Source: Psychroserpens mesophilus (GTDB taxonomy: Bacteria > Bacteroidota > Bacteroidia > Flavobacteriales > Flavobacteriaceae). Taken from it: DNA of 64,000 bases. The stretch spans positions 434,001 through 498,000 of the forward strand of contig NZ_JXJP01000008.1 of assembly GCF_000826645.1 (NCBI RefSeq). Reading direction: 5' to 3'. The position numbers were made by a program, and so were the translations under genes. The notes under the pieces were generated by a model that saw nothing but the letters and a program-made list of their open reading frames with translations, made no database searches and was not told the origin of the DNA. Below, one piece after another: positions 1 to 64,000 of this stretch (positions are counted from its first letter, which is position 1; each line of letters opens with the position of its first letter).

Positions 1-150
1 TTTATCAATGGTAGCTGATGCTATTAAATCGTATTCGGTATCTGAAATTTTTTCTACTGAAGCCTTCCATATTACAGGCTCAAACACCTGAGCTTTAACG
101 ATATTAGAACATACGATAAAACTACAAAGTATTAATATTAGGTTTTTCAT
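1..150 (-). CDS. DsbD-like thiol:disulfide interchange protein, N-terminal fragment
   Basis: Only the first 50 codons lie in the window; the rest runs off the left edge. The protein starts at the ATG at 150 with a signal peptide (MKNLILILCSFIVCSNIVKA) and continues with a stretch containing VFEPVIWKASVEKIS and DLIASATID. This resembles the start of the periplasmic N-terminal domain of bacterial DsbD-type proteins, which pass electrons from cytoplasmic thioredoxin to periplasmic thiol proteins. The assignment rests on this short segment and on the neighbouring thioredoxin-fold and rhodanese genes on the same strand. The catalytic cysteines and membrane part cannot be seen. It could instead be only the soluble DsbD N-terminal domain fused to something else. 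Confidence 0.6.
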   Translation of the reverse strand, partial: MKNLILILCSFIVCSNIVKAQVFEPVIWKASVEKISDTEYDLIASATIDK

Positions 151-251
151 TAGTAATAATTAGGTGTTGAAAGGAGCTAATTTAAAAAAAACCTAGGGAT
201 TAATAGAGCGTATTAAGTGATGATTAACAAATATCAATCTTCTCAACATAA

Positions 252-280
252 AAAAACCGAACATTATGCTCGGTTTATTT
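252..280 (-). terminator. Rho-independent terminator of the rhodanese genes
   Basis: Inverted repeat AAACCGA / TCGGTTT with a 9-nt loop, flanked by A and T runs. It lies 17 bp past the stop of the minus-strand rhodanese lipoprotein gene, so it separates that gene from the DsbD-like gene. The A run on the plus strand gives the U tract for minus-strand transcripts. Confidence 0.7.
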
Positions 281-296
281 ATTCAATATTGACTTA

Positions 297-695
297 TTAA
301 TTGAAAGTTTCAATTTCAAATCCTTCAAATTTCCATTTTGTAATACCTCCTTCTAGGTCATAAATTTTTACAAATCCAGCTTTTTTAAGTTTTTCAGAAC
401 ACTTTGCACTGCGACCACCAGACTTACAATATAGAATAACAGGCTTTGTTTTATCTAATTTCGTGATATCTTCATCAAACGTTGGTGAGTTAAAGTCGAT
501 ATTTTGAGAATTATCAATAAAACCATTTTTGTATTCTTCTGGAGTTCTAACATCTACAATTTGCACATCATCTAATTCTAAAAGTGTTTGCATTTCTTCT
601 GGAGAAATAACTTTAATTTCAGATTGGGTTTCATTTGCACAATTGGTAAGTGATAAGGCAAATAAAAGACTTAAAAAGATTGTGATTTTTTTCAT
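297..695 (-). CDS. Rhodanese-like domain lipoprotein
   Basis: 132-residue protein with a lipoprotein signal sequence (lipobox LTNC, lipidated Cys19) followed by a single rhodanese domain. Motifs seen are VQIVDVRTPEEY near residue 45, the active-site loop CKSGGRS with Cys90 as the expected persulfide-carrying residue, and GGITKW near the C-terminus. It is probably anchored in the periplasm or outer membrane and transfers sulfane sulfur or acts in thiol redox chemistry; the substrate is unknown. It starts 11 bp downstream of a second rhodanese gene on the same strand, so the two probably form one transcript ending at the hairpin at 252-280. Confidence 0.85.
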   Translation of the reverse strand: MKKITIFLSLLFALSLTNCANETQSEIKVISPEEMQTLLELDDVQIVDVRTPEEYKNGFIDNSQNIDFNSPTFDEDITKLDKTKPVILYCKSGGRSAKCSEKLKKAGFVKIYDLEGGITKWKFEGFEIETFN

Positions 696-706
696 TTTTG
701 ATTGAT

Positions 707-1021
707 TTATAAAGAGGACACTTCACCTTGCCATTCATTGAAGCCTCCTAATAGGTTGTATGTTTTATTAAAACCGAGTTGATTCATCACTGCACATGCT
801 TGTCCGCTTCTTGCTCCTGCTTTACAATAGATAAAATAGCTCTTTGTTTTATCGAGTTGCTGAACCTCATCAATAAAACCTTGTCCTTTAAAAATATCTA
901 TATGAATTGCATTAGGAATAATTCCTTGAGCAACTTCTTCTGGTGTTCTAACGTCTAAAACTAAAGCATTATTATCTGCTTCTAGTTTCGCCTTCCACTC
1001 TTGCTGTGTTAAATCTGCCAT
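707..1021 (-). CDS. Cytoplasmic single-domain rhodanese
   Basis: 104 residues, essentially one rhodanese domain without a signal peptide. VLDVRTPEE lies around residues 21-29, the active-site loop is CKAGARS with Cys66, and NLLGGFNEW is near the end. Single-domain rhodaneses of the GlpE/PspE type carry a persulfide on this cysteine. It is cytoplasmic and paired with the lipoprotein rhodanese immediately downstream, giving one copy on each side of the inner membrane. Such pairs may deal with sulfide-derived sulfur; this window also carries an SQR-like/TusE/DsrE-like operon at 56051-58166. The pathway assignment is an inference. Confidence 0.85.
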   Translation of the reverse strand: MADLTQQEWKAKLEADNNALVLDVRTPEEVAQGIIPNAIHIDIFKGQGFIDEVQQLDKTKSYFIYCKAGARSGQACAVMNQLGFNKTYNLLGGFNEWQGEVSSL

Positions 1022-1085
1022 AATAATTATATAAAATAGTAAGTATCAAAAATCATGCAAATTTAACGTTTCCTTGTGATAAAGA

Positions 1086-1120
1086 CGAAAAAAAATCCGA
1101 AGTGTTACACTTCGGATTGT
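1086..1120 (-). terminator. Rho-independent terminator of the redoxin operon
   Basis: Perfect 11-bp inverted repeat (AATCCGAAGTG at 1094-1104 and its complement at 1108-1118) with a 3-nt loop. On the minus strand it is followed by a run of T. It lies 22 bp past the stop of the redoxin gene. Confidence 0.85.
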
Positions 1121-1141
1121 TAAAATGATATATTTTATAAC

Positions 1142-1756
1142 TTATACTTTAATTGAACAGCCTATAGCTCTGGTTTGGGTTTCTTTAATTTCTTTACCTG
1201 AAAGTAAGGCATCTACGGCATCTTCAACGTATGTTGTATTTACAGCACTCGCATCTTGGTAATTATCATCAATAGCTCCAATGTATTTCACAATATTACC
1301 TTTATTTGTTTTCTGAAGAATATAAACATGAGGTGTTTTAGTGGCACCATACTGCGGATAAATTTTCTGACCTTCATCCATTAAGTAAGGGAAAGTAAAT
1401 CCTTTAGCTTTAGCTCGAGCTTTCATAGCTTCCATATTATCTCCAGGTTTAACATCAGTATTATTTGGCATAATAGCCACTACTGGGTAACCTTGATCTG
1501 CATACTTTTTATTTAAAGCCTCAATGCGATCTTCATAGGCTACGGCATACGGACACGTATTACATGTGAATATAACAATAAACCCTTTAGCAGCTTTAAA
1601 ATCGGATAAGGAAACAGTCTTACCATCAATGTTTTCAAGTTCAAAATCTGTAGCGACATCACCAATATGATAGCCATGGCCTCCACCAAAAAAGGTAAAA
1701 GACGACAAAATAGCAATAGTGAATAATGCAAAAAATGTTTTTAATGTGATTTTCAT
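1142..1756 (-). CDS. Thioredoxin-fold redoxin (AhpC/TSA-like), exported
   Basis: 204 residues with an N-terminal hydrophobic signal (residues 5-22) and a redoxin fold. The redox motif is Cys65-Asn-Thr-Cys68-Pro, and the cis-proline loop TPHVY is at residues 141-145. This family is usually annotated simply as thioredoxin family protein; its partner is unknown. The signal sequence and the adjacent TlpA-like gene point to a periplasmic role in thiol reduction or peroxide handling. A third cysteine lies in the C-terminal tail (AIGCSIKV). It starts 9 bp after the tlpA-like stop and ends at the hairpin 1086-1120, so the pair forms an operon. Confidence 0.8.
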   Translation of the reverse strand: MKITLKTFFALFTIAILSSFTFFGGGHGYHIGDVATDFELENIDGKTVSLSDFKAAKGFIVIFTCNTCPYAVAYEDRIEALNKKYADQGYPVVAIMPNNTDVKPGDNMEAMKARAKAKGFTFPYLMDEGQKIYPQYGATKTPHVYILQKTNKGNIVKYIGAIDDNYQDASAVNTTYVEDAVDALLSGKEIKETQTRAIGCSIKV

Positions 1757-1765
1757 GTGTTTTTA

Positions 1766-2281
1766 TTATTTAAGAAATTGTTTGACTTCGGTTTCTAATT
1801 CGTCATAATTAAATGACTTTTCGTAAAATTTACGTTCATTTTTATTAAAAATAATGGTTGCTGGAATTGCCCCTGTCCAACTTTCATCTACTTTAGGAAT
1901 CCAGGTGTTAGAATCTACATCGTTTAAAGCAACTACTTTAGATTGTAAATTATTCTTTTCAATATAAGGCTTAAGTTTGCTTTCGTATTTACTCGGAAAA
2001 TCTAAACTGACTAAAATGACTTCAACTTCATTTGCATATGCCTTATTCAGCTTTTCAAAATATGGTAATTCTTTTACACATGGCGCGCACCAAGTGGCCC
2101 AAAAATTAATCACATAGGTTTTATCATCAGTGGTACTTAAAAATTTCTCAAGCCCATTAAAGTCATAAATATCCAGTGTAAATGCAGTGGATTGAGCCTG
2201 ATTTATTTCTTTCACGGCATCGTTCTTCTCGTCTTTACATGAGAACAGCGACAATAAAACAAAAATTGCGACATACTTCAT
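1766..2281 (-). CDS. TlpA-family thioredoxin-like lipoprotein
   Basis: 171-residue lipoprotein (LFSC, lipidated Cys15) with a thioredoxin fold. It contains NFWATWCAPC with redox cysteines 65 and 68, and GAIPATIIF, whose Pro140 is the cis-proline. Proteins of the TlpA/ResA group reduce disulfides outside the cytoplasmic membrane, for instance during cytochrome c maturation, and draw electrons from DsbD-like proteins; one such gene begins at 150 on the same strand. It is first in a two-gene minus-strand operon with the redoxin. Its start is 102 bp from the divergent marR start, so both promoters must lie in this short gap. Confidence 0.85.
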   Translation of the reverse strand: MKYVAIFVLLSLFSCKDEKNDAVKEINQAQSTAFTLDIYDFNGLEKFLSTTDDKTYVINFWATWCAPCVKELPYFEKLNKAYANEVEVILVSLDFPSKYESKLKPYIEKNNLQSKVVALNDVDSNTWIPKVDESWTGAIPATIIFNKNERKFYEKSFNYDELETEVKQFLK

Positions 2282-2362
2282 GTTATAAAGTTATTAATCC
2301 TACTATCGCAATGTAAAACTTTAACAAAATATTAAATAAACAATTCAAATTTCGCATTACAT

Positions 2363-2374
2363 TTGTATATACAA
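2363..2374. promoter_or_regulatory. Perfect 12-bp palindrome in the marR / tlpA-like intergenic region, candidate MarR operator
   Basis: TTGTATATACAA is identical to its reverse complement. It lies 9 bp upstream of the marR ATG and overlaps a -7-like box TACATTTG (2358-2365) of the flavobacterial TAnnTTTG type. MarR/OhrR-family operators are commonly AT-rich palindromes with TTG/CAA ends overlapping the promoter, so autoregulation is plausible. No -33 box is obvious. Binding is inferred only from position and symmetry. Confidence 0.45.
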
Positions 2375-2383
2375 TTGTTGTAC

Positions 2384-2839
2384 ATGAAAGAATTAGAACA
2401 ACTATTACAAACAAAATCTGAGATTCCGTTAGCCAGAAAAACATTGTTGAACATATTTTATACAAGTATGTTATTTAAAGATGTGCTATCTAATACTCTA
2501 AAACCTTTCGACATTTCTGTAGAACAATTCAACGTTCTAAGAATTTTAAGAGGTCAACATCCTAATGCGCTCAATTTGCAAGACATTCAAGAACGAATGA
2601 TTAGTAAAATGAGCAATACAACACGACTCGTCGACAAATTAATATTGAAAACATATGTAGAACGTTTTACATGTGAAAAAAACAGAAGAAAAGTTGAAAT
2701 TTTTATTACTGAAGAAGGCTTAAAACTACTTAGCCAATTAGATCCAATAATTAACAAAACAGAGGAAGATTTAATTAATGTTCTATCTCATAATGAATTA
2801 GAAACCATTAATAATCTAATAAACAAACTTAGAAGCTAA
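2384..2839 (+). CDS. MarR-family transcriptional regulator
   Basis: 151 residues with a winged-helix fold. The helix-turn-helix region reads around LNLQDIQERMISKMSNTTRLVDKL, followed by a wing with basic residues (CEKNRRKVEIFITEEG). The ATG at 2384 is preferred over an in-frame TTG at 2363 because the latter lies inside the probable -7 box and operator. Downstream lie a nitroreductase-like gene (48 bp gap) and yceI. MarR proteins often control nearby redox or stress genes in response to phenolics or oxidants. The inducer is unknown. Confidence 0.85.
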   Translation: MKELEQLLQTKSEIPLARKTLLNIFYTSMLFKDVLSNTLKPFDISVEQFNVLRILRGQHPNALNLQDIQERMISKMSNTTRLVDKLILKTYVERFTCEKNRRKVEIFITEEGLKLLSQLDPIINKTEEDLINVLSHNELETINNLINKLRS

Positions 2840-2887
2840 TTTTTCACATCCACCAATCCATTTATAATAATAACCTTTAAATAAACT

Positions 2888-3520
2888 ATGAATACATTGA
2901 TAGAAAAATTAAAATGGCGTTATGCCACCAAACTATTTGACCGTTCAAAAACTATAAGTTCTGAAGATTTAGAAACTTTGAAAAATGCAATGCAATTGAC
3001 TGCATCGTCTTATGGTCTGCAACCTTATGAAATTCTAATTATAGACAATAAAGATTTGCGTAGCAAACTTAGAGCTGCCTCTTGGAATCAACCACAAATT
3101 GAAGATGCTTCACATATGGTTGTTATTGCTAATATGACCGATTTTGGCGACGAATTAGTAGATAACTACATTGATAATGTAGCTGAAACACGAGGAATGA
3201 GTAAAGAAGATTTGAAAGATTATGCACAAATGATGAAATCATCGCTTAAACCATTAACTCAAGAGCAAAAAGCTAGTTGGACTTCAAATCAAGCCTACAT
3301 TGTGCTTGGTAATTTATTAGCAGCAGCAGCAGAATTAAAAATTGACGCTTGTCCGATGGAAGGCTTTAGCAATGAAGACTACAACACGCTATTAGATCTG
3401 AATTCAAAAAAACTTAACGCAGCTGTAGTTATTACTTTAGGCTACCGATCTGATGACGACAAAACACAACATTACAAAAAAGTTAGAACACCTGAAAATA
3501 AATTATTTACAACTATATAA
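2888..3520 (+). CDS. NAD(P)H-dependent nitroreductase-family oxidoreductase
   Basis: 210 residues, matching the NfsB-like FMN-dependent nitroreductase family in length and pattern. The N-terminus LKWRYATKLFDRSKTIS is the family's start motif, and SSYGLQPYEILII and QPQIEDASHMVVIA form part of the flavin site. ACPMEGFS and NAAVVITLGYRSDDD lie near the C-terminus. Such enzymes reduce nitroaromatics, quinones or flavins with NAD(P)H in the cytoplasm. It lies between marR and yceI, a gene order compatible with a MarR-controlled redox-stress operon. The natural substrate cannot be told from sequence. Confidence 0.85.
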   Translation: MNTLIEKLKWRYATKLFDRSKTISSEDLETLKNAMQLTASSYGLQPYEILIIDNKDLRSKLRAASWNQPQIEDASHMVVIANMTDFGDELVDNYIDNVAETRGMSKEDLKDYAQMMKSSLKPLTQEQKASWTSNQAYIVLGNLLAAAAELKIDACPMEGFSNEDYNTLLDLNSKKLNAAVVITLGYRSDDDKTQHYKKVRTPENKLFTTI

Positions 3521-3533
3521 ACAAAAACAAACA

Positions 3534-4109
3534 ATGAAAAACAACATTTTAAAAACCGGATTTGTCATGATTTTAGCCATGACTATTGCTTCTTTCACAA
3601 CAGTAGCAGAAAAAAGCGTGAACGTAAAAGACAGTAACATAAGCTGGAAAGGCTACAAAGTAACAGGCTCTCACGAAGGCACTATCACGTTATCAAAAGG
3701 AATATTAATGTTCGATGACAACAATAACCTGACAGGTGGGAATTTTACCATGGATATGAGTTCAATTACTGTAACCGACTTAAAAGCTGGTGAAGGAAAA
3801 GAAAAATTAGAAGGACACCTAAAGTCTGATGACTTTTTCGGAGTAAACAACCACAAACAAGCCACTTTTTCTATTAATAAAGTTGATGGCAAAAATGGAA
3901 CATACCGAGTGTATGGCGATTTAACGATTAAAGGAATCACGAAGCCAGCAACTTTTCAAATGATTGTAAAGGACAATATGGCTTCAGCTAGTTTTAAAAT
4001 TGACAGAACTAAATATGATATTAGATATGGTTCTGCAAGTTTCTTTGACGATTTAAAAGACAAAGCCATTTACGACGAATTTGATCTAAATGTAAACCTA
4101 AAGTTTTAA
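3534..4109 (+). CDS. YceI-family periplasmic lipid-binding protein
   Basis: 191 residues from the ATG at 3534, with a clear signal peptide (hydrophobic segment about residues 8-22). An upstream in-frame start would place coding sequence inside the nitroreductase gene and hide the signal peptide, so I reject it. The mature part shows the YceI beta-barrel pattern: SNISWKGYKVTGSHEGTI, the DLKAGEGKEKLEGHLKSDDFF region, and YGDLTIKGITKPATF. YceI proteins bind isoprenoid or other lipid-like molecules in the periplasm. It begins 13 bp after the nitroreductase stop, so it is co-transcribed, and ends at the terminator 4143-4175. Confidence 0.9.
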   Translation: MKNNILKTGFVMILAMTIASFTTVAEKSVNVKDSNISWKGYKVTGSHEGTITLSKGILMFDDNNNLTGGNFTMDMSSITVTDLKAGEGKEKLEGHLKSDDFFGVNNHKQATFSINKVDGKNGTYRVYGDLTIKGITKPATFQMIVKDNMASASFKIDRTKYDIRYGSASFFDDLKDKAIYDEFDLNVNLKF

Positions 4110-4142
4110 CCCTATAACTTGATTAATAGCACATTTAGAACT

Positions 4143-4175
4143 AAAGATTCCCATTCATTTGGGAATCTTTTTTTT
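4143..4175 (+). terminator. Rho-independent terminator after yceI
   Basis: Inverted repeat AAAGATTCCCA / TGGGAATCTTT with a short loop and an eight-T run. It is preceded at 4123-4134 by TTGATTAATAGC, a motif that recurs in front of several other terminators in this window. Confidence 0.85.
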
Positions 4176-4191
4176 ATTTTATAGGAATAAA

Positions 4192-4222
4192 TTTGAATTG
4201 TAATAATTCATTTCTATCTTTG
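4192..4222 (+). promoter_or_regulatory. Promoter of the trp operon
   Basis: TTTG at 4192-4195, a 19-bp spacer, and TATCTTTG at 4215-4222 match the Bacteroidota housekeeping promoter (TTTG / TAnnTTTG) very well. Transcription would start near 4229, just upstream of the leader-peptide ATG at 4238. Confidence 0.7.
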
Positions 4223-4237
4223 AACTTTATAATTATT

Positions 4238-4300
4238 ATGAACATAAATTTAAATCATACTTGGTGGTGGAATTCTCGAAAAGCAATCTTCGTGAACTAA
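4238..4300 (+). CDS. trpL: trp operon leader peptide with three tandem Trp codons
   Basis: A 20-codon reading frame with three consecutive TGG codons at 4262-4270 and a TAA at 4298. It lies between the trp promoter and a strong terminator 72 bp before trpE. This is the classical layout of ribosome-mediated attenuation: when charged Trp-tRNA is scarce the ribosome stalls at the Trp codons. The frame is too short to be a gene by other criteria, but three adjacent codons for the rarest amino acid exactly in front of the Trp operon make chance unlikely. The symbol is by functional analogy with enteric trpL, not by sequence homology. Confidence 0.85.
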   Translation: MNINLNHTWWWNSRKAIFVN

Positions 4301-4361
4301 TCCTATCGTATATTTAAAACAAAATATCAAAAAGGCTTGTCATTCACGACAAGCCTTTTTT
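4290..4361 (+). promoter_or_regulatory. trp attenuator: terminator hairpin with candidate antiterminator pairing
   Basis: The terminator is a perfect 13-bp stem (4329-4341 with 4348-4360), a 6-nt loop and a T run, ending 11 bp before the trpE ATG. A competing helix is possible: TCGTGAA at 4290-4296, inside the last leader codons, complements TTCACGA at 4343-4349, which covers the loop and the first bases of the 3' arm. A ribosome at the stop codon would hide 4290-4296 and allow termination. A ribosome stalled on the Trp codons would leave it free. The terminator is clear; the 7-bp antiterminator is my inference. Confidence 0.75.
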
Positions 4362-4372
4362 AATTTAAAAAA

Positions 4373-5773
4373 ATGAAAACATTCAGCCTTTATACACATT
4401 ACAAGAAAATTTTAGCAGACACCATTACGCCTGTCAGTATCTATCTTAAAATTAGAGATAAATATCCAAATAGTATATTGTTAGAAAGTAGTGACTATCA
4501 TGCTAATGACAATAGTTTTTCTTACATCTGTTTTAATCCAATAGCTTCTATCAAGGTCAACGATGATACCATCGAACAACACTATCCTGATGGAAGCACC
4601 AAAAAGAATTACACTGAAAAAGTTTCTGTAACCGACGAGATTCATAAATTCACAAAGCGTTTTAAAGTGAATTCTGATGAAGATTTCAAATTCATAAACA
4701 ATGGTATATTTGGTTATACAGCTTATGATGCCGTAAAATATTTTGAAGATATTGAGATTAGCAAAAAGCCAAATTCTTTAGAAATTCCTGACATTTATTA
4801 CGCAGTGTATCAAAATATAATTGCCATCAATCATTTTAAAAATGAGGCCTATATTTTTGCTCACTGCTTTGAAACTGAAAATAATATCGAAGAGATTCTT
4901 CAATTAATTAATTCTAAAAACTTTGCTTCTTATACTTTTAAAACAAACTCTAATATTAGTTCTAATCTTACAGATGCTGATTATAAAGATCAAGTTGATT
5001 TAGCAAAAAAACACTGTGCTCGAGGTGATGTCTTCCAATTGGTGTTATCAAAAAAATTCTCACAAGGTTTTAAAGGAGATGAATTTAATGTGTATCGCGC
5101 TTTACGAAGTATTAATCCGTCACCTTACCTTTTCTATTTTGATTATGGTGATTTTAAAATCTTCGGAAGTTCTCCTGAAGCGCAACTTGTAGTGAATAAA
5201 GGACTAGCCGAAATTCACCCAATCGCTGGTACGTTTAAAAGAACTGGAAATGACGAAGAAGATCAAATGCTGGCCAAAAAATTAGCGCAAGATGATAAAG
5301 AAAATGCAGAACATGTCATGTTAGTTGACTTAGCTAGAAACGACTTAAGCAGACATGGCAGTCAGGTTAAAGTAGAAACCTACAGAGAGGCACAATTTTT
5401 TTCTCACGTGATTCACCTTGTTAGTAAAGTCACAGGAAAAGTTCATAACGACACTCCTACGATGCATGTCGTTGCCGACACATTTCCTGCTGGAACCTTA
5501 AGCGGAGCTCCAAAACACAAAGCCATGCAACTCATAGAAAAATATGAGAAGACCAATAGAGCTTTCTATGGAGGCGCAATAGGATTTATGGATTTCGATG
5601 GCAATTACAATCATGCCATTATGATACGAACATTTATGAGTAAAAATCACAAATTGCACTGGCAGGCTGGTGCAGGATTAGTGTCAAAATCCAATCCAGA
5701 ACATGAATTACAAGAAGTGTATAATAAATTAGGTGCTTTAACAAAAGCGATTGAAATGGCTGAAGATATTTAA
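4373..5773 (+). CDS. trpE: Anthranilate synthase component I
   Basis: 466 residues, normal for TrpE. It converts chorismate to anthranilate, with ammonia delivered by TrpG. ILLESS at residues 35-40 is the N-terminal Trp feedback-inhibition motif that separates TrpE from PabB. The chorismate-binding domain contains FYFDYGDFKIFGSSPE, HPIAGTFKRTG, DTFPAGTLSGAPK and GGAIGFMDFDGN. It is the first structural gene after the attenuator. The 197-bp gap to trpG is long for this operon and is filled by two repeat elements. Confidence 0.95.
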   Translation: MKTFSLYTHYKKILADTITPVSIYLKIRDKYPNSILLESSDYHANDNSFSYICFNPIASIKVNDDTIEQHYPDGSTKKNYTEKVSVTDEIHKFTKRFKVNSDEDFKFINNGIFGYTAYDAVKYFEDIEISKKPNSLEIPDIYYAVYQNIIAINHFKNEAYIFAHCFETENNIEEILQLINSKNFASYTFKTNSNISSNLTDADYKDQVDLAKKHCARGDVFQLVLSKKFSQGFKGDEFNVYRALRSINPSPYLFYFDYGDFKIFGSSPEAQLVVNKGLAEIHPIAGTFKRTGNDEEDQMLAKKLAQDDKENAEHVMLVDLARNDLSRHGSQVKVETYREAQFFSHVIHLVSKVTGKVHNDTPTMHVVADTFPAGTLSGAPKHKAMQLIEKYEKTNRAFYGGAIGFMDFDGNYNHAIMIRTFMSKNHKLHWQAGAGLVSKSNPEHELQEVYNKLGALTKAIEMAEDI

Positions 5774-5776
5774 ATT

Positions 5777-5858
5777 TATGGCGTTACCACAAGGGTCAGG
5801 CTTTCAAGGCTCGCTATCAAAGATGAGCTCAAACAAACCTTTCAATCCTTAACGCAAA
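5777..5858 (+). repeat. 82-bp dispersed repeat, family A copy 1
   Basis: Starts 3 bp after the trpE stop with TATGGCGTTACCACAAGGGT and ends with CCTTAACGCAAA. A second copy at 10521-10602, in the same orientation, differs at a single position. A diverged relative on the other strand at 24893-24985 shares the GGCGTTACC, GGGTC-GGCTTTC and CGCTAT blocks. No reading frame is evident. It is probably a non-coding interspersed repeat. Confidence 0.85.
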
Positions 5859-5905
5859 GCAGAACAAAACAGAAGACTTTGAGTAAAGAATATAGAAAAA
5901 ACAAA

Positions 5906-5962
5906 TGTCATTCCGCACTTGATGCGGAATCCAACATAAATTAAAACACCTGCTTTCGCAGG
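5906..5962 (+). repeat. Palindromic repeat in the trpE-trpG gap
   Basis: Two hairpins in series. ATTCCGCA / TGCGGAAT (5910-5930) is preceded by GTC, and CCTGC / GCAGG (5949-5962) lies 8 bp before the trpG ATG. The same modules recur at 6542-6609, in trpF, and as single hairpins elsewhere in the window, so this belongs to a mobile-like family of short palindromic elements. Confidence 0.75.
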
Positions 5963-5970
5963 CATAAATT

Positions 5971-6534
5971 ATGAAAGTATTAGTAATAGACAACTACGAC
6001 AGCTTCACTTACAATTTAGTCCATTATTTAGAGGATTTAAACTGCGAAGTAACTGTAAAACGAAACGACAAACTAAGCCTTGAGGAAGTCGATGCTTTTC
6101 AAAAAATTGTACTCTCTCCTGGACCAGGAATTCCTGATGAAGCCGGACTTTTAAAAGCCATCATCAAACGGTATGCACCAACCAAAAGTATTTTAGGTGT
6201 TTGTCTTGGCCAACAAGCTATTGGAGAAGTTTTTGGAGGTTCACTCGTTAATCTTGAAGAGGTATTTCATGGCGTAGCAACACCTGTTGAAATTACGGTA
6301 GATGATGAACCTTTATTCAAAAACATGGATAAAACCATTAGCGTTGGTCGCTACCATTCATGGGTTGTTGACGCAAATTTACCAGAAGTATTAGAAGCTA
6401 CGTCTTTCGATAATAACGGACAAGTCATGTCGTTAAGACATCGGTTTTACGATGTGAAAGGTGTGCAATACCATCCTGAATCGGTATTGACACCAAACGG
6501 AAAACAAATTTTAGAAAATTGGGTGAATAGCTAA
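5971..6534 (+). CDS. trpG: Anthranilate synthase component II (glutamine amidotransferase)
   Basis: 187 residues, a class I glutamine amidotransferase domain. The N-terminus VLVIDNYDSFTYNL is typical, LSPGPGIP forms the oxyanion strand, GVCLGQQAIGE carries the nucleophile Cys78, and GVQYHPES holds His168 and Glu170 of the triad. It supplies ammonia from glutamine to TrpE. Its place between trpE and trpD assigns it to tryptophan synthesis, although such subunits can also serve folate synthesis (PabA). No other amidotransferase partner is present in the window. Confidence 0.93.
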   Translation: MKVLVIDNYDSFTYNLVHYLEDLNCEVTVKRNDKLSLEEVDAFQKIVLSPGPGIPDEAGLLKAIIKRYAPTKSILGVCLGQQAIGEVFGGSLVNLEEVFHGVATPVEITVDDEPLFKNMDKTISVGRYHSWVVDANLPEVLEATSFDNNGQVMSLRHRFYDVKGVQYHPESVLTPNGKQILENWVNS

Positions 6535-6539
6535 CACTA

Positions 6540-6610
6540 TAATTCCGCACTTGATGCGGATCTATTAAAAATGAAGTTAAATTAAAAAGATTTCTGCCTT
6601 CACAGAAATA
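6540..6610 (+). repeat. Palindromic repeat in the trpG-trpD gap
   Basis: ATTCCGCA / TGCGGAT hairpin at 6542-6561 and ATTTCTG / CAGAAAT hairpin at 6590-6609, the latter ending 5 bp before the trpD ATG. It has the same two-module layout as the element at 5906-5962 but a different second arm. Confidence 0.7.
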
Positions 6611-6614
6611 GAAT

Positions 6615-7607
6615 ATGAAACAAATACTCAACAGATTAATAAACCAAGAAAGCATCTCAAGTGAAGAAGCAAAACGTGTCCTGGTTGATATTTCAGATGG
6701 CAAATTCAATCAAAGCCAAATTGCTTCGTTCTTAACCATTTTCATGATGAGAAGTATCACTTTAGAAGAACTGCAAGGCTTTCGAGATGCGTTGTTAGAA
6801 CTTTGCATTCCTGTAGATTTATCAGATTTTAATGCTATTGATTTATGTGGAACAGGAGGCGACGGAAAAGACACCTTTAATATTTCAACATTAGCATCTT
6901 TCGTAACTGCAGGAGCAGGAATTAAAGTCGCAAAACATGGTAATTATGGCGTTTCCTCTTCATCAGGTTCATCCAATGTTATGGAAGCTTTGGGCGTAAA
7001 ATTTACGAATGATGTAGATAAATTAAAACAAACCATTGATAAAGCTGGCATTTGTGTCATGCACGCACCTTTATTTCATCCTGCCATGAAAAACGTTGCG
7101 CCTATCAGAAAAGAATTAGGGGTCAAAACTTTTTTCAACATGTTGGGTCCAATGGTGAATCCATCATTCCCTAAAAATCAAATGGTTGGTGTGTTTAATC
7201 TAGAATTACAGCGCATTTATGGTTACCTCTATCAAAACACAGATAAAAATTACAGTATTGTACACGCCTTAGATGGTTATGATGAAATTTCGCTCACAGG
7301 AAATACAAAAATCATTTCCAATACTACGGAAACCATGCTAAATCCGTCAGACCTCAACGTTCGTCAAATTGAGCAATCACAAATATTTGGTGGTTCAACA
7401 ATTGATGAAGCAGCAAAAATTTTCAAAACTATTATAGATGGTAAAGGAACTGAAGCACAAAACAATGTGGTTTGTGCCAATGCAGGATTAGCGATTGCAA
7501 CAGTAAATACGATTTCGCATCAAGACGGATTTCAATTAGCTAAAGAAAGTCTTGAAAGTGGAAAAGCCAAAGTAAGCTTAGAGAAATTAATTGAATTAAG
7601 TAAATAA
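6615..7607 (+). CDS. trpD: Anthranilate phosphoribosyltransferase
   Basis: 330 residues, full length. It transfers the phosphoribosyl group of PRPP to anthranilate. CGTGGDGKDTFNIST (residues 78-92) is the PRPP-binding signature, KHGNYGVSSSSGSSNVMEALG follows, and FFNMLGPMVNPS is the conserved GPMxNP segment. Its start lies 80 bp after the trpG stop, with a palindromic repeat between. The 121-bp gap to trpC also contains a repeat. Confidence 0.95.
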   Translation: MKQILNRLINQESISSEEAKRVLVDISDGKFNQSQIASFLTIFMMRSITLEELQGFRDALLELCIPVDLSDFNAIDLCGTGGDGKDTFNISTLASFVTAGAGIKVAKHGNYGVSSSSGSSNVMEALGVKFTNDVDKLKQTIDKAGICVMHAPLFHPAMKNVAPIRKELGVKTFFNMLGPMVNPSFPKNQMVGVFNLELQRIYGYLYQNTDKNYSIVHALDGYDEISLTGNTKIISNTTETMLNPSDLNVRQIEQSQIFGGSTIDEAAKIFKTIIDGKGTEAQNNVVCANAGLAIATVNTISHQDGFQLAKESLESGKAKVSLEKLIELSK

Positions 7608-7610
7608 GGA

Positions 7611-7728
7611 ACGTCATGCTGAACTCGTTTATTCATAATTATCTATTTTAAATTAAGGTATTCGTGAATCTTTGATTACAGCATCACACAAAAAATGAGA
7701 ACCTGAAACAAGTTCAGGTTGACGACAA
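7611..7728 (+). repeat. Palindromic element, family B copy 1, abutting the trpC start codon
   Basis: Ends are inverted: CGTCATGCTGAAC at 7612 and TGACG at 7720-7724. The right half holds the hairpin CCTGAA / TTCAGG. The element ends at GACGACAA, directly against the trpC ATG at 7729. An almost identical right half is found before trpA at 10616-10646. Confidence 0.75.
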
Positions 7729-8514
7729 ATGAACATATTAGATAAAATAGTAAATGACAAACGCGTTGAAGTTAATCTTCGGAAACAACTCATTCCTGTG
7801 GAACAATTGGAGCAATCGGTTTTGTTTGAACGTCAAACGGTTTCGCTAGCAAAAAGATTACGTGAAAGCAATACAGGAATTATCGCTGAACACAAACGTC
7901 GCTCACCATCAAAGCAAGTTATCAATCATAATTTGAATGTATTTGATGTTGCTAAAGGTTATGAGAATGCAGGAGTTTGTGGTATGTCTATTCTTACTGA
8001 TGGAAAATATTTCGGTGGAAGCTTAGACGATTTATTAACAGCGCGTTCAAGTTGCAAGTTACCTTTGCTACGAAAAGAGTTTATAATAGATGACTATCAA
8101 ATCCTGGAAGCCAAAGCTTTTGGAGCTGATGCAATTTTGTTAATAGCAGCCATTCTAACTAGGGATGAGATTAAACAATTTTCAGAGTTTGCCAAGCAAT
8201 TACATTTAGATGTATTACTTGAAGTTCATAATGAAAAAGAATTGCATAAATCGATAATGCCAAGTATAGATATGCTAGGTGTCAATAATAGAAATCTGAA
8301 AACATTTGAAGTCAGTTTAGATACGAGCAAGCAATTAAGCGAATTGATTCCAAACGATTTTGTAAAAGTTTCAGAAAGTGGCATTAGCAATAGTGAAGCC
8401 ATCAACATATTACAACCTTATGGTTATAAAGGGTTTTTAATTGGTGAAAATTTCATGAAAACTGTTAATCCAGGAGAAAGTGCTTCTCAATTTATAAAAG
8501 ACTTACTATCATGA
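7729..8514 (+). CDS. trpC: Indole-3-glycerol-phosphate synthase
   Basis: 261 residues, single-domain TrpC (not fused to TrpF). It closes the ring of carboxyphenylaminodeoxyribulose phosphate to indole-3-glycerol phosphate. Visible motifs are IIAEHKRRSPSK, GMSILTDGKYFGGS, LLRKEFIIDDYQ, DAILLIAAIL, LLEVHNEKEL, LGVNNRNLKTF and KVSESGISN, in the usual TIM-barrel order. Its stop overlaps the trpF start by 4 bp (ATGA), the only tight coupling within this operon. Confidence 0.95.
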   Translation: MNILDKIVNDKRVEVNLRKQLIPVEQLEQSVLFERQTVSLAKRLRESNTGIIAEHKRRSPSKQVINHNLNVFDVAKGYENAGVCGMSILTDGKYFGGSLDDLLTARSSCKLPLLRKEFIIDDYQILEAKAFGADAILLIAAILTRDEIKQFSEFAKQLHLDVLLEVHNEKELHKSIMPSIDMLGVNNRNLKTFEVSLDTSKQLSELIPNDFVKVSESGISNSEAINILQPYGYKGFLIGENFMKTVNPGESASQFIKDLLS

Positions 8515-9233
8515 AACTGAAAGTCTGCGGAATGAAATATAAAGACAATATCATTGAAGTCGCAAAGCTACAACCTGATTATTTAGGCTTTATATTCTAT
8601 GAAAAATCAAGTCGTTATTTTGAAGGAATCATTCCAGATGTGCCAAAATCTATAAAAAAAGTTGGTGTGTTCGTAAATGCTTCAATTGAGTACATTTTAG
8701 AAAAAATCATAACTCACAACTTGCAACTGGTTCAACTCCATGGTAATGAAGCTCCTGAGTATTGTAATAAACTTCGAGTTCGTCATTCCGAATTTATTTC
8801 GGAATCTCATCATGAGATTCTGAATCAAGTTCAGAATAACACAGAAAAAAAACCTATCAAACCTAATACCATAGAGATCATTAAAGTATTTAGCATCAAA
8901 GATGATTTTGATTTTTCAAAATTAGAACCTTACGAAGGCGTTTGTGACTACTTTTTATTTGACACCAATGGCAAACTTCCAGGTGGAAATGGATTGACAT
9001 TTAACTGGGACGTTTTTAATGATTATACATCTACCAAACCTTTCTTCTTAAGTGGAGGCATTGGTTTGGATGAAATTGAAAATTTAAAAGGATTTAAAAA
9101 TGTAGTTGCTTCAAAATACTGCCATACCATTGATGTGAACAGTAAATTTGAAATTGAAGCTGGATTAAAAAATATTGAAACATTAGAAGAATTTAAAAAG
9201 CAGTTAGCAAAAATGGATAAGAATGAAATTTAA
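8511..9233 (+). CDS. trpF: Phosphoribosylanthranilate isomerase with an in-frame palindromic-repeat insertion
   Basis: 240 residues, about 20-25 longer than usual TrpF. The TIM-barrel motifs are complete: LKVCGM with catalytic Cys6, DYLGFIFYEKSSRYF, LQLVQLHGNE, YFLFDT with catalytic Asp151, GLTFNW and LSGGIGLDE. Between QLHGNEAPEYCNKLRV and IEIIKVFSI, residues 91 to about 112 (RHSEFISESHHEI and following) are encoded by a palindromic repeat of the family found in the operon spacers. The insertion lies in a surface loop region between barrel elements and keeps the frame, so the enzyme is probably still active. It is coupled to trpC by a 4-bp overlap. Confidence 0.93.
   Translation: MKLKVCGMKYKDNIIEVAKLQPDYLGFIFYEKSSRYFEGIIPDVPKSIKKVGVFVNASIEYILEKIITHNLQLVQLHGNEAPEYCNKLRVRHSEFISESHHEILNQVQNNTEKKPIKPNTIEIIKVFSIKDDFDFSKLEPYEGVCDYFLFDTNGKLPGGNGLTFNWDVFNDYTSTKPFFLSGGIGLDEIENLKGFKNVVASKYCHTIDVNSKFEIEAGLKNIETLEEFKKQLAKMDKNEI
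8781..8842 (+). repeat. Palindromic element translated inside trpF
   Basis: Begins with CGTCATTCCGAA and contains three hairpins in series: 8785-8792 with 8798-8805, 8804-8810 with 8812-8818, and 8818-8824 with 8830-8836. The first and third hairpins resemble the two modules of the intergenic elements at 5906 and 7611. It is read in frame as RHSEFISESHHEILNQVQ and following residues. Confidence 0.85.
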
Positions 9234-9296
9234 AATTAGCCAAAACTCATGTCCTAAATCTATTCGTAGAATTGAAACTTGAAATGCAAAAATAAT

Positions 9297-9325
9297 GAGA
9301 TGCTTCGACTGCGCTCAGAATGACA
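9297..9325 (+). repeat. Short palindromic repeat before trpB
   Basis: GATGCTTCGACTGCGCTCAG followed by AATGACA, 4 bp before the trpB ATG. The TGACA end and the internal GCG-containing inverted segment match the same class of short repeats as those in the other trp spacers, as a half element. Confidence 0.6.
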
Positions 9326-9329
9326 ACAT

Positions 9330-10517
9330 ATGAAAAAGACTTACAACATCAACAAGAAAGGCTACTATGGCGAATTTGGAGGTGCATACATTCCAGAAAT
9401 GCTTTATCCAAACGTAGAAGAATTACGACAAAACTATTTAAAGATAATGGCTGAACCTTCATTTAAAGAAGAATTTGACCACTTATTAAAAGACTATGTT
9501 GGTCGTCCTTCTCCACTCTATTTTGCAAAACGATTGAGTGAAAAATACAACACAAAAATCTATCTCAAACGTGAGGATTTAAATCATACTGGAGCACATA
9601 AAGTCAATAACACCATCGGACAAATTTTAATGGCACAACGATTAGGTAAAACCAGAATCATTGCCGAAACTGGAGCTGGTCAACATGGTGTGGCGACAGC
9701 GACTGTTTGTGCATTAATGGGATTAAAGTGTATTGTATATATGGGAGAAATTGATATCGCTCGTCAAGCACCTAATGTAGCTCGTATGAAAATGTTAGGT
9801 GCAGAAGTTCGTCCAGCTTTATCAGGAAGTCGAACGCTTAAAGATGCTACTAATGAAGCCATTCGTGATTGGATCAATAATCCGGTAGACACCCATTACA
9901 TCATAGGTAGCGTGGTTGGCCCTCATCCTTATCCTGATATGGTTGCTCGTTTTCAAGCGATCGTTTCAGAAGAAATTCAATGGCAACTTAAAGATAAAGA
10001 AGGTACAACAAAACCAGATTATGTGATTGCTTGTGTTGGTGGCGGAAGCAATGCTGCAGGTGCATTTTATCATTATCTCGACGATACAGATGTAAAACTC
10101 ATTGCTGTTGAAGCTGCCGGTAAAGGCATTCATTCTGGTGAAAGTGCTGCTACTTCCGTGTTAGGAAAAGAAGGTATCATTCACGGAAGCAAAACCTTAC
10201 TGATGCAAACTAATGACGGACAAATTACTGAGCCGTATTCTATTTCTGCTGGTTTAGATTATCCTGGTGTTGGTCCAATGCATGCCCATTTGTACACTTC
10301 TGGTCGTGCAGAATTTATCTCGATTACAGATGATGAAGCGATGACTGCTGGTTTAGAACTTAGTCAATTGGAAGGGATTATACCTGCCATCGAAACATCG
10401 CATTCACTGGCCATTTTCAATCAGAAAAAATTTAAAGAAAATGATATCGTAGTCATCAATTTATCTGGTCGTGGTGATAAAGATTTACAAAACTATATCG
10501 ATTATTTTAAATTGTAG
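9330..10517 (+). CDS. trpB: Tryptophan synthase beta chain
   Basis: 395 residues, full-length TrpB1. It condenses indole with serine using pyridoxal phosphate. [12 protein letters not shown] is the typical start, [10 protein letters not shown] contains the PLP lysine Lys91, [10 protein letters not shown] and the phosphate-binding [10 protein letters not shown] are present, and [11 protein letters not shown] and [12 protein letters not shown] follow. It works as an alpha2-beta2 complex with TrpA, encoded downstream. The 136-bp gap to trpA holds an 82-bp repeat and a second palindromic element. Confidence 0.96.
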
Positions 10518-10520
10518 AAT

Positions 10521-10602
10521 TATGGCGTTACCACAAGGGTCAGGCTTTCAAGGCTCGCTATCGAAGATGAGCTCAAACAAACCTTTCAATCCTTAACGCA
10601 AA
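10521..10602 (+). repeat. 82-bp dispersed repeat, family A copy 2
   Basis: Same orientation and length as the copy at 5777-5858, with one difference (CTATCGAAGATG here, CTATCAAAGATG there). It starts 3 bp after the trpB stop, just as copy 1 starts 3 bp after the trpE stop. Confidence 0.85.
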
Positions 10603-10612
10603 ACACAAATAA

Positions 10613-10646
10613 TGTGACCCTGAAACAAGTTCAGGTTGACGACAAG
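10613..10646 (+). repeat. Palindromic element, family B copy 2, before trpA
   Basis: Contains CCTGAAACAAGTTCAGG followed by TTGACGACAA, the same right half as the element before trpC. It ends 7 bp before the trpA ATG. Confidence 0.75.
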
Positions 10647-10653
10647 GATAAGT

Positions 10654-11418
10654 ATGAACAGAATACAACAAAAACTAAAAGAAGACAAAAAACTGCTGTC
10701 CATATATTTTTCAGCAGGATATCCTAATTTAAATGATACGGTTTCTATCATTCAAAATCTCGAAAAAAGTGGCGTCGATATGATAGAAATCGGATTGCCT
10801 TTTAGTGATCCTTTAGCCGATGGGCCAACCATTCAGGCAAGTTCTACGCAAGCTCTAAAAAATGGAATGACTACCGAAATTCTTTTTAATCAGTTAAAAG
10901 ACATTCGTAAATCGGTTTCTATACCATTGATCATTATGGGCTATTTTAATCCGATTCTACAATATGGCGTTGAAGCATTTTGTAAAACATGTCAGGAGAT
11001 AGGTATCGACGGACTCATAATTCCGGATTTACCAGTTGATGTTTACAACGAACAATACAAAGCGACCTTTGAAAAACACGGATTAATCAATGTGTTTTTA
11101 ATTACGCCTCAAACCTCAGTTGATCGTATTAACTTTATTGATTCTATTTCCAACGGTTTTATATATATGGTAAGTTCTGCTAGTGTTACTGGTAGTAATT
11201 CAGGATTTGGAGATGAGCAAACAGCATATTTTAAACGCATTTCAGATATGCATCTTAAAAACCCTCAAATTGTTGGCTTTGGGATTTCAAACAATGAAAC
11301 GTTTACTCAAGCCACACAACATGCAAAAGGTGCCATTATAGGTAGCGCTTTTATTAAACACTTATCACAATTTGGTGTTTCCAAAATTTCAGACTTTGTA
11401 AATACTATTTTAAGATAG
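10654..11418 (+). CDS. trpA: Tryptophan synthase alpha chain
   Basis: 254 residues from the ATG at 10654. An upstream in-frame TTG at 10636 lies inside a repeat element and is rejected. TrpA splits indole-3-glycerol phosphate into indole and glyceraldehyde 3-phosphate. VDMIEIGLPFSDPLADGP carries catalytic Glu45 and Asp56. DGLIIPDLP and GFGISNNE are family motifs, and GAIIGSAF is the phosphate site. It is the last gene of trpEGDCFBA. No clear terminator follows before the small gene at 11514. Confidence 0.95.
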   Translation: MNRIQQKLKEDKKLLSIYFSAGYPNLNDTVSIIQNLEKSGVDMIEIGLPFSDPLADGPTIQASSTQALKNGMTTEILFNQLKDIRKSVSIPLIIMGYFNPILQYGVEAFCKTCQEIGIDGLIIPDLPVDVYNEQYKATFEKHGLINVFLITPQTSVDRINFIDSISNGFIYMVSSASVTGSNSGFGDEQTAYFKRISDMHLKNPQIVGFGISNNETFTQATQHAKGAIIGSAFIKHLSQFGVSKISDFVNTILR

Positions 11419-11513
11419 TTTAACAAGCTAAGGTTTAGTATTAACAGGTTCTTGTGACATAAGCTATACAGTTTTTATTATATTCTATTGAATCAATAAA
11501 ACAATAATAAATT

Positions 11514-11663
11514 ATGGGAATGATAAAAGATAGAAAGAAATTTAACACCACAGTGGAACAAACAAATCCTACAAATCCAAAAGGATATTCTAAAAATGAA
11601 ACAAACGATTTTGATATCGAAAAAAAGACAATAAAGAAACAGCAAAATAAAACTATTAGCTAA
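11514..11663 (+). CDS. Small hydrophilic hypothetical protein (49 aa)
   Basis: ATG at 11514, TAA at 11661, 49 residues, highly charged and Asn/Lys/Thr-rich (starts MGMIKDRKKFNTTVEQ, contains NPTNPKGYSKNE). No domain is recognised and no signal or membrane segment is present. Support is limited to a clean frame in a gap that otherwise has no gene and a terminator 25 bp behind it (11688-11717). It could be a small stress or regulatory protein, or spurious. Confidence 0.45.
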   Translation: MGMIKDRKKFNTTVEQTNPTNPKGYSKNETNDFDIEKKTIKKQQNKTIS

Positions 11664-11687
11664 TTGCCAAATTAAACCATTTTCTCA

Positions 11688-11717
11688 AGCCTATTCATTA
11701 CTTTTGAATAGGTTTTT
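11688..11717 (+). terminator. Rho-independent terminator
   Basis: CCTATTCA (11690-11697) pairs with TGAATAGG (11705-11712) and is followed by TTTTT. It lies between the 49-aa small gene and the small membrane-protein gene at 11722. Confidence 0.65.
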
Positions 11718-11721
11718 ATTT

Positions 11722-11946
11722 ATGAATTTACTCAACAACTTTAAACTTATTGTCGTCTTGTGCTTAACATTAGGCTTAGCACCATTTTTTCCAGAGCCTC
11801 ATGTTTGGGGAAAATTAAAATGGATTGCTGGAGGCGCAACCGGAATGCAACTAATGGATTGGTTTGATGCTCTATTTCACGGTTTCCCATGGTTATTACT
11901 TATTCGTATAATTGTTATAAAATTCTTCAGTAAAAATGGCGCTTAA
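11722..11946 (+). CDS. Small conserved-type membrane protein (74 aa)
   Basis: 74 residues from the ATG at 11722, with a hydrophobic N-terminal segment (residues 7-23), a central EPHVWGKLKWIAGGATGM loop, and a hydrophobic C-terminal segment (HGFPWLLLIRIIVIKFF). Function is not recognised. It overlaps the start of trmL by 11 bp, so the two are translationally linked, but a link to tRNA modification is not implied. The start at the TTG at 11704 is rejected because it lies inside the preceding terminator. Confidence 0.65.
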   Translation: MNLLNNFKLIVVLCLTLGLAPFFPEPHVWGKLKWIAGGATGMQLMDWFDALFHGFPWLLLIRIIVIKFFSKNGA

Positions 11947-12403
11947 TATCGTTCTGTTTGAACCAGAAATTCCTAATAATACTGGTAATATTGGCCGACT
12001 AGCTCTGGCTTCAGGATCTAAGCTTCATTTAGTAAAACCCTTTGGTTTCGAATTAAGTGATCGTAGATTAAAACGTGCAGGATTGGATTATTGGCAGTAT
12101 TTAGATGTTGCCATGTACGATTCGGTTGAAGAGTTTTTCAGCATTCACCATGATAAAACATTTGCATTTTTCTCAAGTCATGGACGCAAATCGCACTGGG
12201 AGATTCCATTTGAAAAAAATTTGTTTCTTATCTTCGGAAAAGAATCGGTTGGATTATCTAAAGACATAATTGAAAGAAATAAAAATCAACTTTATAAAAT
12301 TCCTTTGCTTAGTAATCATGTTAGAAGCCTGAATCTAGCAAATGCTGTAGGTATAGTTGTTTACGAAGGCTTACGACAACTTAATAATGAACAGTTTTTA
12401 TGA
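11936..12403 (+). CDS. trmL: tRNA (cytidine/uridine-34-2'-O)-methyltransferase TrmL
   Basis: 155 residues, a minimal SPOUT methyltransferase. It methylates the wobble-base ribose in tRNA-Leu isoacceptors. NIVLFEPEIPNNTGNIGRLA is the family start, FGKESVGLSKDI forms the SAM-binding knot, and VRSLNLANAVGIVVYEGLRQ is the C-terminal knot motif. It overlaps the upstream membrane-protein gene by 11 bp and the downstream methyltransferase gene by 4 bp, suggesting one transcript. Confidence 0.92.
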   Translation: MALNIVLFEPEIPNNTGNIGRLALASGSKLHLVKPFGFELSDRRLKRAGLDYWQYLDVAMYDSVEEFFSIHHDKTFAFFSSHGRKSHWEIPFEKNLFLIFGKESVGLSKDIIERNKNQLYKIPLLSNHVRSLNLANAVGIVVYEGLRQLNNEQFL

Positions 12404-13257
12404 ACAAAGAATCTTTAAGGAAATTTTGGTATAGTTTATCGCCTAAATACCGCTTTACAATAAGACGGTTGTATTATTTTCCAGCTGATTTACGAGATAA
12501 AATTCAAGGTAAGCGTCATAAATATGTACCACCTAGAGGTTCAATCTATACAGGATCTCCAGCTAATGCTGAAGCTTACATAGATCAAGGCAGACGTCAA
12601 CTCCAACTATTAAAGCAACACATCAATTTAAAACCAGATGATGCGATTTTAGATATTGGCAGTGGTATCGGTAGAACTGCAATTGCGTTAACCGAATATT
12701 TAAAACCACAAGGTAGTTATACAGGTTTTGATGTCGTTAAGCTTGGTGTGGATTGGTGTAATTCAAAAATTGGTAAAGACCATCCTAACTTTCAATTTGA
12801 GTACATTCCACTATTCAATGATTTATATAATACATCAGATTTAAAAGCTGAAGAATTTGTGTTTCCTTACAATGAAGACGCTTTTGATAAAGTATTTTCT
12901 TTTTCAGTATTCACGCATATGCAAATTGATGAAATACAGAATTATTTTAAAGAAACATACAGAGTTCTTCGCAAAGATGGCCTCGCCTTTTCAACATTTT
13001 TTCTATATGATGATCACAACGAAAATTATATCAGTACAGACAATAAATTCAAATTTCCAATTAAAAAAAATGGTTTTCGCTTAATGAATGATGATGTAAA
13101 ATCTGGAAATATAGCTATACATAAAGCAACCTTAAAAGCTATGCTAGCTAAAGAAAATCTTGAAGCTGTAACTATTATTGATGGCTTCTGGAAAAACAAA
13201 AGCAACTATTCAAAAATGGCTAGTTATCAAGATGTAGTTGTTTTTAGAAAGATCTAA
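12400..13257 (+). CDS. Class I SAM-dependent methyltransferase
   Basis: 285 residues with a Rossmann-fold methyltransferase domain. Motif I is ILDIGSGIGRTAIAL (about residues 83-97), the acidic motif is TGFDVVKLGVDWC, and FDKVFSFSVFTHMQIDEIQNYF plus RVLRKDGLAFSTFFLY correspond to motifs IV-VI. The N-terminal 60 residues are basic and unassigned. The substrate cannot be predicted. It overlaps trmL by 4 bp, so translation is coupled. Confidence 0.85.
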   Translation: MNKESLRKFWYSLSPKYRFTIRRLYYFPADLRDKIQGKRHKYVPPRGSIYTGSPANAEAYIDQGRRQLQLLKQHINLKPDDAILDIGSGIGRTAIALTEYLKPQGSYTGFDVVKLGVDWCNSKIGKDHPNFQFEYIPLFNDLYNTSDLKAEEFVFPYNEDAFDKVFSFSVFTHMQIDEIQNYFKETYRVLRKDGLAFSTFFLYDDHNENYISTDNKFKFPIKKNGFRLMNDDVKSGNIAIHKATLKAMLAKENLEAVTIIDGFWKNKSNYSKMASYQDVVVFRKI

Positions 13258-13315
13258 CTTTCTTATATCAAAAGTCTTACTTTATTCAATATCTTTAAGA
13301 AATAACAATTAAAAT

Positions 13316-14188
13316 ATGAGAAACTTAGTATTAATAGTATTAGTGGTTACTTCATTTGCTACTGCTCAAAGTAAAGTTATTGAAAGCTTAACGATGACTA
13401 GTAAATTACTTAATACTCAAATTAAATATTCAGTGTATTTACCCGAAAATTATGAGAAATCTAATCAAAATTTTCCAGTTGTTTATTTGTTGAATGGCCT
13501 ATTTGGAAACGAGACTGATTGGATTAAACAAGGGGATTTAAAACAAATCACAGATAGTCTTATTAAACGTGATGAAATAATTCCAATGGTCATCATTATG
13601 CCTGATGGTGACGATCGGCTTTACATGAACAAAGAAGACGAAACATATCCTTACGAAGACATGATTATTACAGAATTTATACCTTTTGTTGAGCAGAAAT
13701 ACCGAATTAAAAGTGAAAAGAAATTTAGAGCTATTAGTGGGTTATCCATGGGAGGCGCTGGAAGTCTGAGATTGGCTCTAAAATATGATTCATTGTTTGG
13801 AGCTTGTGCAGGTTTCAGTTCAGGCATCTCAACTGAAGAGGAAATTTTATCAGAAGATCAAGAAAGCTTTGATAGCTATTTTGGAAGAATTTCACCCTCT
13901 GCCATTGGCTCAAAAGGGAATGACAGGCTAACTCCTGCTGTTAAGGCGTATGATGTACTTCGTCTTGTAAATTCTAAAGATCCAGACCGACTTAAAACAG
14001 TTCATATCTACTTCGATTGTGGTGATGATGATTTTTTAACCATTGGAAATTCGCAATTACATATCGACTTAACAAAAAAAGCAATTCCGCATGAGTTTCG
14101 TATGAGAGATGGAAATCATGATTGGGAGTTTTGGCGAGAATCGCTACCATCAGGATTACTATTTATAAGCCAAACTATGCTCAATTAA
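13316..14188 (+). CDS. Secreted esterase, alpha/beta hydrolase (esterase D / XynC-like)
   Basis: 290 residues with a signal peptide (residues 1-17, ending TAQ). The fold is the esterase-D type: YSVYLPENYEKSNQNFPVVYLLNGLFG near the N-terminus, the nucleophile elbow GLSMGG with Ser144, and a late histidine in DGNHDWEFW. Such enzymes act on acylated carbohydrates, feruloyl esters or short acyl esters; the substrate is unknown. It stands alone between the methyltransferase gene and the YitT-like gene, 13 bp before the latter. Confidence 0.85.
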   Translation: MRNLVLIVLVVTSFATAQSKVIESLTMTSKLLNTQIKYSVYLPENYEKSNQNFPVVYLLNGLFGNETDWIKQGDLKQITDSLIKRDEIIPMVIIMPDGDDRLYMNKEDETYPYEDMIITEFIPFVEQKYRIKSEKKFRAISGLSMGGAGSLRLALKYDSLFGACAGFSSGISTEEEILSEDQESFDSYFGRISPSAIGSKGNDRLTPAVKAYDVLRLVNSKDPDRLKTVHIYFDCGDDDFLTIGNSQLHIDLTKKAIPHEFRMRDGNHDWEFWRESLPSGLLFISQTMLN

Positions 14189-14201
14189 TAAAATATAACT
14201 T

Positions 14202-15116
14202 ATGCTTTCAAAACGAAAAAGAATCTATAAATCCCTCTCAGAATACTTTCAAATATTCTTAGGCATAGTGCTAGCCAGTATTGGCTTAAATGCCTTTTTA
14301 CTCCCAAATGGCTTTATGGATGGAGGTGTCACAGGTGTAGCCCTACTTATTAAAGCTTTTGTAGATATCAGCCTGTCATACCTATTAGTACTATTTAGTA
14401 TTCCTTTTTTAATCTTAGGATACTTCACGGTTTCTAAACGCATTATTTTAAAATCCATTTTGAGTATTTTAGGATTAGCACTATTTATACATTTTGAAAA
14501 TTTTGAAACGATTACCGAAGACAAACTTCTCATATCCATATTTGGAGGTTTGTTCTTAGGTTCTGGGATTGGAATCGCAATAAGAAACGGTTCTGTATTA
14601 GATGGTTCAGAAATTTTAGGTGTATTTATTAATGATCGTTTTGGGATTAGTATTGGCAAGGTTATTTTAGTTTTTAACGTCATTCTTTTTGGTATTACAG
14701 CCTTTTTATTATCTGTAGAAGTTGCGCTCTATTCTATACTTACTTATATCGTTACAGCTAAAGTCACCGATTTAATTATTGAAGGCTTTGAAGATTTTAT
14801 TGGTATCACCATTGTATCCAAAGAATATGAAACAATTAAACTTGCCATTTTAAAAGAACTTGGTGCAGGAATGACTATTTACAAAGGAAAAAAAGGATTT
14901 GGCAGCAGAGGTGAATTTCAAGATTTCGATATTATACATACGATTATTAATCGTATTGATATAAAAAAAATGTATAGAATCGTTGCAGATATAGATGAAG
15001 ATGCGTTTATCGTTGAGTTTGATGTAAACAGCGTTAAAGGTGGCGTTTTACGTCGTTACCTAAACAAAAAGAAAGGAAAAAAATTAGCTGATTTTATTGA
15101 AGAACACAACTTATAA
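14202..15116 (+). CDS. YitT-family membrane protein with DUF2179 domain
   Basis: 304 residues. The N-terminal two thirds hold about five transmembrane helices with glycine-rich turns (LPNGFMDGGVTGVALL, IRNGSVLDGSEILG) typical of the YitT family. The C-terminal part (from about residue 220; MTIYKGKKGFGSRGEF, IVEFDVNSVKGG) is a DUF2179 domain. Members are integral inner-membrane proteins of unknown transport function. It starts 13 bp after the esterase gene and may be co-transcribed. It converges on the minus-strand VF530 gene with no gap. Confidence 0.88.
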   Translation: MLSKRKRIYKSLSEYFQIFLGIVLASIGLNAFLLPNGFMDGGVTGVALLIKAFVDISLSYLLVLFSIPFLILGYFTVSKRIILKSILSILGLALFIHFENFETITEDKLLISIFGGLFLGSGIGIAIRNGSVLDGSEILGVFINDRFGISIGKVILVFNVILFGITAFLLSVEVALYSILTYIVTAKVTDLIIEGFEDFIGITIVSKEYETIKLAILKELGAGMTIYKGKKGFGSRGEFQDFDIIHTIINRIDIKKMYRIVADIDEDAFIVEFDVNSVKGGVLRRYLNKKKGKKLADFIEEHNL

Positions 15117-15341
15117 TTACTTCATGTTTTTCAAATAATTTAAATACATCTGCTCTACCTTTTGACGTGCCCAAGGTGTTCTTCTTAAAAATTTTAAACT
15201 TGATTTCACAGAAGGATTATCGTTAAAACAACGAATATTGATCTGATGACCCATATATTCCCAACCATAATGCGCTTGTAAATCGGTTACAATTTGCTCT
15301 AGTTTTATGCCATGCAAAGGATTGTTCTTCTGAGTTTCCAT
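15117..15341 (-). CDS. VF530-family small DNA-binding protein (DUF2132)
   Basis: 74 residues that match the VF530/DUF2132 pattern along most of the length: NPLHGIKLEQIVTDL, HYGWEYMGHQINIRCF and SSLKFLRRTPWARQKVE. Family members are compact helical proteins described as binding double-stranded DNA. It follows the small gene at 15341 with a 1-bp overlap and ends exactly where the convergent YitT gene ends. Confidence 0.85.
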   Translation of the reverse strand: METQKNNPLHGIKLEQIVTDLQAHYGWEYMGHQINIRCFNDNPSVKSSLKFLRRTPWARQKVEQMYLNYLKNMK

Positions 15342-15625
15342 TATAAATGTTCCACCAGTTTTTTAATCTTAACTGCTTTTTCAAAATGATTTAATTGTTG
15401 TATTTTAATCCACCAAGTGGCAGCTTCCATCAATAATTCTGGATTGTCATTTTTGTTTTTAAAAAAAGCATAAAATGAAATTCCAACAGATGTTCCTTTC
15501 TGAGCGATTTTAGTATCACAAACATGTAAGATTTTAGATTTTAAAACAGGAGTCATTCTAATGTCGTCTATCGTTACGCCTTGAAGTGTTGCTTTTATTT
15601 CGATTAGAGTTTTTTCTATTTTCAC
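15341..15625 (-). CDS. Hypothetical protein overlapping the helicase 3' end
   Basis: Open frame of 94 residues from a GTG at 15625. Alternative starts are an ATG at 15556, directly behind the helicase stop, or an ATG at 15727. The stretch [19 protein letters not shown] upstream of 15556 looks like real protein, while the helicase tail in the same DNA is a low-complexity Arg/Asn/Ser stretch, so I chose the GTG. The C-terminal half ([26 protein letters not shown]) looks like paired helices. I do not recognise a characterised family. It lies between the helicase and VF530 genes in an overlapping operon. Confidence 0.6.
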
Positions 15626-16847
15626 CTGAATTTTTAGTTCCAGATGTTCCAGACTTACGGGAATTTCGAGGTTGTTTGTTCTGACCAGGTCTAATGGGTT
15701 CTGTTGAAGCATTTGGATCTGGCTCAAAACCTTCCAAAATTTCTACTTCAATTTTTTGACCGATTAACTTTTCAATATCGCGTAAAAAAGTAGTTTCATC
15801 TGCACTCACTAAAGAGATTGCTTGTCCGTTTGCTCCAGCTCTTCCTGTTCTTCCAATACGATGTACATAATCTTCAGAAATATTAGGCAATTCAAAATTC
15901 ACAACATGAGGCAACAATGGAATATCCAAACCACGAGCGGCAATATCTGTTGCAACCAATACTTTTACACTTCCATTTTTAAAACCAGCCAAAGCTTTAG
16001 TTCTTGCGCCTTGACTTTTATTACCATGAATAGCAGCAGCTGTAATTCCAGCGCTTATCATTTTTTTACAAAGTTTATTTGCGCCATGCTTTGTTCGAGT
16101 AAATACAAGAACCTGCTTCCAGTGACCATCAGAAATAAGCTTAATAATTAAATCTGTTTTCTTTCCTTTAGCAACGCGATACACTTTTTGAGAAATCGCT
16201 TCGACAGTCGTATTTTCAGGAGTTGCCTCTACCTGAACTGGATTATTTAAAATACCATTAGCCAGCTTTCTAATATCCTTTGAAAAAGTTGCAGAAAACA
16301 TCAAATTCTGACGTTTTTCGGGCATCAATTTCATAATACGCTCAATATCTCTTAAAAAACCCATATCTAACATACGATCGGCTTCATCAAGCACAAAGAT
16401 CTCAACCCGTTTAATTGATAAAAGGTTTTGGTTATGTAAATCTAATAATCGACCTGGTGTCGCAATTAGTACATCAACACCTTGTCGTAATCTAGCGACT
16501 TGCGGTTTTTGATTGACACCTCCAAATATTACCATACTGCTAATATTCAAAAACTCGCTGTAATCCTTCACACTTTCATGAACCTGTGCTGCAAGTTCAC
16601 GTGTAGGTGTTAAGATTAATGCCCGAATAGGTCTGAATTTCTCCTTAGGATTTTCAGATAAATATTGCAAAATTGGCAAGGTAAAACCAGCTGTTTTCCC
16701 AGTTCCTGTTTGTGCAGAAGCCAATACATCGCGACCTTCTAATACTGGAGGAATTGCTTTTTGCTGAATTGGACTTGGAGTTTCGTATCCTTTTTTGCTA
16801 ATTGCTTTTAACAAGGCATCAGATAAGCCTAAAGATTGAAATGACAT
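15558..16847 (-). CDS. DEAD-box RNA helicase, RhlE-like
   Basis: 429 residues from the ATG at 16847; the preferred start [12 protein letters not shown] gives the normal Q-motif spacing. All helicase motifs are present: [13 protein letters not shown] (I), PTRELAAQV (Ia), [11 protein letters not shown] (II), SATFS (III), TKHGANKL (IV region), [13 protein letters not shown] (V) and [10 protein letters not shown] (VI). The C-terminal tail after about residue 375 is basic and Asn/Ser-rich, as in RhlE proteins acting in ribosome assembly or mRNA turnover. The coding end overlaps the next gene by up to 68 bp in another frame. Confidence 0.92.
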
Positions 16848-16962
16848 AAATAATAATTGTAAGGCCAATAATTGGCATTTAAGATGAAGATATCTACATT
16901 ATTTAAACATCATCTCTGTTATTTTAAGCAAATGTAATGCTAATTTATTCGATACCTAGATT

Positions 16963-17760
16963 TTAGTTGCTTTTAAACTCTTTTAACTTTATGAAAGGAT
17001 TTGTTTTTCGATTTATAAATCCGTGAATGAGACTACTAACGATTAAAATTCCAGCAGCCATAAAAGCAATACTTTTAATAATAACTTCTCCGTTTTTATT
17101 AGCAATACCAATTGCAATTAGTGCCCAGGCACCAACCATAGCAAACTCTCGCATATTGCGATTCCAAGTGACTACCAGATTAACAAGCGTTGCAATAGCT
17201 ATCATTATGATGGTCCAAGTTACCGAAGATAAGCCAAAACCATTCCAATCAATCTTCACCAAATACGCTGAAACATTTGCTATACTCGCAACAGTTACCC
17301 AACCACTGTAAATCACAAATGGCCACCATATAAAGGCAATGACTGAAATTGGAGCATCCCATAGTTCCATCTTGTTATTCCAAACTATTTTAAGTAACGA
17401 TATTAGCAACAAAAAAATAAATATGCACGACAAACCGGTGTAACCATAAATCCAACTAAAAACCCAAGCAGAGTTAGCAATACACGACAAAACAAACCAC
17501 CAACCCGTTTTGATTACAAATTCGTCATCTCTTACTTTCAGAAATAAACTTCTACCTTGATATACAGCAAACCCAAAGAGCATCAAATAGATTAATCCCC
17601 AAATTGCAAAAGCATATCCTGCTGGTGTAAATAAAGTTCTCAATCCACCAGACACTTCACCAATAGTCGTATTGTTTATAGTACCTGTATTTGATAAATA
17701 ATTTATAAATACAGTAGCGACCAATGCTAATACATTAGAAATTTGAAGTATCTTTTTCAT
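16963..17760 (-). CDS. TspO/MBR-related tryptophan-rich membrane protein
   Basis: 265 residues from the ATG at 17760, with about eight hydrophobic helices and many Trp residues (FAIWGLIYLMLFG, WWFVLSCIANSAWVFSW, IWWPFVIYSGWVTVASIANVSAYL, SSVTWTIIMIAIA). The pattern fits the extended tryptophan-rich sensory protein family related to TspO, though it is longer than the classical 160-residue TspO. Function in flavobacteria is unknown; TspO proteins bind porphyrins or other hydrophobic ligands. It starts 12 bp after the bshA stop on the same strand, so the two may be co-transcribed. Confidence 0.75.
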   Translation of the reverse strand: MKKILQISNVLALVATVFINYLSNTGTINNTTIGEVSGGLRTLFTPAGYAFAIWGLIYLMLFGFAVYQGRSLFLKVRDDEFVIKTGWWFVLSCIANSAWVFSWIYGYTGLSCIFIFLLLISLLKIVWNNKMELWDAPISVIAFIWWPFVIYSGWVTVASIANVSAYLVKIDWNGFGLSSVTWTIIMIAIATLVNLVVTWNRNMREFAMVGAWALIAIGIANKNGEVIIKSIAFMAAGILIVSSLIHGFINRKTNPFIKLKEFKSN

Positions 17761-17772
17761 AAATAGCACATG

Positions 17773-18909
17773 TTAAAGCACTAAGCATTTACGCAAAGTA
17801 TCTTCATAAATTTTTTCATATTGTGGAACAATGGCATGAATATCAAATCGCTTAGACGCTTCTTTAGCATTGGCTTTAAATTGAGATAATCGTTTAATAT
17901 CACTTAAAATATGAATGGCATTTTTTGACATGTCTTCGATATCGTTGACTGGACTTAAATATCCTGAAACACCATTGGTATTTACTTCAGGAATTCCTCC
18001 TGTATCACTTGAAATTACTGGCACTCCAGATGCCATAGCCTCTAAAGCAGCCAGACCAAAACTCTCTGTTAATGATGGTAATAAAAACAAATCGCTAAAG
18101 CAAAGAATTTTATCTATTTCGTTACTATTTCCGAAGAATATTACTTTATCACTTATGCCTAATTCAGCACACAATTGTTCAGCAGGTTCTCGTTCAGGAC
18201 CTTCACCAACCATCATTAATTTCGCTGGCATTTCCTTTTGAATGTTATTAAACACCTTAATCACATCAGGAATCTGTTTCACCTTTCTAAAATTGCTAAT
18301 ATGTGTAATAATTTTTTCCTCATCAGTGGCCATCATTCCGCGTTGACAATCAGTAAAATGATTTTCATGCTTACCTAGATCGATAAAGTTTGGAACCACA
18401 TCGATGTCATTTCTAATATCAAACAAACGCAAGGTATCTTCTTTCAAACTCTGAGATACCGAAGTTACTGCGTCAGATTTATTAATACTGAATGTTACTG
18501 CTGTCTTATAAAATGGATGGCTTCCAACTAAGGTAATATCTGTTCCGTGAAGTGTGGTTACAATCGGGATATAAATACCTTCCTCCTGTAACATTTTTTT
18601 TGCCATATACGCAGCGTAGGCATGAGGTATTGCATAATGAACATGTAAAATTTCGATGTCGTGAAGTTTTACCATATCGACTAACTTGCTCGATAAAGCT
18701 AATTCATAAGGTTGGTATAAAAACAAAGCATATTCAGGAACAGTTACTTCGTGATAATGCACATTATTACTCAATAACTCCAATCGTACTGGTTGACTGT
18801 AGGTAATAAAATGAATTTCATGTCCGCGTTTTGATAATTCCAATCCTAATTCTGTGGCAACTACACCACTACCTCCAAATGTTGGGTAACATACAATTCC
18901 TATTCTCAT
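17773..18909 (-). CDS. bshA: N-acetyl-alpha-D-glucosaminyl L-malate synthase (bacillithiol biosynthesis)
   Basis: 378 residues, a GT4-fold glycosyltransferase. The N-terminus MRIGIVCYPTFGGSGVVATELGLEL is highly characteristic of BshA. TTLHGTDITLVGSHP, the donor-site motif ESFGLAALEAMASGVPVISSDTGGIPE and VSGYLSPVND also fit. It joins UDP-GlcNAc to L-malate, the first step of bacillithiol synthesis, giving the main low-molecular-weight thiol of many Bacteroidota. bshB and bshC are not in this window. Linkage to the TspO-like gene is probably only transcriptional. Confidence 0.92.
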   Translation of the reverse strand: MRIGIVCYPTFGGSGVVATELGLELSKRGHEIHFITYSQPVRLELLSNNVHYHEVTVPEYALFLYQPYELALSSKLVDMVKLHDIEILHVHYAIPHAYAAYMAKKMLQEEGIYIPIVTTLHGTDITLVGSHPFYKTAVTFSINKSDAVTSVSQSLKEDTLRLFDIRNDIDVVPNFIDLGKHENHFTDCQRGMMATDEEKIITHISNFRKVKQIPDVIKVFNNIQKEMPAKLMMVGEGPEREPAEQLCAELGISDKVIFFGNSNEIDKILCFSDLFLLPSLTESFGLAALEAMASGVPVISSDTGGIPEVNTNGVSGYLSPVNDIEDMSKNAIHILSDIKRLSQFKANAKEASKRFDIHAIVPQYEKIYEDTLRKCLVL

Positions 18910-19043
18910 TAAAATGGTTTTATAGATTAGGTCTTAATAATTTTCAGAACCTAACAACTAGTATTTATAAGATGTATGTAAATATAAAGATTAATACTGC
19001 TTAACGTGAAGTCTTTAACATTTTGAAAGGTATTTGAATACTA

Positions 19044-22001
19044 TTACTCTATGATAGCGTCATAGATAGCCTCTTGAATATTTGTTCTGATATTCTCTCT
19101 TAGCAATAGATTTTTACCAGCTTTTGGATAGGTTCTGTTTGCAAGAAAAATATAAACAATTTCTTCTTCAGGATCTGCCCAAGCGTAAGTTCCTGTAAAT
19201 CCAGAATGTCCAAAACTTGTCATAGATAAGCATCCACATGTTGGTCCTTCATCACCTAACTGAGGTTTATCAAAACCAATACCTCGTCTATTATCACTCT
19301 CACAATAGTAACAGGTATTAAACTTATCTAATGTTTCAGTTTTAAAATAACGTTTTCCACCATAATAACCTTTTTGTAAATACAGCTGCATAAGTTTAGC
19401 GACATCATTGGCATTACTAAAAATACCTGCATGTCCACCTACGCCATTTTGCATGGCTGCTCCCATATCATGAACATAACCTTGTATTTCTTGATAGCGA
19501 TAATAATCATCAATTTCGGTAGGTATAATATTAATATTACTAAACTTAACTGAAGGGTTATAAGTGGTATAATTTGCACCTAACGATTGGTAAAAATGAT
19601 CCTGAACCAATTCATCCAGACCTTTATTGTAATACTTCTCAATATATTTTTTCAAAATGTAATATGGCATATCACTATAGCGATAACGCAATCTGGATAA
19701 CAGGTCACTGTCTTTAATTATTTTTTGAATAGAATCTGGATAATCTTGTCTCAGGTATAAATTTTCAGCGACTTTGATATTAAATTTAGAACTGAATTTG
19801 GTTCGGTAATATTTTGGGTCTGGTTTTTTTGTAACCGAATCTAAAGTGGCAACATAAAATGGTATCCATGGTTTTAGTCTCGCATAATGCGATAACATTT
19901 GTTTAATTGTCACGTTCTTTTTATTAGAAGACATATATTCCGGAAGCATTTTAGATAACTTCGTATCTAAAGACACAGCCCCTTTTTCCTCAAGTTCCAT
20001 AACTAAAGGCAGTGTTGCCAATATTTTTGTTAATGAAGCCACATCATACACATCGTCAAACTTAACGTTCTGCTCTTTACTGTACGTATGATGACCAAAA
20101 TTCTTGTTGTAAATCACTTTCCCTTTTCGTGCTATTAGCAGTTGAATGCCTGGTGTCATTTTATTATCTACAGCATATTGTGCAATTGAATCCACTCGCT
20201 TTAAAAGTTCTGAACTCATTCCAACGCGTTCAGGTAAACCATAACTTAGAGAATTAAGTGCATTGTAAGTAAAGCCATCATTAACCTTAAAGTATTCGCC
20301 AGTTGAAACAGGTAGTTTTGCTTTTACCGGAATCGCACCAAAAATAGCCTGCGCAGATTTTTGCTGAGCAATCTCACTATTTTGATAACTCATGACTATT
20401 CCTTCTATATTTTCTACTGTTTTCAAGTCGATAAGCGCATAAGGTCTTGTAAACACATCGAGAATTACTGTATTTGTTCGAGCAATTTCATAGAGCCAAA
20501 CCAATTCTTTGTCTGTAAACTCATAATCTTTCCAAGGATTATCATTAGATCGATGCAACCCAATAATTACTGTATTATAATTTTGAAGTTTGGTAATCAT
20601 TTCGTCTAGCTTTTCGGCTTCGATTCGATGTACCTTAGTATATTTTTTTAATTCGTTATAAAATGTTGAACCATCATCATCTCCAAACTGGACATAGGCA
20701 ATTTTTTTGGTCTGAAGGTTACGCAATGGCAAGACTTCAGATTTATTTCTAACCAGAGTAATGGCATTTTCTAACAATTCTTCATAAAGCAAATCATCTT
20801 TAAGACGATTAAGGTCTTCAACCAAAGTTGATGTTCCAATTGGCATATAATTATGAAGTCCGACTTTATATTTTGCCATCAATATTTTCTTAACTGAATG
20901 TGACAAACGCTCTTCACTCATGACATCATTTGTGTAAGCAGTAACAAACTTTTGAATTGCTTGTTCCGGATTTACAGACATCAGCATTACATCATTTCCA
21001 GCTAAAAATGCCATTAAATCAATGTCACCATCTTTAGTCATATTAGTAGCGCTGTTTCCATCAATTCCCTTTTCGATATAATCAGCTACGCCTTTCATCT
21101 CTAAAGCATCAGTAAAAATTAACCCTTTAAACTGAAGTGAATCTTTCAAAATATCTGTTACAACGTGTTTTGACAAAGATGAAGGGAAACCGTTTCTAGG
21201 TTCTAAACCAGGCACATTTAAATGCGCCACCATAACACTACTCAATCCTTTTTTTATAAGTTTCTTGTAAGGATATAACTCGACAGAATCAATTCGCTTT
21301 TCATCAAAATTAATGGTAGGCAAGGTTTTATGCGAATCACTTTCGGTATCTCCATGACCAGGAAAATGTTTGGCGTTCGCCAATACACCAGCATCTTGCA
21401 TTCCTTTCATGAATGCCAGAGCTTTTTCAGTAACGTTATCCCGATCTTCACCAAACGAACGGTTTCCGATAATTGGATTTTTCGGATTTGTATTGATATC
21501 TACAACCGGCGCAAAATTAAAATGAACACCAATACGTTTACATTGTTCACCAATATGATAGCCAGTTCTTTCAATAAGTGCATTATCACGAATGGCTCCA
21601 AGCGTCATATTCCATGGAAACGCATACGTAGAATCTAATCGCATACTTAAACCCCATTCTGCATCCATTCCAATTAATAATGGTGTTTTTGAAATAGCCT
21701 GATACAAATTATTGAGTTTAGCCTGTCGTACAGGACCTCCTTTTGAATAAATTAGTCCTCCAATATGATTATCTCTTATAAGGTTAACTATTTTATTTTC
21801 GGTAGCTTTATCCTGATTAGAAAATACTTGAACCATAAATAGTTGCCCGATTTTTTCTTCTAAGGACATTGTGTTATAAAGACTATCAACCCATTTTTTT
21901 TGAGCTTGAATATCTTTAGCAGCCAAAGGATGGTCTGCATCTTGAGAGATAACAGTATTTGAAAAAACAATAAAGGTGATGAGGGACAATATATATCGCA
22001 T
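19044..22001 (-). CDS. GH3 beta-N-acetylglucosaminidase fused to a serine beta-lactamase-like domain
   Basis: 985 residues with a signal peptide (1-19). Residues about 40-380 form a GH3 domain of NagZ type: KHFPGHGDTESDSHKTLP (211-228, the His/Asp dyad loop) and FTDALEM with nucleophile Asp298. A linker region (about 400-570) follows. Residues about 595-985 form a class C beta-lactamase/penicillin-binding fold with SLTK (Ser656, Lys659) and HSGFTGT. The usual YxN motif appears as Tyr775-Ser-Asp777. The fusion suggests combined removal of GlcNAc and action on murein peptides or esters during peptidoglycan recycling. The gene is monocistronic. Confidence 0.88.
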   Translation of the reverse strand: MRYILSLITFIVFSNTVISQDADHPLAAKDIQAQKKWVDSLYNTMSLEEKIGQLFMVQVFSNQDKATENKIVNLIRDNHIGGLIYSKGGPVRQAKLNNLYQAISKTPLLIGMDAEWGLSMRLDSTYAFPWNMTLGAIRDNALIERTGYHIGEQCKRIGVHFNFAPVVDINTNPKNPIIGNRSFGEDRDNVTEKALAFMKGMQDAGVLANAKHFPGHGDTESDSHKTLPTINFDEKRIDSVELYPYKKLIKKGLSSVMVAHLNVPGLEPRNGFPSSLSKHVVTDILKDSLQFKGLIFTDALEMKGVADYIEKGIDGNSATNMTKDGDIDLMAFLAGNDVMLMSVNPEQAIQKFVTAYTNDVMSEERLSHSVKKILMAKYKVGLHNYMPIGTSTLVEDLNRLKDDLLYEELLENAITLVRNKSEVLPLRNLQTKKIAYVQFGDDDGSTFYNELKKYTKVHRIEAEKLDEMITKLQNYNTVIIGLHRSNDNPWKDYEFTDKELVWLYEIARTNTVILDVFTRPYALIDLKTVENIEGIVMSYQNSEIAQQKSAQAIFGAIPVKAKLPVSTGEYFKVNDGFTYNALNSLSYGLPERVGMSSELLKRVDSIAQYAVDNKMTPGIQLLIARKGKVIYNKNFGHHTYSKEQNVKFDDVYDVASLTKILATLPLVMELEEKGAVSLDTKLSKMLPEYMSSNKKNVTIKQMLSHYARLKPWIPFYVATLDSVTKKPDPKYYRTKFSSKFNIKVAENLYLRQDYPDSIQKIIKDSDLLSRLRYRYSDMPYYILKKYIEKYYNKGLDELVQDHFYQSLGANYTTYNPSVKFSNINIIPTEIDDYYRYQEIQGYVHDMGAAMQNGVGGHAGIFSNANDVAKLMQLYLQKGYYGGKRYFKTETLDKFNTCYYCESDNRRGIGFDKPQLGDEGPTCGCLSMTSFGHSGFTGTYAWADPEEEIVYIFLANRTYPKAGKNLLLRENIRTNIQEAIYDAIIE

Positions 22002-22130
22002 AAATCTTTTCTACATTTTAAGTCTAATACACATAACTAAAAACTATGCCAAAATAGTATTTTTAAGAGGAAGAATAAAGACTTTAAGATAGATTTATAA
22101 AGAAGGTTGTAAACAAAGTGGTGGTGAATA

Positions 22131-23354
22131 CTATTCGATTAAATCGATATGTCTATCGTGATAACCTAATAAATATAGCACTCCATCCAGCCCAATACTG
22201 GATATAGAACTTTGAGCATTATCCTTTACCGTAGGCTTGGCATGAAAGGCTATACCCAAACCAGCTAGATTTAGCATTGGCAAATCGTTTGCGCCATCAC
22301 CTACGGCAATGGTCTGACTAATATCGATGCCCTCTTTTATGGCAATTTCTTTAAGATATTCTGCTTTTTTATTGCCATCAACTATGTCTCCCAAATAGCC
22401 ACCAGTTAAAACACCATCTTTGATTTCTAACTGATTGGCATAAACATAGTCCATACCTAATTCTTTTTTAAGATACTCACCAAAATAAGTGAATCCTCCA
22501 GAAAGAATAGCCGTTTTAAATCCGTAACTTCTTAAGGTATCAATTAATCGTTTAGCACCTTTAGTAATTGGCAAATTAACAGCAACATCATGAAGCACCT
22601 CTTCACTTAAGCCTTTAAGCAGTTTCATTCGTTTAATAAAACTCTCATTAAAATCTATTTCTCCTTGCATGGCAGATTCTGTAATGGCCTTTACTTCTGG
22701 TCCAACTCCAGCAAGTTCTGCTAACTTATCAATAACTTCAGTTTGAATGAGAGTAGAATCCATATCAAAACAAACTAGACGTCTATTTCTTCTGTAAATA
22801 TTGTCTTCCTGAAAAGCAATATCAACATCTAACTCTTTTGAAATTTGCATAAATTTTTCAGTAAAATCGGCTTTACAATCAATTTTTCCTCTAATAGATA
22901 ATTGAATAGATGCTCGAGGATACTCTTCTTCTTTAACCAGAGAAGTTCTACCTGTTAATCGCTTGATAGCGTCAATATTTAAGTTTTTATCTGAAATCAC
23001 TTTTGTGACTCGAGAGATTTGTTCAGCAGATAATTTTTCTCCTAAAATGGTGATGATGTAACGATCTTTACCTTGCAATTGAACCCATTTCTCATAGTCT
23101 TCCAGAGAAATCGGTGTAAATTTAGCAGTAACGTCGAGCTCATAGGTTTTAAATAGCAGGTCTTTTAACACTGCATCTGAATCATGGCCTACACCAATTT
23201 CAAATAAAAAACCTAAAGACAAGGTATCGTGAATATTAGCTTGCCCTATATCTAAGACTTTAGCTCCATATTGGGACAAGACACTTGTTAAGCTAGAGGT
23301 TAATCCAGGTTTATCTTGTCCGGATATGTTCATCAGAAAAATATCTTTGGTCAT
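22131..23354 (-). CDS. serB: Phosphoserine phosphatase with N-terminal ACT domains
   Basis: 407 residues. The N-terminal half contains ACT-type regulatory sequence (LMNISGQDKPGLTSSLTSVLSQYGAKVLDIGQ and a second block YIITILGEKLSAEQISRVTKV). The C-terminal half is a HAD phosphatase with CFDMDSTLIQTEV (nucleophile Asp in DMDST), AILSGGFTYF and VAVGDGANDLPML-type loops. It hydrolyses phosphoserine to serine, possibly under serine feedback. It starts 18 bp after the stop of the upstream minus-strand gene, so it may belong to that transcript. Confidence 0.93.
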   Translation of the reverse strand: MTKDIFLMNISGQDKPGLTSSLTSVLSQYGAKVLDIGQANIHDTLSLGFLFEIGVGHDSDAVLKDLLFKTYELDVTAKFTPISLEDYEKWVQLQGKDRYIITILGEKLSAEQISRVTKVISDKNLNIDAIKRLTGRTSLVKEEEYPRASIQLSIRGKIDCKADFTEKFMQISKELDVDIAFQEDNIYRRNRRLVCFDMDSTLIQTEVIDKLAELAGVGPEVKAITESAMQGEIDFNESFIKRMKLLKGLSEEVLHDVAVNLPITKGAKRLIDTLRSYGFKTAILSGGFTYFGEYLKKELGMDYVYANQLEIKDGVLTGGYLGDIVDGNKKAEYLKEIAIKEGIDISQTIAVGDGANDLPMLNLAGLGIAFHAKPTVKDNAQSSISSIGLDGVLYLLGYHDRHIDLIE

Positions 23355-23372
23355 ATTAAATTGTATCTTAAT

Positions 23373-23858
23373 TTATTTTAAGAATCTACTATGCCAGCTC
23401 TCACTAGCAGGAACTTCCCAATTTTCATTAAATTCTGCAATATTGTTGACCATATTATTAAAGACTATCGTGTTTTTTGAAACCGCTTTATCTTTTGCCA
23501 TTTTTTTAAAATCTAGGAGCGTTTTGTAAGCAATGTAATCGCCTTGTTTGTAAGACACATTCATCTTATCCATAAGATCTACATTGTATTCCTTTTCTAA
23601 TTGCTGAATAAAATGCACCGAAGCATCTATGCTGCAACCCGTTGCTTTATTTAAATTCTGATTTAAAGCAATAATTATAAAGCGTTTGTATTTAATTGTA
23701 AATCCGGATTGTAAATCACTTCCATGAGCAGTCCAGTTTTCAATAAAGGTTTTCAGTTTGTCTTCAATTTCAGAAATTTCCTGATCTGAAAATGAACGGT
23801 TAGCTTGATAAATCCAAATTCTAGATTCTTCAGGTAATGTGTTGAAATCAACTAACAT
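23373..23858 (-). CDS. Conserved Bacteroidota protein of unknown function (not a true ABC ATPase)
   Basis: 161 residues. The sequence (FNTLPEESRIWIYQANRSFSDQEI, LKTFIENWTAHGSDLQSGF, GCSIDASVHFIQQLEKEY) matches a conserved protein often labelled ABC transporter ATPase in flavobacterial genomes. No Walker A, signature or Walker B motif is present, so that label is not supported. It is cytoplasmic, with no signal or membrane segment. It lies between serB and the small membrane-protein gene in a tight minus-strand run. Function unknown. Confidence 0.75.
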   Translation of the reverse strand: MLVDFNTLPEESRIWIYQANRSFSDQEISEIEDKLKTFIENWTAHGSDLQSGFTIKYKRFIIIALNQNLNKATGCSIDASVHFIQQLEKEYNVDLMDKMNVSYKQGDYIAYKTLLDFKKMAKDKAVSKNTIVFNNMVNNIAEFNENWEVPASESWHSRFLK

Positions 23859-23867
23859 AGTATGTTG

Positions 23868-24062
23868 TTATTTTTGATGTTTTTTAAAATTTCTGTAGGT
23901 TAGAAAACCATACATAATTGTAGCAAAAACGTAGTAAAATAATAGTCTCTGCCAAGAGAATCCTCGTCCTAAAAAGTAGTCTATAATAAGAACGATAGCG
24001 CAAAAAATGAGACCTCCAACTAAAGCTGCTATAATAACACGTTTTTTATTTACACCTGCCAT
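23868..24062 (-). CDS. Small membrane protein (64 aa)
   Basis: 64 residues from the ATG at 24062, which follows the Fe-S protein stop by 4 bp. There are two hydrophobic segments (about residues 9-30 and 38-53) and a basic C-terminus (RNFKKHQK). No family is recognised. Its position directly behind the cysteine-rich Fe-S oxidoreductase gene suggests co-transcription, but nothing in the sequence links the functions. Confidence 0.65.
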   Translation of the reverse strand: MAGVNKKRVIIAALVGGLIFCAIVLIIDYFLGRGFSWQRLLFYYVFATIMYGFLTYRNFKKHQK

Positions 24063-24066
24063 TAGT

Positions 24067-24858
24067 TTATAAATCTTGAGCGTTGGCAATTAACTCAGCA
24101 ATATCCATGACTGCAATCTCACCTTCTTTTTCTTTATTTTTAACACCATCGGTCATCATGGTATTGCAAAAAGGGCAACCAGCAGCAATAATTTCTGGTT
24201 TGGTTTCTAGAGCTTGTTCTGTTCTTTCAATGTTGACTTCTTTATTTCCAGGTTCAGCATCTTTAAACATCTGCGCTCCTCCTGCTCCACAACACAACCC
24301 TCTGGATTTACAGGATTTCATTTCGACTAATTCGGCATCTAATTTTCTGATTAATTCACGAGGTGCTTCGTAAACATTATTAGCTCGACCTAAATAACAT
24401 GGATCATGAAATGTAATACGTTTACCTTTAAATTGTCCACCTTCAATGGTTAATCTACCATCATTGAGTAAGTCTTTTAAAAATTGTGTATGGTGCACAA
24501 CCTTATAATTTCCACCAAGTCCAGGATATTCATTTTTAATGGTATTGAAGCAGTGCGGACAAGCAGTCACAATTGATTTTACTTCATATGCGTTTAGCAC
24601 TTCAATGTTAGTTACTGCTTGCATTTGAAATAAAAACTCATTACCTGCTCGTTTAGCTGGATCACCAGTACAACTTTCTTCGGTACCCAAAACTGCAAAT
24701 TCAACATTTGCTTTGTTTAATAATCTTACGAACGCTTTGGTAATTTTTTTAGCTCTATCGTCAAAACTTCCTGCACATCCAACCCAGAATAACACTTCTG
24801 GTTGTTTACCAGCTGCCATAAATTCTGCCATGGTTGGCACTTTTAATACTTCGCTCAT
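24067..24858 (-). CDS. CCG-domain Fe-S oxidoreductase subunit (HdrB/GlcF-like)
   Basis: 263 residues with two cysteine-rich CCG-type domains: GCAGSFDDRAKK and TACPHCFNTIKNEYPG in the first, HDPCYLGR, CCGAGGAQMF and GCPFCNTMMTDG in the second. These domains bind special Fe-S clusters in heterodisulfide reductase B, LutA and glycolate oxidase F subunits. A gene for a membrane ferredoxin-like partner lies upstream on the same strand (24992-26305), separated by 133 bp holding a repeat. Together they look like a membrane-bound electron-transfer complex; the donor and acceptor are unknown. Confidence 0.85.
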   Translation of the reverse strand: MSEVLKVPTMAEFMAAGKQPEVLFWVGCAGSFDDRAKKITKAFVRLLNKANVEFAVLGTEESCTGDPAKRAGNEFLFQMQAVTNIEVLNAYEVKSIVTACPHCFNTIKNEYPGLGGNYKVVHHTQFLKDLLNDGRLTIEGGQFKGKRITFHDPCYLGRANNVYEAPRELIRKLDAELVEMKSCKSRGLCCGAGGAQMFKDAEPGNKEVNIERTEQALETKPEIIAAGCPFCNTMMTDGVKNKEKEGEIAVMDIAELIANAQDL

Positions 24859-24892
24859 TCTTATAAGTTCTAAAGTTGCGTTAGGGATTGTA

Positions 24893-24985
24893 GCGACATC
24901 CTTTTTGCCATTAAAAGCAAAAAGATATAGCGGAAAGCCCGACCCTCTGAAGCTTTTTTAAGCGAAAGAGGGTAACGCCCAAATT
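24893..24985 (-). repeat. Dispersed repeat, family A, diverged inverted copy
   Basis: On the minus strand it begins GGGCGTTACCCTC, contains GGGTCGGGCTTTCCGCTAT, and ends in a palindromic CTTTTTGC / GCAAAAAG segment. ACCCTC pairs with GAGGGT to give a hairpin. Shared blocks with the copies at 5777 and 10521 are GGCGTTACC, GGGTC-GGCTTTC and CGCTAT. It fills the 133-bp gap between the two Fe-S genes. Confidence 0.75.
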
Positions 24986-24991
24986 ATTTAT

Positions 24992-26305
24992 TTATTCATT
25001 TTTCCAATTCAAACGATCCATTTGGTTGTAAGGCCAAGGTGCTCCATTGTTTTCGATATTGGTCATCATATTATTGAGTTCCATTGGTGCAGCACTTTGC
25101 TCCATTACCAAATACTGACGCATTTGCATGATGATATTTAAAGGATCTATACTTACAGGACACGCTTCAACACAAGCATTACAACTTGTGCAAGCCCATA
25201 ATTCTTCATTAGTAATATAGTCCCCTAATAATTGCTTTCCATCCTCTTTAAACTCGCCTTTGTTAGCATCAATATTTTTACCAACTTCTTCCAAGCGATC
25301 ACGAGTATCCATCATGATTTTTCGAGGCGATAATTTTTTACCTGTTTGATTTGCAGGACACTCACTCGTGCATCGACCACATTCAGTGCACGTATAGGCA
25401 TTCAATAAATTTACCCAACTTAAATCTTGAACATCACTAGCTCCAAATTTTGCAGGCATTGCAGCATCTTCGCCTTCTGGAGGTGCAGCAAACGGATCGA
25501 CATTGGGATCCATCATCATTTTCACTTCTTTAGTAACCGCTTCTAAATTGTCAAACTGACCTTTAGGTGTTAGTTTTCCGTAATATGTATTCGGAAATGC
25601 CAGTAAAATATGTAGATGTTTTGAAAAATAGAGATAATTCAAAAACACTAAGATTCCAATAATATGCAGCCACCATGCAGATCGTTCAATAAGATGAATT
25701 GTACCTTCAGAAAAACCATGAAACCAAGGTGCGATAAACTGGCTAATAACATTTCCTGAATTTAAAGCCTGAAACTCAAGATCTGTTGCATTCATGATTA
25801 AAAACAAACACATTAGAACCACTTCAAAATACAGAATGATATTACCATCACTTTTTGGCCAACCTTTCATTTCAGCACTTAAAAAGCGTTTCAACTTAAT
25901 CACATTTCGACGTAACCAAAATACGACTACAGCAATTAAAACAAGGACTGCTAACACTTCAAAAGAACCTATTAAAAAACCATAGACTGCATTAGGAAGA
26001 ATATGCAATCCGATGCGATGCGTCCCGATTAAACCATCAATAATAATTTCAAGAACTTCAATATTGATAATTACGAAGCCAACATAAACTATTACATGCA
26101 GGAATCCAGCAATTGGGCGCTTAACCATTTTACTTTGCCCAAGAGCAATCATGCTCATATTTTTCCAGCGTTGTGGCTTGTCGTCTGAAACATCAAGATC
26201 ACGACCTAATTTAATGTTTCTAAAGAGTTTTTTTACGTTTCTTGAAAAGTAACCAATACCAATGATAAGAATTACGGCAAATATTATGTTTGGTACATAT
26301 TCCAT
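24992..26305 (-). CDS. Membrane-bound 4Fe-4S dicluster oxidoreductase subunit
   Basis: 437 residues. The N-terminal half has about five to six transmembrane helices resembling the NarI/HdrE cytochrome-b-type membrane subunit. The C-terminal half has two ferredoxin-type clusters: CTECGRCTSECP and CTSCNACVEACP. Such proteins pair with a CCG-domain subunit (24067-24858, next on the strand) and move electrons between the quinone pool and a cytoplasmic partner. The 8-bp spacing from the upstream MlaD-like gene suggests one transcript. The physiological substrate is unknown. Confidence 0.88.
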   Translation of the reverse strand: MEYVPNIIFAVILIIGIGYFSRNVKKLFRNIKLGRDLDVSDDKPQRWKNMSMIALGQSKMVKRPIAGFLHVIVYVGFVIINIEVLEIIIDGLIGTHRIGLHILPNAVYGFLIGSFEVLAVLVLIAVVVFWLRRNVIKLKRFLSAEMKGWPKSDGNIILYFEVVLMCLFLIMNATDLEFQALNSGNVISQFIAPWFHGFSEGTIHLIERSAWWLHIIGILVFLNYLYFSKHLHILLAFPNTYYGKLTPKGQFDNLEAVTKEVKMMMDPNVDPFAAPPEGEDAAMPAKFGASDVQDLSWVNLLNAYTCTECGRCTSECPANQTGKKLSPRKIMMDTRDRLEEVGKNIDANKGEFKEDGKQLLGDYITNEELWACTSCNACVEACPVSIDPLNIIMQMRQYLVMEQSAAPMELNNMMTNIENNGAPWPYNQMDRLNWKNE

Positions 26306-26313
26306 ATTGAAAT

Positions 26314-27267
26314 CTAATTATTAAGTTCTTCTTCTGTTGGTGGTTCGTATGGAATTTCTTTTTTAGACAAGATACGTCTGTAGCGTGCAGGATGCAACTT
26401 GATATCTCTTATTAATTCTTCCATCTCTTTAGATGCTGCCTCTAAATTATCATATAAACCTTCTTCTTTTAAGAGTTTGCCAATACTGCCTTCACCATTA
26501 TTTATGCTCGACATAATAGCATCAAAGTTTTTTATAGCAGACTGCAAATCTTTCATAGTTGCAGCAAAGTTAGCATTTGATAAAGAATCTGAGAGTTTGG
26601 CAAAATTCTCAGATGTGGTTTCAAAGTTAGAAACTGTCGCTGTTAAACTTTCTTTATTTGTATCAACTAGTCTATTCAAAGACATAGATGTTTGTTTAAA
26701 AGATTTGATGGTTGCATTTAATTCAGCAATACCTTCTTTAATATTTCCTTTAGTGTCAGTATCGAGAACGTCATTTAAATTGGTAAGTAGAGCATCAGTA
26801 TTTTCCATTACAGCTTCAATTTTCTCTTGTAAAGGAGTTAAACGCTGATTAACAAGCTCAGTGAGACCAGCCTTAACCGTAGTATCAAGATAACTCCCAG
26901 TTTTGGCATTTTCTGCATTATCAAACGCAGGAATTATGGCTACTGCTTTTCCTCCAATTAATCCTAAATCATACAATTCAGCTTTGCTATTTTTCGAAAA
27001 TTGGAAACTGTTATCGATCAATAAAGTTACCAATAATTGCCCTGAGCCATCACCTTTGAAAGTAATATCTTTCACTTTACCAACATTCATTCCATTGATA
27101 GTGACAGGAGTTGAAGGAGCCAGACCCTCTACGTTATCATAAAGTGCATAATACGTTCTTGAGGAATCTAAAATGTTTTCACCTTTGAGATAATTGAATA
27201 AGAAAATGAATAATAGAATGCCAGATATGACTAATACTGCTGTTTTTACTTCTCTTGAAATTTTCAA
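26314..27267 (-). CDS. MCE/MlaD-family lipid-transport substrate-binding protein
   Basis: 317 residues. An N-terminal membrane anchor (about residues 10-28) is followed by an MCE domain (YYALYDNVEGLAPSTPVTINGMNVGKV, about 42-120), then a long helical, Ser/Thr/Asn-rich region predicted as coiled coil, with GEGSIGKLLKEEGLYDNL. MlaD-type proteins form hexamers that shuttle phospholipids between membranes, normally with MlaE permease and MlaF ATPase, which are not adjacent here. Gene neighbours are a murein amidase (upstream) and lptD (divergent), an envelope context. Confidence 0.88.
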   Translation of the reverse strand: MKISREVKTAVLVISGILLFIFLFNYLKGENILDSSRTYYALYDNVEGLAPSTPVTINGMNVGKVKDITFKGDGSGQLLVTLLIDNSFQFSKNSKAELYDLGLIGGKAVAIIPAFDNAENAKTGSYLDTTVKAGLTELVNQRLTPLQEKIEAVMENTDALLTNLNDVLDTDTKGNIKEGIAELNATIKSFKQTSMSLNRLVDTNKESLTATVSNFETTSENFAKLSDSLSNANFAATMKDLQSAIKNFDAIMSSINNGEGSIGKLLKEEGLYDNLEAASKEMEELIRDIKLHPARYRRILSKKEIPYEPPTEEELNN

Positions 27268-27321
27268 TGCGTCTTATATTTGGTTATAACAAACTTAGCA
27301 ATAAATATATAAAGAATGTTT

Positions 27322-28443
27322 CTAATTTGAGCTTGTTTTTAGTGCCTCTGACAGTTTAATCTGCTTATCATCTTGAAAGGCAACAACAAAACTACTCGTG
27401 TATCCCTTTTGCTTTGCAATAGCCTCTAACCGTCTAATTTCATTATAATCAGACGTATTTCCAAAATAATATTTATACAAATCACCAACTTTTTCTTTTG
27501 AAATATCTGTAAGCCCTTTAAAGTTGTAAGATTTTGGTTCTAAATCTCTTGAGCTTGCTGCTATCTGAACTTTAAATACAATGTCATCAAAAATCAAAGT
27601 CTCGTCACCTGGCATAGTAGTCATAACCGGATTAGTTTCTTCGTAAATTGTGTCACTGACGTTTTGTTGCACACTGTTTTTGTATTCAACGATAGCATCT
27701 TTAATAGCAATTGCCAACTCTTTTTGTCCTTTTTTAGAATTTAAGTATCTCCCCTCTTGTGTATTTGTTATAAAACCTGTTTCTACCAACACACTTGGCA
27801 TCACAGTTTGATGCAATACAATAAAACCTGCTTGTTTTACACCTCTATTCTTGCGTTTTAATTTATTGGTGAACTGATTTTGAATATTTGAAGCCAACTG
27901 AATACTCTGGTCAAGGTATTCTTCCTGCATTAATGTTAAACCAATATAGGATTCTGGCGAATTAGGATCAAACTCACCATAGTTTTTCTTATAATCCTTT
28001 TCTAAAAATATAACTTCGTTTTCAGCTTTAGCCACATTAAAATTAGTTTCATTTCTATGCAATCCTAACACATAAGTTTCAGAGCCATATGCTTGTGAAG
28101 TATGAGCATTACAATGTACAGACACAAATAAGTTAGCGTTGGCTTTATTTGCAATTTTCCCTCTGACAAATAAATCGACAAATACATCTGTTTTTCTCGT
28201 GTAAACCACTTCAATGTCAGGATTTTTTTCAAGTTCCTTACCTATAGCTAAAACGATACTTAAAGCAATATCTTTTTCTTTATACCCATGTTTTGAGGGT
28301 TTCCCAGGATCTTTTCCACCATGTCCTGCATCAAGAACTACAACAAACTTTTCTTTGTTCTTGGTAATATTAGTTGCAGATGTTAAAAAACATGTAAATA
28401 TTAAGGCAATGGATACGATTATATAATGTAAGTTCGTTTTCAT
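27322..28443 (-). CDS. N-acetylmuramoyl-L-alanine amidase (amidase_3)
   Basis: 373 residues with a signal peptide. The zinc amidase domain spans about residues 32-250: VVLDAGHGGKDPGKP with the first zinc His, KEKDIALSIVLAIGKEL with the Glu, SVHCNAH with another zinc His, and VLVETGFITN with the catalytic Glu. The C-terminal 90 residues (VFKVQIAASSRDLEP, LYKYYFGNTSDYNEI) look like a SPOR domain, which would target it to denuded glycan at division sites. It cleaves the amide bond between MurNAc and stem peptide. It lies divergent from lptD. Confidence 0.9.
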   Translation of the reverse strand: MKTNLHYIIVSIALIFTCFLTSATNITKNKEKFVVVLDAGHGGKDPGKPSKHGYKEKDIALSIVLAIGKELEKNPDIEVVYTRKTDVFVDLFVRGKIANKANANLFVSVHCNAHTSQAYGSETYVLGLHRNETNFNVAKAENEVIFLEKDYKKNYGEFDPNSPESYIGLTLMQEEYLDQSIQLASNIQNQFTNKLKRKNRGVKQAGFIVLHQTVMPSVLVETGFITNTQEGRYLNSKKGQKELAIAIKDAIVEYKNSVQQNVSDTIYEETNPVMTTMPGDETLIFDDIVFKVQIAASSRDLEPKSYNFKGLTDISKEKVGDLYKYYFGNTSDYNEIRRLEAIAKQKGYTSSFVVAFQDDKQIKLSEALKTSSN

Positions 28444-28570
28444 ATTTGTACTAACGGTTAATACTTTCGGTTTATTTTAAAATTCCCAGTTTACACGTGT
28501 TACGACTGAGTTTCAGGACTTTTTATAATTTGCTCAAATTATAAACTAATCATAAAAAATATATGTAATT

Positions 28571-31333
28571 TTGGCAATTCAAAAACCGAGCCATACTTTA
28601 GCAAAAATACATTTAAAAGCATTGCATACAAAAAGCTTTCATATACTTTTTACCTTAAGTTTTACCGTGTTTATCAACATGTTTTGCTTTGCACAAGAAT
28701 TGCCAAAACCCAAAGATCCAATTAAGCCAAAACCTATTACAGATTCAACTGTAGTAAAAACAGATTCTCTTTTAGGCTTACCAATGCCTTTTAAGGAAAT
28801 TGACAGTACACGCAAAGATTCGGTAGCTCCAAAAAAAGAATTTCTTACAGACATCGTAAAGTATAAAGCAAAAGATTATGTATCCTTAAACCAACGCTTG
28901 CAACAAACTACACTTTACAACGAAGCTGAAGTAAAATATGGTGATATGACCATTACCTCTGGCATCATTATCATAGATCACAATAAAGATCTGGTGTATG
29001 CTGGAAGACTAAAAGACTCTGCTGGAGTTTACTCACAATCTCCTGTTTTTACGCAAGGTTCAAATGTTGTTGAACCCGATTCTATTATCTTTAATACTGT
29101 CACAAAAAAAGCCCTGATTTACAATTCTAGAACCGAACAAAGTGGTGGTACTATTATTTCTGAAATCACAAAAAAAGAAAACGATTCTGTATACTTTGTC
29201 AAAAACGCTAAATACACAACTTCTGAAAACTTAGATGATCCTGAATACTATTTCTTAATGCGAAGAGCTAAGATTGTTCCAGGAAAAAAAGTAGTAACTG
29301 GCCTCACAAACATGTTTATCTATGATGTACCAACTCCAATTGGTTTACCGTTTGCTTATTTCCCGATGACAGACAAGCACACTTCAGGTGTTATTTTTCC
29401 GTCTTTTGGTGAAGATAATGGTAATGACAGAGGTTACTTTTTACAAAACGGAGGCTACTATTTTGCTATTAGTGATTATATCGATTTAGCTGTACTTGGT
29501 GATTATTACACCAATGGGAGTTACGGATTACGTTTTGAAACGAACTACGCTAATCGATACAGATATAATGGAAATTTAAGTATAAGATATGAAAATCTAA
29601 TCAATAGTGAAAGAGGATTTCCAGATTTTTCAAAAGCAACTATTTACAATATTCGATGGTCGCACAGTCAAGATGCCAAATCAAATCCCAGTTCAAGATT
29701 TTCGGCAGCTGTTAACTTAGGAAGTAGTACGTATTTCAGACAATCTATAAATCAATTAAACCTTTCAAATTCTCAAAATAACACGTTAGCTTCCTCTGTT
29801 TCGTATTCAAAAACGTTTCAAGGTGAACCTCAAGCTAACATGAGCATTACTGCGACGCATTCACAAAACACTAATACCGAAGTCATCAACATGACTTTAC
29901 CAACTTTTCAAGGGAGTGTGAGTCGTGTGTTTCCTTTTGCGCCAAAAGTAGGTTCAAAAAAAGGTGCTATTCAAAACATTAACTTTCAGTATAATGTACG
30001 AGCAGAAAACAGAATTCAAACCACAGACTCCTTATTTTTCAAAAAAGAAATGTTTGATACTGCTAAAATAGGAGCCTTACACTCTATTCCTATATCGACC
30101 AACTTCAAAGTATTTAAATATTTTAGTATGAGTACCAGTGTTAATTTTGAAGAAAACTGGACGTATAACACGATAAGAAAATATCAAGATGAAGAAGGAG
30201 ATATTATAACTGAAGACCTGACAGGTTTTGATCGTTTTTATACGTATAATTTTAGTACGAGTATAGGAACTACGGTCTATGGCTTATTTAATTTTAAAAA
30301 GGAAGGAAAGGATCCAAAAATTCAAGCCATTAGACATGTGATCAGACCATCTATTAGTTATAATATTAATCCGGCTTTTGATCAATATTACGATTCATTT
30401 GAAGTGATCGATGCTGATGGAACAACAAAAGAAGAATACACGCGTTTTCAAGGTTCCATTTTTGGCGCTCCAAATCAGAATTTTTCTAGCGCTTTAGGCT
30501 TTTCTGTTGGTAATAACTTTGAAGCAAAAGTAAGAGACAAAGACAGTACTGCTACTGAGCCTAAAAAAGTGATATTACTGAACAACTTAAACTTTCAGAC
30601 CTCCTATAATTTTGCAGCAGATTCGTTGCGATGGAGTCCTTTAAGAGTTAGTGGTGGAACCTCAATTTTAAATGACAAAATGAGTATCAATTTTGGTGCA
30701 ACGCTAGATCCATATGCACTAGATAACAATAATCGAAGAATTAACCAGTACAATATTGACAATGGTGGAAGTCTGTTTAGATTAACAACCGCCAATTTGA
30801 ATATGAGTTATTCTCTTTCAAGTAAATCATTTGATGGTTCTGGCAATCAAGAAAATGATCCTGCCATACAGGAATCGATTAGAAGTGGTGGTCGTGCTGA
30901 CGACTTGTTTGGAAGACCAGAAGATTTTGCAGACCGACGGCTTACAGATGACGATAAAGACGAAGACAAAGATAAAGCCTTATCAGAACTATATAATTAT
31001 AAAATTCCTTGGAGTTTGCGCTTAGCTTATGCAGTAAATTATTCAAATAATACGAGACAAAATGAAATCTCATCACATTCACTGATGTTTTCTGGCGATG
31101 TCGAGTTATCACCTAGATGGACGGTTGGCGCCTCATCTGGTTATGATTTCAAAAATCAAGGATTTACACTAACACAATTCAGATTTGAACGCGATTTATT
31201 ATCCTGGCGTCTGAATTTTAGTTGGGTGCCTTTTGGAACCTATAATTCATGGAATTTCTTCGTAGGAATTAAATCCAGTCTGTTGAAAGATCTTAAGTAC
31301 GATAAACGAAGACAAAGAGACCAACAGCTTTAG
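28571..31333 (+). CDS. lptD: LptD-like LPS-assembly outer-membrane protein
   Basis: About 920 residues. The region from about residue 95 has the LptA/OstA-like start (ARYKAKDYVSLN-like DIVKYKAKDYVSLNQRL, LYNEAEVKYGDMTITSG), followed by a large LptD beta-barrel (PTPIGLPFAYFPMT, SGVIFPSFGED, GYYFAISDYIDLAVLGDYY). It inserts lipopolysaccharide into the outer leaflet. No ATG fits; I give the TTG at 28571. A TTG at 28622 would give a better signal peptide (about 24 residues ending CFA), so the true start is uncertain. A TAATTTTG box at 28565-28572 would argue for the later start. Confidence 0.85.
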   Translation: MAIQKPSHTLAKIHLKALHTKSFHILFTLSFTVFINMFCFAQELPKPKDPIKPKPITDSTVVKTDSLLGLPMPFKEIDSTRKDSVAPKKEFLTDIVKYKAKDYVSLNQRLQQTTLYNEAEVKYGDMTITSGIIIIDHNKDLVYAGRLKDSAGVYSQSPVFTQGSNVVEPDSIIFNTVTKKALIYNSRTEQSGGTIISEITKKENDSVYFVKNAKYTTSENLDDPEYYFLMRRAKIVPGKKVVTGLTNMFIYDVPTPIGLPFAYFPMTDKHTSGVIFPSFGEDNGNDRGYFLQNGGYYFAISDYIDLAVLGDYYTNGSYGLRFETNYANRYRYNGNLSIRYENLINSERGFPDFSKATIYNIRWSHSQDAKSNPSSRFSAAVNLGSSTYFRQSINQLNLSNSQNNTLASSVSYSKTFQGEPQANMSITATHSQNTNTEVINMTLPTFQGSVSRVFPFAPKVGSKKGAIQNINFQYNVRAENRIQTTDSLFFKKEMFDTAKIGALHSIPISTNFKVFKYFSMSTSVNFEENWTYNTIRKYQDEEGDIITEDLTGFDRFYTYNFSTSIGTTVYGLFNFKKEGKDPKIQAIRHVIRPSISYNINPAFDQYYDSFEVIDADGTTKEEYTRFQGSIFGAPNQNFSSALGFSVGNNFEAKVRDKDSTATEPKKVILLNNLNFQTSYNFAADSLRWSPLRVSGGTSILNDKMSINFGATLDPYALDNNNRRINQYNIDNGGSLFRLTTANLNMSYSLSSKSFDGSGNQENDPAIQESIRSGGRADDLFGRPEDFADRRLTDDDKDEDKDKALSELYNYKIPWSLRLAYAVNYSNNTRQNEISSHSLMFSGDVELSPRWTVGASSGYDFKNQGFTLTQFRFERDLLSWRLNFSWVPFGTYNSWNFFVGIKSSLLKDLKYDKRRQRDQQL

Positions 31334-31363
31334 GGTTTTCTAAATGGAAGTATTTATTGAGAA

Positions 31364-32671
31364 TTAGGAAGTCATAACTTCTCCATACAAATCAAAGTCT
31401 TCTGCTTCAATCACTTTTATAGTTGTAAATTCTCCAGTTTTTAAATAGGTGTTAGATGCATCAATTAGAACTTCATTGTCAACATCAGGCGAATCATATT
31501 CGGTTCGACCAACAAAATAGTTACCTTCTTTTCTATCAATTACCACCTTAAATTCTTGTCCGATTTTAGACTGATTCAATTCCCATGAAATTTGAGACTG
31601 AATTTCCATAATCTGATTTGCTCTATCGATTTTCACCTCTTCAGGCACATCATCTTCCAGATTATAAGCATGTGTATTTTCTTCATGAGAGTAGGTAAAA
31701 CATCCTAAACGCTCAAAACGCATCTCTTTAACCCAATCTCTAAGGGTTTCAAAATCTTCTTCAGTTTCACCTGGATAACCGACAATTAAAGTCGTTCTGA
31801 TGGTCATTTCCGGAACTTTAGCTCTAAACTCTTGTAGCAGTTTAGTGGTCTTTTCTTTCGTAGTACCTCGACGCATGCTCTTTAATATTGAATCACTAAT
31901 ATGTTGTAAAGGTATATCTAAATAATTACAAACTTTAGGCTCACGATTCATGACTTCTAACACATCCATCGGAAAACCAGTTGGAAATGCATAATGCAAA
32001 CGAATCCATTCAATACCTTCTACTTTTACCAAATGTTCAAGTAATTCAGCCAAATTTCGCTTCTTATAAAGATCCAAACCATAATAGGTTAAATCCTGAG
32101 CAATTAAAATAAGTTCTTTAACACCATTAGCTGCTAATTTTTCAGCCTCAATAACAATGTCTTCAATAGGTGTGCTTTTATGCTTTCCTCGCATCAAAGG
32201 GATTGCGCAAAAACTGCAAGGTCTGTCACAACCTTCAGCAATTTTCAAATAGGCATAATTTTTAGGTGTAGTTGTTAATCGCTCACCTATTAATTCGTGC
32301 TTATAATCTGCACCTAAAGCCTTTAATAACTGAGGCAATTCAGTTGTACCAAAATACTGATCTACATTAGGGATTTCTTTCTGTAAATCTGGTTTATAGC
32401 GTTCACTCAAGCATCCTGTCACAAAGACTTTATCAACTTCACCAGCTTCCTTTTTTTGCATAAATTCTAGAATAGTATTTACGCTTTCCTCTTTGGCATT
32501 ATTGATAAAGCCACAAGTATTAATTACAACAACATTCCCTTCTTCCTCATGAACAACATCTTTACCACTGGCTTTTAGTTGCCCCATCAACACTTCACTA
32601 TCGTACACATTTTTGCTACAGCCAAGTGTGACAACATTGATTCTATTTTTCTTAAGTGATTTCGTTCTCAT
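31364..32671 (-). CDS. rimO: Ribosomal protein S12 methylthiotransferase
   Basis: 435 residues, the normal RimO layout. An N-terminal MTTase domain has cluster cysteines 18, 53 and 87. A radical SAM domain has Cys148, Cys152 and Cys155 in CDRPCSFC, and a C-terminal TRAM domain ends in DFDLYGEVM. LRLHYAFPTGFP and IRTTLIVGYPGETEEDF distinguish it as a methylthiotransferase. It adds a methylthio group to the beta carbon of an aspartate in ribosomal protein S12. A TATCTTTG-type -7 box lies at 32689-32696. Confidence 0.94.
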   Translation of the reverse strand: MRTKSLKKNRINVVTLGCSKNVYDSEVLMGQLKASGKDVVHEEEGNVVVINTCGFINNAKEESVNTILEFMQKKEAGEVDKVFVTGCLSERYKPDLQKEIPNVDQYFGTTELPQLLKALGADYKHELIGERLTTTPKNYAYLKIAEGCDRPCSFCAIPLMRGKHKSTPIEDIVIEAEKLAANGVKELILIAQDLTYYGLDLYKKRNLAELLEHLVKVEGIEWIRLHYAFPTGFPMDVLEVMNREPKVCNYLDIPLQHISDSILKSMRRGTTKEKTTKLLQEFRAKVPEMTIRTTLIVGYPGETEEDFETLRDWVKEMRFERLGCFTYSHEENTHAYNLEDDVPEEVKIDRANQIMEIQSQISWELNQSKIGQEFKVVIDRKEGNYFVGRTEYDSPDVDNEVLIDASNTYLKTGEFTTIKVIEAEDFDLYGEVMTS

Positions 32672-32688
32672 AATTAAATTTCAGTGGG

Positions 32689-32719
32689 CAAAGATACGCA
32701 ATGATTTGTGATATATTTG
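32689..32719. promoter_or_regulatory. Divergent -7 boxes for rimO and the serine hydrolase
   Basis: On the minus strand TATCTTTG (32689-32696) fits TAnnTTTG, 18 bp before the rimO start. On the plus strand TATATTTG (32712-32719) fits the same consensus, 56 bp before the serine hydrolase ATG. Neither has a convincing -33 TTG at the right distance, so these are weak calls. Confidence 0.4.
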
Positions 32720-32774
32720 CTACAAATGAATTAAACCTTCTGAAATAGGAATGGTCTAAGATTAAATTGAAGTT

Positions 32775-33869
32775 ATGAATCGTTTATATATTTTAACTAA
32801 TCTGTTTTGCTGCTTACTACTTGTTAATTGCTCTTCAAATGATAGCTCTGATATGGAAACTCCAATAGACCAAACTCCTGAAGTTGAGGCTATTTATTTT
32901 CCACCTACTGACGGAAGTGAGACTTGGGAAACCAAATCTGCTTCAGAATTGGAGTGGAATTCAACTCAATTACAACCACTTTTAGATTTTCTTGAAGAGA
33001 AAAACACCAAAGGTTTCATCATTCTTCATAACGGAAAAATCGTTGTTGAGTCTTATATGAATAATCATACTGCAACATTGCCATGGTATTGGGCAAGTGC
33101 AGGAAAAACCTTAACAACTGCCGTTACGGGAATAGCCCAAGATGAAGGCTTATTATCTATTAATGACAAAGTATCAGATTATATAGGAATTGGCTGGACG
33201 AGCAATCCATTAGAAAAAGAAAATTTAATTACCTGTAAAAACTTACTATCGATGACTTCAGGATTAGATGATACTTTAGGTGATGGTATTTCTCCCGAAG
33301 ATTTACAATACATTGCAGATGCAGGCAATCGCTGGGCTTATCATGGTGTGTTTTTAAAATTACAGGATGTTATTTCAGCAGCAAGCAATCAAACTTGGAA
33401 CACTTATTTTAATACGAGTTTGAAAGATAAAATAGGCATGTCTGGTTTATGGATTCCTTTTGAAAACACAAATGTCTATTGGAGCAACACAAGAAGTATG
33501 GCGCGCTTTGGATTACTTACTTATGCAAATGGTAAATGGAATGACACTCAAATTGTTTCTGAGAATTTTGTAAATGAAGCTGTCAATACATCACAATCAA
33601 TAAATCAAGCTTACGGCTATTTATGGTGGCTTAACGGAAAATCGTCTTATCATTTACCTCAGTCGCAGTTTGAATTTTCAGGAACTTTAATTCCGAATGC
33701 ACCAAGTGACATGTATTGCGCTTTAGGAAGAGATGATCAAAAAATTTACATCGTTCCAAGTAAAAAACTGGTGATTGTAAGAATGGGAGAAGCAGCAGAT
33801 GATACCAACTTTGCCTTATCAAACTTTGATAATGAATTATGGCTGAAAATAAATGCTTTTATAAATTAA
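32775..33869 (+). CDS. Serine hydrolase lipoprotein, beta-lactamase-like
   Basis: 364 residues with a lipoprotein signal (LLVNC, Cys19). The fold is that of class C beta-lactamase relatives: YWASAGKTLTTAV contains the SxxK pair, LLSMTSGLDD is the family loop, and YWSNTRSMARFG is at the YxN position. Natural roles in this family include esterase or D-aminopeptidase action; resistance should not be inferred. It is isolated between rimO and the convergent amidase gene, whose coding end it overlaps by 4 bp. Confidence 0.85.
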   Translation: MNRLYILTNLFCCLLLVNCSSNDSSDMETPIDQTPEVEAIYFPPTDGSETWETKSASELEWNSTQLQPLLDFLEEKNTKGFIILHNGKIVVESYMNNHTATLPWYWASAGKTLTTAVTGIAQDEGLLSINDKVSDYIGIGWTSNPLEKENLITCKNLLSMTSGLDDTLGDGISPEDLQYIADAGNRWAYHGVFLKLQDVISAASNQTWNTYFNTSLKDKIGMSGLWIPFENTNVYWSNTRSMARFGLLTYANGKWNDTQIVSENFVNEAVNTSQSINQAYGYLWWLNGKSSYHLPQSQFEFSGTLIPNAPSDMYCALGRDDQKIYIVPSKKLVIVRMGEAADDTNFALSNFDNELWLKINAFIN

Positions 33870-35500
33870 TCATAGTTTTTTGGTGCAAGTCGCATCTTTG
33901 ACGCTTGTTCATACACATAAGCCCATTGTAACAAAGCACTTTCTGTTAAAGGTTTTGAAATAAATGTCAAACCTCTAGGAACTCCTGCTTCAGTGTAACC
34001 CATTGGAACTGTAAGCGCAGGATATTCTGCAACTGCAGCTTCAGCAGCATGAAAATTATTAACTGATAATATGCCATCTAGATTCTGACGGTCCATAGGA
34101 ACGTCAAAAAATTGCTTTCCGTTGGTCTTTAATGTGTTTTTTATGGCATCAAACTCTTCTTTTGTACTGTTATCTTTTGAAACACCTTCAAATAATTTTT
34201 GACCATAAGGCATGGCTTTTTCCGAGTTTTTTGAATTGAAGTCCATGACATCTTCAATGGTGCTGTAAGTAAGATCTTTATTGGCTGATGTTTTAAAATA
34301 GGTCGCTAAATCTGCTTTCATATCTAAATTAAGCAATCTTAAAAAGTCTGGCAAATCAATTTTTTCTTCGGAAATTTCTACAATTTCAGCACCTTGTTCT
34401 TTAAGAACATTTATCGCATCGACATACAATTCATCATCCATCAATTCTTTAAATGCTCCAAAGCGTTTTCCTTCTAAACTTGCATCTGAAAGTTCGTTGA
34501 AGTAAGACACCGACTTAGGATTTACCGATTTAAAATCATCTTTATCAAGTCCTTTCATTGCATCTAACATGATGGCGCTATCTGTGACATTTTTTGTAAT
34601 TGGTCCTGGTGTATCTAAGGTTGAAGAAATTGGAATGATTCCGGTTCTACTAAGCAAACCAACAGTAGGTTTTAAACCTACAGCAGAATTCTGACTTGCT
34701 GGAGACAAGATTGAACCTGCTGTCTCACTACCTACAGCAGCAGCACAAAAGTTTGCAGCTACTGCTACTCCACTTCCAGAACTTGAACCTCCAGTATCGA
34801 TGGTTCGTCTTCCATATGGGTTTAATGTTTGTCCACCAACAGCACTATAACCACTTGGACATTCACCACAGAAAAAATAAGCCCACTCGCTAAGATTTGC
34901 TTTTCCTAGAATTAATGCACCTGATTCCTTGAGTCGTTTTGTAACAAATGCATCTTCAGTCGTATTGTTTTTTAAGGCTAGAGCTCCAGCTGTTGTAGGC
35001 ATTTCAGTGGTATTGATATTATCTTTTAATAACACTGGCATTCCAAAAATAGGATGCTTCAATTTTTTATTTAACAGCTCGCGATCCTTTTGCATAGCTT
35101 CTTCAATAACATTTGGATTTAAAGAAATTACAGCATTTAACGACAAATCGTTTTCTCTGTCAAATGTTTTAATACGAAATAAATAGAATTTAACAAGCAC
35201 TTCATAACTTAGTTTGCCTTCAGAAATTTGCTTTTGAAGCGTAGGAATATCTTGGTCCAAAATTAGAGATTTGAGCGCCTCGTACTTTTCTTCAGAAAAA
35301 TCGGCCAGTTGCTTTTCTAAAGATTTCCAGATTTGTTCATTAGCTATAATTTCAGAATCTAAGATTTTAAAATCTCTAAAATCTTTAGTGGAAATAGCAC
35401 TAATGCCGGAAGAAGATTCAACGTCTGTCTCTAGGTTTTTAGAATCTTTCTTGCAAGATAATAGAACAAAAAATAGGCAAAGGCTTAAAAAATATCTCAT
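33866..35500 (-). CDS. Amidase-signature-family lipoprotein
   Basis: 544 residues from the ATG at 35500, giving a lipoprotein signal (VLLSC). An upstream in-frame ATG would bury the signal. The amidase signature GGSSSGSGVAVAANFCAAAVGSETAGSI carries the cis-Ser and nucleophilic Ser, and VLLKDNINT carries the catalytic Lys. Residues 40-130 form an extra N-terminal helical segment. Family members hydrolyse carboxamides; substrates are not predictable, though exported members may act on peptides or acylated amines. It lies downstream of the small membrane-protein gene. Confidence 0.88.
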   Translation of the reverse strand: MRYFLSLCLFFVLLSCKKDSKNLETDVESSSGISAISTKDFRDFKILDSEIIANEQIWKSLEKQLADFSEEKYEALKSLILDQDIPTLQKQISEGKLSYEVLVKFYLFRIKTFDRENDLSLNAVISLNPNVIEEAMQKDRELLNKKLKHPIFGMPVLLKDNINTTEMPTTAGALALKNNTTEDAFVTKRLKESGALILGKANLSEWAYFFCGECPSGYSAVGGQTLNPYGRRTIDTGGSSSGSGVAVAANFCAAAVGSETAGSILSPASQNSAVGLKPTVGLLSRTGIIPISSTLDTPGPITKNVTDSAIMLDAMKGLDKDDFKSVNPKSVSYFNELSDASLEGKRFGAFKELMDDELYVDAINVLKEQGAEIVEISEEKIDLPDFLRLLNLDMKADLATYFKTSANKDLTYSTIEDVMDFNSKNSEKAMPYGQKLFEGVSKDNSTKEEFDAIKNTLKTNGKQFFDVPMDRQNLDGILSVNNFHAAEAAVAEYPALTVPMGYTEAGVPRGLTFISKPLTESALLQWAYVYEQASKMRLAPKNYD

Positions 35501-35542
35501 CGTTTCTTTTTTATAAAAATACGAAATACACATGAAACACAA

Positions 35543-35893
35543 TTATGATGTATATGGATTTATATCCATAATAAATTCATAAATATATGATTGATAAAAA
35601 TAAACCAATAGTGCCAGAGAAAATAATGCATAAACCACTTTAAAATTATACTGTTTTGTTATTATAATGCGACCAGAAAGCACCATTATAATTGCAAAGT
35701 ATGGTATAATAAAATATGATGGAAAAGCTACATAAGAATTGATATGCTTCGGGATTAATGGATTTTCAGGTTTAGAGATAAGTCCGAAAAGTGGTTGAAG
35801 ATTTTTAACAAACATTATAACCGAATACATGAAGGTTACAAACGTTATCAACTTTAAAATATAATAATTTTTAAAACTGAAACTTGTAGTCAT
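35543..35893 (-). CDS. Hypothetical membrane protein (116 aa)
   Basis: 116 residues with three to four hydrophobic segments: about 12-28, 54-75 (YFIIPYFAIIMVLSG) and 85-105. No family is recognised. It is followed after 42 bp by the amidase gene on the same strand. The gap behind ftsY (35894-35925) carries a small palindromic repeat. Function unknown. Confidence 0.6.
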   Translation of the reverse strand: MTTSFSFKNYYILKLITFVTFMYSVIMFVKNLQPLFGLISKPENPLIPKHINSYVAFPSYFIIPYFAIIMVLSGRIIITKQYNFKVVYALFSLALLVYFYQSYIYEFIMDINPYTS

Positions 35894-35899
35894 TATGTA

Positions 35900-35925
35900 G
35901 AGATTCCTCCCAGCACAGGAATTTA
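35900..35925. repeat. Short palindromic repeat, ATTCCT/AGGAAT type
   Basis: GAGATTCCTCCCAGCACAGGAATT, an ATTCCT / AGGAAT hairpin. It sits between the ftsY stop and the membrane-protein start. Related hairpins occur at 40909, 53827 and 63302. Confidence 0.5.
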
Positions 35926-36900
35926 TTATTTGAAGAAAGAATCGACAAACTCATATTTATTGAAGACTTGTAAATCTTCGATACCTTCTCCAACTCCGAT
36001 ATACTTTACTGGAATTTTGAATTGATCACTAATCCCAATAACAACTCCACCTTTAGCTGTACCGTCTAATTTAGTTACTGCTAAAGACGTCACTTCTGTT
36101 GCAGCAGTAAATTGTTTAGCTTGTTCAAAAGCGTTCTGTCCTGTCGAACCATCTAACACTAAAAGCACATCGTGAGGTGCATCACCAACCACCTTTTGCA
36201 TGACACGTTTTACTTTAGTCAGCTCGTTCATTAAGTTGATTTTGTTGTGTAAACGACCAGCAGTATCAATAATAATCACATCTGCATCTTGATTTACACC
36301 AGATTGAAGTGCATCAAATGCAACACTTGCAGGATCAGATCCCATTTCTTGTCGTATCATAGGCACATCAACACGATCAGCCCAAACCTGAAGTTGATCG
36401 ATAGCTGCTGCTCTAAACGTATCTGCAGCACCAAGCACAACTTTTAAGCCTTTCTTTTTAAACTGATAAGCCAGCTTACCAATAGTTGTCGTTTTTCCAA
36501 CACCATTAACACCAACAACCATTAATACATAAGGTGTTTTGGAACCATCTGCTTGCTCTGGCAGTTGCGGAATCACATAATCTGTATCTTCTCCTGAATT
36601 GGTTTCAGATAACAAACCAGCAATTTCATCTCGTAATATCTGATTTAGCTCTGAGGCACCTAAATATTTATCTTTTGCTACGCGTTCTTCGATACGCTCA
36701 ATAACCTTTAATGTTGTATTGACACCGACATCACTACTGACTAAAATTTCCTCAAGATTATCTAAGACATCATCATCAACCTTAGATTTACCAGCAACCG
36801 CTTTATTTAATTTTGAGAAAAATGAAGTTTTCGATTTCTCTAAGCCTTTATCTAAGGTTTCTTTTTTTTCTGAAGAAAATATTTTTTTAAAAAAACTCAT
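35926..36900 (-). CDS. ftsY: Signal recognition particle receptor FtsY
   Basis: 324 residues from the ATG at 36900 (MSFFKKIFSSEKKE). It has a short acidic/basic A-domain, an N domain, and the SRP GTPase G domain with GVNGVGKTTTIGKLA (P loop), DTFRAAA, DTAGRLH and TKLDGTAKGG. It docks SRP-ribosome complexes at the SecYEG translocon. It lies downstream of rpmB-rpmG-DUF4295. In many Bacteroidota genomes rimO follows ftsY directly; here three other genes lie between. Confidence 0.94.
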   Translation of the reverse strand: MSFFKKIFSSEKKETLDKGLEKSKTSFFSKLNKAVAGKSKVDDDVLDNLEEILVSSDVGVNTTLKVIERIEERVAKDKYLGASELNQILRDEIAGLLSETNSGEDTDYVIPQLPEQADGSKTPYVLMVVGVNGVGKTTTIGKLAYQFKKKGLKVVLGAADTFRAAAIDQLQVWADRVDVPMIRQEMGSDPASVAFDALQSGVNQDADVIIIDTAGRLHNKINLMNELTKVKRVMQKVVGDAPHDVLLVLDGSTGQNAFEQAKQFTAATEVTSLAVTKLDGTAKGGVVIGISDQFKIPVKYIGVGEGIEDLQVFNKYEFVDSFFK

Positions 36901-37019
36901 AGTATTGTTTAGTTGTTTGTTGTTCATAAAGGATGTGATTCCTCTAAATTACAAGGCAAATTCCTTGCCTTAAAATTACACTGCTAAAATGGCAGTAAAA
37001 CACTCAAATATAGCCATAA

Positions 37020-37049
37020 AAAAACTGCTTTCAAATATGAAAGCAGTTC
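37020..37049 (-). terminator. Terminator of the rpmB-rpmG-DUF4295 operon
   Basis: AACTGCTTTCA (37023-37033) pairs with TGAAAGCAGTT (37038-37048). On the minus strand it is followed by a T run (AAAAAA on plus). It lies 25 bp behind the DUF4295 stop, between it and ftsY. Confidence 0.85.
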
Positions 37050-37073
37050 GTATTTAGATCAATGTTGACTAAA

Positions 37074-37226
37074 TTATTTTTTGTCTAAAAAATCATTGAC
37101 AAACTCTGGTGCCATTACTGACTCAACAAACATGTAAGCGCCTGTTTTTGGAGACTTTACCATTTTGATCGCTTTTGTAAGTCTTTTAGATCCTGTTTGT
37201 AATGATGCTACTGATTTCTTTGCCAT
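37074..37226 (-). CDS. DUF4295 family small protein
   Basis: 50-residue basic protein (MAKKSVASLQTGSKRLTKAI, ending FVNDFLDKK), located immediately behind rpmG with a 7-bp gap. Its size and place between the ribosomal protein genes rpmB-rpmG and ftsY match the DUF4295 family conserved in Bacteroidota. The function is unknown; the genomic context suggests a ribosome-associated role. A terminator follows at 37020-37049. Confidence 0.9.
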   Translation of the reverse strand: MAKKSVASLQTGSKRLTKAIKMVKSPKTGAYMFVESVMAPEFVNDFLDKK

Positions 37227-37233
37227 GACTTAA

Positions 37234-37416
37234 TTATTTAATTTCTTTATGAACTGTCATACGCTTTAAGATAGGATTAAATTTCTTAATCTCCATTCTG
37301 TCTGGCGTATTCTTTTTATTTTTCGTTGTAATGTAACGAGAAGTTCCTGGTTGCCCAGACTCTTTATGCTCTGTACATTCTAATATTACCTGTATTCTAT
37401 TTCCTTTTTTTGCCAT
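37234..37416 (-). CDS. rpmG: 50S ribosomal protein L33
   Basis: 60 residues: [35 protein letters not shown] and [15 protein letters not shown]. This is the standard L33 pattern. Only one cysteine (Cys14) is present, so it is the non-zinc type. It lies between rpmB and the DUF4295 gene with short gaps, a single ribosomal protein transcript. Confidence 0.96.
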
Positions 37417-37443
37417 TTTGGGTGACTTTAAGCAGTTACGCTA

Positions 37444-37680
37444 TTATTTTAAAAATCCTTTAGATTTAGCTTCTTTCAATGCAGCAGAAATACCAATTTT
37501 ATTGATAGTCTTTAATGCTGAAGTAGACACCTTTAAGGTAACCCACTTATCTTCTTCAGGAATAAAGAAACGCTTCTTGATTAAGTTAGCGTTAAATTTA
37601 CGCTTCGTTTTGTTCATAGCGTGAGAAACATTGTTTCCAACCATCGCTTTCTTTCCTGTAAGTTCACAAACTCTTGACAT
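37444..37680 (-). CDS. rpmB: 50S ribosomal protein L28
   Basis: 78 residues: MSRVCELTGKKAMVGNNVSHA, NKTKRKFNANL and KVSTSALKTINKIG. This is the full L28 signature. It is the first gene of rpmB-rpmG-DUF4295, with a promoter at 37721-37752 on the minus strand. Confidence 0.96.
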   Translation of the reverse strand: MSRVCELTGKKAMVGNNVSHAMNKTKRKFNANLIKKRFFIPEEDKWVTLKVSTSALKTINKIGISAALKEAKSKGFLK

Positions 37681-37720
37681 TTCTTTCTAACTTTTAATTA
37701 TCTTTCTGTAAAACAGGGTG

Positions 37721-37752
37721 CAAATTTAGTAAATCTTTATAATATCAACAAA
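37721..37752 (-). promoter_or_regulatory. Promoter of rpmB
   Basis: On the minus strand TAAATTTG (37721-37728) fits the TAnnTTTG -7 box, and TTG/TTTG at 37746-37752 lies 17-20 bp upstream, as expected for the -33 element. The start of transcription would fall near 37714, 34 bp before the rpmB ATG. Confidence 0.6.
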
Positions 37753-37761
37753 CTAATAGTG

Positions 37762-39009
37762 CTACTTTTTTAAAATTTCTTTTTGTAGCATTTCAAAAGC
37801 TTTATTTGCTGCTTTATTAATCACTTTAACGCGATGATTTCCAAAGCTAAATTGTTCAGAATACACTTCGCTTTTTGTAGCTATAGCAATACATACAACA
37901 CCTAAATCTTCATCTGTATCGTCTTTCGTAGGGCCAGCATTTCCTGTTGTAGCAATGGCATAATCTGTCTTCATAATTTGTAAAACATTTTTGGCCATGG
38001 CCTCAGCAACCTGTGTGCTCACAACTGAATATTTATCAATAATATCTTCAGAAACTTTAAGAACATTAACCTTTATATCCTTCGTGTAACTCACAATACT
38101 CCCTTTAAAATATTTAGATGCACCTGCATTTGCAGTAAATCGTTCAGCAATTAAACCTCCTGTACAACTCTCGGCTGTTGCGACTGTTTTACCTATTTCA
38201 GTTAAATACTTGCCTATTACTGCCTCAATGGATAAATCTTCTTCAAAACCTGCAAATATATCTTCTATTTGTGGCAACAATACATCGGTTTGCTTTTGCA
38301 TTTCGGCTACAATAAGGTCTTTATTATTACCTTTAGCAGACAAACGTAAACGCACACGACCTAAACTGGGCAAGTACGCTAATTTGATAAACTCTGGCAA
38401 CTCATTTTCAAAAGCTTCAATGCGTTCGGCTAGAGAGCTTTCCCCTAAGCCATAGGTCAAAAATGTTTTGTGTTCAATGTAAGGGAACTTAAAACGGGTT
38501 CTTAATTTCGGAATGACTTCCTCTGTAATTAAGGCTTTCATTTCGTATGGGACACCTGGCAAGGACACAAATACAGTATTATTTTTTTCAAGCCACATAC
38601 CTGGTGCGCTTCCGTATTTATTCATTAACACCTCGGCTTTTGAGGGCACTAAAGCCTGATCTAGATTGACCTGCATTACAGGCTTTTTAACATATACGTT
38701 CCAGAGATGTTCTATATTTTTTCTAACGGAAAGATTTTCAGTTAGTGAATCGTCAAAATAATCTGTAATTGTTTTTTTGGTAATATCATCTTTAGTAGGC
38801 CCTAAACCACCTGTTAAAATAACAAGATCGGCATTAGCTTCAGCTTCTGAGAGTGCTTTTAGAATGTGCAACCTGTCGTCTTGTACGGAAGTAATTTGAT
38901 AGACTGAAACACCGATTTTATTGAGTTGCTTAGCTATAAATGCGGAATTGGTATCCACAATTTGACCAATGAGAATTTCATCACCAATGGTAATTATTTC
39001 TGCTTGCAT
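37762..39009 (-). CDS. cinA: CinA family nicotinamide mononucleotide deamidase-like protein
   Basis: 415 residues with two domains. The N-terminal MoCF-like domain shows AEIITIGDEILIGQIVDTNSAFIA and LTGGLGPTKDDITK. The C-terminal CinA domain (PncC-like) shows VATAESCTGGLIAERFTANAGASKYFKGSIVSY and ATTGNAGPTKDD. CinA proteins hydrolyse ADP-ribose or deamidate nicotinamide mononucleotide for NAD recycling. It overlaps the stop of the upstream Hpt gene by 1 bp. Confidence 0.92.
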   Translation of the reverse strand: MQAEIITIGDEILIGQIVDTNSAFIAKQLNKIGVSVYQITSVQDDRLHILKALSEAEANADLVILTGGLGPTKDDITKKTITDYFDDSLTENLSVRKNIEHLWNVYVKKPVMQVNLDQALVPSKAEVLMNKYGSAPGMWLEKNNTVFVSLPGVPYEMKALITEEVIPKLRTRFKFPYIEHKTFLTYGLGESSLAERIEAFENELPEFIKLAYLPSLGRVRLRLSAKGNNKDLIVAEMQKQTDVLLPQIEDIFAGFEEDLSIEAVIGKYLTEIGKTVATAESCTGGLIAERFTANAGASKYFKGSIVSYTKDIKVNVLKVSEDIIDKYSVVSTQVAEAMAKNVLQIMKTDYAIATTGNAGPTKDDTDEDLGVVCIAIATKSEVYSEQFSFGNHRVKVINKAANKAFEMLQKEILKK

Positions 39010-39350
39010 TATATATTAAAGTCTTCTTTGAGTTCTGCCGTTGCATTTTCAACAGCTGTAAGCACGAGTTCTAATTCTTTAGTACAATCTTCTCCAGTTT
39101 TTTCAAATTTTCCCCAATCCTGTACTACGATTAGGTCCTGAAGCACACCTAATTCGAAAAGATCTACAGTAGGTTTCATTTTATGAGCAGCCTGATAGGC
39201 ATTGTAGTAATCTTGTTCTGCCACTGCTTTTTTGAGACGTTCAGCATCAACAGGTACTTCTTCTAAAAATGCGGCCGCTAATGCTGCTATAAAGTCTTCG
39301 TCATTATCAGCTAATTCACGTACTCTGTATAATTTGTAATGTTGTTCCAT
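39009..39350 (-). CDS. Hpt-domain phosphotransfer protein
   Basis: 113 residues, a single histidine-phosphotransfer domain. The phospho-acceptor is His56 in AAHKMKPTVDLF (family pattern HxLKG; here HKMKP), and the domain consists of helices. It would relay phosphate between a hybrid kinase and a response regulator, but neither is nearby. It is coupled with its neighbours: the FAH-family stop adjoins its start without a gap and cinA overlaps its end, so it is transcribed with metabolic genes rather than signalling genes. Confidence 0.75.
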   Translation of the reverse strand: MEQHYKLYRVRELADNDEDFIAALAAAFLEEVPVDAERLKKAVAEQDYYNAYQAAHKMKPTVDLFELGVLQDLIVVQDWGKFEKTGEDCTKELELVLTAVENATAELKEDFNI

Positions 39351-39962
39351 TTATTTTACTGTTATTGAAAACAATTGTTTGTCTTCTATAAATCCGGTTA
39401 GTTTGTCATTAGCAATAACTCTGCCAACTCCTGCAGGAGTTCCCGTAAATATAATATCTCCAATCTTTAAAGTAAAATATTTTGACACATATTCGATGAT
39501 TTCGTCAATTTTGTACAACATTAAACTGGTATTACCCTCTTGTACAATTGCTTGGTTTTTTTGCAAACTGAAATTAATGTTATTAAGATCTTTAAAATCT
39601 TGTTTTGGAAGCCATTCACCAATAACAGCTGCACCATCAAAGGCTTTTGCTTTTTCCCATGGCAGCCCTTTTTCTTTCAATTTTGATTGCAAATCACGAG
39701 CGGTAAAATCGATTCCTAAACCAATTTCACTGTAATATTTGTGTGCAAATTTTTTTGCAATATGCTTTCCAACCTTATTGATCTTAACCAATACTTCAAC
39801 TTCATGATGTACATCTTCGGAAAAATCTGGAATAAAAAACGGTTGTTTTTTTAATAAAATAGACGTATCTGGTTTTAGAAAAACTACAGGATCTGTTGGC
39901 TTTTCATTTTCAAGTTCTTTAATGTGATCTGTATAGTTTCGACCAATGCAAATCAATTTCAT
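39351..39962 (-). CDS. Fumarylacetoacetate hydrolase family protein
   Basis: 203 residues, the compact single-domain FAH fold. MKLICIGRNYTDHIKELEN is the start, PVVFLKPDTSIL and HHEVEVLVKINKVGKHI contain metal ligands, IGLGIDFTARDLQ follows, and IIFTGTPAGVGRV is the C-terminal signature. Members hydrolyse or decarboxylate acylpyruvates or related oxo-acids in a metal-dependent way. It heads a tightly packed run FAH-Hpt-cinA. The exact substrate is unknown. Confidence 0.88.
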   Translation of the reverse strand: MKLICIGRNYTDHIKELENEKPTDPVVFLKPDTSILLKKQPFFIPDFSEDVHHEVEVLVKINKVGKHIAKKFAHKYYSEIGLGIDFTARDLQSKLKEKGLPWEKAKAFDGAAVIGEWLPKQDFKDLNNINFSLQKNQAIVQEGNTSLMLYKIDEIIEYVSKYFTLKIGDIIFTGTPAGVGRVIANDKLTGFIEDKQLFSITVK

Positions 39963-39998
39963 ACTGTAGACTAGTTAGACGTGTTAGACTATTTAGAT

Positions 39999-40775
39999 TT
40001 AAAGCAATTTATTATTGAAAGCTCTCAATTTAATAGCAGTAAGTACTTTCTTCGTATAAAGTGGAAAGTCTGCGTTAAGCAACCAGCCGAAATAACCTGG
40101 TTCATTTTCTAGTACTTCTGTAACCAGTTTACCTTTATGCTTTCCGAATGAGAAACACTCCTCACCTTCTTTAGTGTACGCTATAAATCCTGCGAAATCT
40201 GCAAACTTTTTACGCGAACTGAATTCTGCCAAAAAATTAGCATCATTTTCTAATTCTTCGTATTTATCCAATTGCGCTTTTAAAACTTCATAAGTCGCTA
40301 GAGTATCGGCTTCAGCACTATGTGCATCATCCAAATTTTTATCGCAATAAAATTTATAAGCAGCACTTAATGTACGTTGTTCCATTTTATGAAAAATAGT
40401 TTGCACATCGATGGATTGTCTGTTTTTCATATCAAAATCAACCTCAGCACGCAGCATTTCTTCAGCTAATAAAGGAATATCAAAACGGTTAGAATTGAAA
40501 CCTCCCAAATCTGAATCTTTAATGATGTTGTGCACCTCTTTAGCAATCTCTTTAAACGTAGGTTTATCTGCTACATCAGCATCTGAAATTCCATGAACTT
40601 GCGTCACAACATAAGGAATTGGAATGGTTGGATTTACACGTTGTGTGTAGTTTTCTTCCTTTCCGTTAGGATGGACTTTTAAGATTGAAATTTCGACAAT
40701 TCGGTCGTTTGTGATATTTATTCCTGTAGTTTCTAAATCGAAAAAACAGATAGGTTTAGTCAGGTTCAGTTGCAT
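39999..40775 (-). CDS. DEDDh 3'-5' exonuclease, DnaQ-like
   Basis: 258 residues. The exonuclease motifs are FFDLETTGINITNDRIVEIS (Asp and Glu of Exo I), GGFNSNRFDIPLL (Exo II Asp) and DAHSAEADTLATYEVL (Exo III His and Asp). The C-terminal 60 residues (CFSFGKHKGKLVTEVL, GYFGWLLNADFP) form a small domain found behind many stand-alone DnaQ-like nucleases. It may proofread or degrade RNA or DNA ends; polymerase association is unknown. It is followed downstream by the FAH gene after 36 bp. Confidence 0.88.
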   Translation of the reverse strand: MQLNLTKPICFFDLETTGINITNDRIVEISILKVHPNGKEENYTQRVNPTIPIPYVVTQVHGISDADVADKPTFKEIAKEVHNIIKDSDLGGFNSNRFDIPLLAEEMLRAEVDFDMKNRQSIDVQTIFHKMEQRTLSAAYKFYCDKNLDDAHSAEADTLATYEVLKAQLDKYEELENDANFLAEFSSRKKFADFAGFIAYTKEGEECFSFGKHKGKLVTEVLENEPGYFGWLLNADFPLYTKKVLTAIKLRAFNNKLL

Positions 40776-40865
40776 TCAAATATATTTTGGATAAAGATAA
40801 ATAGAATATGTGAAAAAGCGGATTTTGAGTCTTATAAACATTTACATCAACTTTATTCTTTTGAC

Positions 40866-40898
40866 AAAAAAAGCACAATTTTAAAATTGCGCTTTTCT
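40866..40898 (-). terminator. Terminator between the E2 and exonuclease genes
   Basis: AAAAGCACAATTTT / AAAATTGCGCTTTT, a near-perfect inverted repeat with T runs on both strands. It lies upstream of the exonuclease transcript start and 35 bp behind the stop of the minus-strand E2 gene, so it ends the E2 gene. Confidence 0.65.
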
Positions 40899-40908
40899 AT
40901 ATATTAAT

Positions 40909-40934
40909 GAGATTCCTGTCTTCACCGGAATTTT
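40909..40934. repeat. Short palindromic repeat, ATTCC/GGAAT type
   Basis: GAGATTCCTGTCTTCACCGGAATTTT, an ATTCC / GGAAT hairpin of the same class as those at 35900, 53827 and 63302. It abuts the stop codon of the E2 gene. Confidence 0.5.
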
Positions 40935-42267
40935 AAATTTCTCTATTTGGATCCCAAGCCTCTAAGTAATCTTTTACAGCCTTAACAAATTGTCCGCCAA
41001 GCGCTCCATTGACCACACGATGATCATAAGAATGTGACATAAACATTCGGTAACGAATTCCGATAAAATCACCTTCAGGCGTTTCAACGACTGCTGGCAC
41101 TTTCCTGATGGCTCCAAGTGCTAAAATACCAACTTGAGGTTGATTTATAATTGGCGTTCCCATAATACTTCCGAAGGTACCTACATTAGTTACTGTGTAT
41201 GTTCCTCCTTGAATATCATCTGGTTTTAATTTATTTTCTCTTGCTCTATTTGCCAAATCATTTACCTTTTTGGTCATACCAACGAGGTTTAGCTGATCTG
41301 CATCTTTAATGACTGGAACAATTAAATTCCCATCACCTAAAGCAGCTGCCATTCCTAAATTAATATGCTTTTTCTTGATAATGCTATCTCCTTGAACCGA
41401 AATATTCATCATTGGAAAATCGCGCAAAGCTTTGGCTACTGCTTCCATAAATATTGGAGTAAACGTCAGGTTTTCACCTTCTCGTTTAAAGAATTCATCT
41501 TTAACTTTTTTACGCCAGTTCCAGATTTTGGTGACATCGGCTTCAATAAAACTTTGCACGTGTGCCGAAGTTTGAACTGACTCGACCATGTGATGTGCAA
41601 TTAATTTACCCATTCTGGTCATTTCTATAATTTCATCGTCACCATTTGCCACAACAGGTGTTGGAGCTGGTTTAGATTCTGGAACTTTCACTTCTGGAGC
41701 AGTTTCTGGAGCTTTTTCCGTATTAGAAGGTGCTGCCTGAGGTTGAGAACTTTTATTTTCTATGTAAGACAACATATCATTTTTAGTGACACGCCCTTCT
41801 TTTCCTGTGCCTTCAATGCTATCTAATTCGGCTTGAGAAATCCCTTCCTGCTTCGCCATATTTTTAACTAATGGCGAATAAAAACGCTCTCCTGAATTCA
41901 CTATAGGTGAAGCTGTTTCTTTTGCAGCAACTACTGTTTTCGTGACTTCTGCAACAGCAGGCGATTCTTGAACGGCTTCCTTTACAGGTTCTGATTTAGG
42001 AGCTTCAGCTGAAGCATTACCTTCACCAGCAATTTCAATTATAGCTATAGTTTGACCAACCTGAACGACATCATCAACATCGAATAGTTTTTCGATTAAA
42101 ACACCATCAACTTCACTAGGTACTTCACTATCTACTTTATCTGTTGCAATTTCTAAAACTGCTTCATCTGCTTCGATAGTATCACCTACTTCTTTTAACC
42201 AAGATGTTATTGTTGCCTCAGCAACACTCTCTCCCATTTTAGGAAGCTTTAATTCAAATTTTGCCAT
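40933..42267 (-). CDS. 2-oxo acid dehydrogenase E2 (dihydrolipoamide acyltransferase)
   Basis: 444 residues. A lipoyl domain (1-78) has Lys44 in EIATDKVDSE. A peripheral-subunit-binding domain lies at about 132-170 (FYSPLVKNMAKQEGIS, GRVTKNDML), and the catalytic domain at about 210-444. The catalytic motif reads SYDHRVVNGALGG: His416 is kept but the usual aspartate two turns later (HxxxDG) is Asn420. The E1 and E3 genes are not adjacent. The shape fits the branched-chain or mixed 2-oxoacid type rather than pyruvate E2. Linkers are Pro/Ala-rich. Confidence 0.88.
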   Translation of the reverse strand: MAKFELKLPKMGESVAEATITSWLKEVGDTIEADEAVLEIATDKVDSEVPSEVDGVLIEKLFDVDDVVQVGQTIAIIEIAGEGNASAEAPKSEPVKEAVQESPAVAEVTKTVVAAKETASPIVNSGERFYSPLVKNMAKQEGISQAELDSIEGTGKEGRVTKNDMLSYIENKSSQPQAAPSNTEKAPETAPEVKVPESKPAPTPVVANGDDEIIEMTRMGKLIAHHMVESVQTSAHVQSFIEADVTKIWNWRKKVKDEFFKREGENLTFTPIFMEAVAKALRDFPMMNISVQGDSIIKKKHINLGMAAALGDGNLIVPVIKDADQLNLVGMTKKVNDLANRARENKLKPDDIQGGTYTVTNVGTFGSIMGTPIINQPQVGILALGAIRKVPAVVETPEGDFIGIRYRMFMSHSYDHRVVNGALGGQFVKAVKDYLEAWDPNREI

Positions 42268-42353
42268 ATCTGTAATCTAGCGTCAATTATTCATTTAACG
42301 ATTGCAAAATTAACGAAAAATCAATACAATCGTTGCGATTTTTTCAATTAATT

Positions 42354-43454
42354 CTAACTAAGTTGTATAACAGCTCCTCTTGTTTTAGAGCTATTACTTC
42401 CGATGATAAAGTTAGAATTTTTTGGTAGAATTTTGAAGGTCGCACTACAATTTTTAGGTGTATCGGACAGTATTTCGATAATTGACTTAAAACTGAGATA
42501 ATTATTGTCTAAAATATATTCGGTGTTATCTTCGTAGGTATCTATTTGTTGACGACACGCTAATTTTTGTTGTAATACGTTTTCAAGTAAAGGATTAGGT
42601 TGAGAACCTACAAGTATATATTGTTTCGGATTTACATGAACTTTTTCTGAAGGCTTTAAAAAGGAAGCTCCCAATTTAATTCCAATCCAAACTAAGGCAT
42701 CAAAAACCACATTAGATTTAAAGTGTTTATTATAAAAAATCTGCATGGCACCATAAAACCGATTCGCATAGGCTTGATCTTTAAGTGTGCTTTCACCTTT
42801 GAAATGAATTATAGCAACTTTGCCATTATATGTATTGTTGTATTCTGCTTGTTCAACCTTATACGATAGATCGATATCTTCGCCATACATAAAGTAATCT
42901 TCATCAAAGCCTTGCACCTGATTATAGATGTCTCGTTTCATAAGCATAAATGCACCAACAAAAACCGAAGCATTTCCTATACTTTTTTCGTTTAAATCAG
43001 ACGTATAATATGATTTAGAAAAACCTAGCATTTTTTTTATAGCAATCAGTGGTCGTGGCACATTTCGCTTACTTTCCGGCAGAAATCGACCTTGACCATC
43101 AATAAGCCTACAACCTAAAATTCCAAGATTTGACTGTTGATCTGCAAATTGAAGTAAATCTTCAAACGTGTTCTCTGCAACAACTGTATCTGGATTTAAA
43201 ATACAAACATACTCACCTATAGCTTCTGCTACTGCAATATTGTTTCCTTTTGAAAATCCGAAATTATCTTTATTCTCAATAAGCTTTACCTTTGGAAACA
43301 TAGTCTTAACCATAAGACAGCTATCATCTGAAGACTGATTATCAACAACTATAATTTCGGCATCAATATGAACCAGTGACGCTTCAACACTTTTTAGACA
43401 CAACTCCAAAAAATAGCGAACATTGTAGTTTAATATGACAACCGATAGTTTCAA
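42354..43454 (-). CDS. Glycosyltransferase family 2
   Basis: 366 residues. The N-terminal GT2 domain has LSVVILNYNVRYFLELCLKSV, EIIVVDNQSSDDS, ENKDNFGFSKGNN and YVCILNPDTVV, the DxD-like site. DEDYFMYGEDIDLSYKVEQ is the acceptor-side acidic motif. The C-terminal 100 residues are unassigned. It probably adds a sugar to an exopolysaccharide or lipopolysaccharide. It starts 6 bp after the recR stop, so it is probably co-transcribed with recR. Confidence 0.88.
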   Translation of the reverse strand: MKLSVVILNYNVRYFLELCLKSVEASLVHIDAEIIVVDNQSSDDSCLMVKTMFPKVKLIENKDNFGFSKGNNIAVAEAIGEYVCILNPDTVVAENTFEDLLQFADQQSNLGILGCRLIDGQGRFLPESKRNVPRPLIAIKKMLGFSKSYYTSDLNEKSIGNASVFVGAFMLMKRDIYNQVQGFDEDYFMYGEDIDLSYKVEQAEYNNTYNGKVAIIHFKGESTLKDQAYANRFYGAMQIFYNKHFKSNVVFDALVWIGIKLGASFLKPSEKVHVNPKQYILVGSQPNPLLENVLQQKLACRQQIDTYEDNTEYILDNNYLSFKSIIEILSDTPKNCSATFKILPKNSNFIIGSNSSKTRGAVIQLS

Positions 43455-43460
43455 ATTTGA

Positions 43461-44078
43461 TTACGATTTTAGAGACGCTTCAAAAGGAATTCGATTAATG
43501 ATACTTCTTCCCAACGTAATTTCATCGGTATATTCCAATTCGTTTCCTACTGAAATTCCTCTGGAAATCGTTGATGTAATAACCTCAAAATCCTGAATTT
43601 GTTTATAAATGTAAAAGTTGGTAGTATCGCCTTCCATCGTTGAGCCCAAAGCAAAAATAAGCTCCTTAACATAACCTTGCTTCACTTTATCAACTAACGA
43701 TTTGATGTTAAGTTCATTTGGACCAATCCCATCCATCGGTGAAATTTTTCCACCTAAAACGTGATACAAGCCACGAAATGAACTTGTATTTTCAATAGCC
43801 ATGACATCTCTAATATCTTCAACAACACAAATGGTGTCCTTTAAGCGATGTGGATTGGCGCAGATTTCACAAAGGTCTGTGTCACTAATATTATGACAAC
43901 TTTCACAAAACTTAATTTCACTTCTCATTGAGTTTAAAGCTTGAGTCAGATTTAAGGTTTGAGATTCGGGTTGACGTAATAAATGAAGAACTAAACGCAA
44001 TGCTGTTCGTTTACCAACTCCTGGCAACTGAGACATTTCGTTGACCGCATTTTCAAGTAGTTTTGAAGAGAATTCCAT
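43461..44078 (-). CDS. recR: Recombination protein RecR
   Basis: 205 residues. A helix-hairpin-helix ([17 protein letters not shown]) precedes a zinc finger with Cys58, Cys61, Cys70 and Cys73. The Toprim domain has [14 protein letters not shown] and [16 protein letters not shown]. RecR works with RecO and RecF to load RecA at gaps. It is followed closely by the GT2 gene. Confidence 0.95.
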
Positions 44079-44107
44079 AGCTGCGAAATTACAATATAAT
44101 ATGACGC

Positions 44108-44140
44108 TAAAAAAACCACTTCCGAATAGAAAGTGGCTTT
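44108..44140 (-). terminator. Terminator behind the T9SS protein gene
   Basis: CCACTT (44116-44121) pairs with AAGTGG (44131-44136), with a T run on the minus strand. It lies 22 bp behind the stop of the minus-strand secreted protein gene and upstream of recR. Confidence 0.8.
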
Positions 44141-44161
44141 ATTGTTTTGTTTAAATCAAGA

Positions 44162-47140
44162 CTACTCAATGACAAGTTTTTTCGTAACCACACCATTTAT
44201 TGTGTTAATGGATACAAAATAAAGTCCTGAATTGTAATGAGATGTGTCTATTTTTAATGTATTCAGTAAACTTTGACCTCTAGTATAATACATCATTTTA
44301 CCCAATGAATTATAAACTTTAATGGTTACTTGCTCACCTTTATCCCAAGCGAGACTCACTTGATTTTTTGCTGGATTAGGATACATTGAGATGGTGTTTA
44401 ATTCAAAATCTTCAACACTTAGCGTATCATCAAAAAGATCCGATCTCCACAGTCCACGACCATAAGTTGCCGCATAAATCTTATTATCTGCAGTATTGAT
44501 TTCAATTTCACTAATGATAACGTTAGGTAAATTATTACTAAACGGCTGCCATTCGGAAAAGGTATTATTAATGTAAAACACACCGTAATTCATTCCGAGG
44601 TATAATCCATCATTATCAGTATGATCCCAAACCAATGCACGAGCACTAAAATTTGGCAAATTAAATCTGTAGGGCGTCCACGAATTACCTCCATTCGTTG
44701 AGACATAAACTTTATCTGCACCTGTAGTTGCAATAGCTATTTTATCTGGATCGGTTGGATGAATTGCAATTGAATTAATGGAACCAGAAAATCCGGTCAA
44801 TTGACTCCAAGTACCAATAACTCCACCCGATGATGTTTTATATAAACTATTGCCAATAGCAGCGTACATAGTTACACTATCTGGACCAATTTTTAAGTGA
44901 TTTAAATTTCCTCCAAAGTTTTGTGAGATAGACACCCAAGTATTTCCACTGTCTGTTGATTTATAAACCTCATCATAACCCGTATAGATAACATTTGTTA
45001 AATTCGGATCTTGTTCGAAGGGTGTGATCCAATTACCAGATTTACCTTCTGGTGTCACTATACCACTAGAGTTATTTCCTTCAGTAATGGACCTGTAAAG
45101 GGATCCAAATTGTGATGTTCCGTAAATAATATTACTATTATTTTTGTCCACAAAAGTTTCCATGCCATCTGCACCAAGCCAATCTCTCCACAGACCATCT
45201 GAACCTAATACCGAAGTTCCATTATCTTGTGAGCCACCAGAGACTATTACAGGATTCGTTTGACTTATTCCTATTCTGTAAAACTGTCTAATAGCAAGTC
45301 CAGGTGTTAAGTCTCTATAATAAGAACTAGTTACATTTAAAGGATTATCTGCAACGAAAATTCCACCATCACTACCAATATATAGTTTGTAGCCGTCGGT
45401 ATCATTTCCAACGTATTCCATAATATCGATATCTGCATGACAGTAACCAATGTTTTCGAATGCTGCATTTTGAGGAATCCATTGGGAGGTGATACTAAAA
45501 TTGTTACCTCCATCAATAGAACGCCAAGACAAAACACCCGCAATATGAACATCTAATGCATTTTGAGGATTAACTACAATATCCATATCTCTCGGAGCTT
45601 GTCCTGCAGTATCATTTGCAGTTGAGCTATACCCAAAGTAATTTTTTCCTGTATGGTCTAATTGTGTAAATGTATTTCCGCTATCTGTTGATTTATGAAA
45701 ACCAGCAAAAACACCTCCTGAAGCTTCAAGAACATAAACAACATCAGGATCATCAGGTGATACACCAATCATTTTTGGTCCGCTGGAAAATGAATTTGAC
45801 AAATTTTCAAAGCCATCTTCAAAAATGGTTCCTAATAAAGGGTCTTCAATTGAAATATCATCAAGTGTTAGACCTCGACCGTAATTAGCAGTACCTTCAA
45901 AAGCTATATAATATTCTGAACTTGTATTAGGTAAATTTAACGTAATATCGTTCCAAGACGCTGATTCTAATGTATAGCTATCAAGCTGAGTCCAACTCCC
46001 TCCAGCCGAAGATTTATACAGAACTCTTAAAGTATCTAAATCTCCTTCCCAATTAACATTCGTAAAGGAAAAGTTCAATACAGGATTAGTTGCATCTGCG
46101 AGATTCAAAGCTGGAGTCACAAGGTTTGTCACAGGCGATGAAAAGTTACTCACATAACATAATGCCATTCCATTGCCAGTTCTAGGAGCTACAGTGTTAT
46201 TTTGATTAGAACCTGAAGTGGTCCAGTTATTTGTACCAGAAACATACTCTTGAGTCCACTGCGTTAGTGCCTCTGGAGCTGAAAATGTCACACCACCATC
46301 GGTAGAAATGAAATAGTCGTTACCAGTTGCATAAATCACATTCGTATTACCTGGTTTAAACTCTATATCGTAGCCATTTGTTGCACGACTATTGACAATC
46401 GTCCAATTTAAGCCTGCATCAGTAGATTTATAAATTCCTCCACCTTCAACTGTGCAATACATTTTATTAATATCGACTGGATCAATAAGTATTTTATTAA
46501 CTGTACCATTTCCAGTATCTGAGTAAAAATTCCAGGTTATTCCAGAATCTGTTGATCTAAATATTGTACCTCCACTTGAACCCCAAAAATAAATCGATGG
46601 GTTTGTTGGGCTCATAGCCAGAGCACTTACCGTTAGTGTTGATAGATTATCTGTAAGGACTGTCCAAGATGAACCTCCATCTAGTGATCTCCATACACCA
46701 CCTGTATCTGCACCAGCAATTATATGATCTGGGTTAGCAGGTTCGATAGCCACAGAGGTTACGCGACCAACCCCTGGATTCCATCCAGATGTCTGGTTCC
46801 AATAATCTGGACCTAAAGGTTGCCATGCACCAACCGCAGTTCTTGCTTCACCGTAATTTTGATTAACGTAACTGTTGTAACTTGCTAATTCGTTGAAATA
46901 AAATTCTGGAGTTGGAAGCATCCCATTCTCATCCATATCTTGTAACGCCTGATATTCCCAACGTTTGTATGGTTTGTATCCTTTCCCACGTTCGGTACCA
47001 ACCTCTGCAAAATAGGCTTCAGCACTTTGTTGAATTTCTTGTACTGTATAGGTTCCTTTAGCTATCATTTGTCTGTATTCTTGAGACCAAGAAACCATTG
47101 CTGATACTAAAAACACAATAAGTAGATAGTAATTTTTCAT
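44162..47140 (-). CDS. Secreted BNR/sortilin-like repeat protein with T9SS type A sorting domain
   Basis: 992 residues with a signal peptide (MKNYYLLIVFLVSAMVSWS). It contains many beta-propeller blades of the Asp-box/VPS10 type (IYKSTDAGLNWTIV, VYKSTDSGNTWVS, VYVSTNGGNSWTPY). A MAM-like jelly-roll insert lies around residues 300-430 (NLVTPALNLADATNPVLNF, RGLTLDDISIED). The C-terminal 75 residues are a T9SS sorting domain (ISMYPNPAKNQVSL, KVYNSLGKMMY, GLYFVSI, KKLVIE). It is exported across the outer membrane by gliding-type secretion. Role is possibly adhesion or polymer binding; no catalytic residues are identified. Confidence 0.9.
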   Translation of the reverse strand: MKNYYLLIVFLVSAMVSWSQEYRQMIAKGTYTVQEIQQSAEAYFAEVGTERGKGYKPYKRWEYQALQDMDENGMLPTPEFYFNELASYNSYVNQNYGEARTAVGAWQPLGPDYWNQTSGWNPGVGRVTSVAIEPANPDHIIAGADTGGVWRSLDGGSSWTVLTDNLSTLTVSALAMSPTNPSIYFWGSSGGTIFRSTDSGITWNFYSDTGNGTVNKILIDPVDINKMYCTVEGGGIYKSTDAGLNWTIVNSRATNGYDIEFKPGNTNVIYATGNDYFISTDGGVTFSAPEALTQWTQEYVSGTNNWTTSGSNQNNTVAPRTGNGMALCYVSNFSSPVTNLVTPALNLADATNPVLNFSFTNVNWEGDLDTLRVLYKSSAGGSWTQLDSYTLESASWNDITLNLPNTSSEYYIAFEGTANYGRGLTLDDISIEDPLLGTIFEDGFENLSNSFSSGPKMIGVSPDDPDVVYVLEASGGVFAGFHKSTDSGNTFTQLDHTGKNYFGYSSTANDTAGQAPRDMDIVVNPQNALDVHIAGVLSWRSIDGGNNFSITSQWIPQNAAFENIGYCHADIDIMEYVGNDTDGYKLYIGSDGGIFVADNPLNVTSSYYRDLTPGLAIRQFYRIGISQTNPVIVSGGSQDNGTSVLGSDGLWRDWLGADGMETFVDKNNSNIIYGTSQFGSLYRSITEGNNSSGIVTPEGKSGNWITPFEQDPNLTNVIYTGYDEVYKSTDSGNTWVSISQNFGGNLNHLKIGPDSVTMYAAIGNSLYKTSSGGVIGTWSQLTGFSGSINSIAIHPTDPDKIAIATTGADKVYVSTNGGNSWTPYRFNLPNFSARALVWDHTDNDGLYLGMNYGVFYINNTFSEWQPFSNNLPNVIISEIEINTADNKIYAATYGRGLWRSDLFDDTLSVEDFELNTISMYPNPAKNQVSLAWDKGEQVTIKVYNSLGKMMYYTRGQSLLNTLKIDTSHYNSGLYFVSINTINGVVTKKLVIE

Positions 47141-47288
47141 TTTTAGAGGATTTAGGTAAACTAAAATAACACCCTTACAATCTGTATTGAAGAAAACAAG
47201 TTTGTTTATAATAAATTACTTAATATTGTTTGCGATTTTTTTTGTAAATATAAGGTTTTCAAAAAAAAGAAATGTTAAAAACCTAATT

Positions 47289-48767
47289 ATGTCAACTACC
47301 GCTATCATACTATTAATCCTTGCTTATTTTAGTGTGCTTATTTTAATATCCTATTTTACAGGGAAGGAAGATACCAATGAAGCTTTTTTTAAAGCCAACA
47401 AGTCTGCTCCATGGTATCTTGTTGCTTTCGGAATGATTGGTGCTTCACTATCTGGTGTAACATTTATTTCAGTTCCTGGAGCTGTTGAAGTCAAACAATT
47501 TGGTTATTTTCAAGTTGTACTAGGTTACTTTTTTGGATATCTAATTATAGCATATGTGTTATTACCACTATACTATAAGATGAATTTAACATCCATTTAC
47601 ACCTATCTCAAAGAGCGATTTGGTGTTACGAGTTACAAAACTGGATCTGTTGCTTTTTTAATATCAAGAACTGTTGGTGCTGCTTTTCGATTATTTTTAG
47701 TTGCTAAAGTGTTACAATTACTCATATTTGATAACATTTACATTTATGACGATTATACCATTCCATTCCCGGTTACGGTTATAATTACTATCGCACTAAT
47801 TTGGTTGTATACGTTTCGAGGCGGAATTAAGACCATCATATTCACCGATACACTACAAACCTTATTCATGCTGGTTTCGGTAGTAGTCACTATTTCCTTT
47901 TTAGCGAGCGCATTAGATTTAAACAGTATTTTAGAAATCTATACGAATGTAGCAGAAAGTAAGCTCAGTAAAGTGTTCTTTTTTGAGGACGGAAACAATC
48001 CACAGTACTTTTTCAAGAGTTTCTTTGCTGGTGTTTTTATAACGATTACCATGACTGGCTTAGATCAAGATATGATGCAAAAAAACTTAACCTGCAGAAA
48101 TTTAAAAGATGCACAAAAAAATATGATTAGTTTTAGTGTGATCCTGGTTTTTGTAAATCTACTTTTCTTAGCCTTAGGTTTATTACTAACTCAATATGCT
48201 CAACAGCATGGTATAACTGCAACAAAAGATGATTTATTTCCAACAATAGCGATGCTACCAGAAATTGGAGTTGTGACTTCAGCTTTCTTTTTATTAGGAC
48301 TCATTGCTGCTGCTTACAGTAGTGCAGACAGTGCTCTTACTTCGTTAACCACCTCTTTTTGTATTGATATTATAGAACTCGAAAAGAAACCACAACAAGA
48401 TCAAAAACGGGTTCGCAAACAAATTCACATCTTATTTAGTTTAATATTAGTTTTAGTTATCATTTTGTTTGACGTACTTTTTAAAGATGTTTCTGTAATT
48501 TGGGAGTTATTTAAAGCAGCAGGTTACACATACGGACCATTACTAGGCTTGTTTGCTTTTGGAATATTAACTAAAAAACATATTAAAGACAAATATGTAT
48601 GGATCATAGCTATCGTAGCACCTTTATTATCTTACTTAATTAACATGTACTCCGCAGAATTACTCAATGGTTACAAAATAGGTTTTGAAATTTTAATAGT
48701 TAATGGCTTTTTAACTTTTGTAGGCTTGATGTTTATTACAAAAAAATCTAAACTTAGTATTGATTAG
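47289..48767 (+). CDS. Sodium:solute symporter (SSS family)
   Basis: 492 residues from the ATG at 47289, about 13 transmembrane helices. An upstream in-frame start at 47187 would add a non-homologous segment and is rejected. FFKANKSAPWYLVAFGMIGASLSGVTFISVPG is the typical SSS start, TGLDQDMMQKNLTCR is the family core, and AAAYSSADSALTSLTTSF is the sodium site. The transported solute cannot be told. It converges on the CoA-binding protein gene, whose 3' end it overlaps by 14 bp. Confidence 0.9.
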   Translation: MSTTAIILLILAYFSVLILISYFTGKEDTNEAFFKANKSAPWYLVAFGMIGASLSGVTFISVPGAVEVKQFGYFQVVLGYFFGYLIIAYVLLPLYYKMNLTSIYTYLKERFGVTSYKTGSVAFLISRTVGAAFRLFLVAKVLQLLIFDNIYIYDDYTIPFPVTVIITIALIWLYTFRGGIKTIIFTDTLQTLFMLVSVVVTISFLASALDLNSILEIYTNVAESKLSKVFFFEDGNNPQYFFKSFFAGVFITITMTGLDQDMMQKNLTCRNLKDAQKNMISFSVILVFVNLLFLALGLLLTQYAQQHGITATKDDLFPTIAMLPEIGVVTSAFFLLGLIAAAYSSADSALTSLTTSFCIDIIELEKKPQQDQKRVRKQIHILFSLILVLVIILFDVLFKDVSVIWELFKAAGYTYGPLLGLFAFGILTKKHIKDKYVWIIAIVAPLLSYLINMYSAELLNGYKIGFEILIVNGFLTFVGLMFITKKSKLSID

Positions 48768-49116
48768 TCCCTAATAAAACTAAGGTACAAGACTCTTCGA
48801 AATTTATCTTATTTTGTTTTAGTATATTCTGAAACTCTTTGTTCTCAGTTCCTGGATTGAAAATAATCCGTTCTGGTTGTAATGATATAATATAGTCGTA
48901 AAACGCTTTTTGGCGTTCCGCATTTAAATATAAAGTTACGGTATGCACGTCTCTATAAGGCATTAGATTCGTATCTATATTCACGCCTGCAACTACACCT
49001 TCTTTTAGTCCGAAAGCAACTACCTCTTGATTATAATTAACCAATCTGTTAATAGCAATATTTGAGTATCGCTGTGGTTTTAAGGATGCTCCTATGACTA
49101 AAGTCTTTTTTTTCAT
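48754..49116 (-). CDS. CoA-binding domain protein
   Basis: 120 residues, a compact CoA_binding_2 Rossmann domain (MKKKTLVIGASLKPQRYSNIAINRL, IIFNPGTENKEFQ, CTLVLLG). Small proteins of this type bind CoA or a nucleotide; function is unknown. It is single and convergent with the symporter gene. Confidence 0.85.
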   Translation of the reverse strand: MKKKTLVIGASLKPQRYSNIAINRLVNYNQEVVAFGLKEGVVAGVNIDTNLMPYRDVHTVTLYLNAERQKAFYDYIISLQPERIIFNPGTENKEFQNILKQNKINFEESCTLVLLGTNQY

Positions 49117-49284
49117 AATACTGTATTTGTCGCAAATATTTCAATTAATAACTCCTACGTATAGCAGGCTTCTGTTAAAAAGGTGTTAAGTAATGTTAAA
49201 ACCAGTAACACAACTCAAAAATAAACGTCTATGTGGTAACAACCTATTCTGAAAAGAATAATTTATAACTCAATCAATCAAAAA

Positions 49285-51771
49285 ATGAAAAACATTACAC
49301 TTTTGTGTATGCTATTCCTATCGGTATGTGCATACGCTAATCCAACCGAAAATGTTGCAGCAAGACATGGTACGATATCTGGTCGTGTTATTGATGCATC
49401 GCTCAATCAACCCTTACCTTACGTAAATGTAATTATTAAAGATTCTAACGATAAAACCATCACTGGTGGCATCACTCAAGATGACGGTACATTTCAAATA
49501 GAAAACATACCTGAAGGCGAAGTCACACTTAGCGTTCAATACATTGGTTTTAAAACACTTAAAAAGGTTTTAACTATTAGCAAGGATAATTATACAATTA
49601 ATGTTGGTGACATTTATCTAGAAGAAGACATCGCTAGCTTAGATGAAGTGACAGTTGTTGCCGAAGTGACTACCATTCAACAAAAGGTAGATCGAAAAGT
49701 GATCACCATTGGTAAAGACCTCACAACTTCTGGTCCGACCGCTGGTGATATTATGAATAATCTGCCTTCAGTAAATGTAGATCAACAAACAGGAAATATT
49801 AGCTTGCGTGGTAACGAAAATGTACGAGTAATGGTGGATGGAAAACTATCAAATGTTCCTATTGCTCAGCTTTTAAAACAGATTCCTTCAACATCTATCA
49901 AGCAAATTGAACTCATTACAAATCCGTCAGCAAAGTATAATCCTGAAGGTATGAGTGGTATTATTAATATCATTCTTCATAAGAATACGACGATTGGTTT
50001 TAATGGAAACATTAATGTAGGATTAACGAAAGAAATATTCGCGAAGTTTAATAGTTCGATCGATATGAATTACAGAAACGGAAAATTTAATTTCTACGGA
50101 AACTATGGAAACAATATTGGCCAATATGCAAATTACGGTGAAATTGAACGTATAGATTCTGAAACAACCCAAGCATTTGATTTTGGTAATAAAAACAAAT
50201 CTCATTTATATAAAGTGGGTGTCGATTTTTATATGAATGACAACAATACCGTTTCATTTTTCACCAATCAAAATTTGTTTAATGGCATTGGAGAAGGCAC
50301 AACTGCTGTACAATTTCCAAATCAACCTTTGCAACTTCAAAACTTTAATAATGATACCGAAAATGTAGTTTCTCAATACAATGGTATTTACAACCATAAG
50401 TTTAATAAGGAAGGTGAAAAAATAGATTTAGAAGTTGACTACAGCGTCTTTGAACAAGATGAAGTTGCAAATTTCAAATTTACAAATATTCCGTTTCCTC
50501 CAAACTATGTGGATTTTGTAAATACAAACAGAGATCAAACGGTTGTTAATTTAGATTACACCAATCCCTTAGATGACAAAACTAAATTAGAGGTTGGTGC
50601 TGAAGCGCGTCTTTTTGAAACGAATATCGATTACAATTCTACTGGACTTTCGGTAAACCCAATACAAGATGCCATACCAAATAATGGTGATGAATTTATA
50701 GGAACACCCAGTACAGATTTTGTTTACAAAAGGGATATTTATTCTTTATACGCAACCTTTGGCAAAACTTTTGAAAAATGGAGTTATCAGGTTGGTGTAA
50801 GAGCAGAAACAGTTACCGAAGATGCTTCGGCCTTAAGTCAATCTGAAAACGGACTTGAAAACAACACGTTTGAAAATGATTACATTCAAGTCTATCCTTC
50901 AGCATTTGCAACCTATTCTCCAAGTGAAAAAAACACCTATCAAATGAGTGTGAGTCGTCGTGTAGACCGACCAGGTTTACAGCAAGTTAATCCTATTAGA
51001 GAATGGAGTACGCCTCTAGTGTCGTCCTTTGGAAACACAAATTTACAACCACAGTTTACCAATTCGGTCGAATTCAATTATACTAGAAATCTTGAAAATG
51101 GAAGTGTAACTGGTGGTGTGTTTTTCCGTCTGGTTGAAGATGAAATAAACAGAGCTGTTTTTATTGATCGATTAGACATCAACAAGAATATATTAACGTA
51201 TGATAATTTTGAAAACACCACTGCTTTTGGTATCGAATTAAGCAGTAACTACAGACCAACAAAATGGTGGAGTTTAAATGCAAGTTTTGATTTATTTGCC
51301 AGAAAACAAAAAGGTATTGCCGAAACTTTAACTCAACCTTTAGATGTAGCCACAGCAAATGATATTGAACGATCTACTATTGAAGTTGACAATATCGTAT
51401 ATAACCTAAGATGGTTCAACAATTTTAAAGTTACTAAACAATTAAACCTTTCCATTTTTACAATGTATAGAGGTGAAGAAAAAGGATTACAGTTTACAAG
51501 AAAACCAATGTTTATGCTAAACACTGGATTACGCTATAGTTTCTTGGAAGATAACAGAGCAACGTTTAGCTTCAATTACAGTGATATTTTAAATACCATG
51601 AAATTTGAATTTGAAGGCGACAGACCATATCCTCAGGTTGGAGAATTTAATTGGGAAAGTAATACTTGGAACGTCGCGTTATCTTACAGATTTGGTGGTG
51701 GAAAGTACAGAGCCTTACAACGTAAAAACAGAGATGATAATGAAAAATCTGGAAGCGGAGGTTTTATGTAA
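49285..51771 (+). CDS. TonB-dependent-receptor-like outer-membrane beta-barrel protein
   Basis: 828 residues. A signal peptide (1-18) is followed by a carboxypeptidase-regulatory-like domain (ISGRVIDASLNQPLPYVNVII to about residue 110). A plug domain follows (TSGPTAGDIMNNLPSVNVD, GNISLRGNENVRVMVDGK), then a long beta-barrel of the outer-membrane-beta-barrel family (YQVGVRAETVTEDA, YQMSVSRRVDRPGLQQVNP, AFGIELSSNYRPTKWWSLNAS). This group is abundant in flavobacteria and takes up or binds unknown ligands. No SusD partner or regulator is adjacent, so it is probably not a polysaccharide utilisation locus. A terminator lies at 51853. Confidence 0.88.
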   Translation: MKNITLLCMLFLSVCAYANPTENVAARHGTISGRVIDASLNQPLPYVNVIIKDSNDKTITGGITQDDGTFQIENIPEGEVTLSVQYIGFKTLKKVLTISKDNYTINVGDIYLEEDIASLDEVTVVAEVTTIQQKVDRKVITIGKDLTTSGPTAGDIMNNLPSVNVDQQTGNISLRGNENVRVMVDGKLSNVPIAQLLKQIPSTSIKQIELITNPSAKYNPEGMSGIINIILHKNTTIGFNGNINVGLTKEIFAKFNSSIDMNYRNGKFNFYGNYGNNIGQYANYGEIERIDSETTQAFDFGNKNKSHLYKVGVDFYMNDNNTVSFFTNQNLFNGIGEGTTAVQFPNQPLQLQNFNNDTENVVSQYNGIYNHKFNKEGEKIDLEVDYSVFEQDEVANFKFTNIPFPPNYVDFVNTNRDQTVVNLDYTNPLDDKTKLEVGAEARLFETNIDYNSTGLSVNPIQDAIPNNGDEFIGTPSTDFVYKRDIYSLYATFGKTFEKWSYQVGVRAETVTEDASALSQSENGLENNTFENDYIQVYPSAFATYSPSEKNTYQMSVSRRVDRPGLQQVNPIREWSTPLVSSFGNTNLQPQFTNSVEFNYTRNLENGSVTGGVFFRLVEDEINRAVFIDRLDINKNILTYDNFENTTAFGIELSSNYRPTKWWSLNASFDLFARKQKGIAETLTQPLDVATANDIERSTIEVDNIVYNLRWFNNFKVTKQLNLSIFTMYRGEEKGLQFTRKPMFMLNTGLRYSFLEDNRATFSFNYSDILNTMKFEFEGDRPYPQVGEFNWESNTWNVALSYRFGGGKYRALQRKNRDDNEKSGSGGFM

Positions 51772-51852
51772 ATCATTAAAAATAAATCAAAGTACATTTA
51801 ATAGCCTACATAATAGTTGATGGTTAGTGTTAAGTTTGGTTATTAAATGTTA

Positions 51853-51885
51853 CAGCCCGAAGCCCACAAGCTTCGGGTTTTTTAT
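51853..51885 (+). terminator. Terminator of the outer-membrane receptor gene
   Basis: CCCGAAGC (51856-51863) pairs perfectly with GCTTCGGG (51870-51877), followed by seven T. It lies 80 bp after the receptor stop. Confidence 0.85.
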
Positions 51886-52019
51886 AAAATTATGTTAAAA
51901 ACTGATAATCAACGTAATGCAATAGCACTTCATACGACTAAGCATCTATAATAGTGATCTAATCTCTTAAGAATTAGCCCTATGTAATTACAAAGTTTTT
52001 AGATTGATTAATAGCAAAT

Positions 52020-52050
52020 GGTCCGTAGATTTTATCTGCGGACTTTTTTT
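52020..52050 (+). terminator. Orphan terminator 2
   Basis: GTCCGTAGAT / ATCTGCGGAC hairpin (52021-52043) with one G-U pair and a seven-T run. It is preceded by ATTGATTAATAGC at 52002-52014. No gene on either side needs it. Confidence 0.8.
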
Positions 52051-52199
52051 ATGTTAATTAAAACGTTAAATATGAACTTTGATATAATAAAAGTAAAGTT
52101 TTAGCGTCTAAGTAAATGTGATAAGTTTTAAAGTTAATCAGTTTAACATATCACTTGTTTTATAGTTTTAGTGTTAGTGAGAATTGGTTAATAGCGAGG

Positions 52200-52233
52200 A
52201 AATCCGGAACTGAAAAGTTTCGGATTTTTTTTA
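52200..52233 (+). terminator. Orphan terminator 3
   Basis: AATCCGGAAC / GTTTCGGATT hairpin (52201-52226) followed by an eight-T run. It is preceded by ATTGGTTAATAGC at 52183-52195. The next gene on the plus strand is htpG, so it is not a normal operon end. Confidence 0.8.
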
Positions 52234-52247
52234 GATTACATTCTCAT

Positions 52248-52619
52248 TTAGTTGATTCCTGATTTCACAAAAATATCTTGTAAATCCTTTTCTATTGGAT
52301 AAGATTTTAAAGGTGGAACATTAGCTCCACCAGGATTTCCAACAGGAATTTTACCAACAAAAGATTTAACTCCACCAAAAATAAGGCGTGGGATTTGTCC
52401 AATAATCTCGGTTCTATTTTTAATTAGAATTCCGAAATGTAACATCTTCCAATGAACTAATGTGTGTGCATAAGGATATTTTTGTCCGATAATATGTGCA
52501 CGCTCTAAGTGATTCCAAGCCTTAATAAAATTTCCGCATGACAATTCGTTCTCATATATTTCTAATTCTGAGTTAAAATATGGTTTAAGTTCTTTCGGAA
52601 TTGAAGTATAAAATTTCAT
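52248..52619 (-). CDS. DUF3703 domain protein
   Basis: 123 residues from the ATG at 52619. Matches the DUF3703 pattern: FYTSIPKELKPYF, GNFIKAWNHLERAHIIGQKYPYAHTLVHWKML, QIPRLIFGGVKSFVGKIPVGNPGGANVPPLK. The His-rich helix pair and the GNPGGANV loop are conserved in the family; function is unknown. It starts 28 bp after the fabH stop on the same strand and may be in the same transcript. Confidence 0.82.
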   Translation of the reverse strand: MKFYTSIPKELKPYFNSELEIYENELSCGNFIKAWNHLERAHIIGQKYPYAHTLVHWKMLHFGILIKNRTEIIGQIPRLIFGGVKSFVGKIPVGNPGGANVPPLKSYPIEKDLQDIFVKSGIN

Positions 52620-52646
52620 GATTTTATTATTTAGATTCACAATGAA

Positions 52647-53657
52647 TTACCATTTCATAATCACGCTTCCCCAAGTAAATCCGCTACCAAAAGCAGCCAA
52701 CACCACTGTATCGCCTTCTTTTATTTTACCTTCTTCCCAGGCTTCAGTTAAAGCAATTGGAATGGAAGCAGCAGTTGTGTTTCCATATTTCTGAATATTA
52801 TTAAACACCTGATGATCTTCTAATTTAAATTTACGCTGAATAAATTGTGCAATACGTAAATTCGCCTGATGCGGAATAAGCATATCAATATCATCTACTT
52901 GTAGCTTATTTTTCATTAAGCCTTCCATAATCACTTCACTAAAACGAACCACTGCATTTTTAAATACGAATTGTCCATTCATATATGGGAAATAACTTTC
53001 ATCATTTGGATCGTTATCAGCAAGAATATCACTTACCCAACGTTTGCCCATACCTGGAGCAATTAGCACTAATTCTTCGGCATGTTCACCTTGAGAATGT
53101 AAATGTGTAGATAAAATCCCTTTAGAAGAATCTTCTTCTCTGGTTAATACCGCAGCTCCTGCGCCATCACCAAAAATCACGGTCACACCTCGTCCTCGTG
53201 TCGTTTTATCTAATCCGTGAGAATGCAACTCACTTCCGATAACCAAAATATTTCTATACATCCCTGTTTTGATAAAATTGTCAGCTACAGACAACGCATA
53301 GACAAAACCCGAACACTGATTACGAACATCTAAGGCACCAACCGTTTTTATATCTAAAGCATGCTGAACCTGAACACCAGGACCAGGAAAGTACATGTCT
53401 GGACTCAAGGTTGCAAAAATGATAAAATCGATATCATTTTTATCAATTCCAGAACGTTCAATAGCAATTTTAGCAGCTTTCACTCCCATTCCAGCTGTTG
53501 TATCTTCTGTACCTTTTACAGCCCAACGACGCTCTTTAATTCCGGTTCGTTCTTGAATCCATTCGTCATTTGTATCCATCATTTTGGATAAATCATCATT
53601 GGTAACTACATTGTCAGGAACATAATGTCCTAAACCTATTATCTTGGAATTGTACAT
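52647..53657 (-). CDS. fabH: Beta-ketoacyl-ACP synthase III
   Basis: 336 residues. The catalytic triad is visible: Cys115 in VRNQCSGFVYAL, His in MLIPHQANLRI and Asn in YGNTTAASIPIAL. DEWIQERTGIKERRW and FGDGAGAAVL are family motifs. It condenses acetyl- or other acyl-CoA with malonyl-ACP to start fatty acid synthesis; branched starters are common in this lineage. No other fab gene is adjacent. Confidence 0.9.
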   Translation of the reverse strand: MYNSKIIGLGHYVPDNVVTNDDLSKMMDTNDEWIQERTGIKERRWAVKGTEDTTAGMGVKAAKIAIERSGIDKNDIDFIIFATLSPDMYFPGPGVQVQHALDIKTVGALDVRNQCSGFVYALSVADNFIKTGMYRNILVIGSELHSHGLDKTTRGRGVTVIFGDGAGAAVLTREEDSSKGILSTHLHSQGEHAEELVLIAPGMGKRWVSDILADNDPNDESYFPYMNGQFVFKNAVVRFSEVIMEGLMKNKLQVDDIDMLIPHQANLRIAQFIQRKFKLEDHQVFNNIQKYGNTTAASIPIALTEAWEEGKIKEGDTVVLAAFGSGFTWGSVIMKW

Positions 53658-53685
53658 AATATAATTTAGTATTAAATAAGTATTA

Positions 53686-53714
53686 CAAATTTAACTATTT
53701 AAGTCCTATTCCAA
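53686..53714 (-). promoter_or_regulatory. Promoter of fabH
   Basis: On the minus strand, TTG (53712-53714), an 18-bp spacer and TAAATTTG (53686-53693) fit TTG-N17-23-TAnnTTTG. The transcript would start near 53680, 23 bp before the ATG. Confidence 0.55.
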
Positions 53715-53723
53715 TCTGTATTC

Positions 53724-53739
53724 GTTATGCATGCATAAC
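53724..53739. promoter_or_regulatory. Perfect 16-bp palindrome in the fabH-htpG intergenic region
   Basis: GTTATGCATGCATAAC is identical to its reverse complement, and lies 10 bp upstream of the fabH -33 box and 125 bp before htpG. It is followed by the GTCAGTTTGTCA direct repeat (53751-53762). It is a candidate operator; the regulator is unknown. Confidence 0.4.
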
Positions 53740-53826
53740 ATCATAAAAATGTCAGTTTGTCACCTTATGCGTCTTGGTACTTTTTTTGACTAGTACATGT
53801 GAGTAAATTAAAATAATCATTAACAA

Positions 53827-53851
53827 GATTTCTGCCTTCGCAGGAATGACA
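53827..53851 (+). repeat. Short palindromic repeat before htpG
   Basis: GATTTCTGCCTTCGCAGGAATGACAA, a TTCTGC / GCAGGAA hairpin with the TGACA end seen in the trp spacers. It lies 13 bp before the htpG ATG. Confidence 0.65.
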
Positions 53852-53864
53852 AATAAATTATATC

Positions 53865-55778
53865 ATGACAAAAGGAAACATTAATGTATCGGTAGAAAAT
53901 ATTTTTCCGCTCATTAAAAAATTCTTGTACAGCGATCACGAAATATTTTTACGTGAATTAATTAGTAACGCTACTGATGCCACGCTAAAACTTAAACATC
54001 TAGCTAGTATTGGCGAATCGAAGTCAGAATACGGAAGCCCAATAATTGAAGTTAAGATTGATAAAGAAGGTAAAAAACTTCACATCATTGATCAAGGTTT
54101 AGGGATGACCGCTGAAGAAGTTGAAAAATACATTAACCAGGTTGCATTTTCTGGTGCTGAAGAATTTTTAGATAAGTATAAAGATTCGGCTAAAGATTCT
54201 GGAATTATTGGTCATTTCGGATTGGGATTCTATTCTGCGTTTATGGTAGCTGAAAAAGTTGAGATCATTACAAAATCTCATACAGATGCTCCAGCTGCAC
54301 ATTGGACCTGTGATGGTTCACCAGAATTTACTTTAGAAGCTTCAGACAAATCAGAAAGAGGAACAGAAATTATTCTTCATATTGCCGAAGATTCAACAGA
54401 ATTTTTAGAAGAAGCCAGAATTAGAGAATTACTTCTTAAGTATAACAAGTTTATGCCTGTTCCAATTAAATTTGGAACTAAAGACATTAACGATCCTGAT
54501 TTCACGCCTAAAACAACAAAAGATAAAGACGGCAAGGAAACCACTGAGCCTCATAAACAAATTACAGTTGATAACATCATCAATAATCCTAATCCAGCAT
54601 GGACGAAACAGCCAACGGAATTAGAAGATGAAGATTATAAAAATTTCTACAGAGAACTGTATCCAATGCAGTTTGAAGAGCCTTTGTTTCATATTCATTT
54701 AAATGTTGACTATCCGTTTAACTTAACAGGAATCTTGTATTTCCCTAAGATGACGAATGATTTGAATATTCAGAAGGACAAAATTCAGCTGTATCAAAAT
54801 CAGGTGTTTGTAACCGATAATGTGGAAGGCATTGTTCCTGAATTTTTAACGATGTTAAGAGGTGTTATTGATTCTCCAGATATTCCTCTAAATGTTTCTC
54901 GTAGCTATTTGCAAGCTGATGGAGCAGTGAAGAAAATCTCATCTTACATTACTCGTAAAGTTGCAGATAAATTGAAATCCTTATTCAATTCTAATCGTGA
55001 AGATTTTGAAAAGAAATGGGATGACATCAAAATCGTTATCGAATACGGAATGCTTTCCGAAGAAAAATTCTTTGAAAAAGCAGATGCATTCGCTCTATAT
55101 CCAACGGTTGATGGCACATTCTACACCTATGAAGAATTATTCAACAAAATTAAAGCGAAGCAAACAGATAAAGATGACAAACTAGTAATCTTGTATGCTT
55201 CTGACAAAGATGCACAACATTCATACATCGAGTCGGCTAAAGCCAAAGGTTATGAGGTTTTATTATTAGACTCACCAATTGTATCGCATTTAATTCAGAA
55301 GTTAGAGACTACGAAAGAAAATATTTCTTTTTCACGAGTTGATGGTGATCACATTGATAATTTAATTAAGAAAGATGAGACAGCAATTTCTAAATTATCT
55401 GAAGAAGAGAAGACTGCCTTAGATACCTTACTAAAGGAAACGATTTCTTCTGAAAAATTCATGGTGCAATTGGAAGCTATGGATAGTAACGCAAGTCCGT
55501 TTATCATTACCCAACCTGAATTTATGCGTCGTATGAAAGAGATGCAACAAACAGGTGGTGGCGGCGGAATGTTTGGAATGGGTAACATGCCAGAAATGTA
55601 CAATCTTATCGTGAATACCAACTCTGAATTAGTTAGTGAAATTCTAAACACCAAAACCAAGAAAAAGCAAGAACGTTTAATAAATCAAAGTTTAGACCTA
55701 GCGCGCTTATCGCAAGGTTTGCTTAAAGGGGAAGAGTTAACTAATTTTATCAAGCGCAGTTATGACATGATAAAGTAG
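53865..55778 (+). CDS. htpG: Molecular chaperone HtpG (Hsp90)
   Basis: 637 residues. The N-terminal GHKL ATPase domain shows ELISNATDATLKLKHLA, DQGLGMTAEEV, and GHFGLGFYSAFMVA. The middle domain follows (LYPMQFEEPLFHIHLNVDYPF, LYFPKMTNDLNIQKDKIQLYQNQVFV). The C-terminal dimerisation domain is present and ends in a Met/Gly-rich stretch (GGGGGMFGMGNMPEM). It refolds or stabilises stress-labile proteins in the cytoplasm. It probably has its own stress-type promoter in the 208-bp upstream gap. Confidence 0.95.
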   Translation: MTKGNINVSVENIFPLIKKFLYSDHEIFLRELISNATDATLKLKHLASIGESKSEYGSPIIEVKIDKEGKKLHIIDQGLGMTAEEVEKYINQVAFSGAEEFLDKYKDSAKDSGIIGHFGLGFYSAFMVAEKVEIITKSHTDAPAAHWTCDGSPEFTLEASDKSERGTEIILHIAEDSTEFLEEARIRELLLKYNKFMPVPIKFGTKDINDPDFTPKTTKDKDGKETTEPHKQITVDNIINNPNPAWTKQPTELEDEDYKNFYRELYPMQFEEPLFHIHLNVDYPFNLTGILYFPKMTNDLNIQKDKIQLYQNQVFVTDNVEGIVPEFLTMLRGVIDSPDIPLNVSRSYLQADGAVKKISSYITRKVADKLKSLFNSNREDFEKKWDDIKIVIEYGMLSEEKFFEKADAFALYPTVDGTFYTYEELFNKIKAKQTDKDDKLVILYASDKDAQHSYIESAKAKGYEVLLLDSPIVSHLIQKLETTKENISFSRVDGDHIDNLIKKDETAISKLSEEEKTALDTLLKETISSEKFMVQLEAMDSNASPFIITQPEFMRRMKEMQQTGGGGGMFGMGNMPEMYNLIVNTNSELVSEILNTKTKKKQERLINQSLDLARLSQGLLKGEELTNFIKRSYDMIK

Positions 55779-55811
55779 TTAAATTATCTAGAGATTAATA
55801 TACATTTTAAA

Positions 55812-55846
55812 TTTAAGCCGCCTTTAATCGAGGTGGCTTTTTTATT
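55812..55846 (+). terminator. Terminator of htpG
   Basis: AAGCCGCCT (55815-55823) pairs with AGGTGGCTT (55831-55839), followed by T runs. It lies 36 bp after the htpG stop. Confidence 0.85.
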
Positions 55847-55977
55847 TAAAAAACTTTCTCATTGTTAATGAATACGTAACACTAGTTACATTCCAGCATG
55901 ACATATATCATATTATTTTGAAAGAGGATTATTTACCTTTAAGTAGTTACTGAAGCTAAGAATCATAAAGTCACTAA

Positions 55978-56022
55978 AAGCTGTATGTCTCAATTGAATT
56001 CATTGGTAAACGCATACAGCTT
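55978..56022. promoter_or_regulatory. 10-bp inverted repeat upstream of the sulfur operon
   Basis: AAGCTGTATG (55978-55987) is repeated inverted as CATACAGCTT (56013-56022) with a 25-nt spacer containing TGAATTCA, itself a palindrome. It lies 28 bp before the SQR-like ATG. It could be an operator pair or a 5'-leader hairpin. There is no T run behind it, so it is not a terminator. Confidence 0.5.
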
Positions 56023-56050
56023 ATGACCTAAACCGATAAAAATAGATATA

Positions 56051-57295
56051 ATGAAAGAGCTACTCATATTAGGCGCAGGCACATCAGGAACAATGATGGC
56101 AAATCATCTTAGAAAAACGCTTCCAAAAAAAGAATGGAATTTAACTATAGTCGATCAGGAAGAAACCCATTATTATCAACCTGGCTTTTTATTTCTGCCT
56201 TTCGATTTGTATAAGTCTAAAGATGTCAAAAAGAAAATAGATAAGTTCATTCCGAAAGGGGTTAATTTAATTAACGCAAAAATTGAACGTATAGATAAGG
56301 ATAATGATATCGTATGGCTTAAAAATGATACATCTTTAAAATATGATATTTTAATTATTGCCACAGGCACTAATATCGCTCCTCAAGAAATTGAAGGCAT
56401 GTTGGGCGATCATTGGTACCAAAGCGTATTTGATTTTTACACGTTTGAAGGCGCAAGAAACTTACGCAATAAATTAAGACAATGGGAAGGCGGGAAACTT
56501 GTGGTGCATATCTCTGAAATGCCTATTAAATGTCCAGTGGCACCTTTGGAATTCGCTTTTTTAGCAGACTCTTATTTTATTAATAAAGGCATGCGAGATA
56601 AAGTTGAAATTACTTATGTAACACCTATGTCTGGAGCATTTACAAAACCAAAAGCAACTGAAGCATTAGACTATTTGTTAAAACAAAAAAACATCAAAGT
56701 TGTTCCCGATTTTAATATAGAACGTGTCGATGCAGAGCATAAAAAAATCATAGATTACGGAGGTGAAGAAGTTTCTTATGATCTCCTGGTAACTGTTCCA
56801 ACAAATATGGGTGACGCAATGATTGAGCGCTCAGGATTTGGTGATGAATTAAATTTTGTACCAACCGACAAAGCAACGCTTCAATCCAAAGTAAAAAACA
56901 ATATTTTTGCTATTGGCGATGCTACAAATATTCCTGCATCTAAAGCAGGTTCTGTCGCACATTTTGAGGCTGAAATCCTAACCGATAATATTATGAGATA
57001 TATAGCAGGAAAAGCCCTTAAAAAAGAATATGATGGTCATGCCAATTGCTTCATAGAGACAGGTCATGGAAAAGCTTTATTAATAGACTTTAATTACAAT
57101 CAAGAACCAGTAAAAGGCACATTTCCATTTCCAGGTATTGGTCCATTAAGTTTATTAAAGGAAACGCATATGAATCATATGGGAAAATTGGCTTTCCGAT
57201 GGATTTATTGGAACATGCTAATCAAAGGTAAACACATTCCGTTTGTATCTGCAAAAATGGATACAGCAGGAAAGGAATTAGAAGAATCAAATTAA
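56051..57295 (+). CDS. Sulfide:quinone oxidoreductase-like FAD protein
   Basis: 414 residues, an FAD-binding two-dinucleotide-fold enzyme. LLILGAGTSGTMMANHL binds FAD ADP, IIATGTNIAP follows, NNIFAIGDATNIPASKAGSVAHFE is the second flavin motif, and GHANCFIETGHGKALLIDFNYNQEPV is the SQR-type C-terminal segment. Cysteines 161 (IKCPVAPLEF) and 333 are at SQR-like positions; a third canonical cysteine is absent, as in some SQR types. It likely oxidises sulfide or polysulfide and reduces quinone at the membrane. It is first in a three-gene operon with TusE/DsrC-like and DsrE-like proteins. Confidence 0.8.
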   Translation: MKELLILGAGTSGTMMANHLRKTLPKKEWNLTIVDQEETHYYQPGFLFLPFDLYKSKDVKKKIDKFIPKGVNLINAKIERIDKDNDIVWLKNDTSLKYDILIIATGTNIAPQEIEGMLGDHWYQSVFDFYTFEGARNLRNKLRQWEGGKLVVHISEMPIKCPVAPLEFAFLADSYFINKGMRDKVEITYVTPMSGAFTKPKATEALDYLLKQKNIKVVPDFNIERVDAEHKKIIDYGGEEVSYDLLVTVPTNMGDAMIERSGFGDELNFVPTDKATLQSKVKNNIFAIGDATNIPASKAGSVAHFEAEILTDNIMRYIAGKALKKEYDGHANCFIETGHGKALLIDFNYNQEPVKGTFPFPGIGPLSLLKETHMNHMGKLAFRWIYWNMLIKGKHIPFVSAKMDTAGKELEESN

Positions 57296-57317
57296 TCATA
57301 ACTTAAATTTTAAAACA

Positions 57318-57632
57318 ATGGTAGTAGAAAAAATATATGGCGAAGTTTGTGTTACTTGTAATGAACAAGGATATTTAACCGATTTAAATCAATGGACTAA
57401 AGACATCGGATTAGAAATCGCTAAAGAAGAAGGCATTGAAATGACTGATAAGCATTGGGAAGTCATTGATTACCTAAGAGATCAATGTAAAAAACAAGTG
57501 CCTCTGAGTATTCGAAAAATAGGAAAAAGTGGCGTGGTGAGTATTAAAGAATTCTATCAATTATTTCCAAAAGGCCCTTTAAAAATATCAAGCAGAATAG
57601 CAGGAATCCCAAAACCTGTAAGCTGTATCTAA
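57318..57632 (+). CDS. TusE/DsrC-family sulfur-relay protein with N-terminal CxxC
   Basis: 104 residues. The TusE/DsrC core is clear: DLNQWTKDIGLEIAKEEGIEMTDKHWEVIDYLRDQ and FYQLFPKGPLKI, with the C-terminal arm ending IPKPVSCI, where Cys103 is the sulfur-carrying CysA. The CysB position 11 residues earlier is Ser92. Unlike usual members, the N-terminus has a Cys11-Val-Thr-Cys14 pair. It should accept sulfur from the SQR-like or DsrE-like partner. It starts 22 bp after the SQR-like stop. Confidence 0.85.
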   Translation: MVVEKIYGEVCVTCNEQGYLTDLNQWTKDIGLEIAKEEGIEMTDKHWEVIDYLRDQCKKQVPLSIRKIGKSGVVSIKEFYQLFPKGPLKISSRIAGIPKPVSCI

Positions 57633-57650
57633 CGCATTAAAATATTAATC

Positions 57651-58166
57651 ATGGAAAATACGATAACAAACCCAACGGCTGAAAAAACAGAAGATAAAAA
57701 ACCCATCAAAAAAATGATGCTGATTCTTTCTAAAGCAACAATAGATAATGTATACGCATGTTTTATTCTTGCTAATGGCGCCAGAATGGAAGGCATAGAA
57801 TCTGAAATTTTCTTTACGTTCTTTGGCTTAGAAGCCATTCAAAAAAAGAAATTAGAACATTTACATGTTGCTACAGTTGGCAATCCAGGCATGCACATTC
57901 CTACTCTTCTTGGTGGTTTACCAGGTATGGAAGCGTTAGCAACAAAAATGATGAAATCAGAAATGGAAAAGCTTGATATTCCACCAGTTGGGGAGTTTTT
58001 AGAAATTCTTGCTGCCTCTGGAACAAAACTTTGGGCTTGTAAACTAGCTATGGATATGTTCCATATTGAAAAGGAACATTTAATTGATGATCTTGATGGT
58101 GTTTTAACTGTTGGTGATTTTTATACTCGTGCACAAGGAGACAATACGCAACTCATGTTTATATAA
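57651..58166 (+). CDS. DsrE-like (DsrE2-type) sulfur-transfer protein
   Basis: 171 residues of the DsrE/DsrF/DsrH-like family. IDNVYACFILANGARMEGIE carries Cys37, IFFTFFGLEAI follows, and GTKLWACKLAMDMF carries Cys130, at the position of the conserved active cysteine. These proteins take sulfane sulfur from upstream donors and pass it on to TusE/DsrC-type partners. The N-terminal 20 residues are hydrophilic and variable. It is last in the operon, with a terminator at 58187-58217. Confidence 0.82.
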   Translation: MENTITNPTAEKTEDKKPIKKMMLILSKATIDNVYACFILANGARMEGIESEIFFTFFGLEAIQKKKLEHLHVATVGNPGMHIPTLLGGLPGMEALATKMMKSEMEKLDIPPVGEFLEILAASGTKLWACKLAMDMFHIEKEHLIDDLDGVLTVGDFYTRAQGDNTQLMFI

Positions 58167-58186
58167 TATCTTCTAGATTACATAAT

Positions 58187-58217
58187 AAACCACTTTGTTC
58201 CTTCAAGGTGGTTTTTA
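58187..58217 (+). terminator. Terminator of the sulfur operon
   Basis: AAACCACTTTG (58187-58197) pairs with CAAGGTGGTTT (58204-58214) with one G-U pair, followed by T residues. It lies 20 bp after the DsrE-like stop. Confidence 0.8.
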
Positions 58218-58280
58218 TGGTTCTAGTTATTAATAAAAAACTTAACTTGTTTCCATCAATCAAATTCCAAATAATTGCTC

Positions 58281-59360
58281 ATGAACAAGTTCGTTATTAC
58301 ATTCGTTATTCTAAACATGATCACCTTGTGTTTAGTCGCTCAATCAAGAACTGAAATATCAAACAGCTTATTTAAAAGCTTAAGCAATGATGGCCATGTA
58401 GTTGGGGCATCAGCTGGATATTGGGTTAACGGACAAACATTATGGGAATCGTCCATTGGATATGCCAACCAAAAGGACAAAAAAGGTTTCAATGTAGACA
58501 CCAAAGTTCGTATTGCATCTATCGCTAAATCAATGACAGCGGTTGCTGTTATGCAATTAGTAGAACAAGGACAAATAGATCTTGATCTTCCAATTGACAC
58601 CTACATTTCTGATTTTATTCAAAAAGGAAAAACCAAAATCACAACAAAACATATTTTATCTCATACGTCTGGAATAAATGCATATAAGAACAAAAAAGAA
58701 GCTGAAAACACAATCAATTATGAAACTCTGAAGGATGCTTATGACGTTTTTAAAGACCGAAAATTGCGCTTTGAACCAGGAACAGAATACTTTTATACCA
58801 GTTATGGCTATGTGGTACTCGGAATGTTAATTGAGAATGTTTCAGGCCTATCTTATGAATCATACATGAAAACTTATATTTGGGATAAGGCTGGAATGAC
58901 ACATACAGGCGTTGAAAAGTTTAATGAAAAACCAGAGCATTCTTCTGAACTATATCATAAACAAAAACAATTTAAACTAATAGAAGCCATCCCTAACAAC
59001 CTAAGTAATCGCGTTCCTGGAGGTGGATTGTACAGTACTGCATCAGATATATTACGTTTTGGAAATGCTTTACTCAATTATGATTTAATTCGTGAAGACA
59101 CACTAGCGTTGATGCTGCAACATCATAGTTTAGAAAAAGTAAACAATGGTTATGGTCTTGGTTTTTACCTTTATGGAAAACAACCTAATGAAAGCACTAT
59201 TTATGGTCATGGTGGTGCACAAACTGGTTCCTCAACACAACTGTTTGTAATACCCAGTCTAAAAACTGTAGTTGTTGTGTTATCAAATACATCTGGAGCT
59301 GGAGAACATGTTTCTGCTGTTGCCGGAAAATTAATTGACATTTCGCAAGAGCAAGACTAA
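58281..59360 (+). CDS. Secreted serine hydrolase, beta-lactamase-like
   Basis: 359 residues from the ATG at 58281 with a signal peptide ending LVAQ. The class C-type fold shows VRIASIAKSMTAVAVMQL (SIAK; Ser/Lys pair), ILSHTSGINAY, YFYTSYGYVVLGMLIE (YTS at the YxN position) and GHGGAQTGSS (HGG, KTG equivalent). It is an exported hydrolase of unknown substrate. It is followed by a Crp/Fnr-type regulator gene and, further on, a second serine hydrolase. Confidence 0.88.
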   Translation: MNKFVITFVILNMITLCLVAQSRTEISNSLFKSLSNDGHVVGASAGYWVNGQTLWESSIGYANQKDKKGFNVDTKVRIASIAKSMTAVAVMQLVEQGQIDLDLPIDTYISDFIQKGKTKITTKHILSHTSGINAYKNKKEAENTINYETLKDAYDVFKDRKLRFEPGTEYFYTSYGYVVLGMLIENVSGLSYESYMKTYIWDKAGMTHTGVEKFNEKPEHSSELYHKQKQFKLIEAIPNNLSNRVPGGGLYSTASDILRFGNALLNYDLIREDTLALMLQHHSLEKVNNGYGLGFYLYGKQPNESTIYGHGGAQTGSSTQLFVIPSLKTVVVVLSNTSGAGEHVSAVAGKLIDISQEQD

Positions 59361-59480
59361 ACAGCTTCACTTTGTCATAAAAACGTCAGATAACCTAATT
59401 TATCATTAGAATATCGTTGCTTATACACATATTTGAAAGCTTTTACGTATTTTATAGTAAGAATTAAGTTTTTTTCAAAA

Positions 59481-60065
59481 ATGCGATCTGATAACACGGT
59501 CATATATAAGGTTTTCAAAGATCTCAATTTCTCTCAAGCAGAAATAAAGATCATAGAAGCTGCAATGGAGAAGATTGTTTTAAAAAAGGGAGTTATACTT
59601 ATTCAAGCAGGTGACAATGTAGATGCCATGTATTTCATATTAGATGGCTGCCTAAGAACTTTCTACATTGATAGTCAAGGAAAAGAACACACTATCCAAT
59701 TTGGAATAAATGATTGGTGGATTACCGATTTTACGGCATTTTTCACAGAATCTAAGGCCATAATGAATTTAGAAGTATTACGTGATGCCATAATTTATAA
59801 AATTTCAAGAGATGCCCGAGAGTATATGTTTGCGCAGATTCCTAAAACGGAAACCTTTATCAGAAAAAAATTGGAAAACGCTTATGCCGCTTTCCAAAAA
59901 CGCATACTTTCAAATTTGTCACAAACAGCAACAGAGCGTTATTTGAACTTTATTTCAACATATCCTAATATAGAAAAATCGATTAAAAATTACCACATTG
60001 CCTCTTATTTAGGAATAACAACAGAAAGCCTAAGTAGAATTCGAAAAGAGTTAGCAAAACAGTAA
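59481..60065 (+). CDS. Crp/Fnr-family transcriptional regulator
   Basis: 194 residues from the ATG at 59481; the preceding frame from a TTG at 59433 has no support. An N-terminal cyclic-nucleotide-binding beta-roll (LKKGVILIQAGDNVDAMYFILDGCLRTFY, IQFGINDWWITD) is followed by a C-terminal helix-turn-helix (NYHIASYLGITTESLSRIRKEL). No Fnr-type cysteines are present. Effector and targets are unknown. It stands between two serine hydrolase genes on the same strand, which may be among its targets, but the 120-bp gap on its left allows independent transcription. Confidence 0.88.
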   Translation: MRSDNTVIYKVFKDLNFSQAEIKIIEAAMEKIVLKKGVILIQAGDNVDAMYFILDGCLRTFYIDSQGKEHTIQFGINDWWITDFTAFFTESKAIMNLEVLRDAIIYKISRDAREYMFAQIPKTETFIRKKLENAYAAFQKRILSNLSQTATERYLNFISTYPNIEKSIKNYHIASYLGITTESLSRIRKELAKQ

Positions 60066-60106
60066 ATTTCTTATCATACATCAATTTTTTTATTCCTAGA
60101 TTCATA

Positions 60107-60114
60107 TATCTTTG
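60107..60114 (+). promoter_or_regulatory. -7 box TATCTTTG of a candidate small RNA
   Basis: TATCTTTG is identical to the -7 box in front of the trp operon. No good -33 TTG lies at the right distance. A transcript starting near 60121 would end at the terminator 60171-60202 without a coding frame. Confidence 0.4.
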
Positions 60115-60120
60115 TCGCAT

Positions 60121-60202
60121 AATTGGAAATAAATATCCCCTTTATAAATCCCTAATGATTAATAGCTAAAAAAGCGCAAGTAGAAATACCTGCGCTTTTT
60201 TT
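60121..60202 (+). ncRNA. Candidate small RNA, about 80 nt
   Basis: Interval between the predicted start at 60121 and the end of a strong terminator at 60202. It contains AATGATTAATAGC (60153-60165), the motif found before the orphan terminators at 52020 and 52200. No open frame longer than four codons is present. It is placed in the 248-bp gap between the Crp/Fnr gene and the second serine hydrolase gene. It is not assigned to a known family by me; Flavo-1-like RNAs would be one to compare. Confidence 0.4.
60171..60202 (+). terminator. Terminator of the Crp/Fnr gene or of a small RNA
   Basis: AGCGCA (60173-60178) pairs with TGCGCT (60191-60196), with flanking A/T pairs and a seven-T run. It lies 106 bp after the Crp/Fnr stop. 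Confidence 0.8.
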
Positions 60203-60313
60203 ATGACTTAAAATTATACTGTTAAAATAATTAAATCAAAATACTGTAACCTAATATCATTTTAATCGTCCTATATAAAATCGTAAATTTCAGCAATCAA
60301 TTCTACAATCATT

Positions 60314-61972
60314 ATGACAATCAATTCTCTATCATTAAAACTAAGCTTCATCTGTGCATTTTTATTTGTTTCTGTAGCTGCTGTATCTCAAAATCTTGAC
60401 GAGCAACTTAACACTTATCTTGACGAACAAGGCTTTACAACCGAATCGCCAGGATTATCACTTCTAGTTGCCAAAGATGGTAAAACCATTTACAAAACTG
60501 GTTTAGGAATGGCTGATTTAGAGAACGATGTCAAAGCAAATACAAATCATGTCTTTGAAATTGGTTCAATTACAAAACAATTTACGGCTGTAAGTATCTT
60601 AATACTTGAGGAACAAGGTAAGTTGAGTGTCGATGACGACATCACAACATACATCAAAGATTATCCTACTCAAGGCAAAACCATTACAATTCACCATTTA
60701 TTAAATCACACTTCTGGTATAAAAAGTTACACAAACATGCCGAGTTTTATTCAACATGCCAGAACAGATATGACTCCTACTGAACTCATTGACGTGTTTA
60801 AAAATGAACCAATGGAATTCGATCCTGGAACCCAATATAATTACAACAATTCAGGTTATGTTATTTTAGGTCATATCATTGAAATCGTTTCCGGACAAAG
60901 TTATGCCGATTTCTTAAAAGCCAATATTTTTGACAAGCTAGGCATGTCTAATTCGTTTTATGGCAGTATGACTCAAATCATTCCAAATCGTGCTCGAGGT
61001 TATTCTGAAACGGAATCAGGTTTTAGAAATGCCGATTATTTAAGCTTAACCTTACCTTATGCTGCAGGCTCTATCATGTCAACTACCGAAGATTTGCTGA
61101 AATGGCAAAATGCTATTAGTGCGAACACCTTAATTTCTAATAACACATTAAACAGAGCTATTAATGGTTCTAAATTAGATAATGGCGATGACATTCCTTA
61201 TGGTTATGGCTGGATAAAAGGAAACATTAGAGGCTCAAGAACCTATGAGCATTCTGGTGGAATTTTTGGATACTCTTCAAACGGTATTTTCCTTCCGGAA
61301 GAAAACATGTACATTATAGGTTTGACAAATTGCGACTGCGGAAATGTTGGAGCAATAACTACAAACGTAGCTGCCATAGCTTTAGGTAAACCATTTCCGA
61401 AGAAAGAAGATGCTATTGCTTTAGGTAAAGAGCAAATGGCCAAATGGGTTGGCGCTTATGAGTTTGATGGTGGTGTGATTAGACATATTACAATTAAGGA
61501 CAATCAATTATTTAGTCAACGAGAAGGCAGCATAAATCTTCAAATTTATCCAATGACTGAAACTAACTTTATTTTTGATGGTGGTGATGTGTCTTATGAT
61601 TTTTATATGGAAAACGGAAAACGTATGACAAAATTCACAGCCAGTGGAAATACACTTATTGGCCATGGAATTGACAAAGCGCCTCCTGCTGAAAAGTCAG
61701 AAATGAGCTTACCTGTAGACGTCTTATCACAATATGAAGGAAAATACGAATTACAACCAACATTCATTATTTCAATTGTAGTTAGAGAAAATCGATTGTT
61801 TGCTCAAGCCACAGGTCAACCTGAGTTTGAAATCTTTGCTACCGAAAAAGACGAATTCTTTTTAAAAGCAGTTGCTGCTGAAGTTTCATTTAACAGAAAC
61901 TCCAATGATGTCGTTGAAAGTTTAACATTAAAACAAGGCGGACAAGTAATGCCTGCAAAGAAGATTGAATAA
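60314..61972 (+). CDS. Secreted serine hydrolase with C-terminal extension
   Basis: 552 residues with a signal peptide ending AAVSQ. The beta-lactamase-like domain (about 27-360) shows EIGSITKQFTAVSIL (SITK), LLNHTSGIKSY, YNYNNSGYVILGHIIE (YNN at the YxN position) and EHSGGIFGYSS. The remaining about 190 residues form two similar small beta domains (WVGAYEFDGGVIRHITIKDNQLFSQ and YEGKYELQPTFIISIVVRENRLFAQ), as in DUF3471-type extensions. It differs from the 58281 gene by this extension. Substrate unknown. Confidence 0.88.
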   Translation: MTINSLSLKLSFICAFLFVSVAAVSQNLDEQLNTYLDEQGFTTESPGLSLLVAKDGKTIYKTGLGMADLENDVKANTNHVFEIGSITKQFTAVSILILEEQGKLSVDDDITTYIKDYPTQGKTITIHHLLNHTSGIKSYTNMPSFIQHARTDMTPTELIDVFKNEPMEFDPGTQYNYNNSGYVILGHIIEIVSGQSYADFLKANIFDKLGMSNSFYGSMTQIIPNRARGYSETESGFRNADYLSLTLPYAAGSIMSTTEDLLKWQNAISANTLISNNTLNRAINGSKLDNGDDIPYGYGWIKGNIRGSRTYEHSGGIFGYSSNGIFLPEENMYIIGLTNCDCGNVGAITTNVAAIALGKPFPKKEDAIALGKEQMAKWVGAYEFDGGVIRHITIKDNQLFSQREGSINLQIYPMTETNFIFDGGDVSYDFYMENGKRMTKFTASGNTLIGHGIDKAPPAEKSEMSLPVDVLSQYEGKYELQPTFIISIVVRENRLFAQATGQPEFEIFATEKDEFFLKAVAAEVSFNRNSNDVVESLTLKQGGQVMPAKKIE

Positions 61973-61991
61973 CTTCTAGTATATTTGTCTT

Positions 61992-62465
61992 ATGGAATCT
62001 TCTAAGCAATTAGCACAACGTTTTAGGGAACTATTTCTAAATGGAACATGGATTGCTAACACCAATTATCAAAAACTTCTCACTGATGTAAATTGGCTAC
62101 AAGCGACTCAAAAAATAGGTACGATTAATACCATTGCTGTTCTAACTTTTCATATCAATTATTATGTGGAAGGTGTTTTACAAGTAATTGAAGGAGGTTC
62201 TTTGGATATTAGAGATAAGTATAGTTTTGATGCGCCTAGAATTACTTCTGAAGGCGACTGGAAGTCTTTAAGAAACCTTTTTTTCAAAAACACTGAAGTC
62301 TTTGCAAAGCACATTGAATCCATGACTGAAGACCAATTAGAATCAGTCTTTGTAGATGAAAAATACGGTTCCTACCGAAGAAATATTGAGGGCTTAATTG
62401 AACATAGCTACTACCATTTGGGTCAATTGTCTCTCATTAAAAAAATGATATATGAAAAAAGATAA
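61992..62465 (+). CDS. DinB/DUF1572-like four-helix-bundle protein
   Basis: 157 residues predicted as a helical bundle of the DinB/YfiT-like superfamily. The metal ligands are visible as LTFHINYYVEG (His) and LIEHSYYHLGQLSLIKK (two His). Related proteins bind a divalent metal and act in thiol transfer or are of unknown function. It overlaps the 5' end of the small membrane-protein gene by 14 bp, so the two are co-translated. Confidence 0.8.
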   Translation: MESSKQLAQRFRELFLNGTWIANTNYQKLLTDVNWLQATQKIGTINTIAVLTFHINYYVEGVLQVIEGGSLDIRDKYSFDAPRITSEGDWKSLRNLFFKNTEVFAKHIESMTEDQLESVFVDEKYGSYRRNIEGLIEHSYYHLGQLSLIKKMIYEKR

Positions 62466-62616
62466 CAGATCTACGATTGGAATTGTGTTAGGTGTTGCCA
62501 TTGGTACAGCTATAGGTGTTGCCACAGGAAAATTAGCGTTATGGTTAAGCATAGGGGTTGCACTTGGTGTAGCCTATTCCGCTAAAGTTAAAAAGGAACA
62601 GAAAAAAGATCATTAG
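62452..62616 (+). CDS. Small glycine-zipper membrane protein (54 aa)
   Basis: 54 residues. A basic start (MKKDNRSTIG) is followed by a long hydrophobic stretch with repeated small residues (GVLGVAIGTAIGVATGK-like IVLGVAIGTAIGVATGKLA and LSIGVALGVAYS), and a basic tail (KVKKEQKKDH). The glycine spacing fits a glycine-zipper-type helix hairpin. No family is assigned. It overlaps the DinB-like gene by 14 bp and is easily missed by length cut-offs. Confidence 0.65.
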   Translation: MKKDNRSTIGIVLGVAIGTAIGVATGKLALWLSIGVALGVAYSAKVKKEQKKDH

Positions 62617-62637
62617 TTGCAAAAACCTATTTCACGG

Positions 62638-63297
62638 CTAAGAAAAAAACTCGCGATACTGCATCACGCGAAAATCGAAAGTATTGAATTCTGGGTTTTT
62701 AGATTTTAATTTTTTGTACAACGGCAATCGACTTATTGAAATATTTGCTGCTCCTGAACCTGAAGTTAATGAAACCGTTTTAATCATTCGCTGATCATCT
62801 AAAACAAACTTATGAATTCTAGGAACTTCATTGGATACAACTTCTAACTTCAGATGAAACGCTTTCATATGTTTTCTGAAAAAATATTCTGGACCATTTT
62901 TACTATTTCCGCCTGTAAATAATAAGGTATCAATATTTGGATACACTTTTAAATACTGAATTATATTTCTAAGCTTAATGTTTTTCATTCCTAAATCTGA
63001 AGCATCAATTTTATCGCGTTCAGCACTTTGTACTATGTCGCAAACGCCAATGTTATGTTTGATGAGAAAATTTTTTCGTTCATCAACAGCGGCTTTCGAA
63101 TTATCATATCTTAAATTAAGATTATGGATTTTATCAATAAATAACCAAAGTGAGTTGTAATGGCTTCCGTAGCAAAAATCAACATCTTGTTCTAAAAGAT
63201 CTCCTGTCGAAAAACGTGGAGGAGGCAAGGTACCAACAATTAATTTCGTTGTATCTTCTTGAATAAAGGGCTGGTATGGATGTATATGATTGAACAT
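62638..63297 (-). CDS. Uracil-DNA glycosylase family protein
   Basis: 219 residues. KLIVGTLPPPRFSTGDLLEQDVDFCYGSHYNSLW is the active-site start; IGVCDIVQSAERDKIDASD holds the base-recognition segment; LFTGGNSKNG and SLTSGSGAANISISRLPLYKK form the DNA-intercalation part. It belongs to the broad uracil-DNA glycosylase superfamily (TDG/MUG-like branch) rather than to classical Ung. It would remove damaged bases. It is convergent with the small membrane-protein gene and divergent from the THX gene. Confidence 0.8.
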   Translation of the reverse strand: MFNHIHPYQPFIQEDTTKLIVGTLPPPRFSTGDLLEQDVDFCYGSHYNSLWLFIDKIHNLNLRYDNSKAAVDERKNFLIKHNIGVCDIVQSAERDKIDASDLGMKNIKLRNIIQYLKVYPNIDTLLFTGGNSKNGPEYFFRKHMKAFHLKLEVVSNEVPRIHKFVLDDQRMIKTVSLTSGSGAANISISRLPLYKKLKSKNPEFNTFDFRVMQYREFFS

Positions 63298-63301
63298 GAT
63301 G

Positions 63302-63327
63302 GATTCCTGACTTCGCAGAAATGACAG
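63302..63327 (+). repeat. Short palindromic repeat before the THX gene
   Basis: GATTCCTGACTTCGCAGAAATGACAG, the TTCCTG / CAGAAA variant with a TGACA end. It lies 54 bp before the THX ATG. Confidence 0.55.
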
Positions 63328-63380
63328 TTGGACTTTTAATTAAATTTCGTTATCTTATAAAGATTGTAAAACACAGAGCA

Positions 63381-63506
63381 ATGGGAAAAGGTGATAAAAA
63401 ATCAAAACGAGGAAAAATTCACAAAGGAACCTTTGGCACTCGACGACCTAGAATAAAAAAACGACCAAGAACCGAAGATAAAATCAATCCAAATAAACGC
63501 AAGTAA
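63381..63506 (+). CDS. 30S ribosomal protein THX
   Basis: 41 residues, extremely basic: MGKGDKKSKRGKIHKGTFGT, RRPRIKKRP. This is the THX pattern; a longer upstream frame adds unrelated sequence and is rejected. It stabilises the small subunit head. It is a short gene often missed in annotation. It converges on yaaA with no spacer. Confidence 0.93.
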   Translation: MGKGDKKSKRGKIHKGTFGTRRPRIKKRPRTEDKINPNKRK

Positions 63507-64000
63507 TTATCTGGTAAAGACTAATTCTTTGTCTGAAGACAAACTTTCAGTAAATCTGTAATTATCATAGTTAAACCCTTTGATATCTTCCAAGGTTTTT
63601 GCATCCGTATCAATGATGTAGCGTGCCATTAAACCTCTTGCCAATTTTGAAAAAATACCAATGGTTTTATATGTACCGTTTTTCAATTCCTGAAATTTGA
63701 TATCAATCACTGGTACTTTTAACACCTTAGTGTCTATGGCTTTAAAATATTCATTACTCGCCAGATTTAAAAAAAGCTCACCATCTTTCAATTCTTTATT
63801 TAAGGCTTCAGTCACTTGTTTTCTCCAATACTCATATAAATTTTTGCTTTTACCTACTGGAAATTTTGTTCCCATTTCCAAACGGTAAGGCTGAATTAAA
63901 TCCAGAGGTTTTAAAACACCATACAATCCTGATAATATACGAACTGTGTCTTGAAGTTGATTTAATTTTTTAGTATCGATGGTATAAGCATCTAAGCCTC
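63507..64000 (-). CDS. yaaA: Peroxide-stress protein YaaA (DUF328), C-terminal part
   Basis: Open on the minus strand from the window edge to the stop at 63507. The frame continues past the first internal ATG at 63926 through GLDAYTID and [15 protein letters not shown], so the N-terminus lies beyond 64000. The visible part contains [67 protein letters not shown] and the ending [20 protein letters not shown]. YaaA lowers intracellular free iron under peroxide stress. The gene is presumably full length. Confidence 0.92.

Follow-up and report, generated by a model that had tools for sequence, protein, structure and literature searches.

In the enteric trp leader, the antiterminator pairs with the 5' arm of the terminator. 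The catalogued RNA family Bacteroid-trp (Rfam RF01692) is described as an intrinsic terminator preceded by a short open reading frame (ORF) that contains Trp codons in a row. In Table 1 of Weinberg et al. 2010 (PMC2864571) the family is rated likely both as an RNA and as a cis-regulatory element, and a paper of 2019 (PMC6414381) likens the structure of the Bacteroid-Trp RNA to that of the E. coli trp leader and calls the RNA conserved upstream of the trp operon in Flavobacterium psychrophilum. A transcriptome study of 2021 (PMC9723704) likewise deals with leader-peptide attenuation, reporting strong clues for it before amino-acid biosynthesis operons of F. psychrophilum; its passages on this attenuation give no antiterminator, and its main text has no occurrence of trp or tryptophan. 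Because of these three papers the general attenuator idea is already in print, and a search of the openly accessible literature showed no antiterminator for Bacteroid-trp. To a family known since 2010 the present work adds an antiterminator that is specific enough to be tested and that comparison supports in several lineages.

The locus lies in a window of 64,000 nucleotides of Psychroserpens mesophilus DNA ('the window' always means this whole 64-kb stretch) and is an ordinary member of Bacteroid-trp. Its score exceeds the gathering score over the full length of the Rfam model and trp biosynthesis genes follow downstream (Table 1), it possesses the short ORF with consecutive Trp codons and the intrinsic terminator of the family description, and like the family it belongs to the phylum Bacteroidetes. 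The original prediction presented the system as unrecognised, which has to be given up, as the locus is RF01692, a family that PMC6414381 had already set beside the E. coli trp attenuator. Its inventory of parts holds: promoter, 20-codon leader with three Trp codons, terminator and 7-bp complement are all present in the sequence, and the 13-bp terminator stem with its U run ends 11 nt before trpE. The 'complete attenuation system' of that prediction is better worded as a complete-looking ribosome-mediated attenuator, with an antiterminator supported by the swap and covariation tests given below. We put the probability that this member of the Bacteroid-trp family controls the trp operon as a ribosome-mediated transcription attenuator at roughly 0.8.

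Table 1. Features of the trp leader and operon, in positions of the window
Feature	Position	Strand	Details
Promoter, Bacteroidetes-type	4193..4222	+	TTG (4193-4195), which we take to be a promoter element, 19 nt, then TATCTTTG (TAnnTTTG) at 4215-4222
Rfam RF01692 Bacteroid-trp match	4215..4341	+	model positions 1-131 of 131; 58.8 bits, gathering score 49 (cmscan)
Leader peptide ORF, MNINLNHTWWWNSRKAIFVN and stop	4238..4300	+	20 codons, stop codon 4298-4300; read from the sequence
Leader long-range helix, predicted for the ribosome-free state	4249..4318	+	-12.7 kcal/mol; roughly where the Rfam model has its pairs
Three consecutive Trp codons, proposed stall site	4262..4270	+	read from the sequence
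Protector hairpin, proposed to mask segment 2	4273..4296	+	4273-4275/4294-4296 and 4277-4280/4289-4292; predicted -4.2 kcal/mol
Segment 2, putative antiterminator strand UCGUGAA	4290..4296	+	last leader codons; swap tests, pair counts, frame counts
Putative antiterminator target UUCACGA	4343..4349	+	5 nt of terminator loop and 2 nt of 3' arm; swap tests, pair counts, loop sequences
Intrinsic terminator	4329..4361	+	13-bp stem 4329-4341/4348-4360, loop 4342-4347, U run 4356-4361; -17.8 kcal/mol
trpE, anthranilate synthase component I	4373..5773	+	best NCBIfam match TIGR00564 trpE_most, E 4e-131
trpG, trpD, trpC, trpF, trpB, trpA	5971..11418	+	NCBIfam matches; those of trpF all under cut-offs

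The TIGR00564 score of trpE (438 bits) is under the curated cut-off of 518, and the closest named TrpE relatives are from Psychroserpens (91% identity). The string TGGTGGTGG of the Trp codons has two occurrences on the + strand of the 64-kb window and none on the - strand. The promoter motif TAnnTTTG corresponds to the consensus quoted in PMC6414381. Of 71 loci found by TrpE similarity alone that have a leader, 68 could be scored, and 58 of these have the motif no more than 45 nt ahead of the leader's ATG, against 2.2 expected from shuffles. The leader from 4229 to 4372 folds at -31 kcal/mol (z = -5.1), and none of 200 shuffles was as low. A mechanical hairpin scan listed the terminator stem on the - strand only, because on the + strand its outer A-U pairs use up the U run sought by the scan. 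Segment 2 and its target are exactly complementary over 7 bp, with the 5' arm contributing 0 nt; since a match as good was found in 81 of 5000 shuffled leaders when the target was the loop plus 3 nt, and in 117 of 5000 with a wider target, the complement is only modestly unlikely in a single sequence, and its weight has to come from relatives.

Compared with the enteric system, the locus shares with E. coli trpL the Trp codons, a stop codon near segment 2, three alternative structures as predicted here and, in the proposed scheme, the correct sign of regulation. However, the enteric match claimed for it extends to the Trp-codon leader attenuator and not to the contact itself: the stretch named as antiterminator target is complementary to segment 2, but it is not the usual target, as the leader would engage the terminator by its loop and 3' arm, and the enteric leader engages the 5' arm. 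Of the 19 matches to Rfam models listed for 4100-4500 with a limit of E 10, none is to an enteric trp leader family.

Bacteroid-trp is broadly distributed around this genome. It was present in the genome itself and in all 22 genomes searched of the same genus. With an E-value limit of 0.01, it was found in 231 of 299 genomes of the same family (f1) and in 47 of 395 across the phylum; with a limit of 0.05, it was found in two other families, f25 (36/101) and f17 (35/101), and in the order of genome G673 (26/149; hereafter the G673 order). A trp gene lies downstream of 212 of the 221 leaders analysed, two of these (L175 and L198) being counted by a weak TrpB-like match only, at about 30% identity; among the other nine, eight have no ORF of more than 100 aa in the flanking DNA examined. 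The first gene differs among the groups, being trpE in f1 (131/137, with 6 unassigned), trpB in f25 (29/29, one by a weak match), trpB (13/26, one by a weak match) or trpE (12/26) in the G673 order, and trpD in f17 (26/27). Two genomes show a different arrangement, with two Bacteroid-trp matches per trp cluster, all of them sub-threshold (G785, at L319 1627-1772 and 6575-6713, and G803, at L320). Those of G785 stand one before a trpB-like and one before a trpD-like ORF, both named by resemblance.

The original prediction had staked itself on conservation of the Trp codons and terminator in relatives, and this is borne out by loci retrieved through TrpE protein similarity alone, of which 71 out of 80 named ones have a Trp run and a terminator; among the nine remaining, the DNA ahead of the match is no longer than 10 nt in three and is 168 nt long in one. 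The RF01692 model stops at the 5' arm of the terminator. The loop and 3' arm, with the putative antiterminator target in them, are outside the model, and hence the conservation of the loop and 3' arm is not a product of how the loci were retrieved. Among the terminator loops, parsed in 148 of 150 leaders (137 from f1), ATTCAC occurs 65 times, AATCAC and ATCAC 16 times each, and TATCAC and TCAC 9 times each, a sharing that is partly due to relatedness of the leaders. The pairs of the terminator stem are kept in 99.8% of cells in 115 sequences, in which the terminators had been located by pairing.

The pairing between leader and terminator was surveyed in 221 parsed leaders (236 loci less 9 duplicates and the 6 unparsed loci L035, L124, L151, L223, L225 and L227), by taking the best contiguous helix between the leader 3' of the Trp run and the terminator apex, scored as GC 3, AU 2 and GU 1. 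A helix with a score of at least 15, the threshold set here for a strong one, is present in 194 of the 221 leaders and lacking in 27 (f1 134/137, f25 23/29, G673 order 22/26, f17 14/27, other 1/2). The strong helices engage the loop and 3' arm in f1 (132/134), f25 (21/23) and the G673 order (19/22), and those of f17 the 5' arm alone (8) or the 5' arm and loop (6). An apical helix scoring at least 15 is also found in 59 of the 71 TrpE-found loci with Trp run and terminator.

Overall, leaders score better with their own terminators than with exchanged ones. Using the whole hairpin as target, the mean score for own versus permuted partners is 17.21 versus 16.81 in f1, 17.58 versus 15.61 in the G673 order and 17.08 versus 15.40 in all 221 leaders, with 0 of 5000 permutations as high in each case, while neither f25 (750/5000) nor f17 (1033/5000) is significant. 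In the TrpE-found set the means are 17.61 and 16.25 (0/5000). When the target is narrowed to the loop and 6 nt of 3' arm, the permutations reach the native value in 0 of 5000 for f1 and for the G673 order, and in 235 of 5000 for f25. The 5' arm as a general antiterminator target was rejected, as 5000 of 5000 permutations were at least as high over the 221 leaders; with the 5' arm alone no group was significant (f17 1162/5000), and pairing with this arm thus seems to apply only to individual helices of f17 and Pontibacter. A second antiterminator helix to the 5' arm, proposed from the predicted fold of the stalled state, was also discarded: permuted partners did as well in 2580 (f1), 1268 (f25) and 1207 (G673 order) of 3000, and in f1 the value was 8.98 versus 9.74 for shuffled leaders.

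Covariation was assessed in an alignment of 115 leaders, composed of 60 of the 137 from f1 (every second non-redundant leader, with 6 of those omitted by hand), all 55 from f25 and the G673 order, and none from f17. The eight antiterminator pairs form in 88.2% of its cells, six of the eight have changes on both sides, and 69 cells are double changes, compared with 18.0 after shuffling and at most 20 when the strands are slid. Examples of variant pairs are GUCGUGAG with CUCACGAC (L185 and L187), GUCGUAAG with CUUACGAC (L154, L158 and L172), ACCGUGAGU with ACUCACGGU (L203) or with ACUUACGGU (L192), and UUGUGAG with CUCACAA (L191). In L125, GUCGCAAU pairs with AUUGCGAC within a longer match. The other genome retrieved from the same genus (L318) likewise has GUCGCAAU with AUUGCGAC, and because its segment and loop are identical it offers no sister-genome contrast for this double change. 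Its Trp run consists of two TGG codons only. On a TrpB tree of 35 rows (L175, L198 and short proteins left out), the best covarying pair has four leader changes and three loop changes, with G-U intermediates, and two independent pairs fall on supported branches, too few events for the independent-pairs test to reach significance on this tree.

Segment 2 overlaps the end of the leader ORF, and it could in principle have been kept for the leader peptide, for instance as a C-terminal ribosome-pausing motif. Nascent-chain effects are known for other leaders and count for such a reading, as does the fact that in the window segment 2 codes for part of F-V-N. Relative to the Trp codons, however, segment 2 starts in frame 0, 1 and 2 in 65, 32 and 37 of 134 f1 leaders, and it is wholly coding in 40, spans the stop codon in 68 and follows it in 26. 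These frame counts contradict conservation at the peptide level and make a peptide role for segment 2 barely credible; kept in any reading frame, it is conserved as RNA. Relative to the end of segment 2, the stop codon ends at -10 to +5 nt (5th-95th percentile, f1), so that a finishing ribosome would cover segment 2 in most f1 leaders. In f17, segment 2 comes after the stop in 13 of 14 leaders.

The protector hairpin, formed by segment 2 with the stretch 3' of the Trp codons, gives 10.93 for native versus 10.17 for permuted partners in f1 (0/3000). The corresponding counts are weaker in f25 (85/3000) and give no support in the G673 order (834/3000) and f17 (494/3000), and hence the protector is supported in f1 only.

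We infer the ribosome positions, kinetic order, read-through and response to tryptophan as follows. With ample Trp-tRNA, the ribosome would reach the leader stop codon and cover UCGUGAA, the terminator would form and transcription would halt before trpE. When Trp-tRNA is scarce, the ribosome would stall on the Trp codons and cover the protector strand at about 4273-4280, leaving UCGUGAA free to pair with UUCACGA once the loop and the first bases of the 3' arm exit RNA polymerase; this helix would delay the terminator long enough for read-through. If no ribosome is present, the leader would fold upon itself and the terminator would form. Judged from sequence and comparison, the leader most likely switches the trp genes on when tryptophan is short, by way of the tip of the terminator hairpin.

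Folding of the exposed RNA was predicted with and without the ribosome. With a stalled ribosome the mean pair probability of the antiterminator is 0.94-0.96 when RNA is exposed to 4349-4353; from 4355 on the terminator wins at equilibrium in every ribosome state. For a ribosome at the stop codon, segment 2 is under the assumed footprint, which leaves the terminator as the sole option, and the zero for the antiterminator was set by construction, not computed. Without a ribosome the leader's own helix competes, and the predicted value is 0.78 when RNA is exposed to 4349 and 0.22 at 4351; protection is thus not absolute, given the 0.78 at one length. As the terminator wins at equilibrium, antitermination must in this model be kinetic. 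RNA polymerase hides approximately 10-14 nt of RNA; a polymerase on the U run would therefore leave RNA free to about 4350, a length at which the antiterminator is predicted to be preferred.

That the terminator always wins at equilibrium has also been counted for a constitutive terminator, with the promoter alone regulated by an unseen repressor and the leader a relic. Against this stand the presence of Bacteroid-trp in 231 of 299 f1 genomes and the maintained pairing between leader and terminator, and we regard such a relic as very improbable. Another reading is that the UCGUGA/UCACGA complement is not an antiterminator, forming instead a pseudoknotted terminator or a site for binding of a factor, and that stalled ribosomes block termination in some other way. 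As the target adjoins the 3' arm, the lower stem could presumably still form, so that in the model the loop helix could in principle coexist with it as a pseudoknot, and folding gives the terminator as more stable than the antiterminator at equilibrium. However, the score-15 helices of f17 and Pontibacter use the 5' arm, which is the usual antiterminator target, and with the ribosome placed as proposed, segment 2 would be exposed in the stalled state only, for which reason a helix aiding termination would have the wrong regulatory sign. We consider this reading unlikely and retain the antiterminator in what follows.

The part of the hairpin that is contacted varies among groups. In the nine Pontibacter loci of the named TrpE-found set, the leader's helix takes up 6-8 nt of the 5' arm and 2-4 nt of the loop (for example GUGAACAGC with GCUGUUCAC), and f17 is exemplified by UUAGGCA with UGCCUAA (L219), UAUGGCA with UGCCAUA (L226) and GGCAACCU with GGGUUGCC (L038). 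In f1, f25 and the G673 order the helix leans toward the 3' arm. The his leader was compared in the same way. At the hisG locus of the same genome (L317), a leader MTFIQLHHHHFHTSAQAR (to its stop codon) and a terminator precede hisG, and GCUCAAGCG in the leader pairs with CGUUUGAGU, comprising 7 nt of the terminator 5' arm and 2 nt of the loop. A run of at least three His codons together with a terminator is found in 26 of 27 loci retrieved with HisG (L317 and L336-L361); each such leader is on the same strand as hisG, and 188-234 nt separate the end of its terminator from the HisG match. In every one of the 26 the best helix includes part of the 5' arm; it scores at least 16 in 24 of them and 12 in the other two (L338 and L358). 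Against shuffled leaders, 15 of the 26 helices are better at p < 0.05, and with permuted partners the native value is reached in 104 of 3000. No Rfam family was over threshold in the five his loci scanned (L317, L336, L339, L340 and L353).

On balance, we incline to regard Bacteroid-trp as a distinct attenuator design of loop capture, in which the leader takes the apical loop and the descending arm. Its contact point would vary across the phylum as if it had slid through the loop in evolution: f17 and Pontibacter would use the 5' arm, and in f1, f25 and the G673 order the contact would have passed through the loop to the 3' arm. The his leader of the same genomes would use the 5' arm. A trp leader gripping the loop and 3' arm versus a his leader gripping the 5' arm is a natural contrast within one genome, and hence one can ask where, and at what moment, a terminator hairpin has to be gripped to prevent termination.

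A few other features of the genome and the window were observed along the way. The genome (G000, 72 contigs) gave no match to PF00920 (dihydroxy-acid dehydratase), and 14 of 14 control genomes have one; because of this, the organism possibly lacks branched-chain amino-acid synthesis. A Flavo-1 RNA (RF01705) lies at 24870-24948 on the + strand (54.7 bits, threshold 42), an RNA whose function is called unclear in PMC9723704. Short inverted repeats are found at 5907-5965, in the gap between trpE and trpG, and at 7700-7720, in the gap between trpD and trpC. Within trpF (8511-9233), a copy of a palindromic repeat lies in frame at 8782-8840 and encodes about RHSEFISESHHEILNQVQNN. Genome-wide, this repeat was found with at most 3 mismatches at 25 places, the two halves of the trpF copy included, compared with 0 for the reversed control.
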